Shown here in pieces: positions 1 to 55,208 of a stretch of DNA of 55,208 nucleotides. The notes beneath the pieces are model-generated. The model had not been told where the DNA came from, made no database searches, and was given only the letters and a program-made list of their open reading frames with translations. The position numbers and the translations under genes were made by a program. Positions within the stretch are counted from its first letter, which is position 1; every line of letters begins with the position of its first letter. Origin of the DNA: Gloeobacterales cyanobacterium ES-bin-313 (GTDB taxonomy: Bacteria; Cyanobacteriota; Cyanobacteriia; Gloeobacterales; Gloeobacteraceae); NCBI GenBank assembly GCA_014379585.1, contig JACMLN010000046.1, forward strand, positions 1-55,208, in the 5' to 3' direction.

Positions 1-392
1 ACGACATAGCTAAATGGCCCCATCGGAACAATAGGGGTCGTTCGGGCGAGAAAAACGGCGGCAAATCCCCGTTGGCGCACCCAAACTTCTAACTTCTGCC
101 AACGTTCTCCTCGTAACCAGCTGTAAACTACTGATTTCCCAAGGGTACGGGCGATGGTAAAACCGATGCCACAGCCAAGACAAGTACCAGCCCAGCCTAG
201 CAGCGATCCAAAATAGAATCCAAATACCGCTCCAAGGACAATATTGATCGGAAGAAAGAGCGGGAAAGGAAGGCTAGGCCGGACCGCAGAGAGGGCGAAA
301 CCCAAGAATGGTGCCCAAAAGCCCATACTGCGGAGGGCATCTTTAAGATGCTCTTGATCCCAAAGGCTTAAGAAACTTTGTACATCCATCAT
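1..392 (-). CDS. TVP38/TMEM64 (DedA-like) membrane protein, C-terminus cut off
   Basis: The reverse strand reads a hydrophobic protein that runs off the left edge, so only about 130 N-terminal residues are visible. They contain RPSLPFPLFLPINIVLGAVF and GWAGTCLGCGIGFTIARTLG, followed by a Trp/Arg-rich link and FLARTTPIVPMGPFSYV. This P-rich re-entrant loop, glycine-rich helix and R-T-x-P-x-x-P pattern is typical of the TVP38/TMEM64 (VTT domain) family of inner-membrane proteins, some of which move phospholipids between leaflets. Two consecutive ATG codons (392 and 389) can start it, and neither has a clear Shine-Dalgarno sequence. It is divergent from rne across about 400 bases. Confidence 0.75.
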   Translation of the reverse strand, partial: MMDVQSFLSLWDQEHLKDALRSMGFWAPFLGFALSAVRPSLPFPLFLPINIVLGAVFGFYFGSLLGWAGTCLGCGIGFTIARTLGKSVVYSWLRGERWQKLEVWVRQRGFAAVFLARTTPIVPMGPFSYV

Positions 393-776
393 CTCAGTCC
401 AGTGTGAATAACTCAAAAAATACTGTAACAGTCTGTCCGAAAACAAGGAAGTGACAAAGCGCACTGTTTTGGAGAGTTCCCATTTGCGGAATCAATTGAA
501 CCTCTCGGCCTCAAGACCCTAAGAATTACTCCAAAGAAAACTGACGGCACAGCATTCTTAACGATATAATTGCCGTAGTCGAACGCTAGCCAAGGCAGTC
601 GCACATGGTTGGCCTGATGATATTCAGATGGATATCTCTCTGAATCGGCTATCTTCTAGACAATTCATGATCCTTCAAAGTCCTTCGCCCTTTTTTGAGG
701 CGATCGCTTTGTCAGTTTCCGCAATCTTGCCGGATTTTTACCGCTGTGCTTACCCAAGCCGTGGCCGGCTCACCCG
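393..776. other. Intergenic region and probable rne leader
   Basis: No convincing gene is seen in these roughly 380 bases. A GCGATCGC palindrome (HIP1 octamer) lies at 700-707 next to a T-run (691-696). A short hairpin with arms AGCCG/CGGCT (757-770) lies just before the rne ribosome-binding site. Cyanobacterial rne genes are known to be autoregulated through long A/U-rich 5' leaders, so this stretch is a plausible leader, but no promoter could be assigned. Confidence 0.4.
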
Positions 777-788
777 CTAAGGAGTTAT

Positions 789-2672
789 ATGCCCAAGCAA
801 ATTATTATCGCGGAGCAGTACCGACTTGCCGCTGTTTTCGCTGAAGACCAAATCCAGGAACTCATCGTCGCTTCAGGCAACCATCAAGTCGGAGATATCT
901 ACCTCGGTATTGTTGAAAATGTCCTTCCAAGTATTGATGCTGCCTTCGTGAACATCGGTAATCCGGAACGCAATGGCTTTATTCATGTCACTGACCTCGG
1001 TCAAATTCGCCTACGCCGTTCCTCTGCTTCGATCAGTGAGCTAGTTGCGCCCCAGCAAAAAGTGCTCGTCCAGGTGATGAAGGAGCCAACCGGCAACAAA
1101 GGCCCACGCTTAACAGGCAATGTGAGCTTACCGGGACGCTTTCTCGTCTTGATGCCCTTTGGGCGGGGAGTGAATCTTTCGCGTCGGATCCGCGACGACG
1201 ACGAACGCAACCGTCTGCGTGCCCTCGCTGTGCTGATCAAACCCGCAGGCATGGGACTGCTAGTGCGCACTGAAGCAGCCAGCATGGATGAGCAAGGCAT
1301 TCTCGAAGATCTTGAAAATCTATTAAAACAGTGGGAAAAAATTCAAAGACAGACCACTGAAACCCGCGCCCCCGCTTTACTGAATCGCGACGAAGATTTT
1401 ATCCAACGGGTTCTCCGCGATGCCTACAGTACCCAGGTCAATCGGATCGTTGTCGATTCCCATGTCGGTGTCAAACGGGTCAAACAGCATTTAGTTAACT
1501 GGAACAACGGTCGGATGCCGCAAGGGATCTACATTGAGCACCACCGCGAACCAACCCCGATTCTCGATTACTTCCGCGTCAATGCGGCGATTCGCGAGGC
1601 ACTACGTCCCCGCGTCGATCTGCCGAGTGGTGGCTATGTAGTGATCGAACCTACCGAAGCGCTCACCGTGGTCGATGTCAACTCTGGTTCCTTTACTCGC
1701 TCAGCTACATCCCGCGAAACTGTGCTCTGGACGAACTGTGAGGCCGCTACTGAAATTGCTCGTCAACTCAAGCTTCGCAATATTGCTGGGGTGATCATCG
1801 TCGATTTCATCGATATGGATGCCCGCCGCGACCAACTGCAAGTCCTCGAACATTTCTCCAAGGCCCTCAAACCCGATAAATCTCGGCCTCAAATTGCCCA
1901 ACTCACCGAACTTGGCCTCGTCGAACTGACACGCAAACGCCAAGGCCAAAGTATCTACGAAATTTTTGGCAAAACTTGCCCCACCTGCGACGGCCTCGGG
2001 CTGTTGACCAACTTGCCAGGCCATCGCCATGACCACAGCGATCCTGTGCCTACCTTTGCCCCCACAGCCGAGGACTTTGAAGATCTCGAAGGGGACGATT
2101 ACAGTCCCAGCACGGCTCCAAGCGCTGATTTTGAAGACGACGAAAACGGTGACTTAGACCTCTCTTCCCACCCAGTCTTCAGAAACAACGACCGCCGCCG
2201 CCCTAACACTCCCCAAGCAAAAGTTCCGCTCGGGAACGGGGGGCCAGCCAATGCCAACCGCAATAATCGCCGCAACCGTGGCCGTGGCCGTGGCCGCGAC
2301 GATCTTGCCCCACGCACCCTTGAACCCATCGAGGCTTTGACACCTGTGCCCCTGCCGGAGGAGCCGTTGCCCGTCGTGAGCGTTCAGGCACCTGTAGTAG
2401 AAGACCTAGAGCCATCTGTCGATCACATTCCACCTGTGGAACAAGAAGTTCTCGCCTACATGGGACTGCCCGCCGATCTGTTGCGCAGAGAAGTGATTCC
2501 CATGGGCGACTCGGATATCTTGGTCGTTCGTCCACCGAATCTAGAATCTCTTGAAGAGTTGCTAGAACCTGAAGAAAGTAGCGACCCTCGCCGCCGCAAG
2601 CGTCGCCGCGTTGCCAAAAGTATCACTCCCCCCGAAGAAGTGACAGGTGACCCAACAGACATCGAGGAATAG
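789..2672 (+). CDS. rne: Ribonuclease E (cyanobacterial type)
   Basis: Endoribonuclease of the RNase E/G family, which cuts single-stranded A/U-rich RNA in mRNA decay and rRNA and tRNA processing. The order is an S1-like domain (about residues 35-110), 5'-sensor and RNase-H-like regions, then the DNase-I-like catalytic core. The two metal-binding aspartates are visible as D296 in VVDVNSGSF and D339 in IVDFIDMD. The zinc-link CPTC is C397-C400. The 627-residue length fits the short cyanobacterial form, which lacks the long E. coli scaffold tail. The tail here is acidic, then Gly/Arg-rich (RGRGRGRDD), and ends with PRRRKRRR near residue 605. In cyanobacteria such a basic patch recruits PNPase. 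The start has AAGGAG at the right distance. Confidence 0.97.
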   Translation: MPKQIIIAEQYRLAAVFAEDQIQELIVASGNHQVGDIYLGIVENVLPSIDAAFVNIGNPERNGFIHVTDLGQIRLRRSSASISELVAPQQKVLVQVMKEPTGNKGPRLTGNVSLPGRFLVLMPFGRGVNLSRRIRDDDERNRLRALAVLIKPAGMGLLVRTEAASMDEQGILEDLENLLKQWEKIQRQTTETRAPALLNRDEDFIQRVLRDAYSTQVNRIVVDSHVGVKRVKQHLVNWNNGRMPQGIYIEHHREPTPILDYFRVNAAIREALRPRVDLPSGGYVVIEPTEALTVVDVNSGSFTRSATSRETVLWTNCEAATEIARQLKLRNIAGVIIVDFIDMDARRDQLQVLEHFSKALKPDKSRPQIAQLTELGLVELTRKRQGQSIYEIFGKTCPTCDGLGLLTNLPGHRHDHSDPVPTFAPTAEDFEDLEGDDYSPSTAPSADFEDDENGDLDLSSHPVFRNNDRRRPNTPQAKVPLGNGGPANANRNNRRNRGRGRGRDDLAPRTLEPIEALTPVPLPEEPLPVVSVQAPVVEDLEPSVDHIPPVEQEVLAYMGLPADLLRREVIPMGDSDILVVRPPNLESLEELLEPEESSDPRRRKRRRVAKSITPPEEVTGDPTDIEE

Positions 2673-2780
2673 GTCTGCCCCCAAAACAGTGGACAAATTC
2701 AATAATCTTCGTGTATTATGTCTGTAGTATAAATCTGCAGACGTAACAGATGCTTGTCTGCGGAGCCACGGAGGTGGATG

Positions 2781-2981
2781 ATGATGTCCCTGCAAGGTCG
2801 GAACTGCCATGAGTGCGGCAGCAAAAATGTTCGGTTTTCTCGAAGGCGCGGTATCGAGTGGTTCGCCCCGTTCTTCGGTTTGATGAGCGTTCGTTGTCAA
2901 GAGTGCTCAGGGATCTTTGTCGTAGATCTCGCCGGGAACAAGACAAATTCTGGTATTCCAGGATTGCTGATGAATCCCTAG
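2781..2981 (+). CDS. Small zinc-ribbon protein
   Basis: A 66-residue protein with two CxxC pairs, CHECG near the N-terminus and RCQEC about 25 residues later, separated by a basic stretch and FAPFFGLM. This spacing is that of a rubredoxin-like zinc ribbon. GGAGG at 2770-2774 supports the ATG at 2781 or 2784; a longer TTG-started form is less likely. It follows rne on the same strand after about 110 bases. Function is unknown. Its stop overlaps that of the tiny convergent gene. Confidence 0.6.
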   Translation: MMSLQGRNCHECGSKNVRFSRRRGIEWFAPFFGLMSVRCQECSGIFVVDLAGNKTNSGIPGLLMNP

Positions 2982-3124
2982 GCACTCACGATGGGCAGCA
3001 CCAAAACGGACATGGTGCTGCTCTTGCCCCCTTCAAGTCCGCTCACAACGATGTAGCCAATTGCGGCCAAGAAAAGTGCAATCAAGGGCATCCAGAGAAT
3101 GCGCATCAAGATAATACGAATCAT
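2978..3124 (-). CDS. Candidate 48-residue single-helix membrane protein
   Basis: The reverse strand reads MIRIILMRILWMPLIALF and continues with LAAIGYIVVSGLEGGK before ending LPIVSA. This is one clear hydrophobic helix after a short basic N-terminus (R3, R8), followed by a small polar tail. The stop overlaps the stop of the convergent zinc-ribbon gene. There is no strong ribosome-binding site and no family was recognised. The charge and hydrophobicity pattern look coding, but a chance frame cannot be excluded. Confidence 0.38.
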   Translation of the reverse strand: MIRIILMRILWMPLIALFLAAIGYIVVSGLEGGKSSTMSVLVLPIVSA

Positions 3125-3302
3125 TGAGGGATGTTGCGAGAGCTTGCTTTAAAGATAAATCAATTTTCTGCATTCGTCCGCGCATCTCGTACCGAAGAAA
3201 TGTTGGCAGTGTGTAAAAAGATTTGGAGTGTCAGCCCAGACGGACCAATTGCATCGTAAGTTTGACTGGTATGGCAACACGCGATGGCACGAGGAGCAAC
3301 CG

Positions 3303-6155
3303 ATGAATCCCTTGCAAGCCCTTCAAAACTACGGCCAGTCCGTTTGGCTCGACTACATCCGGCGCAGTTTACTTACGAGTGGCGAACTTCAACGGCTCTT
3401 GGCTGAAGACGGACTGCGCGGCATGACTTCTAATCCGGCCATCTTCGAGAAGGCGATTGCAGGCAGCGCAGACTATAACGAAAGCCTCAAAAGTCTAGAA
3501 CTAGAAACAGATCTCGATGCAATGGCGCTCTACGAACATCTCGCCATTGCGGATATTCAACAGGCTGCCGATGGAATGCATGCCCTGTACCTGACTACGA
3601 AGAAACTGGATGGCTACATCAGCCTTGAAGTTTCACCCTATCTAGCAGAGGATACCGCTGGAACGATTGCGGAAGCCCAACGCCTTTGGAAAGCAGTCAA
3701 CCGCGAAAACCTCATGGTCAAAGTACCAGCCACTCCCGCTGGGGTTCCAGCCATTGAGACCTTGATTGCCGAAGGCATCAACATTAATGTCACCCTTTTG
3801 TTCGCCAAAGAAGCCTACGAACAAGTTGCGGAAGCGTACATCAGTGGCCTCGAAAAGTTTGCAGCGGCTGGTGGAGATGTTTCAAAAGTGGCCAGCGTCG
3901 CCAGTTTCTTTATTAGCCGAATTGATTCGGCAGTGGATGCCAAACTGAGCGCGAGTCTCAAGCAGGCAAGTGATCTGACGATTCAAGCCGACCTTACTAA
4001 AAGTCTCGGCAAAGTCGCGATTGCCAATGCCAAATTGACCTACCAACTCTACAAAGCGATCTACAGCACGGAGCGTTGGCAGGCGCTCGCCGCCCTCGGT
4101 GCCCAACCCCAACGCCTGCTTTGGGCCAGCACAGGCACCAAAAATCCGCAGTACCGCGATGTTCTCTACGTCGAAGAATTGATTGGAGCACAAACCGTCA
4201 ACACGATTCCACCAGCAACTTTCGATGCCTTCCGCGATCATGGTCTCGTGCGCAGCAGCCTCGAAGAGGATGTGGAAGCGGCTCAGGATATTATGGCTGG
4301 CTTGCCTCGACTGGGAATCACGTTTTCGGAGATTACCGATCAATTGCTCATTGAAGGTGTACAACTATTTGCCGATGCCTTCGATAAGTTGCTGACGACT
4401 GTCGAAGCGAAGCGCGAAGTGGTACTTGGCGAAAATTTAGATAGCCTCACCTACAGCCTGGCACCCGAACTTATGACAAAAGTCGAAGCCTCCCTTGAAG
4501 CTTGGCGCAGCAGTGGCAAAGTCCGCCGTCTCTGGCAGCGAGACGCTTCCCTCTGGTCGGGTACTGACGAAAATCAGTGGCTCGGTTGGTTGGGCATCAC
4601 TGAAGACCAACTTGCCCACATTGATCACCTTAAATCTCTCGCCGAGGAAGTCAAAGCAAGCGGATTGAAGCAAGTTTTGCTACTCGGTATGGGTGGTTCT
4701 AGTCTGGGGCCAGAAGTCCTTTGGACAACGTTTGGCAAAGCGGAGGGCTTTCTTGAACTCCATGTTTTAGACTCTACCGATCCTGCGCAGGTCGCCACTT
4801 TCGAGCAAAAGATTGACCTAGGCAACACCCTGTTTATCGTTTCGAGCAAATCCGGTGGCACCCTGGAGCCGAATATTTTCAAGCAATATTTTTACGAGCG
4901 CGTGAAGTCCGTCGTCGGTGCCGAAGAAGTCGGCAATCGCTTTATTGCTGTCACAGACCCCGGTTCCAAGATGCAGAAAGTTGCTGAAACCAGCCATTTT
5001 CGTCACATCTACTTTGGTCTAGCCAGCATCGGTGGCCGCTACTCGGTGCTTTCGGACTTCGGACTTGTTCCAGCCGCCGTGATCGGGATGGATGTGCCGC
5101 GATTCTTAGACGCTGCAGAAGTGATGGTGCATTCCTGTGCTGCGTCAGTGCCACCAGCCGCGAATCCCGGTGTGCTTCTCGGTACGATTCTTGGGGTGCT
5201 TGCCAAAGAAGGCAAAGACAAACTGACATTGATCACATCCCCTGGCATCTCGAATCTTGGTGCTTGGTTAGAGCAGCTGATCGCCGAATCCACAGGCAAA
5301 GAAGGGCATGGCATTATTCCTGTAGACCTCGAACCCCTTGCCCCACCTGAGTCCTACGGGAAAGACCGGATGTTCGTCTATGTTCGCCTCGAAGCTGGCA
5401 GTGACCCCGATCAAGATGCGGCTGTTGCGCTCCTCGAAGCCTCTGGCCAACCTGTGGTTCGGATCGCCATGGCCCACATCTACGAGTTGGGTCAAGAGTT
5501 TTTCCGTTGGGAAATTGCAACGGCTGTGGCTGGCGCGATCCTTGGCATTCACGCCTTCAACCAACCGGACGTGGAAGCAAGCAAGATCGTGACGCGGGAA
5601 TTGACCGAAGCCTTCGAAAAGAACGGTTCACTGCCTGCTGAAACCCCCATCTTTGCCGTCGATGGCATCGAACTCTACACAGATCCAATCAACGCCAAGG
5701 TATTGGCCGAGGCAGTTGGCCCTGAACCAACCCTGACAGGGTATCTTCGGGCGCACTTAGATCGCTTAGGGTCTGGAGACTACTTTGCTCTGCTCGCCTA
5801 CATCGAGATGAATGCCCCACACCAAAAGATTCTCCAAGCCATCCGCACGGCTGTCCGCGACCACAAACAATCGGCCACCTGCCTCGGCTTCGGACCGCGC
5901 TTCTTGCACTCCACAGGCCAAGCCTACAAAGGTGGCCCCAACTCCGGGGTCTTCTTGCAACTGACCTGCGATGACCCGATCGATCTGCCTGTACCCGACC
6001 AAAAGTACAGCTTCGGTGTCGTCAAAGCGGCTCAAGCCCGTGGCGATTTCGCTGTCCTCATCGAACGGGGCCGACGCGCCCTCCGCATCCACTTCAAAGA
6101 TCTAGAATCAGGTTTAGAACTTCTCCAGGGAGCAGTCTTAAAAGCGCTCCTCTGA
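3303..6155 (+). CDS. Bifunctional transaldolase / glucose-6-phosphate isomerase
   Basis: A 950-residue fusion of two sugar-phosphate enzymes. Residues about 1-370 are a transaldolase (sedoheptulose-7-P + glyceraldehyde-3-P to erythrose-4-P + fructose-6-P): GMTSNPAIFEKAI at the N-terminus, and Schiff-base K140 in LMVKVPAT. From about residue 400 to the end is a phosphoglucose isomerase: LLGMGGSSLGPEV, SSKSGGTLEPN, then GGRYSVLSDFG. The ATG at 3303 is chosen over an upstream GTG (3228) because GAGGAG sits six bases before it and the protein then begins like a transaldolase. The fused product, fructose-6-P, is the substrate of the second domain, linking the pentose phosphate pathway to glycolysis. 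Tal-Pgi fusions are known in several bacteria, including some cyanobacteria. Confidence 0.95.
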   Translation: MNPLQALQNYGQSVWLDYIRRSLLTSGELQRLLAEDGLRGMTSNPAIFEKAIAGSADYNESLKSLELETDLDAMALYEHLAIADIQQAADGMHALYLTTKKLDGYISLEVSPYLAEDTAGTIAEAQRLWKAVNRENLMVKVPATPAGVPAIETLIAEGININVTLLFAKEAYEQVAEAYISGLEKFAAAGGDVSKVASVASFFISRIDSAVDAKLSASLKQASDLTIQADLTKSLGKVAIANAKLTYQLYKAIYSTERWQALAALGAQPQRLLWASTGTKNPQYRDVLYVEELIGAQTVNTIPPATFDAFRDHGLVRSSLEEDVEAAQDIMAGLPRLGITFSEITDQLLIEGVQLFADAFDKLLTTVEAKREVVLGENLDSLTYSLAPELMTKVEASLEAWRSSGKVRRLWQRDASLWSGTDENQWLGWLGITEDQLAHIDHLKSLAEEVKASGLKQVLLLGMGGSSLGPEVLWTTFGKAEGFLELHVLDSTDPAQVATFEQKIDLGNTLFIVSSKSGGTLEPNIFKQYFYERVKSVVGAEEVGNRFIAVTDPGSKMQKVAETSHFRHIYFGLASIGGRYSVLSDFGLVPAAVIGMDVPRFLDAAEVMVHSCAASVPPAANPGVLLGTILGVLAKEGKDKLTLITSPGISNLGAWLEQLIAESTGKEGHGIIPVDLEPLAPPESYGKDRMFVYVRLEAGSDPDQDAAVALLEASGQPVVRIAMAHIYELGQEFFRWEIATAVAGAILGIHAFNQPDVEASKIVTRELTEAFEKNGSLPAETPIFAVDGIELYTDPINAKVLAEAVGPEPTLTGYLRAHLDRLGSGDYFALLAYIEMNAPHQKILQAIRTAVRDHKQSATCLGFGPRFLHSTGQAYKGGPNSGVFLQLTCDDPIDLPVPDQKYSFGVVKAAQARGDFAVLIERGRRALRIHFKDLESGLELLQGAVLKALL

Positions 6156-6252
6156 GCACAGAATCTAAGGAATTGTGAACTTCTTTTCGTCCGACTGTAA
6201 AATTGCTGGCTGATCGTTGAAGATATTTGCTTGCCCCAACTGAGGACTTAGG

Positions 6253-7194
6253 GTGTTTGCGCTTTCAGAAATTCTCGATGCGACTTGGGCAAGAGCAGCG
6301 GTATCGGAACAGTTCATCGTCTGGCGCGGTGAAGAGACCGAGTGGAAGCTGTTCTTGCCTGCCGAATGGCCGACCAAAGGTTGGCAGAGTGCGCCGTCAG
6401 ATCTCGTTATTGAGGGCACAGAGACGATCCGTTCGCTGATCGGTGGTGAAGAATGGCGGGTATTCGCCCTCGCATCGGAGCCTCTGATCGAAATCATTCG
6501 CCATTTTCCGAAAGTCGGGCATTGGGACGAAGATGAGGAGATCGAGACCTTTGCCCCCTTCTTGCAGGCGGGTATGGAGATATTAGGTTTGGATGCCCAG
6601 AGCTTTACGGTTCACTCCGATGGCAGCATTGAATTTCAGCCAGCCGGATTGCCCGACATCGATGCTTTCCACGTCGAGAAGCTGCTGGAAAAGAAACCGA
6701 AGCACTGGAAAATTCGCCCCCCCAAAGGGACTGGTTGGACAGCCCCATGGCAAATGCTTTGGCTGTGGATCGAAGGGGCAAAGCCGTTTTGGGCGAGTCA
6801 CTTTATCAATCCGGTGAACACACTCAGCAAGCCTTACGGCGATCTGAGCATTCCAGAAAGACCGACGTTTACAACGACAAAGCCAACGAAGCCCCTCGGT
6901 TTAGAGACCCTTCTTAATCAGTGTTCAAGCCAGGGGATGATCCCATCGGTTCAGATCTTGCCCTTCAAGGGGCAATGGACCGCCCAAGTGTACGTACACA
7001 CAAAGGGAGCACAGAGTCTAGTCAATATCCCTCAAGTGCAAACCCTAGCCGAAAGTTGCGGCTTCACAGGGCCTTGGACAACAACTTGGCAGTTGGAGCG
7101 CCAAGCAGACGGTTCGGAGCATTGGTGCCACTACGCGATCTCACCCCATGTGGATCTCGCCTTAGCCCTGAAATGGGTTTCGGGTCTGGCATGA
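6253..7194 (+). CDS. Conserved hypothetical protein, 313 residues
   Basis: Soluble, Trp-rich protein with no signal peptide or membrane helix and no recognised catalytic motif. It starts at GTG with GAGG seven bases upstream. A Lys/Pro-rich stretch (EKKPKHWKIRPPKGTGW, about residue 155) and a Thr-rich linker (about residue 200) separate an acidic N-terminal half from a C-terminal half. Its stop overlaps the next gene's start (ATGA), so it is probably translationally coupled to the HAD hydrolase. I do not recognise the family. Confidence 0.8.
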   Translation: MFALSEILDATWARAAVSEQFIVWRGEETEWKLFLPAEWPTKGWQSAPSDLVIEGTETIRSLIGGEEWRVFALASEPLIEIIRHFPKVGHWDEDEEIETFAPFLQAGMEILGLDAQSFTVHSDGSIEFQPAGLPDIDAFHVEKLLEKKPKHWKIRPPKGTGWTAPWQMLWLWIEGAKPFWASHFINPVNTLSKPYGDLSIPERPTFTTTKPTKPLGLETLLNQCSSQGMIPSVQILPFKGQWTAQVYVHTKGAQSLVNIPQVQTLAESCGFTGPWTTTWQLERQADGSEHWCHYAISPHVDLALALKWVSGLA

Positions 7195-7838
7195 CCCAAC
7201 TCGTCCTCTTTGATGCGGTCGGCACCCTATTCAGTGTGCGTGGCTCCGTGGGGAAAATTTATAGTGATTTCGCCGCGAATTACGGTGTTTCTCTACCACC
7301 CAGTGCCATCGATCAGCGCTTCGGGTCTGTTTTTGCGAAGCGACTCGCACCAACCGCCAACAGTCGCCAATGGTGGTATGAAACAGTCCAAGAAACGTTC
7401 GCGGGCTTATCTTTCACAGATTTTGATTCGTTTTTTGCCCAAGTCTATGACTACTTTGCGACAGGGGATGCTTGGTTTCTCTATCCAGAGACCCGCGAAG
7501 TATTGGAGGAACTCAAACAGCGGGGTCTGACTTTGGCCATCGTGTCAAATTTTGATGATCGCCTGTACACCGTGCTTGAAGCCTTGGCAGTACGCGATTT
7601 CTTTGCCGAAATTGGCATCTCCGCCGCTGTCGGTCACGCCAAACCGAGTCCGCTCCTGTTTGCCCATGTTTTAGAAAAGCTGAAGATTTCTGCCGATCAT
7701 GCCCTCCATATTGGCGATAGTGTTGAAGATGTGATTGGCGCAAAGGCCGCAGGCATCAAGGTTCTGCGCGTAGATCGTCGTCCGCAACCACAAGCACAGA
7801 CCGTGCCAAACCTAAAAGCGATTTTTGACTGGCTGTGA
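7191..7838 (+). CDS. HAD-superfamily hydrolase, REG-2-like
   Basis: A 215-residue haloacid-dehalogenase-fold protein. Motif I is LFDAVGTLF with nucleophile D8. The usual general-acid aspartate at D+2 is V10, as in the REG-2/HDHD3-like and dehalogenase-like branches (DAxGT). Motif II is IVSNFDD, motif III AKPSP, and motif IV HIGDSVEDVIGAKAAG. A helical cap lies between motifs I and II. The ATG overlaps the preceding stop by four bases (ATGA); the open frame extends much further upstream but would then overlap the previous gene. The substrate is unknown, and the D+2 change makes a classical phosphatase less certain. Confidence 0.85.
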   Translation: MTQLVLFDAVGTLFSVRGSVGKIYSDFAANYGVSLPPSAIDQRFGSVFAKRLAPTANSRQWWYETVQETFAGLSFTDFDSFFAQVYDYFATGDAWFLYPETREVLEELKQRGLTLAIVSNFDDRLYTVLEALAVRDFFAEIGISAAVGHAKPSPLLFAHVLEKLKISADHALHIGDSVEDVIGAKAAGIKVLRVDRRPQPQAQTVPNLKAIFDWL

Positions 7839-7895
7839 GGGAAGTAATTTGGTGCGCTACACTACACACTGCGTACCTGGGGCAAAGGGGTTTTT

Positions 7896-8336
7896 GTGGA
7901 ACGTTTTGAAGTCAGTGGAACCGTAAATCGTCCGGTCGAACAAGTTTGGGCAGCCCACGAAGATGTTCATCTCCTTGAGCGCATTTCACCACCGATTCCA
8001 GCCATCGAGCTGATCAACCCACCTAGCCACTGTCAAGCAGGTGCACGCTTCACGGTGCGGCTCAAGATGTTCCCCCCATTCGTTCAAACCGACTGGCAAG
8101 TAGAAATTGTCCGTTGGGATCCACCCCGCTGCTTCGTCGATCGCCAGGTTACTGGTCCTTTTTTGAGCTGGGAGCACACCCACCAGTTCAGTCCACTGAC
8201 GGACGATACGACGTTGATCGTCGAATCGATCCGCTTCGAACTCAATCCTTTGATCGATGGCACCCTCGTGCGAGCAGCGCTTGATTACATATTTCAATGG
8301 CGCTTGCGCAATCTGGTGCAGGTTTTGAGTGCTTAG
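7896..8336 (+). CDS. SRPBCC (START-like) fold protein
   Basis: A 146-residue protein beginning MERFEVSGTVNRPVEQVWAA, the standard opening of the SRPBCC/polyketide-cyclase-like family (beta strand then V-x-x-V-W helix). It ends with the long C-terminal helix ALDYIFQWRLRNLVQVL. These proteins form a hydrophobic cavity that binds lipids or other apolar ligands. GTG start with AAGGGG five bases upstream. It lies about 57 bases after the HAD gene and may share its transcript. The ligand is unknown. Confidence 0.8.
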   Translation: MERFEVSGTVNRPVEQVWAAHEDVHLLERISPPIPAIELINPPSHCQAGARFTVRLKMFPPFVQTDWQVEIVRWDPPRCFVDRQVTGPFLSWEHTHQFSPLTDDTTLIVESIRFELNPLIDGTLVRAALDYIFQWRLRNLVQVLSA

Positions 8337-8476
8337 GGCAGAGAAGTGCTCAATAGCAGCAAATGTTAGAACGCGCTGACAATTAAGTCGATTAACTTGC
8401 GGCTCCTGGTAGTGAATGTCCTCGGTGGGCATGCTGAAGTTAGCTTTTGTCACACCCCAGGATCCAGGTAATTTCC

Positions 8477-9085
8477 ATGAGAAGAATATCCTTACTAAGT
8501 TCTCTAGTCGGTCTAGGTGCCCTTGTACTAGCTCTTGGAGCAGACAATGCTGCGCAGGGAGCCACACTGGCAACTCCCTTGGATAACGATGTCAGTATTT
8601 TCGCGTTGCCATCGATCAAGATGACCTCAGATGCATCCGTTACGCCCCAGGCAATTACATCAGGGTTGCCTTCAACCGCCATAACAACGTCAGTAGGTGA
8701 TTCTCTCGGGACTTTCACTTACACGATTCCGCCTGGAGATACGATTGCCTCTGCCACTCTTTCGGGCACATTTACTGACAGCCGACTCCTACTATCGCCA
8801 GTGCTGTCTTTTACCTTGGATACGCTTTTGGTCGGAACCTCTACCGAAGGTAATTTCAGCTTCACAGTGCCAGTTAACATCTTCTCATCCCTCAGTGACG
8901 GTCTGAGCACCCTGAGATTTACGACTGGGTTACTGTTAAGCACCACCTATAGCTTTAGCAATTTAGCCCTTACAATCAATACCACCGCCGCCCCAGTGCC
9001 TGAGCCTTCGGTCATTCCGGGTCTTTTGCTTGTTGCCTGCCTCGGTGGCATCGTCGTATTCAAAGCCAAACAGACCGCCATCTAA
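8477..9085 (+). CDS. PEP-CTERM sorting-signal protein
   Basis: A 202-residue exported protein. The N-terminus has a signal peptide: MRRISLLSSLVGLGALVLAL, then a small-residue cleavage region near NAAQGA. The body is Thr/Ser-rich with beta character. The C-terminus shows the PEP-CTERM pattern: VPEPSV, a single hydrophobic helix (GLLLVACLGGIVVF), then basic KAKQ. In the PEP-CTERM system an exosortase cleaves at the tripartite tail and the protein goes to the surface or extracellular matrix. No exosortase is in the window. The start at 8477 is chosen because it begins the signal peptide. Confidence 0.85.
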   Translation: MRRISLLSSLVGLGALVLALGADNAAQGATLATPLDNDVSIFALPSIKMTSDASVTPQAITSGLPSTAITTSVGDSLGTFTYTIPPGDTIASATLSGTFTDSRLLLSPVLSFTLDTLLVGTSTEGNFSFTVPVNIFSSLSDGLSTLRFTTGLLLSTTYSFSNLALTINTTAAPVPEPSVIPGLLLVACLGGIVVFKAKQTAI

Positions 9086-9218
9086 GTTTTTCTCTGAAAC
9101 AGGAATTCTAGGTGGTAACACCTGGCAGCCACTGGCCATGCTTCAGGAGAACCGCTTTACCCAGTCCGTAGCCAATGAGCCTGTGAAAACCCTCAACATT
9201 TCGCGATAAGATTGCTCC

Positions 9219-9755
9219 ATGCTTTCTGGTGTCAATCTTTACCTCATCGGCATGATGGGGGCGGGCAAATCCACGGTGGGTCGTCTCCTCGCCGCCGAGT
9301 TGGGCTACGGTTTTCTTGATCTCGATACGCTGATCGAAAAAGTCAGTGGTCTCTCGATTCCCGAAATCTTTGCAAACCATGGGGAAGCGGCTTTTCGCAA
9401 GCTGGAGACGGACGTGCTTGCCCAAGTGGCTCCGTTTACGCGCATGGTGGTTGCTACCGGCGGCGGCGTGGTTGTCACCCAAGGCAACTGGGGGCACCTG
9501 CGCCATGGTGTTGTGCTCTGGCTTGATGCCAGTATCGAAACCCTTGTCGCACGCCTTGCAGAGTTTCCAGAAACGCGCCCCCTCCTGAGCGAGGCAGAGG
9601 ATCTTCAAGAACGCCTCACATCCCTCCTCGAAGCGCGGCGGAACCTCTATGCCCAAGCGGACGTATGCGTAGATGCCAACAGCCCTATCCCACTGCACGT
9701 CGCCCGCCACGCCCTAGAGAGGCTGGCTCTGCGCCTCGCCGAAGATCATGGATGA
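9219..9755 (+). CDS. aroK: Shikimate kinase
   Basis: Phosphorylates shikimate at O3 with ATP, the fifth step of the chorismate pathway, in the cytosol. At 178 residues it has the normal family length. The Walker A loop is G11-MMGAGKS-18. D34 and D36 (DLDTLIE) bind Mg and shikimate. AFRKLE carries the shikimate-binding arginine, followed by the GGG loop (ATGGGVV) and the lid arginine (RPLL). The 3' end overlaps the LpxB-like gene by eight bases, indicating an operon. Confidence 0.96.
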
Positions 9756-11001
9756 TCTCGATGTTTTGATTCTCTCTAACGGGCCAGGAGAAGTGAATAC
9801 CTGGGTGCGTCCTGTGGTCGCAGAACTGGTGCAGCGTTGGCCAGGGGTACGCATCTCAGTCATTCTGGCTCCCGATGTGAATAGTTCTGGGCGAGAGGCG
9901 GAGATGGCGCGTCTTCTGCCCGGAGTGGATCGGGTACAAGCAGCCTCCCACTACATTCGATTTTTGCTCACAGGCCGCACTGCCGAAGTCTGGGACTGGC
10001 GACCACGGGGAATCGTGCTTTTTTTGGGCGGCGATCAGGGCTTTTCCGCTTTCATCGCCCGTCGCCTTTGTTATCCAATCGTCGCCTACGCCGAATGGCA
10101 AGTGCGTTGGCCGCGCTTCTTTGCTCGTTTCGGCCTGCGCGAAGACCAGGTGCGCAAGCGCTCCCCCAAAGAAACTTTTCCTGGTCAATTTCAAGTTGTC
10201 GGCGACTTGATGGCCGATGGTATGCAACCGACCCCAGAAGGCATGGCACAGGCCCGTGCCCAACTTGGCATCACATCAGCGGAAACCCTCGTTGCACTTT
10301 TACCGGGATCCAAGCCCCTAAAATTGTCTCTGGGGATTCCCTTGTTTATCGGTGTAGCCGAACAGATCCAAAAACTTCGCCCTGACGTGCGCTTTTATAT
10401 TCCGGTTGCTCCTGGACTGAAGGGCGAAGATCTCGCCTATTACGGACAACCCCAAAATAGAGATATTGCTCTGATGGGGGGCGTACCCTGTCGCCTAGAG
10501 CGCGATGGCAGTGATGAATGGCTCGTGACGCCCCAAGGAGCACGGGTGCAGTTGTCCTACGCCCGTCCCGCCTACAATCTCTTGGCCGCGAGCGACCTTG
10601 CCCTCACCACAGTCGGCGCAAACACCGCAGAGTTAGGTATGCTCGGTGTCCCGATGATCGTGGTCATTCCCACCAATCGCCTCGATGTGATGCGGGCTTG
10701 GGATGGTCTACCGGGACTATTGAGCAACTTGCCGGGAGTCGGTTCTGGCATTGCAACCTGGATCAACAAGCGCTTAAGCAGCAAGTTAGGGCTATTGGCG
10801 TGGCCGAATATTCGGGCGGGCCGCATGGTCGTTCCTGAACTGCGCGAAGTGATTACCGCCTCACAACTCGCCGTCATCACAGAAGAATGGCTCGATCAGC
10901 CAGAACGCCGCCAACATCTCCACACCGAACTCCAATCGGTCATGGGCAAGCGTGGTGCAGCGGCGGCCTTTGTACGTTTGGCAGAATCAGTGATAGCCTA
11001 A
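9748..11001 (+). CDS. Lipid-A-disaccharide synthase-related protein (LpxB-like)
   Basis: A 417-residue glycosyltransferase-B fold protein of the LpxB-related family conserved in cyanobacteria (TIGR03492 type). Visible features are [17 protein letters not shown] at the N-terminus (LpxB has a similar GE-x-S/N-G loop), [10 protein letters not shown], the sugar-nucleotide-side [13 protein letters not shown], and [21 protein letters not shown] with the acceptor-side TxGANTAE. True LpxB joins UDP-2,3-diacylglucosamine and lipid X. This branch is divergent and its substrate is not proven. It is followed 27 bases later by lpxD, which supports an envelope-lipid role. Confidence 0.85.
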
Positions 11002-11028
11002 AATTTGCCCATTTAGTCGCAGCCATCC

Positions 11029-12066
11029 ATGAAGCTTGGAGAGATCGCAGAGCACCTCGGGTGTGTCGTTGAAGGAAATGCTGAGATGGAAATTCTCGGC
11101 CTCGCTGCTTTACAACAAGCAGGGCCTGGGGAACTCAGCTTCTTGGATGGGCAAAAGTACATCTATTTACTCAAAACAACCCTTGCTTCGGCACTGATTT
11201 TGCCCCGTGACTTGCCGAGTCCAGGGGTTTCCTGCCTCAGGGTTGAGCATCCACGCCTTGCCTTTGCTAAAGCCCTCGCCCTGTTTTATCCCTCTCCTCT
11301 GCCGAAGCCGGGAATTCATCCCTCCGCTGTGCTAGGCGAGCGCGTACAAGTTGCCGAAAACGTCCATATCGGCGCCCACGTCGTCATTGGCGACGATTCA
11401 GTGATTGGCGAAGGCGCGATTCTTTACCCCAACTGCACGCTCTACAACAATGTCCGCATTGGTGCTCGCAGCGTACTACACGCCAACTGCATCCTCCATG
11501 CACGCACAGAAATTGGCGAAGAATGTATTATTCAGTCCGGGGCGGTGATCGGCGGTGAGGGCTTCGGTTTTGTCCCGCTGGGCGATGGTACTTGGCACAA
11601 GATGCCCCAAGCAGGACATGTCATTCTCGAAAACCGCGTCGAAATCGGCTCCAACACGACCATTGACCGTCCAGCCGTCGGTTTTACCCGCATCGGTAGT
11701 GGCACCAAAATCGACAACTTAGTCATGATCGGCCACGGCTGCAACTTAGAGACCAACTGTCTTTTGGTCTCCCAGGTCGGCTTGGCTGGTGGGGTACATC
11801 TTGGGCACAACGTCGTTTTAGCCGGACAAGTTGGGATCGCGGATCACGTCGAAATTGGCGACCGGGTCGTCGCCACCGCCAAGTCAGGCATTCCTGGGGA
11901 TATCGAATCAGGAGCGATGGTCTCCGGTTATCCAGCCATTGCCCATCCACTGTTTTTGCGGGCAGCAACGATCTTCCGGCGACTGCCTGAGATGTACCAG
12001 ACCATTCGTGAACTCCAACGCAAACTAGGCGACCTCCAAAAAAAGGTAGATGGGGATCGTTCCTGA
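11029..12066 (+). CDS. lpxD: UDP-3-O-acylglucosamine N-acyltransferase
   Basis: Third enzyme of lipid A synthesis, which adds the N-linked acyl chain to UDP-3-O-acylglucosamine from acyl-ACP. At 345 residues it has the expected three parts: an N-terminal uridine-binding domain (MKLGEIAEHLGCVVEG), then a left-handed beta-helix of hexapeptide repeats from about residue 100 (IHPSAVLGERV, NVHIGAHVVIGDD), and a C-terminal helix. Catalytic histidine H236 is in VMIGHGCNLE. Many cyanobacteria carry lpx-type genes without canonical lipid A, so the product may be modified. It is in line with the LpxB-like gene; its end precedes the small HLIP gene. Confidence 0.95.
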   Translation: MKLGEIAEHLGCVVEGNAEMEILGLAALQQAGPGELSFLDGQKYIYLLKTTLASALILPRDLPSPGVSCLRVEHPRLAFAKALALFYPSPLPKPGIHPSAVLGERVQVAENVHIGAHVVIGDDSVIGEGAILYPNCTLYNNVRIGARSVLHANCILHARTEIGEECIIQSGAVIGGEGFGFVPLGDGTWHKMPQAGHVILENRVEIGSNTTIDRPAVGFTRIGSGTKIDNLVMIGHGCNLETNCLLVSQVGLAGGVHLGHNVVLAGQVGIADHVEIGDRVVATAKSGIPGDIESGAMVSGYPAIAHPLFLRAATIFRRLPEMYQTIRELQRKLGDLQKKVDGDRS

Positions 12067-12100
12067 GTGTTACCTTCGAGTGAATGCGCAATTTGGGGAT

Positions 12101-12256
12101 ATGGTGGTGATTCGTAAAGAGAAAGTAAGTATGTTTGGCTTTACACCCTTTGCTGAACAGTTAAACGGAAGACTGGCAATGATCGGATTTTTGATTATCT
12201 TTCTCCTTGAGATGCAGTCGGGTCAGAGTATTGTTCACTGGTTAGGACTGCGCTAG
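12101..12256 (+). CDS. High-light-inducible / CAB-like small protein (HLIP)
   Basis: A one-helix thylakoid protein of about 51 residues with the chlorophyll-binding signature E-x-x-N-G-R-x-A-M-x-G-F (EQLNGRLAMIGF) followed by a hydrophobic helix (LIIFLLEMQSG). Hlips bind chlorophyll and carotenoid and protect photosystem assembly under excess light. The N-terminus is uncertain: ATG 12101, GTG 12104/12107 and ATG 12131 (MFGFTPF, 41 residues) are all possible. It lies between lpxD and maf, with only three bases before the maf start, so it is probably co-transcribed with maf. It is direct evidence that the host is oxygenic and photosynthetic. Confidence 0.88.
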   Translation: MVVIRKEKVSMFGFTPFAEQLNGRLAMIGFLIIFLLEMQSGQSIVHWLGLR

Positions 12257-12259
12257 ATA

Positions 12260-12832
12260 ATGGCCATTAGTCTCATTCTTGCTTCTCAATCTCCCCGCCG
12301 TCGCGAACTTTTACAGCAACTCGGCATTCAATTTTCGGTCGTACCCAGTGCCTTTGAAGAGCAGATGGGCACACGCTTTGCACCGGGTACACTTGTAGAA
12401 CAAAATGCCCTTGGCAAATCCCTGGATGTCCAAAAGAAATATCCCAATGCGTTAATTCTTGGAGCGGATACCATCGTCGTGATCAACGGCAATGTCGTCG
12501 GCAAACCGATCGATCAAGAAGATGCTGTCAAAATGTTGCAGTCTATGGAAGGAAGACACCACACTGTGCATACAGGCGTGGCTTTGCTTGAAAAGGATCG
12601 TTGGTGTGTTCGAAGCCGAGTAACCCGTGTCCTGATGCGTCCATTGACCGAGGCTCAGATCAGAGCCTACGTTGCCACAGGCGAACCGATGGACAAAGCT
12701 GGTTCCTACGCCATTCAAGGCATTGGCTCAACTTTTGTTGACGCGATTGAAGGTTGCTACACCAACGTCGTCGGTCTTTCATTGCCTCTGCTATTCGATA
12801 TGCTCAAAGAGTTTGACCGGGTTTTGTTTTAA
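12260..12832 (+). CDS. maf: Maf-like nucleotide pyrophosphatase
   Basis: A 190-residue Maf/HAM1-fold protein, which hydrolyses non-canonical or pyrimidine nucleoside triphosphates to monophosphates (house-cleaning) and has been linked to septum control. The N-terminal ILASQSPRRRELL is the phosphate-binding signature. ILGADTIVV holds the catalytic aspartate and GKPIDQEDA follows. KAGSYAIQG near the C-terminus is the second conserved block. The order of motifs and the length match the family. It follows the HLIP gene by three bases and converges on the YdcF gene. Confidence 0.93.
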   Translation: MAISLILASQSPRRRELLQQLGIQFSVVPSAFEEQMGTRFAPGTLVEQNALGKSLDVQKKYPNALILGADTIVVINGNVVGKPIDQEDAVKMLQSMEGRHHTVHTGVALLEKDRWCVRSRVTRVLMRPLTEAQIRAYVATGEPMDKAGSYAIQGIGSTFVDAIEGCYTNVVGLSLPLLFDMLKEFDRVLF

Positions 12833-12859
12833 ATCCAGCGTTTCTAAGCGTGGGCTAGT

Positions 12860-13642
12860 TCATGCCCATCCTCTTAGGCGGTAGGCAAACAATCCGACCC
12901 ATTCTTTCAAGGCAAGCGTGGAATCATTTAGGGCTTGTGCACTAGGCAAGATCGCCAACAGTGGATCTTCAGCCCCGTCCCCTGATCGAAAATCTGTTGT
13001 CGCTGGGATGACAGTAAATCCAATCTTGCGGAAGATCGCTACAGACCGTGGCATATGAAAAGCAGAAGTAACCAACAAGATCTGCTTTATCCCTTTTGGT
13101 TGTAAAACTGCCAAGCTATTCCTTGCATTTTCGTAAGTATTTCTAGAAGTTGTTTCAGTAAGCAGTCCTTCTTTGGGAACGCCAAATTCAACGGCAAGTT
13201 GGGCCATCAACTGCGACTCTGGCGGGAGGTCACTTGGCCCCAAAAAATCGATATTGCCGCCAGACATCAAGATAAGCGGTGCTTTTTTGGCTTTATAGAG
13301 ACGTGATGCATGTAAGATTCTGTCGCTCGAATCCGTCAACTCGATATCCCGATGGTGAGAGTTCGGGAAAGCGATACTTCCACCAAGCACAACAATCGCC
13401 TGAGCCTTGGGCAATTTTTCAATAGGAATCTCAGGGTACTGGTCTTCGAGGCTATCGAGCAGCCACATGGAGACGACTGGTGCACTAAAAAACAGAAGGA
13501 TAAAAACAGAAAGACTAATCGAAGAAACCGCCCAACGTAGACGTTTTCGCCAAATCCAGAACAGTCCCAACAGCGTCAAGAACGTTGACAGCCCGATCGG
13601 ATAGAAAAACAGCGGGATAATCTTGCTGAGATAGAGAAACAT
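12860..13642 (-). CDS. YdcF/DUF218 family membrane protein
   Basis: A 260-residue protein with two N-terminal membrane helices (PLFFYPIGLSTFLTLLGLFW, and a second around residues 37-58). A DUF218 domain follows: AIVVLGGSIAF, LILMSGGN, ETTSRNTYENARNS, LLVTSAFHMPRSVAIFRKIG. This is the SanA/YdcF/ElyC fold. ElyC acts in peptidoglycan and envelope maintenance in E. coli, and the active face of the family is predicted to sit outside the membrane. The substrate is unknown here. It converges on maf and is transcribed away from the tRNA. Confidence 0.9.
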   Translation of the reverse strand: MFLYLSKIIPLFFYPIGLSTFLTLLGLFWIWRKRLRWAVSSISLSVFILLFFSAPVVSMWLLDSLEDQYPEIPIEKLPKAQAIVVLGGSIAFPNSHHRDIELTDSSDRILHASRLYKAKKAPLILMSGGNIDFLGPSDLPPESQLMAQLAVEFGVPKEGLLTETTSRNTYENARNSLAVLQPKGIKQILLVTSAFHMPRSVAIFRKIGFTVIPATTDFRSGDGAEDPLLAILPSAQALNDSTLALKEWVGLFAYRLRGWA

Positions 13643-13749
13643 ATTTTAGATCTCCAGCCAACCCCACTAGCTTACTCTGTAGCTTTTCGATGGAAAATCT
13701 GAAGACCTGCTAGGCGATCACAGAGTGAGGAGCTAAGATGATCAACGTT

Positions 13750-13821
13750 GCCGATGTGGCTCAGGGGTAGAGCATTCGATTCGTAATCGAACGGTCGCGA
13801 GTTCGAATCTCGCCATCGGCT
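13750..13821 (+). tRNA. tRNA-Thr (anticodon CGU)
   Basis: A full cloverleaf can be folded. The acceptor stem is GCCGATG/CATCGGC (13750-13756 with 13814-13820) and the D arm is GCTC/GAGC. The anticodon stem TTCGA/TCGAA has loop TTCGTAA, giving anticodon CGT, which reads ACG (threonine). The T arm is GCGAG/CTCGC with loop TTCGAAT. The discriminator is T13821. No CCA is encoded. Confidence 0.97.
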
Positions 13822-13918
13822 TAAATCAGAATTCTCTTTCTGAGCAGGTTTTATAGTATTTAGCCATTAGCACCATGCAGTGCTCTTGATTCTGCAGCTT
13901 TAGAATTCATTTTTTGAG

Positions 13919-14374
13919 CTATCTCTGGCGGTTGCGCAGTTCCTCAATGAGATCGCGGATAGCATCTAGAGCACTTCGTGCCCAAAAGGCTGATTCGCGA
14001 GCAGCAAGAGCCGATTCGCGGGCTGCTTCTGCTGCCGCTTGGGAAGCGCGGGCATTCTCAGAAACTGAACGAGTCATCTCGCCAACCATCCTGGCCAAAC
14101 GTTCAATGTATTTGCCCTGCCGCTGTGTTGACTGTTCTAGCCGATCAATGGACTCACTTTGGCGCTGTGTTGACTGTTCTAGCCGATCAATAGATTCACT
14201 TTGGCGCTGTGTTGACTGCACGAGCTGTTCGATGGATTCGCGTTGCTGTCGAGATGCCTCAGCATTCTGTCGTGATGCCTCAGCACTCTGTCGCGCTATT
14301 TCCGCATTTTCACGAGTAGCTTCCACCAATGCCATCAAAGTCATATCTAGTCTTGCTTCCATATCTCTGCCCAC
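13919..14374 (-). CDS. Coiled-coil protein with 14-residue repeats
   Basis: A 151-residue, Arg/Glu/Gln/Ser-rich protein predicted to be almost entirely alpha-helical. The centre holds three copies of a double heptad (STQRQSESIDRLEQ and variants). An upstream shorter repeat, AEASRQN/AEASRQQ, and a C-terminal Ala-rich segment (AAAEAARESALAARESA) are also seven-residue periodic. No signal peptide or membrane helix is seen. Similar short Gln/Ser coiled coils are common in cyanobacteria without known function. It stands alone between the tRNA and the CDF transporter. Confidence 0.72.
   Translation of the reverse strand: MGRDMEARLDMTLMALVEATRENAEIARQSAEASRQNAEASRQQRESIEQLVQSTQRQSESIDRLEQSTQRQSESIDRLEQSTQRQGKYIERLARMVGEMTRSVSENARASQAAAEAARESALAARESAFWARSALDAIRDLIEELRNRQR
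14121..14246. repeat. Three tandem 42-bp units inside the coiled-coil gene
   Basis: Units begin at 14121, 14163 and 14205, each opening with CGCTGTGTTGACTG. The first two differ at few positions; the third diverges in its second half. The period equals 14 codons, so repeat-number changes would keep the reading frame and lengthen the coil by two heptads. A further 21-bp repeat (GATGCCTCAGCATTCTG type) lies just downstream, near 14255-14300. Confidence 0.85.
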
Positions 14375-14489
14375 CTAGTCCTTCAATAAAAACACATCCC
14401 CAAGGCAACAATGAGATTCCAGACAGCGCCGCACAGCCAAAATATTTGTGGTGAATGCACGCTCGAATTGCCATAGCTACACAAGGGCT

Positions 14490-15401
14490 TCAGATGCGCT
14501 TTTTTCCGTGGCTGCGCAGTTCGGCATCTGTCCATGAAACTGGATCTTCGACTGGTTCAAGGTGGGTATCTACGTCGGTCATTGGCAAAGCAGCAGTGAT
14601 CGCCTGTTCAATTTCTTCGCAGAGATCATGGCCTTTTTGGATACTCCAAACGCCAGGCACTAATACATGAAAACTGACAAAGCGTTGAGAGGCAGCAGCG
14701 CGGGTGCGGAGGGCATGAAATTGAATGCCATCTCTTTCGTAGGGAGCTAGAATTTCGGTAATGATCGCAATCTCTACTTCAGGCAAGGAACTGTCTAGAA
14801 GACCATTGGCGGTCTCTCGCATCAAACGCAGTCCTGTCCAAACAATATTGACAGCGACCAAAAGCGCAATGAGCGGATCGAGAAATGTCCAGCCTGTGAG
14901 TTGAACCAAGAGCAAACCAATAACCACTCCCCCAGAAGTCCAGACATCGGTCATTAGGTGATGCCCATCGGCGGTAAGTGCTAGGGCCCGTAGTCGCTTT
15001 CCCGCTTTGATCAAGGTTAAGCCGACAACACCATTGATCGCAGACGAAAGGATGGAGAGCAATAAACCATAGCCGATCTGCTCAACGAGCTGTGGGTGAA
15101 AAAATCTAGGAACGGCGATGTAGATAATCCCCACCGCAGCGAGCAAAATACAGGCACCTTCAAGGCCACTAGAAAAGTATTCTGCCTTGGAATGCCCAAA
15201 AGGATGCTCTTTGTCCGGGGGTTGGGCTGCGAGGGTTAAAGCCCAGAGTGCAACCCCAGCTGTGATCAAGTTGATCACAGACTCAGCGGCATCGGAGAGT
15301 AAACCAACGGAGCCTGTCAGTGTGTAAGCTGCAAACTTGAGGGCAATTGTTGCTACTGCCGCCGCCAAAGAAAGTAAAGCGTAAGGTCGCGTTGCATCCA
15401 C
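14490..15401 (-). CDS. Cation diffusion facilitator (CDF) transporter
   Basis: A divalent-metal/proton antiporter of the inner membrane, about 303 residues with six predicted helices. Motifs are GLLSDAAESVINL in helix 2, HPFGHSKAEYFSS after it, and ADGHHLMTDVWTS in helix 5 with the HxxxD metal site. A C-terminal cytoplasmic domain (FHALRTRAAASQRFVSFH, VDTHLEP) follows. The helix-2 site is D-A-A-E rather than the DxxxD of zinc exporters such as YiiP, so metal specificity cannot be read. The GTG start at 15401 (preceded by GAGAAG) gives a normal family length and avoids overlap with the HD gene upstream; a longer frame reaches 15515. Confidence 0.88.
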   Translation of the reverse strand: MDATRPYALLSLAAAVATIALKFAAYTLTGSVGLLSDAAESVINLITAGVALWALTLAAQPPDKEHPFGHSKAEYFSSGLEGACILLAAVGIIYIAVPRFFHPQLVEQIGYGLLLSILSSAINGVVGLTLIKAGKRLRALALTADGHHLMTDVWTSGGVVIGLLLVQLTGWTFLDPLIALLVAVNIVWTGLRLMRETANGLLDSSLPEVEIAIITEILAPYERDGIQFHALRTRAAASQRFVSFHVLVPGVWSIQKGHDLCEEIEQAITAALPMTDVDTHLEPVEDPVSWTDAELRSHGKKRI

Positions 15402-15429
15402 CAAGCTTCTCAGGAAAACAGCCCCAAGG

Positions 15430-15861
15430 CTAACATTTCTGAAGTGCGGCCTGTAGCTTTGGTAAAATTTCTCTGTACTTTTCGAGACGCTGCCAATCTT
15501 TCTGGGTCGGTTCAATGATGCGCGCCATGTTCATGTTGTCCGACATGTCGGCGATCTTGACACGCAACGCGATCGGATTGGCGATGACGCGCTCTAAATA
15601 AGTTTCGTAGGCTTCCCCCTCGCGCTTCGTGATGGCGTCGATGGCAGCGACGATCTGTGCTCCAAATCCTGCATCTACAAGCTGAGCAAGCGTCAAATCG
15701 CTATCTTCGATAGCATCGTGGAGCACACCAACGATGCGCTCCATTTCAGAATGCATACTCCCCATGACCCGCAGTGGATGTTCGATATAGGGTTTACCTG
15801 CTTTATCGACTTGGCCTTGATGAGCCTGTTCGGCAAGCGCAATGGCGTGGGTAAGATCCAT
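15430..15861 (-). CDS. Small HD-domain protein, probable ppGpp hydrolase (SAH/MESH1-like)
   Basis: A 143-residue protein matching the hydrolase half of RelA/SpoT: ALAEQAHQGQVDKAGKPYIE, HPLRVM, VGVLHDAIEDSDLTLAQL (HD and ED metal/catalytic residues), AIDAITKREGE, and VKIADMSDNMNMAR (KxxDxxxN). There is no synthetase or TGS domain. Stand-alone proteins of this type remove the 3'-pyrophosphate of (p)ppGpp. GGAGGA four bases before the ATG at 15861 settles the start, although the frame is open further upstream. It is divergent from comFB and 28 bases upstream of the CDF gene. Confidence 0.85.
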   Translation of the reverse strand: MDLTHAIALAEQAHQGQVDKAGKPYIEHPLRVMGSMHSEMERIVGVLHDAIEDSDLTLAQLVDAGFGAQIVAAIDAITKREGEAYETYLERVIANPIALRVKIADMSDNMNMARIIEPTQKDWQRLEKYREILPKLQAALQKC

Positions 15862-16002
15862 TTTCCTCCGACCACTTTTCGCAACCATCCTAGCTTCGCA
15901 ATCTTCACAAAATACGTGGCGGATCTTTACACCAGCGTCATTTCGGCATTGGGAAAGTTTGCGAGAATGCTTGGGTGGATTATTCTCGTTTAGCAACCTC
16001 TC

Positions 16003-16392
16003 ATGAAACAACTCACTCCAGATAAATCCGCAAAGAAAAATTCCAGACGCAAGCGCTACGTCAATGTGATGGAACAATTAGTCCGTCAAGAGACAGAAAG
16101 ACAGCATGCCGAACTTCCGGAATACATTCAGCAAAAACTGGACTGTACTGACGTTGAAGCGTGGGCACTTAACCATCTGCCAGCGCGCTATGCCACTGGA
16201 GTGAACGGGGTGCAAGTCTTGAAAAATCGCCTACTGGATATGTACCAAGAATTAATTACGATTACCGTACAGCAAGCGATCGAAGTCGTGACCCGCAATA
16301 GTCGCCCCCCAGGCGATCCTTACCTCCCAGGCAATGATGATCCGCTTTTTGGTACAGAGAATATGCCGCTGGATCTCGGCACTTGGAGCTAG
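16003..16392 (+). CDS. ComFB-family protein
   Basis: A 129-residue protein with the ComFB core (PF10719): VNVMEQLVRQE, then DVEAWALNHLPARYATGVNG and an amphipathic helix (QELITITVQQAIEVV). ComFB was named after a Bacillus late-competence operon. Cyanobacterial members have recently been described as cyclic di-nucleotide (c-di-AMP/c-di-GMP) receptors linked to competence and motility. The N-terminus is very basic (KSAKKNSRRKR) and the C-terminal tail is Pro/Gly/Asp-rich. It is divergent from the ppGpp-hydrolase-like gene, and the c-di-AMP synthase cdaA is in the same window. ATG start without a clear Shine-Dalgarno. Confidence 0.85.
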   Translation: MKQLTPDKSAKKNSRRKRYVNVMEQLVRQETERQHAELPEYIQQKLDCTDVEAWALNHLPARYATGVNGVQVLKNRLLDMYQELITITVQQAIEVVTRNSRPPGDPYLPGNDDPLFGTENMPLDLGTWS

Positions 16393-16433
16393 AGGGCTTG
16401 CATTCCCTCTAAGCGCGGTGCCATGCTGGGTTG

Positions 16434-17450
16434 ATGCCCTATCAACCCGCTGAATGGTTTCCCCACCGCGCCTGTTGGCTGGCGTGGCCGAGCGACAGCA
16501 GTTTGTGGTGCGAGAATTTGCCCTTGGCACAAGCAGAGTTCATCGCACTGTGTCAGGCAATCGCCGATGTGGATCCGGGGACAGGTCTTTCGAAGGGAGA
16601 AGTCCTGAAGGTTTTGGTTCCCGATCCAGCCAGTGAAGCCGCCGCCAAAACGGCTCTGACTGGAATACCAGTGGATTTTTATCGCATTCCGTTTGGAGAT
16701 ATTTGGTTGCGGGATATCGCCCCGATTTTTGTGCAGGAAGCTGGGCAGGTGCTCACAGCCTGTTTTCGGTTTAATGGTTGGGGTGGGAAATATATCCTTG
16801 ACCATGACGCTGAAGTGGCAGAAGCGATTGCTCAGGCAGTCGGCTTAGAATCGCGCCGATGCGATTGGGTACTCGAAGGTGGCTCTATCGAAGTTGATGG
16901 TGAGGGAACTTGCCTAACGACCCGTCAATGCCTACTCAATCCCAACCGCAATCGTGATTTCGATCAAACTGAAATTGAAACGCGATTGTCCCAAGATCTG
17001 GGGATCAAAAAGGTATTGTGGCTCGATGAAGGGCTACTGAACGATCATACGGATGGCCATATTGATACTTTGGCGCGCTTCGTCGCCCCTGGTGTGGTGC
17101 TGTGCATGGAAGCCCGCGACCCCAACGATCCAAATCACGCCGTCCTTGCTCAGATTGCCGCAGACTTGAAAAATTTTACCGATGCCCAAGGGCGCACCTT
17201 AAAAGTAGTGCAAGTGCCTTCTCCCGGCTTAATTCTGGATGAAGAGGGCGAGGTCATGCCAGCGAGTTACGTCAACTTCTACATCGGCAATCGTGTCGTC
17301 GTTGTCCCAACCTACGGCACTCCCTGGGATGACGAAGCGGTAGAAATTATTAGTCAATACTTTCCTGGTCGGCGCACTGTTGGACTTTCAGCGAGAGCCA
17401 TCTTGGCTGGGGGCGGCGCTTTTCACTGTATTACCCAACAACAAATCTGA
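16434..17450 (+). CDS. aguA: Agmatine deiminase
   Basis: Converts agmatine to N-carbamoylputrescine and ammonia. A 338-residue protein of the guanidino-group-modifying (pentein) fold. The opening is PAEWFPHRACWLAWPS. FGDIWLRDIAPIF carries a catalytic aspartate. The EGGSIEVDGEGT and LLNDHTDGHIDTLARF blocks hold the Glu and His. The nucleophile C332 is in GGGAFHCITQQQ at the C-terminus. The start is ATG 16434, just after an in-frame TTG. It lies nine bases before aguB, so the two form a putrescine operon. Confidence 0.96.
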   Translation: MPYQPAEWFPHRACWLAWPSDSSLWCENLPLAQAEFIALCQAIADVDPGTGLSKGEVLKVLVPDPASEAAAKTALTGIPVDFYRIPFGDIWLRDIAPIFVQEAGQVLTACFRFNGWGGKYILDHDAEVAEAIAQAVGLESRRCDWVLEGGSIEVDGEGTCLTTRQCLLNPNRNRDFDQTEIETRLSQDLGIKKVLWLDEGLLNDHTDGHIDTLARFVAPGVVLCMEARDPNDPNHAVLAQIAADLKNFTDAQGRTLKVVQVPSPGLILDEEGEVMPASYVNFYIGNRVVVVPTYGTPWDDEAVEIISQYFPGRRTVGLSARAILAGGGAFHCITQQQI

Positions 17451-17459
17451 GGATCTTGC

Positions 17460-18323
17460 ATGGCACGTCTGATCACTGTCGCTGCACTCCAAACGGCCTT
17501 CACCGAAGATCTGCCCACGAACCTCGCCAGGGTGACAGCTCTTGTTCGCGAAGCTGCAAGCCAAGGCGCACAGGTGGTTCTGCCTTCAGAACTGTTCGAA
17601 GGCCCGTACTTCTGTCGTTTGGAGAAGGACGAATTCTTCGATCTTGCCAAACCTGTGGCGGACAACCCGACCATTGAATATTTTCAACTGTTGGCGGCTG
17701 AACTCGAAGTCGTCATTCCGGTGTCCTTCTTTGAGCGCTCCGGGCAAACCTACTACAACAGCATCGCGATCATCGACGCCGATGGCAAACTCTTAGGCAC
17801 CTATCGCAAAAGCCATATTCCCGACGGCCCTGGCTACGAAGAAAAATTTTACTTTCGACCCGGCAATACAGGTTTCAAGGTCTGGAAAACCCGCTACGGC
17901 ACGATTGGGGTGGGAATTTGTTGGGATCAGTGGTTTCCAGAGTGCGCCCGTGCCATGGCGCTCATGGGCGCGGAAGTACTCTTCTATCCAACGGCGATCG
18001 GTACTGAGCCAGAGACCCCCGAACTCGATACCAAAGACCTTTGGCAGCGGGCAATGGTCGGCCATGCAGTCAGCAATGTGATTCCTGTCGTCGCTGCAAA
18101 CCGCATCGGCACCGAAGGCGACCAAACGTTCTATGGCCACTCCTTTATTGCCAGTCAGCGCGGGGACAAAGTGGCGGAATTGGGCAGTGGAGCCACAGGA
18201 GTCATTGTCGCTACTTTTGATCTCGATGAAGTGCGGCGCAACCGGGCTTCCTTTGGTTTCTTTCGCGATCGCCGCCCCGATCTCTACGGCATCTTGCTCA
18301 CAGAAGACGGCCAGCCACCGTAG
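17460..18323 (+). CDS. aguB: N-carbamoylputrescine amidase
   Basis: Hydrolyses N-carbamoylputrescine to putrescine, CO2 and ammonia, the step after AguA. A 287-residue nitrilase-fold enzyme with the Glu-Lys-Cys triad visible as E44 (LPSELFEG), K117 (YRKSHIPD) and C154 (GICWDQWFPE). The motifs and length match AguB closely. The 3' end overlaps the convergent dipeptidase gene by 40 bases. Confidence 0.96.
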   Translation: MARLITVAALQTAFTEDLPTNLARVTALVREAASQGAQVVLPSELFEGPYFCRLEKDEFFDLAKPVADNPTIEYFQLLAAELEVVIPVSFFERSGQTYYNSIAIIDADGKLLGTYRKSHIPDGPGYEEKFYFRPGNTGFKVWKTRYGTIGVGICWDQWFPECARAMALMGAEVLFYPTAIGTEPETPELDTKDLWQRAMVGHAVSNVIPVVAANRIGTEGDQTFYGHSFIASQRGDKVAELGSGATGVIVATFDLDEVRRNRASFGFFRDRRPDLYGILLTEDGQPP

Positions 18324-18979
18324 ATTGCCATCGGTTGTCGTTGATCGAAAGCCCAGAGTTGATCCCCGTAGGAAAAATGCCACCATTCGCGCTCATGCTG
18401 ATTAAAACCAGCGCTGATCATGGCTGTCTTCAAAATCGTTCGATTGCCATGAAAGTCGCTATTGATCTCACTGAAATAGTCAGGATAGGAGCGTTCTGAA
18501 ATTTCATCAATTTCAGAACCCATATTGATAGGATTACCCTCAAGATCGATCAACATGAGATCGACCGCTGCCCCTGTACTATGGGGCGGTGGGGTAGCAG
18601 GGTCATCACTTGGCACTGCCCAAAATTGATAGACCGTTTCAAGGATTTTTCGATGTTGCTCTGGAGTTAAATCTGTGACTTTCAGGTTGTGCAGGTTCAA
18701 CTGTTGTTGGAAAGTCCAATCCACCATAAATTGCTGAACGGCAATCGGACGGTAGGCATCAAAGATCTGGAGACGACAACCCACATCCATCGTGTGCAAA
18801 CTTTTTTCAGCCTGCCGAAGTTTGTCAAGAATTCCAGCACGAACCATGAACGGCGAGGCATTTTCGTAGGGTGCGCCCAGAGCGGAATAGGGGTGGGGAT
18901 CAATCCGACTGATTTCATCTGGAAGATCTACTAGTGGTTCACCACACTCTTGGATCGGGACTTCGCGATAGTGCATCAT
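18284..18979 (-). CDS. D-Ala-D-Ala dipeptidase (VanX/DdpX, M15D)
   Basis: Zinc dipeptidase of family M15D. PHSTGAAVDLML carries the first zinc His and Asp, and REWWHFSYG carries the catalytic Glu and third zinc His. FDAYRPIAVQQF carries the conserved arginine. These enzymes cut D-Ala-D-Ala. Outside vancomycin resistance clusters they serve in D-Ala recycling or cell-wall adaptation, and no vanHA partners are visible here. The start at the MMHYREVP pair (18979) fits family alignments, giving 231 residues; the frame is open to 19069. No leader peptide is evident. It overlaps aguB's 3' end by 40 bases. Confidence 0.88.
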   Translation of the reverse strand: MMHYREVPIQECGEPLVDLPDEISRIDPHPYSALGAPYENASPFMVRAGILDKLRQAEKSLHTMDVGCRLQIFDAYRPIAVQQFMVDWTFQQQLNLHNLKVTDLTPEQHRKILETVYQFWAVPSDDPATPPPHSTGAAVDLMLIDLEGNPINMGSEIDEISERSYPDYFSEINSDFHGNRTILKTAMISAGFNQHEREWWHFSYGDQLWAFDQRQPMAIYGGWPSSVSKMP

Positions 18980-19065
18980 TGGGTTTCCGAATCTCTTTTT
19001 GATGGGCACGCGGAGGCGTAATATGCAGCCAAATGTTGACCAATTGATTTCACCCAAAGTCCATA

Positions 19066-19854
19066 TCACTTAAAGTTTGTATACTTTGGTTCTTCAGTAA
19101 GTTGATAACTACTCAGGAATTCCCAAGCACTGCGATTAATTCTAGAAGAAATTTCATAATAATTATGGTCATGATTAGAAATTTCGATAAGTTGTAATGG
19201 GAACTGGCTGTCGCGAAGTATATTTACGGTTTCTCTGATGGAGTTTTGGGGGGAAAATTGATCATTTACTCCAACTTGAATTGATATCGGAATTTTTCGG
19301 ATACTAAGAGGGATCATAAAGTAGTTTTGTTGCTGTAGGTTTCCTGCATGAATTGCTGTAGCTGCAAAGTACTGTGACTCGATCAATGACATCAGCAAAG
19401 CAAATCTTGCACCTGCTGAATGGCCAAAAAGATAGATTCGCCTTGAGTCTAACGCGTACTGGCTTTTTAGAAGCTCTGTTAAATCATAAAGAAGTTGGGG
19501 GCCATCAATAGGCAAAGACCAACCAATAGGGGAATCTGAGTTAGGTGCAGCTAGAATAACTCTCTGCTCGTTTGCTATACCTATCCATTCTTTGATCATG
19601 GACTGCCCATTACGATTTGAACCATGGAGCAAGATAATTAGAGGGACTTTTAATTTAGGGCTCATTGCCTCAGGAACAAAAAGGTAATAGGTGTGCTTTG
19701 TCCCACCTAAAGCAATCTCTCTCAAAACTACTTCAGCTTTACAGCCTTGTTGTAAAGCTAGTAGTAACGTAAAGGCGGACAGTAAGTAGGAGAGTTTTCT
19801 TGATGTCCAATAATAATTCCGTATCTCAAGTTTATTTGCTAGGGTACGCTGCAT
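19066..19854 (-). CDS. Secreted alpha/beta-hydrolase, PHB-depolymerase/LpqC-like esterase
   Basis: A 262-residue protein starting with a basic region and signal helix (KLSYLLSAFTLLLALQQ, possible cut after GCKA). Then come LIILLHGSNRNGQSM (oxyanion hole), LFGHSAGARFALLM (nucleophile Ser in GHSAG), VGVNDQFSP (Asp) and ISNHDHNYYE (His). This is the order of the esterase_PHB/LpqC family, which cleaves polyester or feruloyl-type bonds outside the cytoplasm. The start at 19854 is chosen because the signal peptide follows it. The gene is A+T-richer than the aguAB genes beside it. Confidence 0.82.
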   Translation of the reverse strand: MQRTLANKLEIRNYYWTSRKLSYLLSAFTLLLALQQGCKAEVVLREIALGGTKHTYYLFVPEAMSPKLKVPLIILLHGSNRNGQSMIKEWIGIANEQRVILAAPNSDSPIGWSLPIDGPQLLYDLTELLKSQYALDSRRIYLFGHSAGARFALLMSLIESQYFAATAIHAGNLQQQNYFMIPLSIRKIPISIQVGVNDQFSPQNSIRETVNILRDSQFPLQLIEISNHDHNYYEISSRINRSAWEFLSSYQLTEEPKYTNFK

Positions 19855-20043
19855 TGGCGCTCTACACAAGAATTTCTCATGCCAAATTGAGATTTGAATG
19901 CGCGAAAAGCAAATACTGAAAACCTTGCACTGCAATAACTCCTTCAAGAAAAACCACCCATCCATTGTGGCTAATTGGTATCAAGTAGTAGAACCTAATT
20001 TTTACATCTAGAGTCCCTTTGTACTAATCGACTCAATTAGTCT

Positions 20044-21168
20044 TTACTCTTGGTAAGATGACTTTTGTATCGTAGAGAAGAAAACATCCCAAGACCATCT
20101 TCCTATGCTTGATCCTTTGCCATCAAACACTCTGCTACGATACCTAAATTGGTTTCCAAACTCATCAGTTCGCTTAGAAAGCTTGTAATCTAAGCTGATA
20201 GCCCAAACATTAAGATCTGGTAGAGTATACAGTTCTTCAGGCTCGGATATTCCATTATGATTGACATCTTTCCAGAGTCGCAGGGAGCTAAAGACCGTAT
20301 CCTTTTCTGAGATAAAGCCATCATTATCTCCTCCTTCTGAAAATGCATCAAAGACTGCTAAGGCTCGATAACCATGTGGAGTAGGTGATGGAGGCTGTGG
20401 AGTATAGTTGCCAAACAACTCAGTGCCATCGTCAACTTTCCCATTACCATTTCTGTCTAATACAAGAAAAACGTCATCTGAGTTGGGTATCGTCCATGAC
20501 GTACGCACCATTACTCCATTACCTGCAAAATTGAAATCAACACCGCTTTCTGGGGAAGACAATGTAAAGCCATCACCATGAGTATCAATAATAATAGGAC
20601 TCGCCGGATCTCCCGAACCACCACCAGTGCCACAACTTCCACCATTTTCTACGCACACAGTTACTTTGCCCCCGCCGCCTCCACTAGTAGGTGTAGGTTG
20701 TGTTGCATCCATGACATTGCTTCCGTTATCTAAAGTTACTGGAGGAGAGCTTGGATTAGTAGGTGTAAACGTAGATAGTCTGAAGTCAGGTGAAACTCCT
20801 ACATCAGGCTGACCTTGAACTGATGCAGTAGTTAGTACTGTAAACGAAACAGTGGAAACTACAAAGCTAGGAACTGTACTTGGCACGTCAATAGGAATAG
20901 TAGTAGTAGGGTTACCAATAAGCGCAAGTTCTTGGCCATCGAATGCGAATGTCAAGTTTCCACTTAAAGAAACACCGTTAGTTTCTACGATCACTTGAAC
21001 TTGGATGGATTGACCTGGTAAAGCACTAGAACTACCGACCATTTGATAGTAGATTCTGGGAGCAGCATACGAAGGCAAAGCAACAAAGGCTAGACTTAAT
21101 GTCGAACTAGTTATTAACTTGACTACTTTGGCTGGCAAACTTAATCTCTCTAATTTCCCAAAATTCAT
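20044..21168 (-). CDS. Secreted protein with EF-hand-like calcium-binding region
   Basis: A 374-residue exported protein. A signal peptide (helix TSSTLSLAFVALPSYA, cut before AP) is followed by a beta-rich domain, a Pro/Thr linker, and a Gly-rich stretch with two cysteines near VCVENGGSCGTGGG. The C-terminal half has Asp-rich calcium loops, LDRNGNGKVDDGTELFG and WKDVNHNGISEPEEL, resembling the module found in large hemolysin-type calcium-binding and Rhs-like proteins. No catalytic residues were recognised. GAGG upstream and the signal peptide support the 21168 start. It follows the HEAT gene by 28 bases. Confidence 0.75.
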   Translation of the reverse strand: MNFGKLERLSLPAKVVKLITSSTLSLAFVALPSYAAPRIYYQMVGSSSALPGQSIQVQVIVETNGVSLSGNLTFAFDGQELALIGNPTTTIPIDVPSTVPSFVVSTVSFTVLTTASVQGQPDVGVSPDFRLSTFTPTNPSSPPVTLDNGSNVMDATQPTPTSGGGGGKVTVCVENGGSCGTGGGSGDPASPIIIDTHGDGFTLSSPESGVDFNFAGNGVMVRTSWTIPNSDDVFLVLDRNGNGKVDDGTELFGNYTPQPPSPTPHGYRALAVFDAFSEGGDNDGFISEKDTVFSSLRLWKDVNHNGISEPEELYTLPDLNVWAISLDYKLSKRTDEFGNQFRYRSRVFDGKGSSIGRWSWDVFFSTIQKSSYQE

Positions 21169-21196
21169 AACCTTGGCCTCTATATTGAAGAAGTAT

Positions 21197-21748
21197 CTAT
21201 TTACATGCCCTAAAATTGCGTTTCCCACTGTAAGGATTGAAGGGTCTTGCTATGCATTTACCATTTCGAATAGCCTCCAAAGCAAAGATAGCGGATTCTC
21301 TAGTTGATATATCGCTGGATTTCTCAAAATCCTCAAGTACTGGAATTGCTCCCTTTGCCGCTGATCCAATATTTGCAAGAGCGTAAAAAGGCATTAAACG
21401 AACAGATGGAGATTCATCATACAGCGCTCTTGTTAGGGCTAGTATCACATTCTGAGATGCCATTGAACCTAAGTTACCAAGTGCAAAAGCAGCATTTACC
21501 CGCACGAGTGGGTTCTCATCATCATGTAATGTTGTAATAACTGCAGCTACAGCATCTTCATCAATTGGCTGGCGTGTTGTAATGATAGCAATGGCATTAA
21601 TGCGATTATGATAATCAGAACTCCTGAGATCCTCAAGAAGAGAAGATATACTTTTAATGCCTTCTGTCTGCCCAGATACTTGTAAGCATTGTACTAAGAG
21701 TAGAAGTCCTAATACAATTGAACAAACAACTCCTGACGTTTTTTTCAT
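21197..21748 (-). CDS. Exported HEAT-repeat protein
   Basis: A 183-residue protein with an N-terminal signal peptide (MKKTSGVVCSIVLGLLLLVQ) and three to four HEAT/PBS-type helical repeats, for example NPLVRVNAAFALGNLGS and SPSVRLMPFYALANIGS. Such repeats form protein-binding solenoids; the phycobilisome-lyase type is common in cyanobacteria, but this one carries a signal peptide and is presumably periplasmic. It is probably co-transcribed with the calcium-binding protein gene. Confidence 0.8.
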   Translation of the reverse strand: MKKTSGVVCSIVLGLLLLVQCLQVSGQTEGIKSISSLLEDLRSSDYHNRINAIAIITTRQPIDEDAVAAVITTLHDDENPLVRVNAAFALGNLGSMASQNVILALTRALYDESPSVRLMPFYALANIGSAAKGAIPVLEDFEKSSDISTRESAIFALEAIRNGKCIARPFNPYSGKRNFRACK

Positions 21749-21956
21749 GGTAGCCTCAACTTTTTATTTGCTCACACTTGTAGATCTCTATCAATATATT
21801 TCCAAGCTTTTTAGGCGCTGCAACTTTGATTTGCGTCCACACAATAATAAAATGCTGGCCATTAATCTGTCAACCAGGAAGATCTCACAGTCCAAACAGT
21901 TTCAAGAAATATATTTCTTTTTTTCGCAAAAAGCAACTATACATTAATGCATTGCT

Positions 21957-22604
21957 TTATTTTGCCAATACAATAATTATCTTTTCTCGATGGGTCGTGA
22001 CCTGCGCAATGGGTCGTGTCATCAGTTTTCGCCAGCCTTGTGACTTAGTCGCAATAGTGATTCCCTTAAAGTTATGCCCTCTCATCCACTGCTCGCACCT
22101 CACTCCCTCGACTGCTTCTACCTGGGCAAGATGTCGATTGATGCTGTCAATTAATATGAAAGTCGCCCAATGGAACTCATTACTCTTATGATCCCGAGTT
22201 AGTCTGATAACCACGTTGCATTGATGAGACTCAGATCATTGGATACTCACCGTGTACTCACCAGCTTCTCCAACTTCAGCGTCGATTTCGTAGCTCTTGC
22301 TCTCTGTCCAGGCATACACTGCACTTAGAAATTTCTTCATGTCTTGATTGATTTGTGGCAGTGCTTGACTGACTAGATTCTCAGTCAAAGCTTGCACAAA
22401 CTCCATCTTCCATATCCATTGCCAAGTGCCGTCTTCCAGTCGTGTTGATTGGGTGAAGGACAGAGGAATAAACTTTATCTTCGAATAGTCTTAATCAAAG
22501 AGGTTTAATTGCTTGCTCATTCGTTCTCTCGCATACTTAGCTGCCATTCGTGCTTGGCATACTCCTGGACACGCTGCCGCATCCCCTTTCAGATTGATGT
22601 TCAA
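21957..22604 (-). pseudogene. One reading frame interrupted by two stop codons
   Basis: Directly after selO (TTG overlapping the selO TGA), one reverse-strand frame reads 37 residues ending ARERMSKQLNLFD, then TAA (22493-22491). It continues for 84 residues including EDGTWQWIWKMEFVQAL and KSYEIDAEVGEAGEYTVSIQ, then TGA (22238-22236), then for 92 residues to a stop at 21957. The middle part has natural-looking composition. All three pieces share the frame, which suggests a decayed gene, but two or three small separate genes remain possible. No family was recognised. The sequence between 21749 and 21956 is A+T-rich and otherwise empty. Confidence 0.35.
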
Positions 22605-23992
22605 GATTCAGCCTCGAAGGGCGACTGAATCGCTTTTAGTAGGCGATGAAACTCACTCCAATCGTCTGCTTCGGCGATGGCTTCCCAGGCAGTTTCGATC
22701 CGGGGTCTGAGCAAAACGGTGACTGGGTTGTGATGCTTCAAGCAGGTTCCTACACTTGTCATTTCCTCCATGGGCAAAGTATTCAGACTGGCTTGATAAA
22801 GCTTGCACCAGGCTTCGGGCATCGTGAAGGTAATATTTTCCCGCCATTGCACCTGAAAACTGTTGGTGAGGTTCAAGAAAAAGTCGTGATAGCCACTATG
22901 GGAAGTTTCTAGGAATGTGATTGTTGCCCTGACTAAGTCTTCACCGAGGGGATCTGAGAGTTTCTCAAAGCCAAGCTTTTTCAATATCAGGGCTTGATAG
23001 GCCGTGTCGTAGGCATCTGTGAAACCGCCCAGACCCGCTTCAAGATCCTGAATTGGCATCACCAAGGCGAGGGGCATTTGGAGCATACCCAGATTCCATT
23101 GACAGACGCGGGGCTGATTGCCGTAACTGTACTGCCCGAAGTGATCGAAGTAGGCGGCGGTGAACTTCGGATTGTAGGCATCCATAAAGGCGAAGGGGCC
23201 ATAGTCAAAACTTTCGCCTGTGATCGACATGTTGTCCGTATTCAAGACAGCGTGACAAAAACCAACGGACATCCACTGAGCTACCAGTCTTGCCACGCGC
23301 TGCACCAGTTCCGCAAAGAAGCGGGCGTAGGCATCAGGCTGTCCCTCAAGGTGTGGATAGTAGTAGGTGATGACGTGATCTAAAAGCTGCTTCACCAGAT
23401 CTTTGCGCCCAAAGTAATGGAGGCGTTCAAACGTCCCAAACCGAATATGGGATCGACTGAAACGTACCATCACCGAGGAACGCGTCGGCGACGGTTCATC
23501 GCCCCGATACAGCCCTTCTCCCGTTTCAATCAAACTTAAACAGCGACTTGTCCGCACACCCAAATGGTGCAGGGCTTCAGAGGCCAACGCTTCGCGCACT
23601 CCACCCTTGAGGGTCAATCTCCCATCCCCACCGCGCGAATAGGGCGTTGTTCCCGAACCCTTGGTACCAAAGTCATACAGTTCCCTATCCTTGCCACGCA
23701 CTTGGCCGTAAAGAAATCCGCGACCGTCGCCAAGATTCGGATTGTAGGTACCAAATTGATAGCCGTGGTAGCGCATTGCCAGCAACGGTTTTCTCTCTTG
23801 GAACTTCCCAAAAGCTTCGACAAAGTGGGCATCGGTGACATCTTCTACTTTCAGCCCCAACTGTCCCAAAACATCATCGTTACGAAACCGGAGGATTTCT
23901 CCAGGAAACTCCGCTGCTGCGACTTCATCGGAGAAATCTTCGCCCAGGGAAGCAAAGGCAGGTTCATAGGACAAATTGAGCAATGGATTCAT
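22601..23992 (-). CDS. selO: SelO/YdiU protein adenylyltransferase (UPF0061)
   Basis: A pseudokinase-fold enzyme that transfers AMP to hydroxyl side chains of target proteins; it is linked to redox stress responses. A 463-residue protein with the family opening [31 protein letters not shown], then [42 protein letters not shown] and [18 protein letters not shown]. The metal-binding region is [18 protein letters not shown], followed by [10 protein letters not shown]. The ATG at 23992 fits the family N-terminus better than the upstream one (24055). The bacterial protein ends at an ordinary TGA. It is divergent from the kinase-propeller gene. Confidence 0.93.
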
Positions 23993-24099
23993 ACAGGTAT
24001 GCCAATTTTCATTGTGTAGCCTACGCACTTCTCTTGGAAAAACCCATTGTGGCATGATGAGGCTGTCATCCTTCCCACGTTATTTAGCAGCGAAAAGCC

Positions 24100-26157
24100 A
24101 TGTTGAAACTTCGGTGCGTCTCAGATCGTAGACCCCTCACCCTCAACCCGAAAGCCACTTTAGGTGAGGGTGGAGAAGGAACTGTTTTCGCCGCAGGCAA
24201 TCGCCTCGCCGCCAAAATCTACCGCAACCCCTCCGAAGCCACTCAACGCAAGCTTAAAGCAATGCTGGCCAAGACTTCAGCCAATTCCTTGGCCAATCAA
24301 GATGTCAGCATCGCCTGGCCACTCGATCTTCTCATCGATGAAGCAGACCAGATCGTCGGGTTCTTGATGCCTCAAGCCCTGGCTTCTCGACCCATCGTCG
24401 ATTACTATAATCCCAAAACGCGCCTAGGATTCAGTCCTTTTTTTAGCTACCGCGACCTACACCGTACCGCCCGCAATCTTGCCGCCGCCCTCGAAAAGCT
24501 CCACGCCCAAGGCTACGTCGTTGGCGATCTTAACGAATCCAATATTCTCGTCACCCAATCCGCCCACGTCACCCTCGTCGATGCCGATTCGATCCAAGTC
24601 ATCGACGGTGAAACGTTGTACCACTGTCGCGTTGGCAAAGCCGAGTTCATGCCCCCCGAACTGCAAGGCCAAAGCCTTTCAACCATCACCCGCACCACCG
24701 AACAAGACAACTTCGCCCTCGCCATCTTGATCTTCCAAACGTTAATGGAAGGCAGCCATCCCTATGCAGGCATCTACACAGGCGAAGGCGAACCACCCTC
24801 CTTATCTGCTCGAATTGGCGTTGGCCATTTTCCCTACAGCGATCAACCCATTCCGTACCGCCCATCCCCGCTGGCCTTACCCTTCACCATCCTCCACCCC
24901 AAGCTTCAAGCGTTTTTCCAGAGTTGTTTCGTCGATAGCCAAGAAAGCCCTCAGAATCGACCAACCGCCGCCCACTGGCGCGAAGCCCTAACCATCGCTG
25001 AACAAGATCTACGCCCTTGCACCGTCAATCCTCGCCACACCTACGGTTCCCACCTCGAATCTTGCCCCTGGTGCTACCGCAAAGCCTTACTCAAAGATCG
25101 CGATCCTTTCCCCGAAAAGCAAGATCCTCCCAAGTCGGAACCCGTTGCTGCCACACCCAAAAACTTACCAATGTTTGGCATTCTTTCCAGTATTTTCTTA
25201 GTTTGTATAATTTTTATTCTAGTTATTGGGCAGTTTGTCGCTCGGTCAAAAACAAGTAAACTTGACCCTTACTTACTTGGCAGTGTCAAGGTAGAGAAAT
25301 TGACGATTTCCTTTTGCAAGGATAGAAATAGAGTATCGTTTCCAGAAAATACAAACTCGCTGCTTTTTAAAGGTTTTGCAACAGACTGCCCTCCTTCACC
25401 ATTAAAACTTTCAGAGAGTATATATGATCATATTTACCCACAGGGAAATGACAGTAGTTTATCTAGCCAAAATAGCGAATTAGTTCTTTTAAACCACCAA
25501 GTACTCTCGACCTTAAGAGGAAACTCCTTAAGTCCGAATGGACTCTATTTTGCCAGCATAGATGAGAGCTATGGTGATGTGCAATTGTATGATACACGCT
25601 CTAATACAGTTTTAAGGCATTTGGGTGATACTGATAATGATTCAGACAATGATATTTCAGCAATAGCTTTTAGTCCAGACAGTACTATACTCGCTGTTGG
25701 CCAATTTGATGGGGTGATCAAATTTTTCAGAACTGATTCTGGCAGGCTTATTTTAGAGAAGCGGACACTAGAATCTTATATTTTGGGTTTGAACTTTATT
25801 GACCACGGCAAAGTACTTTGTTTTAGCGGTGGAACCGGTACTTATCGACTCATGAGTGTACAAACTGGAAAAACAATTGGAATGTTTGGAACTGTATATG
25901 ATAGAGGAAGTGGTACTGCTTTTAGTCCTGATGGTAACAAGGTAGCTATTGCAACTTTTGATCATAACATCCGAATTTACATCACAAAAACAGGGGAAGT
26001 TGTAAATAATTTTATGTTTAATGGTCAATCTCCAACCGTTCTTGCCTTCAGCCAAGATAGTCACAAGCTTGTAGTGGGTGACTATGTTCAAAACAGCAAA
26101 AAACCTAAAGTTGAAGATTGGGTTCAAAGATTGAGTGTTTACAACGTGAAGCGATAA
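24100..26157 (+). CDS. Membrane Ser/Thr kinase-like protein with C-terminal beta-propeller
   Basis: A 685-residue protein. The kinase domain covers about residues 15-310: Gly-loop LGEGGEGTV (21-29), K39 in AAKIY, catalytic D143 and N148 in GDLNESN, and DAD (161-163) in place of DFG. It resembles the YegI/TerY-associated kinase branch. A CPWC knuckle (C322, C325) follows, then one membrane helix (about 354-376). Next is a segment with two cysteines (ISFCK, DCP) and then WD40-like blades (AFSPDSTILAVGQFDG, AFSPDGNKVAIATFDH). Inference: a receptor-like kinase with the propeller outside the kinase compartment. The propeller half is visibly A+T-richer than the kinase half. A paralogue lies at 53195-55208. 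It is divergent from selO. Confidence 0.88.
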   Translation: MLKLRCVSDRRPLTLNPKATLGEGGEGTVFAAGNRLAAKIYRNPSEATQRKLKAMLAKTSANSLANQDVSIAWPLDLLIDEADQIVGFLMPQALASRPIVDYYNPKTRLGFSPFFSYRDLHRTARNLAAALEKLHAQGYVVGDLNESNILVTQSAHVTLVDADSIQVIDGETLYHCRVGKAEFMPPELQGQSLSTITRTTEQDNFALAILIFQTLMEGSHPYAGIYTGEGEPPSLSARIGVGHFPYSDQPIPYRPSPLALPFTILHPKLQAFFQSCFVDSQESPQNRPTAAHWREALTIAEQDLRPCTVNPRHTYGSHLESCPWCYRKALLKDRDPFPEKQDPPKSEPVAATPKNLPMFGILSSIFLVCIIFILVIGQFVARSKTSKLDPYLLGSVKVEKLTISFCKDRNRVSFPENTNSLLFKGFATDCPPSPLKLSESIYDHIYPQGNDSSLSSQNSELVLLNHQVLSTLRGNSLSPNGLYFASIDESYGDVQLYDTRSNTVLRHLGDTDNDSDNDISAIAFSPDSTILAVGQFDGVIKFFRTDSGRLILEKRTLESYILGLNFIDHGKVLCFSGGTGTYRLMSVQTGKTIGMFGTVYDRGSGTAFSPDGNKVAIATFDHNIRIYITKTGEVVNNFMFNGQSPTVLAFSQDSHKLVVGDYVQNSKKPKVEDWVQRLSVYNVKR

Positions 26158-26262
26158 CTACTTGCCTAGATCAGGATTGCGCAATATGGATTGGTGCAGA
26201 ATGGTTCGCCTTCTACACGAAACATCAAACCCATCGTCCAGCAATGGATCTCTTCATTGAAA

Positions 26263-26450
26263 ACCCAGACCTCTCCCAATCCCTCTCCAATTCCGCTCCA
26301 CCACGCGTAGCGTCCAATGCAATTCCGAGTATCAATCCACTAAAGTTCGCCGAGGGGGCCTGGGGGACGGGCGCGTCCGTCCCCCAGGGGGCGGGAGTCC
26401 AGAGGGCGGGGCCTGCCCCTGCCCTTTGGTGCCGTTCGCTATATTTCTCT
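26263..26450 (+). repeat. Copy A of a ~190-bp double-hairpin repeat
   Basis: About 90% identical (18 differences by hand alignment) to the reverse complement of 52861-53049. It is very G+C-rich in its second half. Hairpin 1 has 12-bp arms CCTGGGGGACGG/CCGTCCCCCAGG (26359-26370, 26377-26388). Hairpin 2 has arms AGGGCGGGGC/GCCCC-GCCCT with a bulged T (26403-26425). It fills much of the gap between the kinase-propeller gene and the aminotransferase gene (26158-26536); the rest of that gap shows nothing recognisable. Confidence 0.9.
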
Positions 26451-26536
26451 CACCCACCCAAAAGCCCCTGTAAGAAGAATGCTAGTAAGGTAAGCAAACA
26501 ACCTTAGACTAGATCCAACATTCTCCAGGAAATTCT

Positions 26537-27769
26537 ATGTTTGATATCAACTTTATCCGTCAGCAGTTTCCAGCTCTCAATGGGGAATGGATTTTTCTCG
26601 ACAACGCTGGTGGGTCGCAAATTTTAGGCAGTATCGTCGAGCGAATCAGCGACTACCTGATCCATACCAATGTCCAACTCGGTGCATCCTACGGAATCTC
26701 CCAACAATCCACCCAGCGCGTGGAAGAAGCCCGCCAATTAATGGCAACGTTTATCAACGCCAAAAGTCCTGATGAAGTTATTTTCGGCTCTTCGACTACC
26801 CAACTCCTCGCCAATCTCGCCCTGGCTATGGCAGCAAGCTTCAAGCCAGGGGATGAAGTGATCGTTACCAACTGCGATCACGAATCGAATATCGGCCCTT
26901 GGACCCGCCTCTGTGCTTTAGGCGTGATCGTCAAAACCTGGAAAGTCCACCCCGATACCCTCAGGCTCGAACTCGACGACCTCGAAAATTTGCTCACCGA
27001 AAAGACCCGTATCGTTGCTTTCACCGCTGCCTCCAACGTTTTAGGCACGTTAAACCCCATCGCAGCAATTACCCAACTTGCCCACCGCTACGGTGCCCAA
27101 GTTTGTGTCGATGCTGTCGCCTACGCCCCTCACCGTGCCCTGAATGTACAAGCATGGGATGTCGATTACTGCGTATTCAGCGCCTACAAAGTCTATGGCC
27201 CCCACTGTTCGGTGCTTTACGGTAAGCGCGAACATTTGCTCAACCTCACCAACTTGAACCATTACTTCATCGCCAACGACGATATTCCCTACAAACTCCA
27301 ACCAGGAAATAGCAATTTCGAGTTGTCCTGGGGAGCCGCTGGGATCCTTGAGTACTGCGAAACTCTAGCTATGCGCTTTTTCGATGAACCAGCCAAAACC
27401 ACCTACGGGCAAGTCACTCAAGCTTTCGAAGCAATTGCCAGCCACGAAGAACAACTTGCCCACAGATTGCTGACTTTCCTTGTCAGCCAACCGAAAGTAC
27501 GCGTAATCGGTATCGAAAGCGCGGATCAGTCCCAGAGAGTGCCAACAATAAGCTTTGCTGTGCAAAATAAACATGCCTCTGAAGTTGTCCAGGCAATCGA
27601 TCCTTTCAAGATTGGTATCCGCAGTGGGGATTTTTATGCCCGCAAACTCATTGAAAGCCTTGGACTGGCCTCCCATGGAGGAATTATCCGTGTCTCCATG
27701 GTTCACTACAACAGCCTAGAAGAAATTGATCAACTAATTAAACACCTCGATTCGGGGTTACTGGGCTAG
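26537..27769 (+). CDS. Cysteine desulfurase-like class V aminotransferase
   Basis: A 410-residue PLP enzyme of the NifS/Csd fold, closest to the VC1184-type group (TIGR01976). Features are FLDNAGGSQIL, NCDHESNIGPW (PLP-stacking region), CVDAVAYAPHRALN (Asp and His), and SAYKVYGPH with the PLP lysine K218. The mobile loop that carries the catalytic Cys in true desulfurases is not evident; the corresponding C-terminal stretch is GIRSGDFYARKLIESLG. A sulfur-delivery role is therefore uncertain. The ATG has AGGA upstream. Confidence 0.88.
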   Translation: MFDINFIRQQFPALNGEWIFLDNAGGSQILGSIVERISDYLIHTNVQLGASYGISQQSTQRVEEARQLMATFINAKSPDEVIFGSSTTQLLANLALAMAASFKPGDEVIVTNCDHESNIGPWTRLCALGVIVKTWKVHPDTLRLELDDLENLLTEKTRIVAFTAASNVLGTLNPIAAITQLAHRYGAQVCVDAVAYAPHRALNVQAWDVDYCVFSAYKVYGPHCSVLYGKREHLLNLTNLNHYFIANDDIPYKLQPGNSNFELSWGAAGILEYCETLAMRFFDEPAKTTYGQVTQAFEAIASHEEQLAHRLLTFLVSQPKVRVIGIESADQSQRVPTISFAVQNKHASEVVQAIDPFKIGIRSGDFYARKLIESLGLASHGGIIRVSMVHYNSLEEIDQLIKHLDSGLLG

Positions 27770-27807
27770 GAACAAAAACGAATAGATTGAAACGCCACCC
27801 TCCATAA

Positions 27808-28848
<1,041 letters not shown>

Positions 28849-28863
28849 TCTTCAATTCGACTC

Positions 28864-28895
28864 AATCCCCTTTCTAAAAAGAGAGGGGATTTTTT
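28864..28895 (+). terminator. Rho-independent terminator of ilvC
   Basis: Arms AATCCCCT (28864-28871) and AGGGGATT (28884-28891), extended by TCT/AGA, are followed by a run of six T (28890-28895). It sits 15 bases after the ilvC stop. Confidence 0.85.
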
Positions 28896-28988
28896 ATTGA
28901 AAATCAGTCAAGCAGGCACAGTTCCATCGGGAAGGGCGCAGCATGGTTTTCCTCTCTCCAAAGCAATACCGTTATCAAACTTTACCAG

Positions 28989-29372
28989 TCAACTGTGTGG
29001 ACAGATAAATTCAATCGGCAAACCATCGGAATCGGCAACAAATGCGACTTCGTAGGTCTGATTGCCAATCTCTTGGTGGCGAGGTTCGAGCAAGATTGTC
29101 ACCCCAGAAGAACGCAATTTTTCCACCGTAGCAGTCACATTCTCGACTTGTAAACTGGTGTGGTAGTAGCCCGTATATTGTTCATCTAACCATGCATCAG
29201 GAGCGGGTTTAGGCTGGGGAATTTCGATCAGTTCGATGCGGCCTAAGGGGCCAATCAACCAGCAGGCGAGGGTCATCCCTGTGGTAAATCGTTCTTCGAT
29301 CTCAAAATCAAGGAGTCGATAAAAATCGATAGCCCGAAAAATATTGGAGGTGCGAATCGAGACGTGGTGCAC
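28989..29372 (-). CDS. VOC/glyoxalase-fold metalloprotein
   Basis: A 127-residue protein of the vicinal-oxygen-chelate superfamily. The four metal-ligand positions of glyoxalase I seem present: an N-terminal His (H2/H3), Glu in RIELIEI, His in YYHTSLQV, and Glu in LPIEFICP. That suggests a lactoylglutathione-lyase-like activity, but other VOC chemistry is possible. The GTG start directly abuts the TAA of the upstream gene, so the two are co-translated. Confidence 0.8.
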   Translation of the reverse strand: MHHVSIRTSNIFRAIDFYRLLDFEIEERFTTGMTLACWLIGPLGRIELIEIPQPKPAPDAWLDEQYTGYYHTSLQVENVTATVEKLRSSGVTILLEPRHQEIGNQTYEVAFVADSDGLPIEFICPHS

Positions 29373-29681
29373 TTAAGGAGCCTCACAAAAGCGAGCAAGA
29401 AGTAAGTCGGCAACAGCATTGGCAATCACAAACTCACTCAGCGCTGTACATCCGAAATCAAAATGGCGCAGCTCCGCGAGTAGCGCAATATGGATAGCCA
29501 CAACCAGATTTTCCCCCTCCAAGCGCTGCCTGGCATAGACCTGGGTGGTACGTGCAGCCACTTTTGCGTGGATTGGTTCTGCCAAAAATTCTTTGTCCAA
29601 CCAACCGAGCAATGCTTGCTCTAGCCAGCGGCATTCACTGGCAATATCGCCCACAGGGGGTAGTGCAACATCCTGAATCAT
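29373..29681 (-). CDS. Conserved cyanobacterial hypothetical protein
   Basis: A 102-residue, acidic, helical soluble protein beginning MIQDVALPPVGDIASECRW, with WLEQALLGWLDKEFL and TQVYARQRLEGENL. I believe similar short proteins occur widely in cyanobacteria, but no function is known to me. It lies directly upstream of the VOC gene with no gap (TAA-GTG). No membrane segment is seen. Confidence 0.7.
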   Translation of the reverse strand: MIQDVALPPVGDIASECRWLEQALLGWLDKEFLAEPIHAKVAARTTQVYARQRLEGENLVVAIHIALLAELRHFDFGCTALSEFVIANAVADLLLARFCEAP

Positions 29682-29791
29682 GAACTCACTCTAATGCAGA
29701 TTTCGGGTCAAAACATTTCTCTCCTAAGGCATACCCAGAGGCACCTGTATCACCAGTACCATAGTAAGTGAAGGCCTATTGGAGAGATTGC

Positions 29792-30082
29792 ATGGCTGAC
29801 GAGACTTCTCGTTCTGCTTGGTTTGGTGGTGAAACCGCTGAACTTCAGCTAGCACAGTATTTTCAGCGGATGGAGACTTGGCATGCAGCAATTGCCGACG
29901 GTGTAATTGCTCCCGAAGAAATCCGCGAACAGGGCAACCGTGTCATTGGCTTGCTCAAGGAAGTGGAACCGCTTATAGATACCGAACAACATGCGACTTT
30001 GACGAAGATCCTCTACGAAATGGCAGTCCTCCAAGCAATGCAAGGGACTGCGATGGCAAGTACTTTGGGAGCAAAATCATGA
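29792..30082 (+). CDS. Small helical protein, stand-alone copy of a shared domain
   Basis: A 96-residue protein of unknown family. Core motif is YFQRMETWHAAIADGVIAP followed by EEI and a second helix pair (TLTKILYEMAVLQAMQG). About half of 80 positions match the C-terminal part of the gene at 30533-31252 by hand alignment. GGAGAG five bases before the ATG supports the start. It overlaps the next gene by four bases (ATGA), indicating coupled translation. No membrane helix is seen. Confidence 0.78.
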   Translation: MADETSRSAWFGGETAELQLAQYFQRMETWHAAIADGVIAPEEIREQGNRVIGLLKEVEPLIDTEQHATLTKILYEMAVLQAMQGTAMASTLGAKS

Positions 30083-30528
30083 AAGTGAAAGCATTTCAAA
30101 TTCCTGACGCATCTCCACAATTTTTAGCGACAGCCATCGAGTCCTGGTTCCGTACTGAAGGTTTTGAATCTCAAAGTTTTGCAGGCCCAGATGGTACCTA
30201 TATTATTCAAGGGCGCAAGGATAACTTGCTGCGCTTTGTGGTTGGGCTGTCTGCATCTTTGGTCGTCACAGTCGGCACCCAACCTGATGGAGGTTTGACC
30301 GTTACCATCGGTGCGGGTAGCTGGCTCGATAAATATTTAGCTGGCATCAGCGGCATCTTCCTGTTTGCGCCTTTAGCCTTCTCCGCCGCCTACGGGGTTT
30401 GGCGGCAGGACAACCTTGAGGACAAACTTTGGGAACATATTCAAAGTCGCCTCGCCGGAGCCAAAGAGGTTCCTGTGGTCATTCCCGCACCACCCTTCCA
30501 GCCCGTTAGTCTGACTTCCCAGGAGTAA
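30079..30528 (+). CDS. Membrane-associated protein, stand-alone copy of a second shared domain
   Basis: A 149-residue protein of unknown family. A soluble N-terminal part (ESWFRTEGFESQSF, YIIQGRKDNLLRFVVG) leads into a beta-rich hydrophobic stretch and TIGAGSWLDKYLAG. One membrane helix follows (ISGIFLFAPLAFSAAYGVW), then a helical tail and a Pro-rich end. The same domain, roughly one third identical by eye, forms the N-terminal part of the next gene. It is coupled to the preceding gene and four bases from the following one. Confidence 0.78.
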   Translation: MKVKAFQIPDASPQFLATAIESWFRTEGFESQSFAGPDGTYIIQGRKDNLLRFVVGLSASLVVTVGTQPDGGLTVTIGAGSWLDKYLAGISGIFLFAPLAFSAAYGVWRQDNLEDKLWEHIQSRLAGAKEVPVVIPAPPFQPVSLTSQE

Positions 30529-30532
30529 AATT

Positions 30533-31252
30533 ATGCAGACCCGCACCTACAATGCACCCGGTTTGAGTGCAGATGAATTGGCCGAGAAAACTCGTCAATG
30601 GTTTGCCGGCAAAGGCTACGAAACCCAAATATTCCGCAACGCCAATCATCGCTTGCTCGTCCAAGGCTACCGAGAGGATCTGTGGCGCTCGGCTATTGGA
30701 GTGGGTACGGCCATCACCGTGCAAATCTTTAGCCCTAGCAGCGATAACTTGCAAGTCGATGTCGGCGCTGGTGCCTGGGGGGACAAGTTCTTCACAGCGG
30801 GCATTGGCCTCTTATTTTTCTATCCTTTGGTGCTTTCTGCGGCTTGGGGAAGCTTTGAACAGTACAAACTCGACCAGGATGTCTGGAAAGCAATTGAAGC
30901 CGCACTTCCGACTGCGAGTACGACCATCGAGACTGCTCTACCGACTGAAGTAATGAGCACGTCTGATTTGCCGACGACTTGGTTTAACGAGGAGAGTACC
31001 GAAGTCTACTCCACCCAATTTTTCCAACGCATGGAAACTTGGCAACGCGCCATGGCCGATGGTGTCATCGAACCAGCTGAGATCCAAGCACAGTCTGAAC
31101 TTGTGACAGGAATTCTGCGCACCCTTGAGCCGACCCTCAGTGACGAAGCCCACGCCAAACTCTCCGAAGTGTTCAACGAAGTGGCTGTACTCCAGGGGAT
31201 GCAATCCTATGCCCTCTACCAGCACATCGACGAAACCAAGCCTGCTACTTAG
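30533..31252 (+). CDS. Fusion of the two preceding domain types
   Basis: A 239-residue protein. Residues about 1-125 resemble the gene at 30079-30528 (QWFAGKGYETQIF, LLVQGYREDLWRSAIG, VGAGAWGDKFFTAG, helix GLLFFYPLVLSAAWG). After a Thr/Ser linker, residues about 150-230 resemble the gene at 29792-30082 (FFQRMETWQRAMADGVIEP, EVAVLQGMQ). The domain order is reversed relative to the order of the separate genes. One membrane helix is predicted, with the C-terminal helical domain on the same chain. Function is unknown. It ends the three-gene operon. Confidence 0.8.
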   Translation: MQTRTYNAPGLSADELAEKTRQWFAGKGYETQIFRNANHRLLVQGYREDLWRSAIGVGTAITVQIFSPSSDNLQVDVGAGAWGDKFFTAGIGLLFFYPLVLSAAWGSFEQYKLDQDVWKAIEAALPTASTTIETALPTEVMSTSDLPTTWFNEESTEVYSTQFFQRMETWQRAMADGVIEPAEIQAQSELVTGILRTLEPTLSDEAHAKLSEVFNEVAVLQGMQSYALYQHIDETKPAT

Positions 31253-31262
31253 TTCACTGCAT

Positions 31263-31292
31263 TTCCCCGCTTCACTTTTTTGGGGCGGGGAA
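31263..31292. terminator. GC-rich hairpin after the three-gene operon
   Basis: Arms TTCCCCGC (31263-31270) and GCGGGGAA (31285-31292) enclose a T-rich loop. No T-run follows on either strand, so it may not be a classical intrinsic terminator, but it sits 10 bases after the operon's last stop. Confidence 0.35.
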
Positions 31293-31366
31293 TGAAAAAT
31301 CTAAACGAAATCCTCCAGCCCAAGCACCAAGGGAACAGAAGTAAACACTGTTGACGCTTGTACGCT

Positions 31367-31531
31367 TCAGCCTTGACTCGGATCGTTATTTTCCCCAAAG
31401 AGGCGACGCAGGAGGTGTCCCTGGGATCGATAGAGGTCTTCGATGTTTTTGGTATGAGCATCAATGCTTTTGCTCTGGGTATCGATGCTTTCTTGCTGCT
31501 TCAGGATCACTGTTTTAATATCTACCTGCAA
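31367..31531 (-). CDS. Candidate small coiled-coil protein
   Basis: The reverse strand downstream of uppS reads a short protein including VILKQQESIDTQSKSIDAH and NIEDLYRSQGHLLRRLFG, a heptad-like Gln/Ser/Ile pattern similar in style to the coiled-coil gene at 13919-14374. TTG 31531 (54 residues) or GTG 31510 (47 residues) could start it; an upstream ATG at 31624 would overlap uppS by 71 bases. The composition looks coding but the evidence is thin. Confidence 0.35.
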   Translation of the reverse strand: MQVDIKTVILKQQESIDTQSKSIDAHTKNIEDLYRSQGHLLRRLFGENNDPSQG

Positions 31532-31553
31532 ATTTGGGAAAATCTCACAGAAA

Positions 31554-32300
31554 TTAAGCCTTGCCGTACCGTCGCTGGCGATTTTGATAAGAAAGTAGAG
31601 CTGCATGAAAAGCAGAACGATCAAAATCGGGCCACATCACATCGGCCACATAAATTTCTGTATAAGCACTTTGCCAGAGTAAAAAATTGCTGAGTCTTGA
31701 TTCCCCACTGGTGCGGATCAGCAGGTCCGGATCGTGCATCTCAGACGTGTAGAGATGCTTGTTAATTAGGGCTTCATCGATCTCTTCAGGTTGCAATCGA
31801 CCCGCTTTGACTTCTTGGGCTAACTTACGGCAGGCTTGGACAATCTCTTCGCGGCCTCCGTAGTTGGTCGCCACAGTAAACTGAACACCAGTATTATTGG
31901 CCGTCAAGGTCATCGCTTCGTGAATCGTCCCTTGCAAAGATTTCGGAAGATGGTGGAGCGCGCCGACAAATCGAATCCGCACCTGCTCTTCTGCCATTTC
32001 AGCCAGTTCGCGATCAAGCACTTTTTCAAAAAGCGCCATTAAAAAATCCACTTCATCCTGGGGACGGCCCCAATTCTCTGTCGAAAAAGCATAGACTGTT
32101 AGTGCAGCAATCCCCCAGTCTTTACAGCAGCGCAGCAAATCTTTGAGGGTGTCTACGCCTTTTTGGTGGCCGTAAACCCTCGGCATGTGCCGCCGCCTTG
32201 CCCACCGCCCATTGCCATCCATAATTGTGGCCACATGGCGGGGTAGACGTGCTGGGTCGAGGTCTGTGGGTAGGCTGCGTAAGAGAATTTGGGAAGTCAT
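31554..32300 (-). CDS. uppS: Undecaprenyl diphosphate synthase (isoprenyl transferase)
   Basis: Cis-prenyltransferase that extends farnesyl diphosphate with isopentenyl diphosphate to make the C55 carrier for cell-wall sugars. A 248-residue protein with catalytic D28 in [33 protein letters not shown], and the C-terminal [19 protein letters not shown] and [13 protein letters not shown]. The start overlaps the cdaA stop by one base (TAATG), and lysA-cdaA-uppS are translationally linked. Confidence 0.97.
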
Positions 32301-33184
32301 TAATCGCTACCGTTTTCCGGCTGACTAGATGCGGAAGAAAAAAGTCGGCGAGTCCAATTCCCGAAGGCAGGCAAGTTGAAAGCGGGTTGACTGACTATTG
32401 GACGGTAGCGCCGATTGAGCAATTCCGACAATTGTTCGACGCTGAGCGGGCGCTGGAGTTTGCCCCGTTCTGCAAGGGAAATCGAGCCTGTCTCCTCCGA
32501 AACAACCACACACAGCGCATCGGTTTGCTCAGAGATACCCATGGCAGCACGATGGCGTGTTCCTAGCTGGCGAGCTGGGATCTGTCCAGACATTGGTAAG
32601 ATTGCGCTTGCTGTCCAGATTCGCCAGTCCCGGACGATCACTGCACCATCGTGCAGCCGAGTCTTTGGATAAAAAAGCGTTAGCAGGAGACTTTTGGAAA
32701 GAATCGCCTCCATCGGCTCGCCCGGATCTTGCAGAAGACGTTCATCGATCGGTGCACCTTCGAGAACAATGAGTGCCCCAGTGCGCTCTTCAGAAAGTTC
32801 TTGGACTGCTTCAATCAGTTGCTCCAAAGCAGTATCTGCTTGGTCAAGCACCTGATCTGGCCGCAAAAAGGTAAAGATATCCCCTCGACCGAGTTGCTCC
32901 AAGAATCGCCTCAGTTCAGGCTGAAAGATGACTGGAATAGTCACTGCCACTCCAATCAAAATCTTGTCCAAGACAAAATTGAGGGTAGTCAAACCTAGCA
33001 AGTTACTCAAGAAAAAAGTACCAAGCAAAATCAGAAAACCCCGAATCAACCAAACAGTGCGTGTTTGACGGATGAGCTGATAGGCAAGATACAAAAGCAA
33101 CAGCACCAAAGACCAATCGAGGATCGTGATCAGCCAGGTGCGGAGGTCATTATTTCCTGAGAAGAGTTGCTGGAGGCTGTTCAT
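32300..33184 (-). CDS. cdaA: Diadenylate cyclase
   Basis: Makes cyclic di-AMP from two ATP. A 294-residue CdaA-type protein with three N-terminal membrane helices (about residues 18-85) and the DAC domain. The catalytic motifs are intact: D179-G180-A181 in LHDGAVIV and R210-H211-R212 in GTRHRAAMG. c-di-AMP controls potassium and osmotic balance, and in cyanobacteria day-night metabolism. It overlaps lysA by four bases (ATGA) and uppS by one, an arrangement that ties c-di-AMP to peptidoglycan precursor supply (diaminopimelate/lysine and the lipid carrier). The C-terminal tail is Ser-rich. Confidence 0.96.
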
Positions 33185-34515
33185 GATTTCAGGCGCTCTG
33201 GTAAGCAGTCGAACCGCAACAGATCATCAAGGGACTCCCGCTTGAGAACAATCGTCGCCTCACCATCAGCTACAAGAACAGCCGCAGGTCGAGTTAAACG
33301 ATTGTAGTTGGAAGCCATACTACAATTGTAAGCACCCGTGCTGAAAACCGTCAGACAATCTCCCCTCTCAAGTGGAGCGAGTGCAATATCTCTTAATAAA
33401 ACATCCCCGGACTCACAATGTTTGCCAGCGATGGTGACAGTTTCTCGGCGAGTTTCCTGCATCTTGTTGGCCACTACCGCCGAATACTTTGCTCCGTAGG
33501 TAATCGGTCTTGGGTTATCGGACATCCCACCATCGACGCAGGCATAGGTTCGCACTCCTGGCACTGTCTTGGTTGCACCGATGGTGTAAGCAGTCACGCA
33601 GGCAGTGGCGACCAAAGAGCGCCCTGGTTCACAGAGCAATTTGGGTAACGGTAACCCTGTACGTTGGCAGGCACTGACGAGGGCTTCGGCAATTGCCCGC
33701 ACCCAGGCTTCGATGGACGGCGGATCGTCGCTTTCTGTGTAGCGAATCCCTAGTCCTCCACCAATATTCAACTCGTTAAACTCTGACAGTCCGAGGGCTT
33801 GTGCCTTGGGAAACCATTCGACCAAGACATCGACCGTATCGACATGGGGCTGCAGTTCAAAAATTTGGGAACCGATGTGGGCATGGAGTCCAACGGTGCG
33901 CAGATTCGGCGAGTTCGCAAGGCGGGTCAAAACATCCAGCAGTTGGTTCGGATCGAAGCCAAATTTGCTGTCGAGGTGCCCTGTACGGATGTAGTCGTGG
34001 GTATGACATTCGATGCCAGGAGTGACTCGCACCATTACCCGCGCTGGCTGATCGATAGCCAATTCACTGAGCAGGTCAATGTCCGTCCAGTTATCGGCGA
34101 CCACTGTGACCCCGGAGCGAATCGCAAAATCGACCTCTTCACGGGACTTGTTGTTCCCATGGAAGTAGATCGAAGAACCGGGAACGCCCGCTTTAAGTGC
34201 TGTGAGCAGTTCGCCCGCTGAGACCACATCGATCCCGAGGCCAGACTGATGCACGATGGCGCAGATGGCGAGCATGCTCCAGGCTTTTGAGGCAAAGATC
34301 GCTTGGGAGGAGCCAGGGTAATAGCGAGTCAGTGCCTCGACATACTGCTCGCCTGCCGTGCGAAGCGTCTTTTCATCGATAATATAAAGCGGTGTTCCGT
34401 ACTGTGCAGCCAAGTCCACAACATCACAACCACCGACTGTGAGATGGCCTTTAGCATTCACGGCAGTGCTTAGCGGTTGTAGTTGTTGGTTGGGAGACAG
34501 AGAAGTCGTAATCAT
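33181..34515 (-). CDS. lysA: Diaminopimelate decarboxylase
   Basis: PLP enzyme converting meso-diaminopimelate to lysine and CO2. About 444 residues of the alanine-racemase-fold III group: PLP lysine in FASKAWSM, GVVSAGELLTALKAG-like VSAGELLTALKAG, FHGNNKSREE, HAHIGSQIFE, NIGGGLGI, and CEPGRSLVA. YACVDGGMSDNPRP and CESGDVLLRD bind substrate at the dimer interface. ATG 34515 is preferred; a GTG nine bases earlier is possible. It is the first gene of the lysA-cdaA-uppS operon. Confidence 0.96.
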   Translation of the reverse strand: MITTSLSPNQQLQPLSTAVNAKGHLTVGGCDVVDLAAQYGTPLYIIDEKTLRTAGEQYVEALTRYYPGSSQAIFASKAWSMLAICAIVHQSGLGIDVVSAGELLTALKAGVPGSSIYFHGNNKSREEVDFAIRSGVTVVADNWTDIDLLSELAIDQPARVMVRVTPGIECHTHDYIRTGHLDSKFGFDPNQLLDVLTRLANSPNLRTVGLHAHIGSQIFELQPHVDTVDVLVEWFPKAQALGLSEFNELNIGGGLGIRYTESDDPPSIEAWVRAIAEALVSACQRTGLPLPKLLCEPGRSLVATACVTAYTIGATKTVPGVRTYACVDGGMSDNPRPITYGAKYSAVVANKMQETRRETVTIAGKHCESGDVLLRDIALAPLERGDCLTVFSTGAYNCSMASNYNRLTRPAAVLVADGEATIVLKRESLDDLLRFDCLPERLKS

Positions 34516-34592
34516 GGCGAGCACATCAGGTAACTGCCTTCTAGTCTACCTGTCTCCTCATCTAGAAGCCCGACAAAATCGAGCCGATCAGT

Positions 34593-35150
34593 CTAGCCGA
34601 TAAATTGGGTTTGGACAAAATGACTACTGCGCCCTAACCCATCTGTTAGTGAGCGAACCCCAACGACTTCTAAGTTGCGTGGCAGGGCGGTGGTCACATG
34701 GCGCTGGGCTAAAGTGCCAAGCTGTTTGGCAATTTGGACAGCACTCAGGGCGGAAAATCCAGCGCCGAGCAGTTGAGGGACGAGGCGGCGTGGCAGAATC
34801 GCACTCACCCCCAGTCCGATCCCCGCAGCAGCCAGAAGGCCAACGGAGAGATTCGTTCCACATTGGGGATGGATTGCTAACTCTGGTTCGCCATTGTTGA
34901 GCCGCACAAGAGCACTATGGGCGGCACGCAAGAGTTCGCCAGCTTCCACAGCACCATAAACAAAGAAACCGCGATCCGTAGAGAATCCCCCAAGGCGCTG
35001 TTTTGGGTGTGCTTCACCAAGAATTGTCAATGTGCCATGTTCGAGGGCATGGACTTGGCGAATCTTCTCGATTACGCCCCAAAAAGCGGTGAGGTTGGTT
35101 TCTTCACCTTCAACAAAGACAGTGCGAGCAAGCGGGGCAGAGTCGGTCAT
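34593..35150 (-). CDS. DUF6391 family protein
   Basis: A 185-residue cyanobacterial protein with IRQVHALEHGTLTILGE (the RQVHALEHxT block that marks the family), GGFSTDRGFFVYG, and a hydrophobic segment (VGLLAAAGIGLGVSAILP). No enzyme is known. The conserved HxLEH is metal-ligand-like, but that is only a guess. It starts nine bases after the SDR stop, so both may be one transcript. Confidence 0.72.
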   Translation of the reverse strand: MTDSAPLARTVFVEGEETNLTAFWGVIEKIRQVHALEHGTLTILGEAHPKQRLGGFSTDRGFFVYGAVEAGELLRAAHSALVRLNNGEPELAIHPQCGTNLSVGLLAAAGIGLGVSAILPRRLVPQLLGAGFSALSAVQIAKQLGTLAQRHVTTALPRNLEVVGVRSLTDGLGRSSHFVQTQFIG

Positions 35151-35159
35151 CGGATCCCT

Positions 35160-35879
35160 CTACAGAAATTGGTGGCTATCGGGCTGGATCACAATCTCGT
35201 TGGGAATCCCAGGGGAAGGCACTGCGAGGGCGAAGGCAATGGCATCAGCCGCCGTTTCGGCACTGAGCATCTTGTCCCGTTGGACGCGCATTCCAGCGTT
35301 GTCCCAAAAAGGCGTACTCACTCCTCCCAAGTACAGAAGAGTGAAGCGAACATTGGCACGTTTGAGGTCGATAGCCATGGATTTGGTCATCCCCACTACC
35401 CCATACTTCGAGGCACAGTAGGCACTGGCCATGGCCATCGGATGCTGCCCTAAGATGCCAGGGATATTAAAAATATGCCCCCCTTCTGGTTGTTGACTCA
35501 AGATTCCAGCGGCGGCCTGACAACTCAAGAAGGTGCCTTTGAGATTGACATCGAGTTGGCGGACAAGATCGTCCTCCGTCAGGTTGGCTAAAGGCTTTAG
35601 GATGCCCAGCCCCGCAGCATTGAGGACAACATCGATCCGCCCAAAGGTTTCACTGGCTTGGGCATAGAGTGAATCCACGTCCACTTTGCTGGAGATCTCT
35701 CCAGTGATTGCAATCGCTTTGGGGCTGCCTAGGTCTTCGCATTCAGCGGCAAGGGCAGTCAATGGCTCAAGGCGACGCGCGCTTAACACCAATGCTGCCC
35801 CTTTGCTGGCGAGACGCTTTGCCACTGCGGAGCCGATCCCGCCACTTGCCCCAGTGATAAGAACTACTTTCCCTTGCAT
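35160..35879 (-). CDS. Short-chain dehydrogenase/reductase, atypical catalytic Ser position
   Basis: A 239-residue classical-SDR-like protein. The cofactor loop TGASGGIG is residues 10-17. The NAAG motif follows, with N112 in DVNLKG, then Y154-x-x-x-K158 in YCASKYG. The position 13 residues before the tyrosine, normally the catalytic serine, is G141 in FNIPGILG. Substrate and even activity are therefore uncertain; an N-x-PG form may define a cyanobacterial subfamily. GARR in the second strand (SARRLEP) would favour NADP. Confidence 0.85.
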   Translation of the reverse strand: MQGKVVLITGASGGIGSAVAKRLASKGAALVLSARRLEPLTALAAECEDLGSPKAIAITGEISSKVDVDSLYAQASETFGRIDVVLNAAGLGILKPLANLTEDDLVRQLDVNLKGTFLSCQAAAGILSQQPEGGHIFNIPGILGQHPMAMASAYCASKYGVVGMTKSMAIDLKRANVRFTLLYLGGVSTPFWDNAGMRVQRDKMLSAETAADAIAFALAVPSPGIPNEIVIQPDSHQFL

Positions 35880-35916
35880 TGAAGACCCCTAAGCAGTGAT
35901 CTCCATTGTGCCCGAC

Positions 35917-37371
35917 TTAGGGCTGGACGGCATGAGTCTGAGAATTGTAGGTAGTCCCCCATGTACTCGTTTGGCCAAGGACGTGGATGCGCAGATTATT
36001 GAGTGCGGCTGTACGCAAAGAACCATTTCCTGAGTCAGAGGTTGAGACGTAAGGAGAGAGGGACTTCGCACTCGTGAGCTTGCCATCGATAATCACCGAT
36101 GCCGCTTCTTTGGTAAAACGGTTGGTGGCACCAAAAGAAAGCGCGTTCGGATTTGAACTGCTGCGTGTAATGTTGCCACCAACGGAAACCATCACCCCTG
36201 TAAAGCTGGGATAGTCGTAGAGACCACGCAGTAGTGTCTCTTGAATTGCGCCACGCAAGTCGGAATTTTGGCTATCGACGGTACCAACACTATTAAAAAT
36301 GTAGGTACTCGATGTTGTCGGGATCAACGAGTAGCCTTGGTTGCCATAGGTCGTTTTGAAGGCAAAGAATTTTTCGTCGTTTTTGTTGTTGCCCCGGATC
36401 GTCAGACTATTGACGTTTGCAGCGCTGTTCCCGGCATAGCTGACTGCTTGTGTATCGGCGGGCTGCCCTGTAATTGTTCTGCTGCTGAGATTAAAACTCC
36501 AACCTTCAGTCAAAACATCGGCTTGCACATTGGTCATATAAAGAGGTGCGTTATTGGGGCGACGGACAACTGTTTGGGGCGTCTGACGCAAAAAAGAGAC
36601 GGAGCCGACACCGATCACTGCAGCTGATTGACCATTGATCCACAGTCCTGTCTGATCTGAAATGCCGATGCCGAGAATATTTGGATTGGCATTGTCTTCA
36701 CTGGCCTTCGCCATAATTCCTAATAGGCGGGGCAGCCGTCCGCGATCCGCAAAGTGAGAATCTACGACTGTGTTGGGCAAGAAGCCAAGAAAGTCGGTGT
36801 GGATACCACTGCCGCCATCCGTGTCGTTAAGATATTGCGTCTGGGCATTTTGTAAAACATCCAGGGAGATATAGTCCTGGCCACCTGCAAAAGCATATTG
36901 GGAAACACTCATTGCCCCAGCACTGGTGCCACCAACGCCGCCATTTAAGCCGACCACATAGCGAATATTGTCTTCAAGGCGGGTACCGTTCCAAAGATCG
37001 TAGTATTCGCCTTGATCCCCACCTTTAATAAAGATGGCATCGGCACCGCGCACGGCATCGACCACATTTGGATCGTTGGCTTGGTTGCGGCTCACAACGA
37101 TCACATTAAAAGCATCATCTGCACCTAGCCACTTGAAATACTGTGGAATGAAGCTGCTTTGTGAGGAGTCCGCGATCACAGCGACTGTGATCCGACCATC
37201 GCCGTTGACATCACCACCATCGAGGAGGTGGGGATAAAGACGGTAAGACCAACTCGTCGTGTCACCAATATCGCCTTCTGAGCCACCCCCGGCGATCATG
37301 ATTGGCCCGGCACCATAGGATGGCGCAGCAACCAGCCATAGAGCTAATACTATTTTCCAAAGCTTTGACAT
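35917..37371 (-). CDS. Secreted cyanophycinase-like peptidase (S51)
   Basis: A 484-residue protein with a signal peptide (MSKLWKIVLALWLVAAPSYG) and an S51 domain: MIAGGGSEGD, IFIKGGDQGEYYDLW, GVGGTSAGAMSVS with the nucleophile Ser, and DSHFADRGRLPRL. Cyanophycinases split beta-Asp-Arg from cyanophycin; exported relatives exist in other bacteria. A calcium-loop-like DVNGDGRIT lies near residue 55. The C-terminal ~170 residues are an extra beta-rich domain. A secreted form in a cyanobacterium would act on external polymer or another substrate. The start at 37371 is set by the signal peptide. It could be wrongly named if it only shares the S51 fold. Confidence 0.82.
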   Translation of the reverse strand: MSKLWKIVLALWLVAAPSYGAGPIMIAGGGSEGDIGDTTSWSYRLYPHLLDGGDVNGDGRITVAVIADSSQSSFIPQYFKWLGADDAFNVIVVSRNQANDPNVVDAVRGADAIFIKGGDQGEYYDLWNGTRLEDNIRYVVGLNGGVGGTSAGAMSVSQYAFAGGQDYISLDVLQNAQTQYLNDTDGGSGIHTDFLGFLPNTVVDSHFADRGRLPRLLGIMAKASEDNANPNILGIGISDQTGLWINGQSAAVIGVGSVSFLRQTPQTVVRRPNNAPLYMTNVQADVLTEGWSFNLSSRTITGQPADTQAVSYAGNSAANVNSLTIRGNNKNDEKFFAFKTTYGNQGYSLIPTTSSTYIFNSVGTVDSQNSDLRGAIQETLLRGLYDYPSFTGVMVSVGGNITRSSSNPNALSFGATNRFTKEAASVIIDGKLTSAKSLSPYVSTSDSGNGSLRTAALNNLRIHVLGQTSTWGTTYNSQTHAVQP

Positions 37372-37413
37372 ATTCTTATCACTGAAATGTTGCCGAAGTG
37401 AGTATGACATACC

Positions 37414-37443
37414 AAACAAAACCCCGCCAAGGGTGGGCGGGGC
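37414..37443 (-). terminator. Rho-independent terminator after the DUF4342 gene
   Basis: On the reverse strand CCCCGCC/GGCGGGG arms (37436-37442 and 37422-37428) with a seven-base loop are followed by TTTTGTTT. It lies 86 bases downstream of the DUF4342 stop and upstream of the cyanophycinase-like gene. Confidence 0.6.
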
Positions 37444-37528
37444 TGTTCGGGGGTGTGAGTAAAGGAGTTGACTGATGTACTAACCATCTAGGGGGACGAG
37501 CAGACAATTATGCCGCTCTGTCAAGATT

Positions 37529-37861
37529 TCATGAGTCGTCGTCATCGTCGATGTTAATTGTGCGGGGTTCCGAACTCCCAGGAACCTTTGCGTCGGGATC
37601 CTCGTAGCGCTCGATCACCACCCGTGCACGGGTTGCGACTGTGGCAATCGCGCCGAGTCCTGCTAAAAGTGGAGCCAGAAATAATAGCCCCGCTCCCGCA
37701 GCCACACCAAGGTTGAGCGGAATTTCAAGAAGGGTTTTGCCCTGCATATCTTGAACGAGAATGCGGCGGACGTTTCCCTCTTCGATCAACTCCTTGATCT
37801 TGCTGCCCAATTGACTGCCCAGAACAGAGATTTCTTCGGTGAAGTTGCGATTGTTGGTCAT
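37529..37861 (-). CDS. DUF4342 domain protein
   Basis: A 110-residue protein with an N-terminal helical region (GSQLGSKIKELIEEGNVRRI), a beta strand with ILVQDMQGKTLLEIPL, then one Ala/Gly/Leu membrane helix (GVAAGAGLLFLAPLLAGLGA) and an acidic tail ending in a run of Asp. This matches the DUF4342 pattern, for which no activity is known. It follows the small zinc-ribbon gene by 35 bases. Confidence 0.75.
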   Translation of the reverse strand: MTNNRNFTEEISVLGSQLGSKIKELIEEGNVRRILVQDMQGKTLLEIPLNLGVAAGAGLLFLAPLLAGLGAIATVATRARVVIERYEDPDAKVPGSSEPRTINIDDDDDS

Positions 37862-37896
37862 GGCAAACCGGAAGACGCGACTTTCACAGTCTAGCG

Positions 37897-38073
37897 TTAA
37901 CAGCCTCGCACATTCAGAGGGCTGTCTTTTTCAACGACTAAGATCTGGATTTCTTGAAAATGGCCACAGTGGGGACATTGTCCCCGAACCACTTTCTGCA
38001 CCAAAGGCCAGATCGACTGATGGCTGCACTGAGAACAGGTAACGGAAACAGTTTTATCTTTGAGCATTGTCAT
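37897..38073 (-). CDS. 58-residue zinc-ribbon protein
   Basis: The reverse strand encodes MTMLKDKTVSVTCSQCSHQS, continuing to RGQCPHCGHFQEIQ and a short tail ending VRGC. Two CxxC pairs about 20 residues apart make a zinc ribbon. GGAG six bases before the ATG at 38073 supports the start. It lies 35 bases upstream of the DUF4342 gene and may share its transcript. Confidence 0.62.
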   Translation of the reverse strand: MTMLKDKTVSVTCSQCSHQSIWPLVQKVVRGQCPHCGHFQEIQILVVEKDSPLNVRGC

Positions 38074-38180
38074 ATCCGACTCCAGAACGGGAAGGCACCT
38101 TTATCGTGTCCTAAGCCGAGAAAATTGGAGAAGAATCGTAAAACTCTTTAATGTTTGCTTTACACTTCGAAATGCAAAGA

Positions 38181-39449
38181 CTACTTGGCAGTGGTAGCTC
38201 GGATCTGGCTTGCCAGCAAAGTCGCTGCTTGCTGGTATTGGGGATCCTTGCTTGTGGCAACCTGTTCAGCAGTAAACGTCTTCCCCAAATCTTCTGGAAA
38301 AGGGACGATCACATCGGGAATGATCCCCTTTTTGTGAATATCATTGCCAGAAGGCGTTAGGTAATGAGCAATGGTCACATTCACGCCTGACCCATCAGAG
38401 AGCGGGTTGACTTGTTGAATGACACCTTTGCCGAAGGTCTTGGTGCCGACGAGCATCGCCCGACGGTTGTCTTGGAGAGCACCGGCGAGAATTTCTGTTG
38501 CGGAGGCCGATCCACCATCTACGAGAACGACCAAGGGCAGGGTAGTTTGGGGATGACGATCCGCCGGAACCTGTTCTTTGGTGCCTTGGCGATCCACAGT
38601 CGAGACAATCGTGCCTTCAGGGAGGAGCAAACTGGCGATCCGTGTAGCAGCATCGAGCACGCCTCCAGGATTAGAGCGCAGATCCAGAACCCAGCCTTTT
38701 ACCCCTTGTTTGTTGAGGTCTGCAATTGCTTTGCGCATTTCTTTGGGCGCTTTGTCGGAAAACTCTTGAAGGCGAATGTAACCAATTTTCTGTCCGTTTA
38801 CTTCTTTAAGGGCGTAGTTGACGACTTGCAACTCGATGGGGGCGCGGATGAGCACGAAGTCCAATTTCTGACCACCACGCATGACCGTGAGGGTTACTTT
38901 GGTATCTTTGTCGCCCCGAATCAATTTGGAGACTTCCGGGATTTTGAGGTTGGTGGTGAGCTTGCCATCGACAGCGATCAGTTCGTCCTTCGGCATCAGT
39001 CCCGCTTTTATGGCTGGACTGTCCTCAATGACCGTCCGAATCACGGGCAGTTTTGTATAGTCTGTATTCCCCAATTGAATACCGATGCCGACGAGTTCGC
39101 CGGATGTCTCTTCGCGAAGGGATTGAAACTCTTTGGGTTCTAAGAAGCGGGTGTAGGGGTCGTTGAGAACTTTAAGGGCGGAGCGAATCGCTTCGTAGGC
39201 TTCCGTCTTGCTCTTGTAATCCTTGCCCAGCAAAGAGGAACGCATTGCAATCCAGTCCTGTTTATTAAAACTCTTATCGACAAATTGGCGGTTAACAGTC
39301 TGCCACACTTCATCTACTAGCTCCTTGGGCGCATCTTCAATAAAGAGATCGAAGCTCGTCTTAGGCTGAATGACTGACTTTGGAGCGGCTAGGGCTGCTG
39401 TACTGAGCAAGCTCAGCAGGAGTGAAAGAATCGTGATGCGACCGCGCAT
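38181..39449 (-). CDS. ctpA: Carboxyl-terminal processing protease
   Basis: Tail-specific Ser/Lys protease of family S41. A 422-residue protein with a signal peptide (ILSLLLSLLSTAALA), an N-terminal helical region (DEVWQTVNRQFVD), a PDZ domain (VIEDSPAIKAGLMPKDELI), and the protease core LRSNPGGVLDAA, VDGGSASATEILAGAL (catalytic Ser) and GTKTFGKGVIQQV (catalytic Lys). In cyanobacteria CtpA trims the C-terminus of precursor D1 in photosystem II; paralogues CtpB/C exist, so the exact member is inferred. The ATG at 39449 is set by the signal peptide. It is divergent from the manganese exporter gene. Confidence 0.93.
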   Translation of the reverse strand: MRGRITILSLLLSLLSTAALAAPKSVIQPKTSFDLFIEDAPKELVDEVWQTVNRQFVDKSFNKQDWIAMRSSLLGKDYKSKTEAYEAIRSALKVLNDPYTRFLEPKEFQSLREETSGELVGIGIQLGNTDYTKLPVIRTVIEDSPAIKAGLMPKDELIAVDGKLTTNLKIPEVSKLIRGDKDTKVTLTVMRGGQKLDFVLIRAPIELQVVNYALKEVNGQKIGYIRLQEFSDKAPKEMRKAIADLNKQGVKGWVLDLRSNPGGVLDAATRIASLLLPEGTIVSTVDRQGTKEQVPADRHPQTTLPLVVLVDGGSASATEILAGALQDNRRAMLVGTKTFGKGVIQQVNPLSDGSGVNVTIAHYLTPSGNDIHKKGIIPDVIVPFPEDLGKTFTAEQVATSKDPQYQQAATLLASQIRATTAK

Positions 39450-39566
39450 GGGTGTTTTTCCTGGATTCGGTGATTCGGTGAAAGCAATATGACAGGGGTT
39501 TTCGTTAAAACAGTTCCCTGCAAGGTAGCGCAAATTTTTGGGGGCAACTGTTATCCATGGCGCAAA

Positions 39567-39875
39567 ATGAGTAAAAGCATTAGTGATGGGTCTATGGATT
39601 GGAAAGTGGTACTGGTGACATTTACAACGGTCTTTCTGGCGGAGCTTGGCGATAAGACCCAACTGACGACCCTTTCGATGACGGCGACAACGGGCGCACC
39701 CTGGTCTGTATTTGTTGGTTCGGCTTCAGCACTGGTCTTGGCCAGTTTTTTGGGCGTACTGGCAGGGGGCATCATCAGTAAATACATTCCTCCAAACTAT
39801 ATTCAAATTGCCGCAGCGGGTGGCTTTTTGATTATTGGCTCTGTCATGCTCTGGCAAGTGCTGAATGCAGCATAA
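39567..39875 (+). CDS. Half-size UPF0016/Mnx-type manganese exporter subunit
   Basis: About 102 residues (93 if ATG 39594 is used) with one copy of the family signature E-L-G-D-K-T-Q (FLAELGDKTQLTTL) and three predicted membrane helices. UPF0016/GDT1 members with two copies export Mn or Ca; some cyanobacteria use two half-size proteins as a heteromer. Only one half is in the window. It is divergent from ctpA, so promoters for photosystem II maturation and manganese handling face each other here. Confidence 0.85.
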   Translation: MSKSISDGSMDWKVVLVTFTTVFLAELGDKTQLTTLSMTATTGAPWSVFVGSASALVLASFLGVLAGGIISKYIPPNYIQIAAAGGFLIIGSVMLWQVLNAA

Positions 39876-39938
39876 GTTACCCAAAATCTTTTGCTATACG
39901 TCAGAATAGACTTAGTCCAAAGCCGCTGGAGAGTTTCT

Positions 39939-40952
39939 ATGTCGTTACACGCCGAACTCCACAGACACCTAGGTGGCTCCGTGGTACCGCGCATTCTGTG
40001 GCGCTACCTCGTCCGTCAGGATCATCCTCTTGCCGCTGAGTACCCTGAGTACGCAAACTTCGAAGCGTTTTTTACGCGCCCCCGCCGTAGCCTCGAAGAG
40101 TACCTCGAACTGCATACCCTTGTCGAGCATGTTCAAACCCTCGATGCGCTCCCCTATTTTGTAAGCCGCCTGATTCGCGGCGCCTACGTCTTTGAAAATC
40201 TTGCCTATCTAGAACTGCGCTACACCCCTTATTTGCGCACCGACCGTTCCTTAAGCGAGGATCAGCGCATCGATCAAATGGCTGAAGTCGTCAAGGCCAT
40301 CGGCGAAGCTTCAAGATCTAGCGAATATCCAATTATTACTAGTCAAATTCTCTGTCTGCACAGTCGATTGAGCGACAAGGTGAACCGCGCCATCGTCGAT
40401 CTCGCAGCCAATTCCCCAGGGTACGTCTGCGGGATCGATGTGGCGGGGGGCGATGCCCACTACGCCCAACGTCTCGATACATTCATCGAACTCTACAAGT
40501 ACGCCCTCGCCCTCGGCCTAAAAACCACTGCCCATCTCTACGAAACAGTGGACGGCTTTTATCCCCAACTCTTGCCCTACGTCTGCCGCATCGGTCACGG
40601 GATCCAAATCCCGCTGCGCTTTCCAGAACTCTTGCCCCAACTCGCAGCCCGCAAACAATGCCTCGAAGTCTGTCCAACCACTTATATAAAGACAGGAACC
40701 TTGCAAAATATTGGTCAACTGCGACCTGTCTTTGAACGCTGCTTTGAGGCTGGAGTGGATATTGCGATCTGCACAGACAATGCTGGACTTCACGATGTCC
40801 GTTTGCCCTTCGAGTACGAAAACCTGTTGACCAACGATGTCATCGACTTCCAGCAGTTGAAAGCTTGTCAAGAGTCTGCCTTCCGTCATGCTTTCGCTTG
40901 GCCTCACCCCCAAGCACCCCAAGCGATGCTGGAGATACAGACGGTTCTTTAA
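39939..40952 (+). CDS. Divergent adenosine-deaminase-family amidohydrolase
   Basis: A 337-residue TIM-barrel protein of the ADA family. Zinc ligands H8 and H10 are in AELHRHLGGS. H199 with E202 is HLYE instead of the usual HAGE. RIGHGIQI supplies the catalytic His, followed by CPTTY (CPTSN in ADA). The zinc Asp is D280 in CTDNAG, where ADA has S/T-D-D: the substrate-contact second Asp is N281. Metal chemistry looks intact but the substrate pocket is altered, so adenosine may not be the substrate. GGAGAG supports the ATG at 39939. It stands between mnx and the GTPase gene. Confidence 0.82.
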   Translation: MSLHAELHRHLGGSVVPRILWRYLVRQDHPLAAEYPEYANFEAFFTRPRRSLEEYLELHTLVEHVQTLDALPYFVSRLIRGAYVFENLAYLELRYTPYLRTDRSLSEDQRIDQMAEVVKAIGEASRSSEYPIITSQILCLHSRLSDKVNRAIVDLAANSPGYVCGIDVAGGDAHYAQRLDTFIELYKYALALGLKTTAHLYETVDGFYPQLLPYVCRIGHGIQIPLRFPELLPQLAARKQCLEVCPTTYIKTGTLQNIGQLRPVFERCFEAGVDIAICTDNAGLHDVRLPFEYENLLTNDVIDFQQLKACQESAFRHAFAWPHPQAPQAMLEIQTVL

Positions 40953-40989
40953 GTTCGTTTTGTCCACAGACAAGCGTTAAGATCCGGGG

Positions 40990-41931
40990 ATGGAAGAACT
41001 CTCGACAAATTTAATCCAGTGGTACCCTGGCCACATCGCTAAGGCGCGCCGTCAGTTGCAAGAACAACTGAAGCAGGTGGACTTGGTGCTGGAAGTGCTC
41101 GATGCTCGGATTCCCTTGGCTTCGCGCCACAGTGAACTCCTGCAACTGATCGGTGATCGGCCACGGTTGGTAATCTTAAATCGCTCAGATATGATCCCAG
41201 CTGGATTTTTGAGGCGATGGGTGACTTGGTTTGAAAGCCACAACGAGCAAATCTTTCCAACGAACTCTCAAGATGGCGAAGGGGTGAAAGCGGTGCTGAA
41301 AGCCGCCCATCAAGGAGGGATCAAAGTTAACGAGCGCCGGGTCAAACGGGGAATGCGGCCTAGATCGGTTCGAGTTGCCGTGGTTGGGTTTCCGAATGTC
41401 GGGAAGTCTGCCTTGATCAACCGAATGGTCGGCAAGCGGGTCGTTGCCAGTGCGGCAAAACCTGGTGTTACCCGCCAACTGCGTTGGGTGCGCATCGGCG
41501 AAGATATTGATCTCTTGGACAGTCCCGGTATTCTGCCACCTCGGATCGACGATCAGATCGCGGCAGCACGTCTGGCAATTTGCGACGATATCGGCCAAGC
41601 CGCCTACGTTGCTTCGCGGGTCGCACTCGTTGCCTACGAAATCCTCAGTCCCTTGGTGCCCAAACGCCTCAACGAGCGCTTTGGCGTGGAAGTTGGCTCG
41701 CTGACCGGTGAATCTTGGTTAGAAGCAGTGGCAGAAAAGAAATACCAAGGCAATATTGAGCGAGCCGCTGATCACCTATTGTTAGATTTTCGTAAGGGAC
41801 AACTTGGCCGCATTTCCCTTGAGACCCCAGCTATGGCTCCACCAGCCGCTTTCGATGCGCAGATTGAGGAACCACTGTCACGCCAAGATTCTGTTCTAGA
41901 GCACGAAGCAGAAAGTCTCGATTTGAGCTGA
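40990..41931 (+). CDS. rbgA: Ribosome-biogenesis GTPase YlqF/RbgA
   Basis: A 313-residue circularly permuted GTPase that matures the large ribosomal subunit. Order is G4 (NRSD, residues 64-67; the usual Lys is Arg), then G1 GFPNVGKS (133-140), G2 PGVTR, and G3 DSPGI. The opening WYPGHIAKARRQL and DARIPLASRH are typical. The C-terminal ~30 residues are an Ala/Pro/Glu tail encoded in the region that overlaps the convergent secreted-protein gene by 101 bases. Confidence 0.93.
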   Translation: MEELSTNLIQWYPGHIAKARRQLQEQLKQVDLVLEVLDARIPLASRHSELLQLIGDRPRLVILNRSDMIPAGFLRRWVTWFESHNEQIFPTNSQDGEGVKAVLKAAHQGGIKVNERRVKRGMRPRSVRVAVVGFPNVGKSALINRMVGKRVVASAAKPGVTRQLRWVRIGEDIDLLDSPGILPPRIDDQIAAARLAICDDIGQAAYVASRVALVAYEILSPLVPKRLNERFGVEVGSLTGESWLEAVAEKKYQGNIERAADHLLLDFRKGQLGRISLETPAMAPPAAFDAQIEEPLSRQDSVLEHEAESLDLS

Positions 41932-42133
41932 AACCCTCCTGCCAGCGCGCTTCGTTGATCGTTAATTTCAAAGTTCTTCCCCGCAGTTGCCAACTCTCAA
42001 CGAGATGATCGCTGTCGAGACGCTCAATCCAGTAACGCACCTCGGTAAGCGGTGGGCGACGCTGTGGCAGGGCAAAAGCATCGGTTGGTAGACACAGACA
42101 AAGGACAAGAGTGGCGGTGGATAGGGCTTTCAT
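41831..42133 (-). CDS. Small exported protein of unknown function
   Basis: A 100-residue protein with a clear signal peptide (MKALSTATLVLCLCLPTDAFA) and a compact body (VRYWIERLDSDHLVESWQLR, RDFLLRALEQNLGVTVVP). Its last 33 codons run antisense through the 3' end of rbgA. No family was recognised. Translation of the overlap still looks protein-like, so the frame is accepted with some reserve. Confidence 0.6.
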   Translation of the reverse strand: MKALSTATLVLCLCLPTDAFALPQRRPPLTEVRYWIERLDSDHLVESWQLRGRTLKLTINEARWQEGFSSNRDFLLRALEQNLGVTVVPQSAHRKRLVEP

Positions 42134-42267
42134 GTTTTTTGATAATAATTTCCCGAAGTCTAGTATTCCCCAGGGTCGGTAATTTATGCAATTACCGGGA
42201 AATTTACCTAAAATATTTTGCTTTATCGATAAGTTTGTCGCAGAGCCAACAAGTTTTGGCATGGCTG

Positions 42268-42666
42268 CTAAACCCTTCGTATTGGCCCTGGGTAGCTTGC
42301 CACTTGAGGATCACATGTGAGCAATGTAATCCCCTCAACGGTTGCTTGGGCAACCAACAGTCGGTCAAACGGATCTTTGTGAATGTTTGGCAAACTGCTT
42401 ACCCCTAAGGTGTGTATGGTCTTAATCGGTAACTCTGAATAGCCGTTATCTAGTAAGCCACGTAGCAAAAGATGTGGATCTACTTTGAAATCTTCACGGC
42501 CTAAGCTGTTTTTGATCGTGATCTCCCAAAGGCTCACTGCACTGAAGAACAGTTCATTGGCGAGATCGTCGATCAAGGCGGCAGCCTCATCCGTAAGTTC
42601 ATTGATCGAGTGAATCCCCGACCCCGCAGCCCAAAGGAGGAGATGGGTATCGAGTAGCAGTTTCAT
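42268..42666 (-). CDS. vapC: PIN-domain toxin, VapC type
   Basis: A 132-residue PIN ribonuclease. The acidic residues are visible: D6 in LLLDTHLLLWA, E48 in SLWEITIK, D98 in KDPFDRLLVAQA, and D118 in LLTCDPQV. VapC toxins cut tRNA or rRNA. The ATG overlaps the antitoxin stop by four bases (ATGA), the usual toxin-antitoxin layout. The gene is intact. Confidence 0.93.
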   Translation of the reverse strand: MKLLLDTHLLLWAAGSGIHSINELTDEAAALIDDLANELFFSAVSLWEITIKNSLGREDFKVDPHLLLRGLLDNGYSELPIKTIHTLGVSSLPNIHKDPFDRLLVAQATVEGITLLTCDPQVASYPGPIRRV

Positions 42667-42905
42667 ATTCCGCTGAACATCTGTTCGATCTCATTACTGC
42701 CCATCCGGTCAAAGTCAGCCGGAACAACAATTTGTCCAGCCATGAAGCCCCGTCTTTTCATTTGCGATGACTCTGGAGCATTCAGTGCGATGACTTTGAC
42801 AAGGGGTTTGCCAGCCTTGGCAATCACAAACGATTCCCCCTTTGCAGCCATATCCACTAGCCGAGATAACTGTGTTTTGGCCTCATGAATGTTGAATATC
42901 TGCAT
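42663..42905 (-). CDS. Phd/YefM-type antitoxin
   Basis: An 80-residue protein with the Phd N-terminal DNA-binding fold (MQIFNIHEAKTQLSRLVDMA, then GESFVIAKAGKPLVKVIAL) and a C-terminal part expected to wrap the PIN toxin. It comes first in the operon, as usual for type II pairs, and GAGGG six bases before the ATG is a strong ribosome-binding site. Likely binds the direct repeats just upstream. Confidence 0.92.
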   Translation of the reverse strand: MQIFNIHEAKTQLSRLVDMAAKGESFVIAKAGKPLVKVIALNAPESSQMKRRGFMAGQIVVPADFDRMGSNEIEQMFSGI

Positions 42906-42922
42906 TCGGCACCCTCGATTAA

Positions 42923-42949
42923 ACTTAGTTTACTTGACTTAGTTTACTT
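42923..42949 (-). promoter_or_regulatory. Direct-repeat operator candidate of the toxin-antitoxin operon
   Basis: Two perfect copies of ACTTAGTTTACTT (42923-42935 and 42937-42949) are spaced by 14 bases start to start and lie 17 bases upstream of the antitoxin ATG. Phd-family antitoxins bind repeated sites over their own promoter, so this is a reasonable operator. It is A+T-rich and could also overlap the promoter. Confidence 0.55.
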
Positions 42950-42951
42950 TG

Positions 42952-42987
42952 AGAGCTGAAAATCGCCTTTTGGCGATTTTCAGCTCT
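42952..42987 (-). terminator. Perfect 16-bp hairpin after the aminopeptidase gene
   Basis: Arms AGAGCTGAAAATCGCC (42952-42967) and its exact complement (42972-42987) enclose a four-base loop. It starts four bases after the aminopeptidase stop. No T-run follows on the reverse strand, so it may end transcription weakly or protect the 3' end. It also separates that gene from the toxin-antitoxin promoter. Confidence 0.5.
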
Positions 42988-42991
42988 ATGT

Positions 42992-45535
42992 CTAATCTTT
43001 GCGCATCGAAGCTTCGAGGACTTCCAGCCGACTTTTGAGGGAGCGATTTTCGGTTTGCAGCGTTTCAATCGATTCGCGGAGCGTTTTGAATTCTTTATCC
43101 TGGGCAATCGTGCCACGAAGACGTTCGCTGGCTTCGAGGGCGCTGCGCTGCACCCGTCCATCGGGATCGTCGGTGGCGATCTGGCCGAGGAAAGGCAGAG
43201 CTTTAGTAGATTTCAAGGACTCTAAGGCACTGATGGTGGCCATCCGGATCGAGAACTGAGTTTCTTGAACGATGGCAGAGAGAGCATCAAGGACTTTTTG
43301 GTTCTCTCCCCCTTCGCCAGCCACACCGAGGGCACGAATTGCAGCTAGGCGCAGAGATTGCACTGTGCCACGCACTGTTTTGGCCAAAATCAGATCTGCA
43401 GTGCGTGTGTCATCTTTGATCGTGGCTAAAGCTGCAACGATGGCACCACGTACAGTTTCGTTCCAAGAATCGCGACTTTCAAGGCGAGGTGCGAGGAGAT
43501 CGAAGACTTCACTGTGACGCGATTTGCCGAGGGCACGGGCGGCATCGGCACTGACGAAATCACTTTCGTCGTCGAGGAGAATTTTCAAACACGCAAAGGT
43601 TTCTGTCGTCCTATCTTCAGCCAGTGCCTGGGTAACGGCACGGCGCACTTGGGGATCTTGAACACCAATCACTTCACGAAGCGCTTGAAAAGCGTAGTCT
43701 ATCTTCGCATTCCCTAGGACTTGCGCAATCTCGACCCGCAGTCCCCAAAAGACGCTTTCGTCCCCCAGGATTGCTTTCAAATCGTTGGCTACAGCTGGCG
43801 TGAGTTGCTTTGCCAATGCCTTGGCTGCCAAGATCCGACCAATCAAATCGGGATCAGATTTTAACTGGTTCTTGAGATTCTCGACTGGGACTGCGAGTTC
43901 TAAGGTCTTAAGAATGTGATTGCCGGGATCGAAACTGAAGTAGAGGGGTTTCTCTGCAAACGGAAAACAGATGGTTTGTTCTTTTTCTTGAAAGCGGATG
44001 GTGAAGATCTTCGGATCTAGAGCATTTGCAAAGCCAAAGGCGAGACCAATATTTAAGTTGAAAAGAACCGTGAGATCATCGACAGTTTGGGTCTGTTTCA
44101 CTGTAACTTTGGCGAGGGAAGTTTCGCTGTCCCAGGCATAAGTGACATGAAAATCAGGATGACCACCCTTGAAGACATACTGTTCGAAGAGCGGCAACAT
44201 ATTGCGCCCAGTTGCTTTCTCAATTGCCCGCAAAAGATCGATGGTTTCGACGGTGCTGTGGGCATTGTCCGTCAAAAAAGTTTTGAGGGTTCTAAAAAAA
44301 GCGGGATCACCTAAGTAGTGGCGGAGCATTTGATAGACGCATGCACCTTTTTCGTAAAGATGGCGATCGTACAGTTCAATTGGCTCTTTATAGATGTTCG
44401 TAACGATCGGGCGGCGGTAGCGGCTGGAATCTTCCTCGATGTAGGCATTTGCGGTCTGGTAGAAGAAGTAAGCCGCGTCTTCAGCACCAAATTCGTGTTC
44501 TCTCCAGATGGTTTCTGAATAGGTGGCAGCGCCTTCCTTGAGCCAAGCATGGGACCAATGCTTGATCACCACTAAGTCCCCGAACCATTGGTGGACGAGT
44601 TCGTGGGAGACCAGGTCTTCGGGCCAGCGGACTTCTTTGGCGGCGGATTCACTGAGCAAACAGCGATCTGTGAGGGTTGTCGCTGAAGTGTTTTCCATGC
44701 CCCCAAAGATAAAATCTTGCACCACAACTTGGGCGTACTGGGCAAAGGGATAGCGAACCCCAAACTTTTCGGAGAAGAAGGCAACCATCTGGGGGGTCTT
44801 GCCTAAAGACCGTTGCGCCTCTGCTTCCCGCCCTGGTGTGACGTAGTAAGGTGTGGCGATATCCTCCCAATGGTCTTGAATTTCGCTTAACTCGGCGACG
44901 ACCAGGGTGATTAAGTAACAAGGATGAACCTTCCCTTGCCGCCAATGAAAAGTTTTGCGGCCATCCCCCGTTTCAATATTGGTCAAAATGCCATTCGAGA
45001 CAGTTTGGTAGCCCTCAGGAACCGTAACGATCATTTCTGAGGTCGCCAACTGACCGGGATAGTCGAAGCAAGGAAACCAGAAGCGCGAATCTTCATCTTC
45101 GCCCTGGGTCCAAACTTGAATTGGCTTGTCCGGATATTCAGAGGTCGGCCCTGTGAAGTAGATACCCCGTCTTGGTTTTTCGACTTGGTACTGAATAGCA
45201 ATCTCTAAAACTTGATCAGCCACAGGCACTTGAGCCAATTCCAGGGTCAGCTGTTTGCCATCGTGAACAAAAGTAATCCCAGTCCCATCTACAGATACCG
45301 TTGAAATACTCATCTCAACAGCATCTAATCTGAGAGTCCGCACACCTTCGTCGATTACACGCAAACGAATACGGCAGGTCCCTGTCAACGACTTGGCCTC
45401 CAAATCCAAACCAACAATCAAGGCAATGTGCTCAACATTTCCGGGTTTGTCAGGCATGTATTGGGGACGGGCACCAGGCAGGGCAAACTTTTTGTAATCG
45501 TGATTCACAGGATGGCTCTTCGACAGCGTAGCCAC
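42992..45535 (-). CDS. pepN: M1 family aminopeptidase with C-terminal HEAT repeats
   Basis: An 847-residue zinc aminopeptidase. The exopeptidase signature is GGMENTSATTL. The zinc site H311-ELVH-315 (VSHELVHQWFGD) is followed by a Glu about 18 residues later in WLKEGAATYSE. From about residue 560 to 820 there are HEAT repeats (DPQVRRAVTQALAED, FVSADAARALGKSRH), then a coiled-coil end (LQTENRSLKSRLEVLEA). This resembles M1 proteins whose C-terminus is a HEAT scaffold rather than the ERAP-type arch. No signal peptide is seen, so it is probably cytosolic. The start is a GTG at 45535; another in-frame GTG nine codons later has a better GAAGAG. Confidence 0.92.
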   Translation of the reverse strand: MATLSKSHPVNHDYKKFALPGARPQYMPDKPGNVEHIALIVGLDLEAKSLTGTCRIRLRVIDEGVRTLRLDAVEMSISTVSVDGTGITFVHDGKQLTLELAQVPVADQVLEIAIQYQVEKPRRGIYFTGPTSEYPDKPIQVWTQGEDEDSRFWFPCFDYPGQLATSEMIVTVPEGYQTVSNGILTNIETGDGRKTFHWRQGKVHPCYLITLVVAELSEIQDHWEDIATPYYVTPGREAEAQRSLGKTPQMVAFFSEKFGVRYPFAQYAQVVVQDFIFGGMENTSATTLTDRCLLSESAAKEVRWPEDLVSHELVHQWFGDLVVIKHWSHAWLKEGAATYSETIWREHEFGAEDAAYFFYQTANAYIEEDSSRYRRPIVTNIYKEPIELYDRHLYEKGACVYQMLRHYLGDPAFFRTLKTFLTDNAHSTVETIDLLRAIEKATGRNMLPLFEQYVFKGGHPDFHVTYAWDSETSLAKVTVKQTQTVDDLTVLFNLNIGLAFGFANALDPKIFTIRFQEKEQTICFPFAEKPLYFSFDPGNHILKTLELAVPVENLKNQLKSDPDLIGRILAAKALAKQLTPAVANDLKAILGDESVFWGLRVEIAQVLGNAKIDYAFQALREVIGVQDPQVRRAVTQALAEDRTTETFACLKILLDDESDFVSADAARALGKSRHSEVFDLLAPRLESRDSWNETVRGAIVAALATIKDDTRTADLILAKTVRGTVQSLRLAAIRALGVAGEGGENQKVLDALSAIVQETQFSIRMATISALESLKSTKALPFLGQIATDDPDGRVQRSALEASERLRGTIAQDKEFKTLRESIETLQTENRSLKSRLEVLEASMRKD

Positions 45536-45595
45536 TCTAGCGCAAGTGTCGTACTAAGCACCGTTCGAAACGCGATTCAAGTGGACAATTGTAGG

Positions 45596-46018
45596 ATGAA
45601 CTGCCTCGGTGTGCTTCTGATTCTCTGCGGATCGCTTTGGAACCTGCCGGTAATGGCAGAACCAACTGCAGTGGCTTCAGAACCAGTTATTTTGCTCGAT
45701 GTGACGATGACCGATGGTCAGCCTTACGTCTCTTTAATGGACGTCGCGAATCGCCTCAAAGCCAAACTTGAAGTGCTGGCTGAAGAAAGAGTTGTCCGTT
45801 TGATCTACGGCGACCTCCAAGCATCCATCGGAGAAAATGCTCTTCTTAGTGTGAACCAACAGTTAGTGCTCCTGAGCATCCCGCCCTACTGGTCTAAGGA
45901 CGAAATGTTTGTGCCCCTCGATGCGGTTCAGAAGATTTTTTACGCCGATATCCGTTGGCGTATCCAGACAAGACAGGTCGTTTTTCTGCTCCCGCGTCGT
46001 TTAGGGGCAGAACGATAG
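45596..46018 (+). CDS. Exported protein with copper-amine-oxidase N-terminal-like domain
   Basis: A 140-residue protein with a signal peptide (LGVLLILCGSLWNLPVMA) and one domain of the Cu-amine-oxidase N1 / stalk type: PYVSLMDVANRLKAKLEVL, VVRLIYGDLQASIGENALL, MFVPLDAVQKIFYADIRW. Such domains are non-catalytic and often bind cell-wall material or sit on other exported enzymes. It is divergent from the aminopeptidase gene over 60 bases. Confidence 0.75.
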   Translation: MNCLGVLLILCGSLWNLPVMAEPTAVASEPVILLDVTMTDGQPYVSLMDVANRLKAKLEVLAEERVVRLIYGDLQASIGENALLSVNQQLVLLSIPPYWSKDEMFVPLDAVQKIFYADIRWRIQTRQVVFLLPRRLGAER

Positions 46019-46077
46019 TGCAGAATGGGTCGCTTTTGAGGTAGTATGATTGTTCGTGCTTTTGAGAGTTCATCGTT

Positions 46078-46275
46078 ATGCCCAAGATGAAAACGCGCCA
46101 GTCCGCTGCAAAGCGCTACGCCAAGACAGGCAGTGGCAAAATTCGTAGACTGCGTGCAGGCAAAAACCACTTGCTATCCCACAAGAGCCGCTCGCGGATG
46201 CGCAGTCTCTCATCCAAAGCTGAAATCAGCGAATCCGATGAGTACAAAGTCATTCGTCAGTGTCCCTATCTATAA
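46078..46275 (+). CDS. rpmI: Ribosomal protein bL35
   Basis: A 65-residue, very basic protein with the bL35 pattern MPKMKTRQSAAKRYAKTGSG, KIRRLRAGKNHLLSHKS. Followed by rplT after 18 bases in the conserved rpmI-rplT order. infC is not upstream, so the operon is shorter than in many bacteria. Confidence 0.97.
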   Translation: MPKMKTRQSAAKRYAKTGSGKIRRLRAGKNHLLSHKSRSRMRSLSSKAEISESDEYKVIRQCPYL

Positions 46276-46293
46276 CAACGCTGGAGTATTGTC

Positions 46294-46650
46294 ATGGTTC
46301 GTGTGAAGCGCGGCAACGTTGCCCGCAAACGTCGCAAAAAGGTTCTCAAGCTCGCTAAGGGTTTCCAAGGCAGCCACTCCCGTCTGTTTACGGCTGCAAA
46401 TCAACAGGTGATGAAGGCGCTACGCAACGCCTACCGCAACCGCCGCACCAAAAAGCGCGATTTTCGCTCCCTCTGGATCATTCGGATCAATGCCCAAGCG
46501 CGGGTAGAAGGAACTTCCTATAGCCGTTTGATCGATGGTCTGTGTAAGGCAGAGGTCAAGCTGAATCGCAAGATGCTTGCTCAACTCGCGGTTCTCGACC
46601 CAGCTGCTTTTGCTGAAGTCGCCCAAATCGCTAAAACAGCGCGAGCTTAA
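46294..46650 (+). CDS. rplT: Ribosomal protein bL20
   Basis: A 118-residue protein with the basic N-terminal extension ([20 protein letters not shown]) and globular part ([40 protein letters not shown]). bL20 is needed early in large-subunit assembly and in several bacteria represses its own operon. A binding-protein gene begins five bases after its stop. Confidence 0.97.
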
Positions 46651-46655
46651 GCAAA

Positions 46656-47414
46656 ATGGGGCGTGCACTATCCGCCCTGTTGATTTCAATCCTTTTTGGG
46701 GTGCTACCAGTTTCGGCGGCACCCCTTCAAATGATTCAATCAAGACAATACTTAATAGTCGCTGTCAAAGCAGATCTTTATCCTCTCGGTTTTATCGATG
46801 GTGACAGGGCTGGTTTTGAGGTGGATCTGGCTCGCGAATTGGCGCGGAAACTATTTGGTGATCCCAAAGCGATCCGCTTCGTCACAGTCAAGAATCAGGA
46901 GCGCCAGGAATTCCTTGAAAAAGATACAGTCGATCTGATCATCGCTGACTGGAGTATCACGGTTCCTCGCGCCCGCGCTACTGATTTTAGCTTGCCTTAT
47001 CTGACGACTAGCCAAAACGTTCTGCTCAAAAATGGCAGTACGATCCAAAAACTTAGCGATCTCTCCCACCGTAAAATTGCCGTTTTACAAGGATCGAGTG
47101 GAGCAGTAGCTCTCAAAAACTTTGTACCAGATGTCTTAATTGTTTCTGTAAAGTCCTACCAGGAAGGCGTTGAAGCTGTAGAACTTGGCAGGGTGGAAGG
47201 CTTTGCTTCAGACAGCCCAGTTTTAGGTGGTTGGGCAAAGCAGCACCCAGCCTATCGCCTGATCGATACAGAACTTGATGCCCGTGCCCTTGCTATCGGA
47301 ATGCCCCGTGGTCTTGAAACAGATAGTTTACGGCGTTGGGTGAATGCCCAGATCGCCGAACTCTTGAAGGCAGGTTGGCTAGCGGAAAAAGCCAGTGCAT
47401 GGGGATTAAAGTAA
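46656..47414 (+). CDS. Periplasmic amino-acid-type solute-binding protein
   Basis: A 252-residue family-3 solute-binding protein with a signal peptide (LSALLISILFGVLPVSA). Features are GFIDGDRAGFEVDLARELAR, VDLIIADWSITVPRARATDFS (usually ...T.T.ER...FS), and KIAVLQGSSG. It binds a polar amino acid or similar ligand. No ABC permease or ATPase follows, so it may be an orphan or act as a sensor-type binder. It lies five bases after rplT and may read through from the ribosomal operon. Confidence 0.85.
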   Translation: MGRALSALLISILFGVLPVSAAPLQMIQSRQYLIVAVKADLYPLGFIDGDRAGFEVDLARELARKLFGDPKAIRFVTVKNQERQEFLEKDTVDLIIADWSITVPRARATDFSLPYLTTSQNVLLKNGSTIQKLSDLSHRKIAVLQGSSGAVALKNFVPDVLIVSVKSYQEGVEAVELGRVEGFASDSPVLGGWAKQHPAYRLIDTELDARALAIGMPRGLETDSLRRWVNAQIAELLKAGWLAEKASAWGLK

Positions 47415-47576
47415 GGGCAAATTTTATTTTCGATCCAGCTTAGAAAGCGCATCAACGGACAGGCTCTTTACATAACTTAATGTCTGAGCGCTTGCTCTCT
47501 CAGCAGTGTAAACTTTTACTTAATATATGAAACCGTCCATAGTATCCCCAAATAGTCAAGAGAGTTGCAGTTAGTC

Positions 47577-47936
47577 ATGTTTAAAATTTCTGCGAAAGTG
47601 CTTATTGTGCCTGGGATTCTCCTGCTGATTGCGGGTGGAACCAGTTTTGCTTTGAGCAATTTCTCGGATGGAGCAAAAACAGACTATGAAAATGCTGTGT
47701 TAGCGACTGCAGGCGACGTTCATGCAGGCAGGGTTCTCTTCAATGCCAACTGTTCAGCGTGTCACGGCACGGAAGCAAATGGCTGGATCGGGCCCAATCT
47801 GCATAGTGTCAAAGCTCGCAAATCGGATGTTGCGATCATTCGCCAAATCGACAGTGGTCTCACCCCTCCCATGCCCAAGTTCGAGCTAAACGAACGCCAG
47901 ATGGCGGATATTCTCAGCTACCTCAAAAGCATTTAA
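47577..47936 (+). CDS. c-type cytochrome, probably CytM
   Basis: A 119-residue class I cytochrome with an N-terminal hydrophobic anchor (VLIVPGILLLIAGGTSFAL). It has one haem site C59-SACH-63 and axial M99 in TPPMPKFELNERQMADILSY. The PMPKF motif, the anchor and the length fit cytochrome cM, which modulates respiratory and photosynthetic electron flow, better than soluble cytochrome c6. ATG 47577 is chosen; an in-frame TTG lies 12 bases upstream. Confidence 0.75.
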   Translation: MFKISAKVLIVPGILLLIAGGTSFALSNFSDGAKTDYENAVLATAGDVHAGRVLFNANCSACHGTEANGWIGPNLHSVKARKSDVAIIRQIDSGLTPPMPKFELNERQMADILSYLKSI

Positions 47937-48022
47937 CCTTTTCTTGCACAGAACCTTCACGTGCACAAAATAATGTGGCAGTCTAGATCAAGCAGCGTGT
48001 TACTGCTGGAGAACTTTATTTT

Positions 48023-49216
48023 ATGTCCCGTCTTGCTCGGCGCGTGAGCGCCCTCACTCCTTCGCTGACTTTAGCGATCGCCGCACGTACGAAGGCGCTC
48101 AAAGCAGAAGGTATTAATATTCATGGCCTTAGTGCTGGAGAGCCGGATTTCGACACTCCAGCCGTGATCACCGCTGCAGCCCATGCGGCTCTTGCGCGTG
48201 GAGAAACTAAGTATGGCCCTGTGTCTGGCCAGCCTTTGTTGCGCCGATTGATCGCCGACAAGCTCGCAAAAGAGAACGGTCTGCCCTTCACTCCAGAACA
48301 AATTCTGGTCACCAACGGCGGCAAGCAGTCCCTTTACAATGCGATCATGGCCTTGATCGAACCAGGGGATGAGGTTTTGATCCCTGCTCCCTACTGGTTG
48401 AGCTATCCAGAGATGGTGGCGCTTGCGGGTGGAACCTCTGTGTTTCTGCCAACGGATGAAGCGAGCGACTTTAAGATTTCAGCAGCCCAGCTCGAAGCCG
48501 CAATCACCCCGCGTACCCGCCTGTTGATTCTAAACTCGCCCTCCAACCCAACTGGGATGATCTATAACCGCTCAGAGCTTCAAGCTCTAGCTGAAGTGGT
48601 AGTTCGGCGAGACTTGCTCGTCATCTCCGACGAAATCTACGAAAAGCTTGTCTATGATCGAGCGGAACACGTCAGCATCGGCAGTTTTGGCCCAGAGATT
48701 TTTCAGCGCACGATCATCAGCGGTGGTTTTAGTAAAGCCTACGCGATGACTGGCTGGCGACTGGGCTACCTAGCAGGCCCCTCCGACATCGTTGAAGCGG
48801 CCTCGAATATCCAAGGCCATAGCACTTCCAATGTTGCGGTTTTCGCTCAGGCTGGAGCAATTGCTGCGCTTCAAGAACCAAGCATTCCTGAAACCGTTGA
48901 AGCGATGGTTCGGGTCTTCGCAGAACGCCGACTGCGCATGTTCAGTGCCTTAAGCGCCATTGATGGTATCCAATGCTGTTGTTCTCAAGGGGCTTTTTAT
49001 CTGTTCCCGAATATTTCAGCCAGTGGGTTGGATTCCACCACTTTTTGCGAACAACTTCTCGACCAGTTTCATGTAGCAGCAGTGGCTGGTGTGGCTTTCG
49101 GCTCCGATAGCCATATTCGCCTCTCCTACGCCACCGACAATGAAACCATCGATCAAGGCATTGCTGGCATCAAGCGCTTCATGGCCACCCGCCTGACTTA
49201 CGCATCGCTGCGGTGA
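48023..49216 (+). CDS. aspC: Aspartate/prephenate-type aminotransferase (class I)
   Basis: A 397-residue PLP aminotransferase of the I-gamma group. Features are GLSAGEPDFDTPAVI, KYGPVSGQPLLRRLIA, NGGKQSLYNAIMAL, NSPSNPTGMIYNRSE and SDEIYEKLVYD. The PLP lysine K238 is in GGFSKAYAMTGWRLGY. SHIRLSYATDNE carries the carboxylate-binding Arg. It moves amino groups between aspartate and 2-oxoglutarate, and some members also use prephenate. A HIP1 octamer lies at 48074-48081 inside the gene. It converges on hspR. Confidence 0.93.
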   Translation: MSRLARRVSALTPSLTLAIAARTKALKAEGINIHGLSAGEPDFDTPAVITAAAHAALARGETKYGPVSGQPLLRRLIADKLAKENGLPFTPEQILVTNGGKQSLYNAIMALIEPGDEVLIPAPYWLSYPEMVALAGGTSVFLPTDEASDFKISAAQLEAAITPRTRLLILNSPSNPTGMIYNRSELQALAEVVVRRDLLVISDEIYEKLVYDRAEHVSIGSFGPEIFQRTIISGGFSKAYAMTGWRLGYLAGPSDIVEAASNIQGHSTSNVAVFAQAGAIAALQEPSIPETVEAMVRVFAERRLRMFSALSAIDGIQCCCSQGAFYLFPNISASGLDSTTFCEQLLDQFHVAAVAGVAFGSDSHIRLSYATDNETIDQGIAGIKRFMATRLTYASLR

Positions 49217-49236
49217 GACCAAACCCTGAACATCAG

Positions 49237-49638
49237 CTAGCTCTCTGGCTCTTCTTTGATTTTGGCTTCCAACTTGCCAATTTTCGACTGCAAGCGCTCT
49301 AGGTCTTGCTGCATTTTGATGCGGCGCTTTTCTTCTTCAGACTTCAGCTTTTCTTGCTCTTCTTGCATAAGCGTGATCCGCTTTACCCCTTCTAAATTCA
49401 CCCCATATTCTTGGGTAAGTTGCTTGATATAGCGCAGTTGTTCAATATTTCGCTCAGAGTACAAACGGGTTTCCCGCTCTTTACCCCCCTTGCCTTCGCC
49501 GCGCCCGGGCATCCGGTAGGGTTTAATCAGGTTGACGCGTTCGTATTGACGCAAAGTTTGGGGATGCATGCCCACCAATTCGGCAGCCACAGAGATGATA
49601 TAGACGGGTCGATCCTTAGGATCATCGAACTGAACCAT
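49237..49638 (-). CDS. hspR: MerR-family heat-shock repressor HspR
   Basis: A 133-residue MerR-like regulator without a ligand domain. The winged-helix start is [20 protein letters not shown], then [18 protein letters not shown] (wing) and [18 protein letters not shown]. The C-terminus is a charged coiled coil ([18 protein letters not shown]) for dimerisation. HspR represses chaperone operons such as dnaK or clpB at HAIR sites. Two HAIR half-sites lie directly upstream, consistent with self-control. No chaperone gene is next to it here. Confidence 0.9.
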
Positions 49639-49644
49639 AACTCA

Positions 49645-49703
49645 CTTGAGTCCGTAGCGATCACGTCTAGTAATGTAGCACAGCGAAAAGCTTAGTACTC
49701 AAG
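49645..49703 (-). promoter_or_regulatory. Two inverted HspR (HAIR) half-sites upstream of hspR
   Basis: CTTGAGT (49645-49651) and ACTCAAG (49697-49703) match the two halves of the known HAIR operator exactly, but are separated by 45 bases instead of seven. Centre-to-centre spacing is 52 bases, close to five turns of the helix. The near half-site is seven bases from the hspR start codon. They lie between sbcC and hspR. Confidence 0.5.
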
Positions 49704-49717
49704 CGCAGTATTCAGCC

Positions 49718-52700
49718 TTACATAATCACGCTCAAGTGCGAGCCTTGATGGTTCTTTTCCACTTCGATGCGCGATTGAAAAGCTTCTTTGAGTTCCTGGA
49801 TGTGGGTAATCACAAGAATGCGAGAAAAATCATCAGCGACGGCGTTGATCGACTGGACGAGGCGTTCGCGGCCTTCTTGATCCTGGGTACCGAAGCCTTC
49901 ATCGATAATCAACGTCTGTAGGGCAGCCCCGGAACGGCGGGCGAGAAGCCGTGAGAGCGCAAGCCTGATGGCAAAATTCACCCGATAAGCTTCACCACCA
50001 GAGTAGGTCTCGTAGGGGCGTGTCCCCCGCGCATCGGCGATCAAGATTTCGAGAGTGTCGATCATCTTGCGGGCATTTTTGGTTGCTTTCTGGGTGACAA
50101 ACTGAACGTGCAATTGGTTGTCGCAGAGGCGCGACAACAGCTGATTGGTCTCTGTCTCTAATTCGGGCAACACATTCTCGATAATCAGGGTTTGAATGCC
50201 ATTTTTGCCAAAGGCACGGGTCAACTCTTTGAAAAGTTGCTGTTGATGTTGGGCTTGATCCAGTTGTTTTTGTTGCTCGACACTTTGTTTTTCAAGGGTA
50301 TCGATTTGACCAATGCGCTCTTCGAGGGCACCCAATTCGCTGAGTCGTACTTCTTGGGCTTGACGATTTTCTTTGAGGGTTGCTTCTCTTTGCGCAATTG
50401 CCTCACTGTGGTCAGGAATCTCTCCAAAGACCAATTGCTGATCTGAGCGCAACTTTTGCAGATCCAGGAAGTTTTGCGAACTTTGCTGCAACTGTTTTTG
50501 CAGATCTTTCAGGACTGCGACTTCTTCAGGGTGACGATTACGCGCTTTTTGCCATTCTTGTTGCCGCAGCAGCCAATGTTGACTTTCTTGTAACTGTTTG
50601 CGCAGTTGTTGATGGACATTCAGGTCATAGTTCAAGCTAGCGATCTGTTCCTTGGCGTTCTGAATCTGAGCGAACAGTTCGAGAGCAAATTGTTCCTGTT
50701 CGAGCTGGTTGCTGAGGGTTTCCACCGCAGATTGGAGAGGTGGCAGATCGGTTTCGAGTTGAGCGACGAGTTTTCGGGCACGTTCGATCTCCCCTTGACG
50801 AATCTCCGCCCAGCGCCAGCGATCTGCCTCACTGCGCGCCATGGCGTGTTCTTTTTCGTCGTAGTTGATCAGTTGGATCTCCTGCTCGACATTGGCCAGT
50901 TGACGGCGAAGCTCATGGCCAAAATCTTGGCGTTCGATCTGTTGTTTGAGATCTTGGAATTGGCTGCGCAATTGTTGAATCTGGACACTCCCTTCTTCGA
51001 TCACGCTTAACTGCTGCCGCAATTGTGCTTGTTTCGTCAACAAACTTGGCATTTGATCCAATTCTCGGTTGATCTCGAGATACTCTTGGCGCAAAATACG
51101 CACTTCGTGATCTGTGGTACTCAGTTGGTGCGTGAACAAAACGAGCTGATCGTCCAACTCTAAACGCTGATTCTGATAGTCCTCCCGCAACTTTTGGCGA
51201 TGGTCTGCGTCGAGTGGGCCACCACAGAGGGGGCAATCGGCACTTTCAACATCGAGAAGTTGCGTCTTTTCGTCGAGGCGTACTTGTTCGCGCTGAAACT
51301 GCTGCTGTTGCAGTTCGATCCGATCCATGAATGCTTTGCGTTCGTAGCCCTTTTCTCGCACCCGATGGAGATAGACACCTTTCTTTTCAAGGATTTCAAG
51401 CTTTTCGACGACCTGAGCGAGGGTCTGCTCGTGAAAACCTTTCTTGGTCAACTCCTGCTGCAATTTACGGATCTGTTGCTCGAAAAGTCCGAGTTGTGCC
51501 TGCAAATCGCTTCTTTGACGATGGACTTCCGCCTCGATCTGTAACTTCTCCTGGAGCTTTGGAAAAGCCTCCCGTTGCCGCTGGTCGTAGCTCGACAGAT
51601 TGGTGCGGGCACGAATCAGCTCTGCCAAACCCTGCTCGACTTTCGGCGCATCTTGGAGAAGGATGAGAGCATCTTTCTGTTGTTGAGTGAGGTGCTCTAG
51701 CCGATTCTGATGGCGTTGAAGTTGCAAGTTGAGTTCGTAGCGCTCTGCTTCGCGGCGGCGCTCCAATTCTTGGCAACGGTTTGTAAGGGCTTGGTGGCGG
51801 GTAAAGCGTTCCCCCATGGCCGCTTCTTCGGCTTGCAATTTTTGGAACAGCGCACAACCTTGGGCAATTTGTGCCTCCTGCTGAAGTAAGACTTCAATTT
51901 CCCGAACTGTGCGGGTTTGGCGTTCAGCCTGACTTTGAAGTACAGCCTGAGCCTGGGTTGCCTGGTCTACTTGCTTGGTGAGTGCTTGAATCGCTTGTGC
52001 CAACTGCTCACGCTGGCGCTGCTGACTACGCAGTAGGGTCAGTTTCTCATCCGCTTGTTTGGCGAACGTTCTTAGTTCAACCAACTCACCCTGCATCGTT
52101 TCGCGCCGAGTTAGTAGCATCGGGCGCTCGGCAATCGCTTGTTTACTGCGCTGCAGAGTTTCTTTCAGGATCTGGACTTGATTGGCGAAGTATTTTTCCT
52201 TTTCTTTGCTCTGTTCGCTGAGGGTTTCGTAGCGCTTCAGGTTCAAAATCTCGACAAGGACTTCCTTGCGTTCGGCGGGACGTTTAAGCGTAAATTCATC
52301 TGCACGGCCTTGGCGCAAGTAGGCAGAATTAATAAAAGTCTCGTAGTCCATCTTGAGGACTTCATTGATTCCCTCCTGGGTCGAACGAATTGTTTGGCGC
52401 GTGAGAGGCCGGAAACCACCACTGCCATCGCTGACTTGAAACTCCAGGGAACTATTCTTGTTCAGCGTGCGGTTTCTGATAATTCGAAACATTTGCCCTT
52501 CACAGCCGAAGGTGAGATCGACTTTGGTTTCTGTAGCCCCGCGCCGAATCACATCGTCATCTGAATCTGCCCTCGACTTACCCCACAGTGCCCAGGTCAG
52601 TGCTTCAAGGAGCGACGACTTACCGGAGCCATTTGCCCCGCAGACGCAAGCCGTATGGAGGCCCGAGAAGTCCAACTGACAATCTCGGTAGCTCAAAAAA

Positions 52701-52729
52701 TTTACCAGATTCAAATGATGAGGAATCAT
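49718..52729 (-). CDS. sbcC: SbcC/Rad50-type exonuclease subunit
   Basis: A 1003-residue SMC-like ATPase that with SbcD processes DNA ends, hairpins and palindromes. Walker A is CGANGSGKSSLLEAL. Long coiled coils follow, with the zinc hook DCPLCGGPLD in the middle (about residue 500). The signature motif is YSGGEAYRVNFAIRLALSRL and Walker B is LIIDEGFGTQD. The ATG at 52729 starts the standard MIPHHLNLVNFLSY. sbcD is not in the window. It lies 79 bases upstream of hspR on the same strand. Confidence 0.95.
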   Translation of the reverse strand: MIPHHLNLVNFLSYRDCQLDFSGLHTACVCGANGSGKSSLLEALTWALWGKSRADSDDDVIRRGATETKVDLTFGCEGQMFRIIRNRTLNKNSSLEFQVSDGSGGFRPLTRQTIRSTQEGINEVLKMDYETFINSAYLRQGRADEFTLKRPAERKEVLVEILNLKRYETLSEQSKEKEKYFANQVQILKETLQRSKQAIAERPMLLTRRETMQGELVELRTFAKQADEKLTLLRSQQRQREQLAQAIQALTKQVDQATQAQAVLQSQAERQTRTVREIEVLLQQEAQIAQGCALFQKLQAEEAAMGERFTRHQALTNRCQELERRREAERYELNLQLQRHQNRLEHLTQQQKDALILLQDAPKVEQGLAELIRARTNLSSYDQRQREAFPKLQEKLQIEAEVHRQRSDLQAQLGLFEQQIRKLQQELTKKGFHEQTLAQVVEKLEILEKKGVYLHRVREKGYERKAFMDRIELQQQQFQREQVRLDEKTQLLDVESADCPLCGGPLDADHRQKLREDYQNQRLELDDQLVLFTHQLSTTDHEVRILRQEYLEINRELDQMPSLLTKQAQLRQQLSVIEEGSVQIQQLRSQFQDLKQQIERQDFGHELRRQLANVEQEIQLINYDEKEHAMARSEADRWRWAEIRQGEIERARKLVAQLETDLPPLQSAVETLSNQLEQEQFALELFAQIQNAKEQIASLNYDLNVHQQLRKQLQESQHWLLRQQEWQKARNRHPEEVAVLKDLQKQLQQSSQNFLDLQKLRSDQQLVFGEIPDHSEAIAQREATLKENRQAQEVRLSELGALEERIGQIDTLEKQSVEQQKQLDQAQHQQQLFKELTRAFGKNGIQTLIIENVLPELETETNQLLSRLCDNQLHVQFVTQKATKNARKMIDTLEILIADARGTRPYETYSGGEAYRVNFAIRLALSRLLARRSGAALQTLIIDEGFGTQDQEGRERLVQSINAVADDFSRILVITHIQELKEAFQSRIEVEKNHQGSHLSVIM

Positions 52730-52860
52730 GAGCAACCGTTCACGTATGCGTTTAGCCTATCATTTGCTAGCCAACTGTCTAGTTTAACCCTCGGATTCTG
52801 GCTTCCCTCAAATCATATGGATGCTGAATCAATCTACGTATTTTTTTCATTTCGGCAAGT

Positions 52861-53049
52861 GAGATAGATATGGCGAACGGCACCAAAGGGCAGGGGCAAG
52901 CCCCGCCCTCTGGACTCCCGCCCCTTGGGGGACGGACGCGCCCGTCCCCCAAACCCCCTCGGCGAACTTTTATGGCTTGATACTTGGAATTGCATCGGGC
53001 GCTACGCGTGGTGATGCGGAATTGGAGGGGGATCGGGAGAGGTTTGGGT
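52861..53049 (-). repeat. Copy B of the ~190-bp double-hairpin repeat
   Basis: Reverse-oriented copy of 26263-26450, about 90% identical. Hairpin 1 has arms TTGGGGGACGG/CCGTCCCCCAA (52925-52935, 52942-52952). Hairpin 2 spans 52887-52909 with a bulged A. It lies 3' of the second kinase-propeller gene, as copy A lies 3' of the first. The remainder of the gap between sbcC and that gene (52730-53194) shows no recognisable feature. Confidence 0.9.
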
Positions 53050-53194
53050 GTCCGATGGGAGGTGCATTGGGTTTTGCCTCAGCTACTCATTGCGATGGTG
53101 AATTGGCATTACTTGGTTCAGGCTAGGAAACTCTTTCACTTTAGTAATTATGATCACTTCGTTTTATATCAAACTACACTGCGTAGCGTTCCTA

Positions 53195-55208
53195 CTATCT
53201 GCCAAGCTTTGCTCTTTGAAGCCGTCGATTGACTGAAAGCTCAAGGTTATTCACTGCGTAAATTGTAATTCCATTTGCCAAATCTCCGACTGCAAGTGTC
53301 TCGCTATCCTTACCAAATGCAAGAAAGGTAGCCCGTAGGCCACCCGCAAAATCTCTCAGAACTTCCCCAGAATGAACATCATAGATATAGATATCTCGAT
53401 TGCTTCCAGGAAGAGCCACCAATTTTTCATCGGGGCTAAAAGCGACTGGTCCACTTGAAAAACTCGACAATCCAAATTCTGTGATCGTTTTTCCAGATTT
53501 TACACTCACAAGTCGATAGCCTTTGATTCCATCTCCAACACAAATAAGCACTTTACCATTCATAATAAACTTCAACCCAAGGATCTGCTGATCTTCTATG
53601 TAAATCTCTGATATAAGCCTGCCAGAGTTAACGTTGAAGATTTGAATAGCTCCATTTGTACGACCAATCGCCAGCATCTTGCTATTTGGGCTGAAGGTTA
53701 TTACTGAAATCTGTTCAGCTCCATCACCTAGCCGTCTAAGGAGTTTATTGGAGAGAGTATCAAATAGAAGAATTTGGCTAGAAATTAGGGTATTAAGATC
53801 ATGATATTTATCCAAAATACTGGCGAAATAGAGACCATTCGGACTCAATGTATTTCCTTTAAGAATTAAATCCACGTTAAACTTGGTAATCATATTGTGA
53901 GCAACTTCATAGCTCCGATCTAAAATAACCGAATTTTCATCTTGAACACGCAATGCAGAATCATAGTCTTGAGGATAAATGTGTTTAAATATGCCTTCAG
54001 AGAGCTTCAAAGTTGAATCTGGGCAGTCTAGCTTAAAGCCGCTGAATGCCTCCAATCCTGAGTTTTCAACTGAAGTTATTTTGTTACTATTTTTGCAAAA
54101 TGAAATTTGCAATTTAGCAGATGTATAAGTTCCTACTAAAAAACGATTTGGGTCAGGGCTAGCATCATGATGCCCTGTTGAAAGTAATTGTAATGCTACA
54201 CCCATACAACCTGCGACAACAGCAGTAGCAAGTTTTGTTAAATCGGATTTGTATTTTAGGGAAACTAGCTTAGGTTTGGGTAGAAATTGTTTTTTAGGAA
54301 AAAAATTACTTCGCTTTTTTGCTGGAAATGGATCTCGTCCATTGAGTAATATCTTTCGATAGCACCAAGGACAGTCGTCAAGTTGAGAACCGTAAGTGTG
54401 TTGAGTATTCACCGTACAAGTTCGTAGTGATTTTTCTGCGAGGCTCAAAGCTTCGCACCACTGACATGCAGTGGGTCGTTTCTGAGGGTTTTGTTGACTA
54501 TCTATGAGACAAGCAATAAAAAGCTCTTGGAGTTTCGGATGTAGTAAGGCAAATGGAGTTGTAAGGGAAGAAGGGCGATAAGGAACCGAGTGGCCAGCGT
54601 AGCAAAAATGACCAGCCGCGATCCGCTCACCTAGGCTTGGTGGTTCACCTTGACCTGTATAGATGGCTGCAAAAGGATGGCTACCTTCCATCAGAGTTTG
54701 AAAAATTAAAATGGCCAAGGCAAAGTTATCTTGATCAGCAGTACGGGTCACTTCTGAAAGGGTTTCTCCTTGAAGTTCAGGGGGCATAAATTCGGACTTG
54801 CCTACCCGACAGCGGTACACAGTATCACCGTCAATCACTTGGAAGGAATCAGCGTCTACCAGCGTTACTTCGGCTTTCTTGGTAACAAGTACGTTGGACT
54901 CATTGAGATCCCCAATCACATATCCACGACTGTGCAGAGTTTCGACTGCTTTGGCAAGGTTATGGGCTGTGCGATGCAGATCACGGTAATTAAACAAGGG
55001 ATTGATTTCCAATCGCGTTTTCGGATTGTAGTAATTTACAATCGGGCGTGCATCGACTGCCTGGGGCATTAAAAATCCGACGATCTGATCTTCACCATCG
55101 AGCAGGAGATCCAATGGCCACGCAATGTTGACCTCTTCTTGCGCCAAGGATTTCGCAGAGGTTTGATCCAGCATCACCGTAAGCTTTTGCTGGATCGCTT
55201 CAGAAGGC
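53195..55208 (-). CDS. Second membrane kinase with beta-propeller, N-terminus beyond the window
   Basis: At least 670 residues; the frame stays open to the right edge (PSEAIQQKLTVMLDQ), so the Gly-loop is outside. Kinase motifs present are IGDLNESNVLV, LVDADSFQV and FMPPELQGETLS. The CPWC knuckle, one membrane helix (KLATAVVAGCMGVALQLL), a linker with ISFCK and DCP, and WD40-like blades (TFSPNSKMLAIGRTNG, AFSPDEKLVALPGSN) follow in the same order as in the gene at 24100-26157. The kinase halves are closely similar and the propeller halves less so. The second half is A+T-rich. Transcribed towards sbcC, with repeat copy B downstream. Confidence 0.88.
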   Translation of the reverse strand, partial: PSEAIQQKLTVMLDQTSAKSLAQEEVNIAWPLDLLLDGEDQIVGFLMPQAVDARPIVNYYNPKTRLEINPLFNYRDLHRTAHNLAKAVETLHSRGYVIGDLNESNVLVTKKAEVTLVDADSFQVIDGDTVYRCRVGKSEFMPPELQGETLSEVTRTADQDNFALAILIFQTLMEGSHPFAAIYTGQGEPPSLGERIAAGHFCYAGHSVPYRPSSLTTPFALLHPKLQELFIACLIDSQQNPQKRPTACQWCEALSLAEKSLRTCTVNTQHTYGSQLDDCPWCYRKILLNGRDPFPAKKRSNFFPKKQFLPKPKLVSLKYKSDLTKLATAVVAGCMGVALQLLSTGHHDASPDPNRFLVGTYTSAKLQISFCKNSNKITSVENSGLEAFSGFKLDCPDSTLKLSEGIFKHIYPQDYDSALRVQDENSVILDRSYEVAHNMITKFNVDLILKGNTLSPNGLYFASILDKYHDLNTLISSQILLFDTLSNKLLRRLGDGAEQISVITFSPNSKMLAIGRTNGAIQIFNVNSGRLISEIYIEDQQILGLKFIMNGKVLICVGDGIKGYRLVSVKSGKTITEFGLSSFSSGPVAFSPDEKLVALPGSNRDIYIYDVHSGEVLRDFAGGLRATFLAFGKDSETLAVGDLANGITIYAVNNLELSVNRRLQRAKLGR

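Follow-up and report, generated by a model that had tools for sequence, protein, structure and literature searches.

Three adjoining small genes on a stretch of contig from the Gloeobacterales cyanobacterium ES-bin-313 (55,208 nt, referred to below as the window) are composed of only two domains, which occur both as separate proteins and joined in one polypeptide. This arrangement raises the question of what the two domains are, and whether their occurrence in fused and separate form points to a common membrane-associated complex, as had been proposed in a preliminary description on the basis of the Rosetta-stone argument, or can be explained by the history of the genes.

The three-gene unit and its distribution

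All three genes are located on the forward strand, in the order A, B, fusion. Gene 1 (29792..30082, from the ATG at 29792 to the stop codon ending at 30082) is an ORF for a protein of 96 aa that consists of domain A alone. Gene 2 (30079..30528), delimited by its ORF, the family alignment and profile matches, encodes domain B alone (149 aa); its ATG at 30079 lies in the tetranucleotide ATGA, by which it overlaps gene 1, and its stop codon ends at 30528. Gene 3 (30533..31252), delimited by its ORF, the family alignment and a structure model, starts with an ATG four bases past the stop codon of gene 2, ends at 31252 and encodes a protein of 239 aa, in which domain B (residues ~1-125) is followed by domain A (residues ~146-230), the opposite of the sequence of genes 1 and 2. 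When gene 3 served as the query in a six-frame search of its own genome, gene 1 matched residues 141-229 (45% identity, E 1.8e-20) and gene 2 matched residues 1-144 (28% identity, E 5e-20), and these E-values exclude chance as the source of the paralogy of both halves of gene 3. The same search revealed a fourth match, to a lone A domain on another contig (E 2.5e-13). The preliminary description, according to which gene 3 joins a gene-2-like and a gene-1-like domain in reversed order, about half of 80 positions are alike between gene 1 and the end of gene 3, and the genes are separated by an ATGA overlap and a gap of four bases, agrees in all these respects with the coordinates and the alignments. 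Scans for promoters (3 sites versus 1.8, sd 1.3, in shuffled sequences) and for terminators (1 versus 2.6 in shuffled sequences) gave no signal.

The view that both domains are unnamed has also been borne out, as the models of Pfam, NCBIfam, PHROGs and PADLOC yielded nothing usable for the three window proteins, and a sequence-profile search of the PDB returned only noise. We found neither a description of this operon nor any paper that combines Gloeobacter and SHOCT in the open-access literature, which does not imply their absence from print. A and B are treated here as real, conserved and unnamed families, of which B is linked to SHOCT proteins.

The distribution of the unit was studied by searching with gene 3 in 59 genomes, nine of them from Gloeobacterales (own genome included). 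Matches were found in all nine, with E-values of 4.1e-20 or better; outside the order there were just five, with E-values of 0.009-0.07, which were taken as noise. The A-B-fusion triple is intact in eight of the nine genomes, while in the ninth (G002) its pieces are found at contig ends. In most of the compared loci neighbouring genes overlap or lie between a few and roughly a dozen bases apart, and outside Gloeobacteraceae the flanking genes vary while the triple stays. Conservation of the neighbourhood in related genomes, which had been suggested as a check on the proposed complex, has therefore been found across Gloeobacterales, with respect to both co-occurrence and gene order. In G002, one contig end carries gene 1 together with the beginning of gene 2, and a different contig end carries the tail of the fusion (L040:4360-4759 and L044:3844-4008); the frame of its gene 1 runs off the contig without reaching a stop codon, in contrast to the relatives, and a frameshift or an assembly error is possible.

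Copies of the domains also occur beyond the triple. Most genomes of the order have two B domains, the exceptions being G007 and G008 with three each and G002 with a single fragment. A domains number three per genome, except in G006, which has two, and in G007 and G008, which have four each; in G002 one of the three is a fragment. G008 and G007 possess a second pair comprising gene 1 and the fusion, but not gene 2 (L041:8012-9591 and L042:7402-9081), followed by a gene for a GNAT acetyltransferase. A lone A-domain gene (G000:C126:28784-29020, L045:8761-9027; also in L043 and L046-L049) is present in all six genomes of Gloeobacteraceae, the family of the window genome, and in none of the other three genomes of the order. 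In L045 and L046, the two loci in which this neighbour was identified, the lone gene encodes 87-88 aa and both adjoins and overlaps coaBC (DFP, of the pantothenate pathway); an equally long ORF lies at this place in L049. A scan of contigs with the fusion alignment employed two narrow patterns (four loci).

The genes are clearly under purifying selection. In comparisons of G001 with G003, G005 and G004, dN/dS amounts to 0.09-0.13 for gene 1, 0.04-0.10 for gene 2 and 0.17-0.25 for gene 3; these values come from three pairs within Gloeobacteraceae, dS being saturated in a further pair that includes the window genome. The low ratios bear on a reading in which the unit would be a toxin-antitoxin or phage-defence module made of a small soluble partner and a membrane protein. 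Small overlapping genes, one of them with a membrane-type segment, are what such a module would look like; however, the three window proteins gave no match in PADLOC or PHROGs, and presence in every genome of the order that was searched together with low dN/dS is unlike mobile defence cargo, so that we regard this reading as extremely improbable.

Domain A and its likeness to SHOCT

Domain A is predicted to comprise three helices (residues 20-35, 41-61 and 64-94 of gene 1; pLDDT 77), in agreement with its preliminary description as a small helical domain. An alignment of 24 A domains, in which the initial TTG or GTG codon is shown as M in some rows with no effect on the invariant positions, reveals W10, F11, W30, A33, D36, G37, E43, Q47, E76, V79, L80 and M83 to be identical in all members.

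The first two helices and the loop between them resemble the SHOCT hairpin, a pair of amphipathic helices connected by a loop, in their arrangement and in a conserved Gly and Glu (G37 and E43). The similarity is centred on a helix-(A)DGxIxxxE-helix motif, found in gene 1 at residues 27-46 (29870..29929, + strand) by profile alignment with permutation controls. Comparison of the A profile with a profile of SHOCT repeats (19 of 24 repeats, extracted by a pattern and freed of near-duplicates) gave hhalign scores of 20.6-20.7 with probabilities of 34-39%, and placed the stretch SWQxAiADGvItpeEi of A on the SHOCT hairpin. No column permutation out of 300 reached this score (best 15.8), nor did any of 500 permutations that preserve hydrophobicity classes (best 16.9), although such controls retain some but not all features of helical proteins; the reversed A profile scored 8.2. 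All three subfamilies align in the same register, with scores of 25.6 for the coaBC-linked copies, 18.0 for gene 1 and 16.2 for the fusion, the last being the weakest and lower than the top score among the permutations of the full profile; it is this fusion-only profile that places the motif of the C-terminal A domain of gene 3 at residues 167-186 (31031..31090, + strand). A test with single sequences was weak: one member scored 12.9 bits and the next 2.2, while shuffled sequences (589 of 960 scored) reach 6.2.

Searches with the Pfam models likewise count against SHOCT, as related matches stayed at sub-threshold level. The SHOCT model (PF09851) has no match at E ≤ 1 in the three window proteins, and it does not appear among the top 25 of the 29 families with hits to the 24 A domains at E ≤ 1, a ranking by the number of members hit in which a family with just one such member might be missed. 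The closest to SHOCT is DUF1707 (PF08044), a SHOCT-like family, which was found in five of the 24 A domains at sub-threshold level (best E 0.011). A shares with SHOCT and DUF1707 the helix-loop-helix with Gly and Glu at equal spacing, the C-terminal place in gene 3 and the membrane context. However, at ~85 aa it is about three times longer than SHOCT (~30 residues) owing to the long third helix (64-94), which carries the invariant E76, V79, L80 and M83; it has no match over the Pfam cut-off, it makes up gene 1 by itself, and it exhibits an invariant WF and a near-invariant SWQ motif that the SHOCT repeats examined lack. We conclude from these profile comparisons that the first hairpin of A resembles SHOCT above the level of the permutation controls, and that A is best regarded as a putative SHOCT-like domain, and not as a SHOCT domain. 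True Pfam SHOCT domains are encoded elsewhere in eight of the nine genomes of the order.

Two other identities of A were considered and are not preferred here. In the EF-hand register, acidic ligands occupy positions 1 and 3 of the loop; the AIADG-type loops of A do not have them, and the EF-hand_5 model matches just two of the 24 A domains (best E 0.13). TerB has no support from the family, as it is not among the best 25 of the 29 Pfam families, and a single protein that looks like TerB on reading its sequence matched the A profile at E 0.004. This protein is one of the matches to the A profile that were set aside in five other genomes of the 292 from the phylum (E ≤ 0.01), the remaining ones being three short matches in one genus, one of which was read, and a long coiled protein. 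Foldseek returned one match to the A domain (E 8.2) and none on a second look, which does not prove a new fold.

Domain B, its fold and its relatives in other cyanobacteria

The fold of domain B is taken from an AlphaFold2 model of gene 3 (alignment of 42 rows), whose N-terminal part is homologous to gene 2. The predicted arrangement is β-α-β-β-β-β followed by a C-terminal helix (strand 2-7, helix 13-26, strands 30-35, 41-46, 59-69 and 72-81, helix 99-124), with pLDDT of 85-97 in the blocks 1-50 and 61-80, below 50 at residues 85-102, and with low-confidence stretches between the domains. A hydrophobic segment lies at residues ~86-104 of both gene 2 (30334..30390, + strand) and gene 3 (30788..30844, + strand), where in the latter it coincides with the low model confidence at 85-102. 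Its proline (P98 of gene 2) is invariant in all 14 aligned B domains of the order. The preliminary description of gene 2 as a one-helix membrane domain hence stands as regards a hydrophobic segment of membrane type, but not as regards a single helix, since B is predicted to be an α/β domain.

Among known structures, the best neighbours of the B model are KA1 domains and AMPK adenylate sensors, and for the KA1 domain of Chk1 a Z-score of 8.5 and an rmsd of 2.9 were obtained, with 91 residues aligned to a chain of 92. These matches suggest a candidate function, in which B would be a lipid-reading domain of the KA1/TBP type and A would relay the lipid or ligand signal to a soluble partner; fragments that contain KA1 have been described to bind acidic phospholipids (PMC4686854). 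However, Z-scores of 7-8.5 are common to many unrelated folds, including the N-terminal domain of spermine synthase, METTL16 and cyclases, the Foldseek E-value for B is no better than 4e-3, and a sequence link to KA1 was not found in the PDB profile search (best E 1.2). The KA1-like match may thus be at the level of common arrangements, B may be called KA1-like at best, and a role as a lipid or ligand sensor is rather improbable. The predicted fold of B may resemble that of the KA1 domains of MARK, Chk1 and SAD kinases and of other TBP/helix-grip-like folds; unlike the proteins with KA1 domains, B has no kinase and no sequence similarity to them, and it has the hydrophobic segment inserted before the last helix. 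If the KA1-like reading is right, the hydrophobic stretch follows the last strand of a domain and precedes the C-terminal helix of the same domain, a position for which a re-entrant anchor would be no less likely than a simple transmembrane helix.

Sequence profiles revealed relatives of B outside the order. The A and B profiles were run within the phylum, on samples of 292 or 386 genomes that are not exhaustive. Among 292 genomes, a B profile built from the order only matched proteins in G200 (E 2.9e-16) and G194 (E 8.9e-8), and the profile extended by these two matched 13 of 386 genomes, the own genome included, with G200 and G194 being matched by construction. All 12 proteins outside the own genome show the same architecture, in which B is followed by SHOCT-like repeats, and in the two of them that were scanned, Pfam SHOCT was detected with E-values of 1.6e-22 and 3.3e-17. 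These B-SHOCT proteins (L050, L051, L062-L073) have ~270-340 aa and consist of an N-terminal α/β domain, a hydrophobic segment and SHOCT-like repeats. A weak match of ~40 residues in G155 was dropped, because it falls in an unrelated protein that looks like a sugar kinase on reading its sequence; G155 has a true B-SHOCT gene elsewhere in the genome. The plasmid records contain no match to B. No family of neighbours is common to more than three of the 12 B-SHOCT loci, and the genomic context thus suggests no client.

The B-SHOCT proteins (L050/L062, L051/L063 and L064-L073) share with the operon the homologous N-terminal B, mostly with a hydrophobic segment, and C-terminal domains made of helix hairpins. 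They differ in being single genes with SHOCT-like repeats that have no conserved partner gene adjoining, whereas in the operon the place of the repeats is taken by a single, longer A domain of three helices, and separate genes for A and for B are present as well. SHOCT repeats are absent from the C-termini of the operon proteins, as gene 2 stops after B and gene 3 has A. As B is homologous to the N-termini of the B-SHOCT proteins and the hairpin of A is SHOCT-like, the operon is most readily understood as a split-and-fused relative of the B-SHOCT membrane proteins that is specific to the order. Neither the B relatives with SHOCT repeats nor the SHOCT-like hairpin of A had been noticed in the preliminary description.

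History of the unit and its possible role

In phylogenetic trees, in which most inner branches are without support, two clades are found among the A domains, one made up of those from the fusion (97/100) and one of the coaBC-linked copies (100/100), while the copies of gene 1 are not resolved as one clade. In the tree of B, gene 2 forms a clade (95/90), the B-SHOCT proteins are set off from the rest (100/100), and the grouping of the fusion copies has weak support (46/84). As the fusion A domains and gene 2 form clades, the duplication and fusion predate the radiation of the sampled order.

This history weakens the Rosetta-stone argument, because the fused and separate copies are paralogues that coexist in one operon. 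Of the proposed complex, the two unnamed domains, the membrane-type segment and the co-occurrence of the genes have been retained, whereas this logic is weak. The pattern also fits plain duplication and fusion, in which gene 3 would be made of copied and joined A and B domains and the three proteins would function separately, e.g. as homo-oligomers in different conditions. The early split and the A-fusion pair that does without gene 2 in G007 and G008 agree with such a history. On the other hand, the tight coupling and the order of the genes are kept over genera and families in spite of changed flanks, which favours co-assembly or a fixed stoichiometry, and we consider separate function of the three proteins unlikely, though a stronger contender than the sensor.

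The explanation that we favour, with about an even chance, is that the operon encodes an order-specific, membrane-associated scaffold related to the proteins in which B is combined with SHOCT repeats. The idea is suggested by the parallel between B followed by SHOCT repeats elsewhere and B followed by the SHOCT-like A here, together with the presence of free A and free B. B would be a small α/β domain held at the cytoplasmic membrane by its hydrophobic segment, which presumably inserts, and A a SHOCT-like three-helix adaptor. Gene 2 would then provide an extra anchor, gene 1 an extra adaptor, and gene 3 both in one chain; with like domains expected to pair, B with B and A with A, the fusion would bridge the membrane-bound product of gene 2 to that of gene 1 and set the number of A domains shown at the membrane, and the A domains displayed in this way would bring in a client or arrange it. 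Placing proteins at the membrane and assembling complexes has been proposed as a role of SHOCT-like domains (PMC11237479); against a scaffold counts the finding, described within PMC3581485, that an isolated SHOCT domain did not multimerise the protein that carried it in the test. As biology, a membrane adaptor is of an ordinary kind, and it is the split-and-fused form that is unusual.

The taxonomic distribution gives the putative scaffold a particular context. Gloeobacterales are the earliest-branching cyanobacteria, have no thylakoids and photosynthesise in the cytoplasmic membrane, as stated in PMC13326532. The triple is present in every examined member of the order (in one of them in pieces), and A domains were not found together with B in the other cyanobacteria sampled. 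A family kept in all sampled Gloeobacterales, in a split-and-fused form not found elsewhere, is a candidate for membrane organisation. At its boldest, it would be a lineage-defining scaffold, a heteromeric B/A lattice that helps to organise patches for photosynthesis or respiration in the cytoplasmic membrane and is derived from an ancestral B-SHOCT protein that was split and fused again, an extension that we consider a long shot. Independently of its role, the operon defines two unnamed domains and links one of them, B, to SHOCT proteins, and its separate, fused and SHOCT-replaced versions constitute a natural comparison for the role of SHOCT-type hairpins.

A minor observation concerns the upstream flank of the operon, which does not point to a client either. 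In the window, a gene of the glyoxalase family and a gene for a protein of 102 aa with no Pfam family (28989-29681, reverse strand) are divergent from gene 1; the same pair adjoins the operon in four other loci only, all of them from Gloeobacteraceae (L034, L035, L036 and L039).
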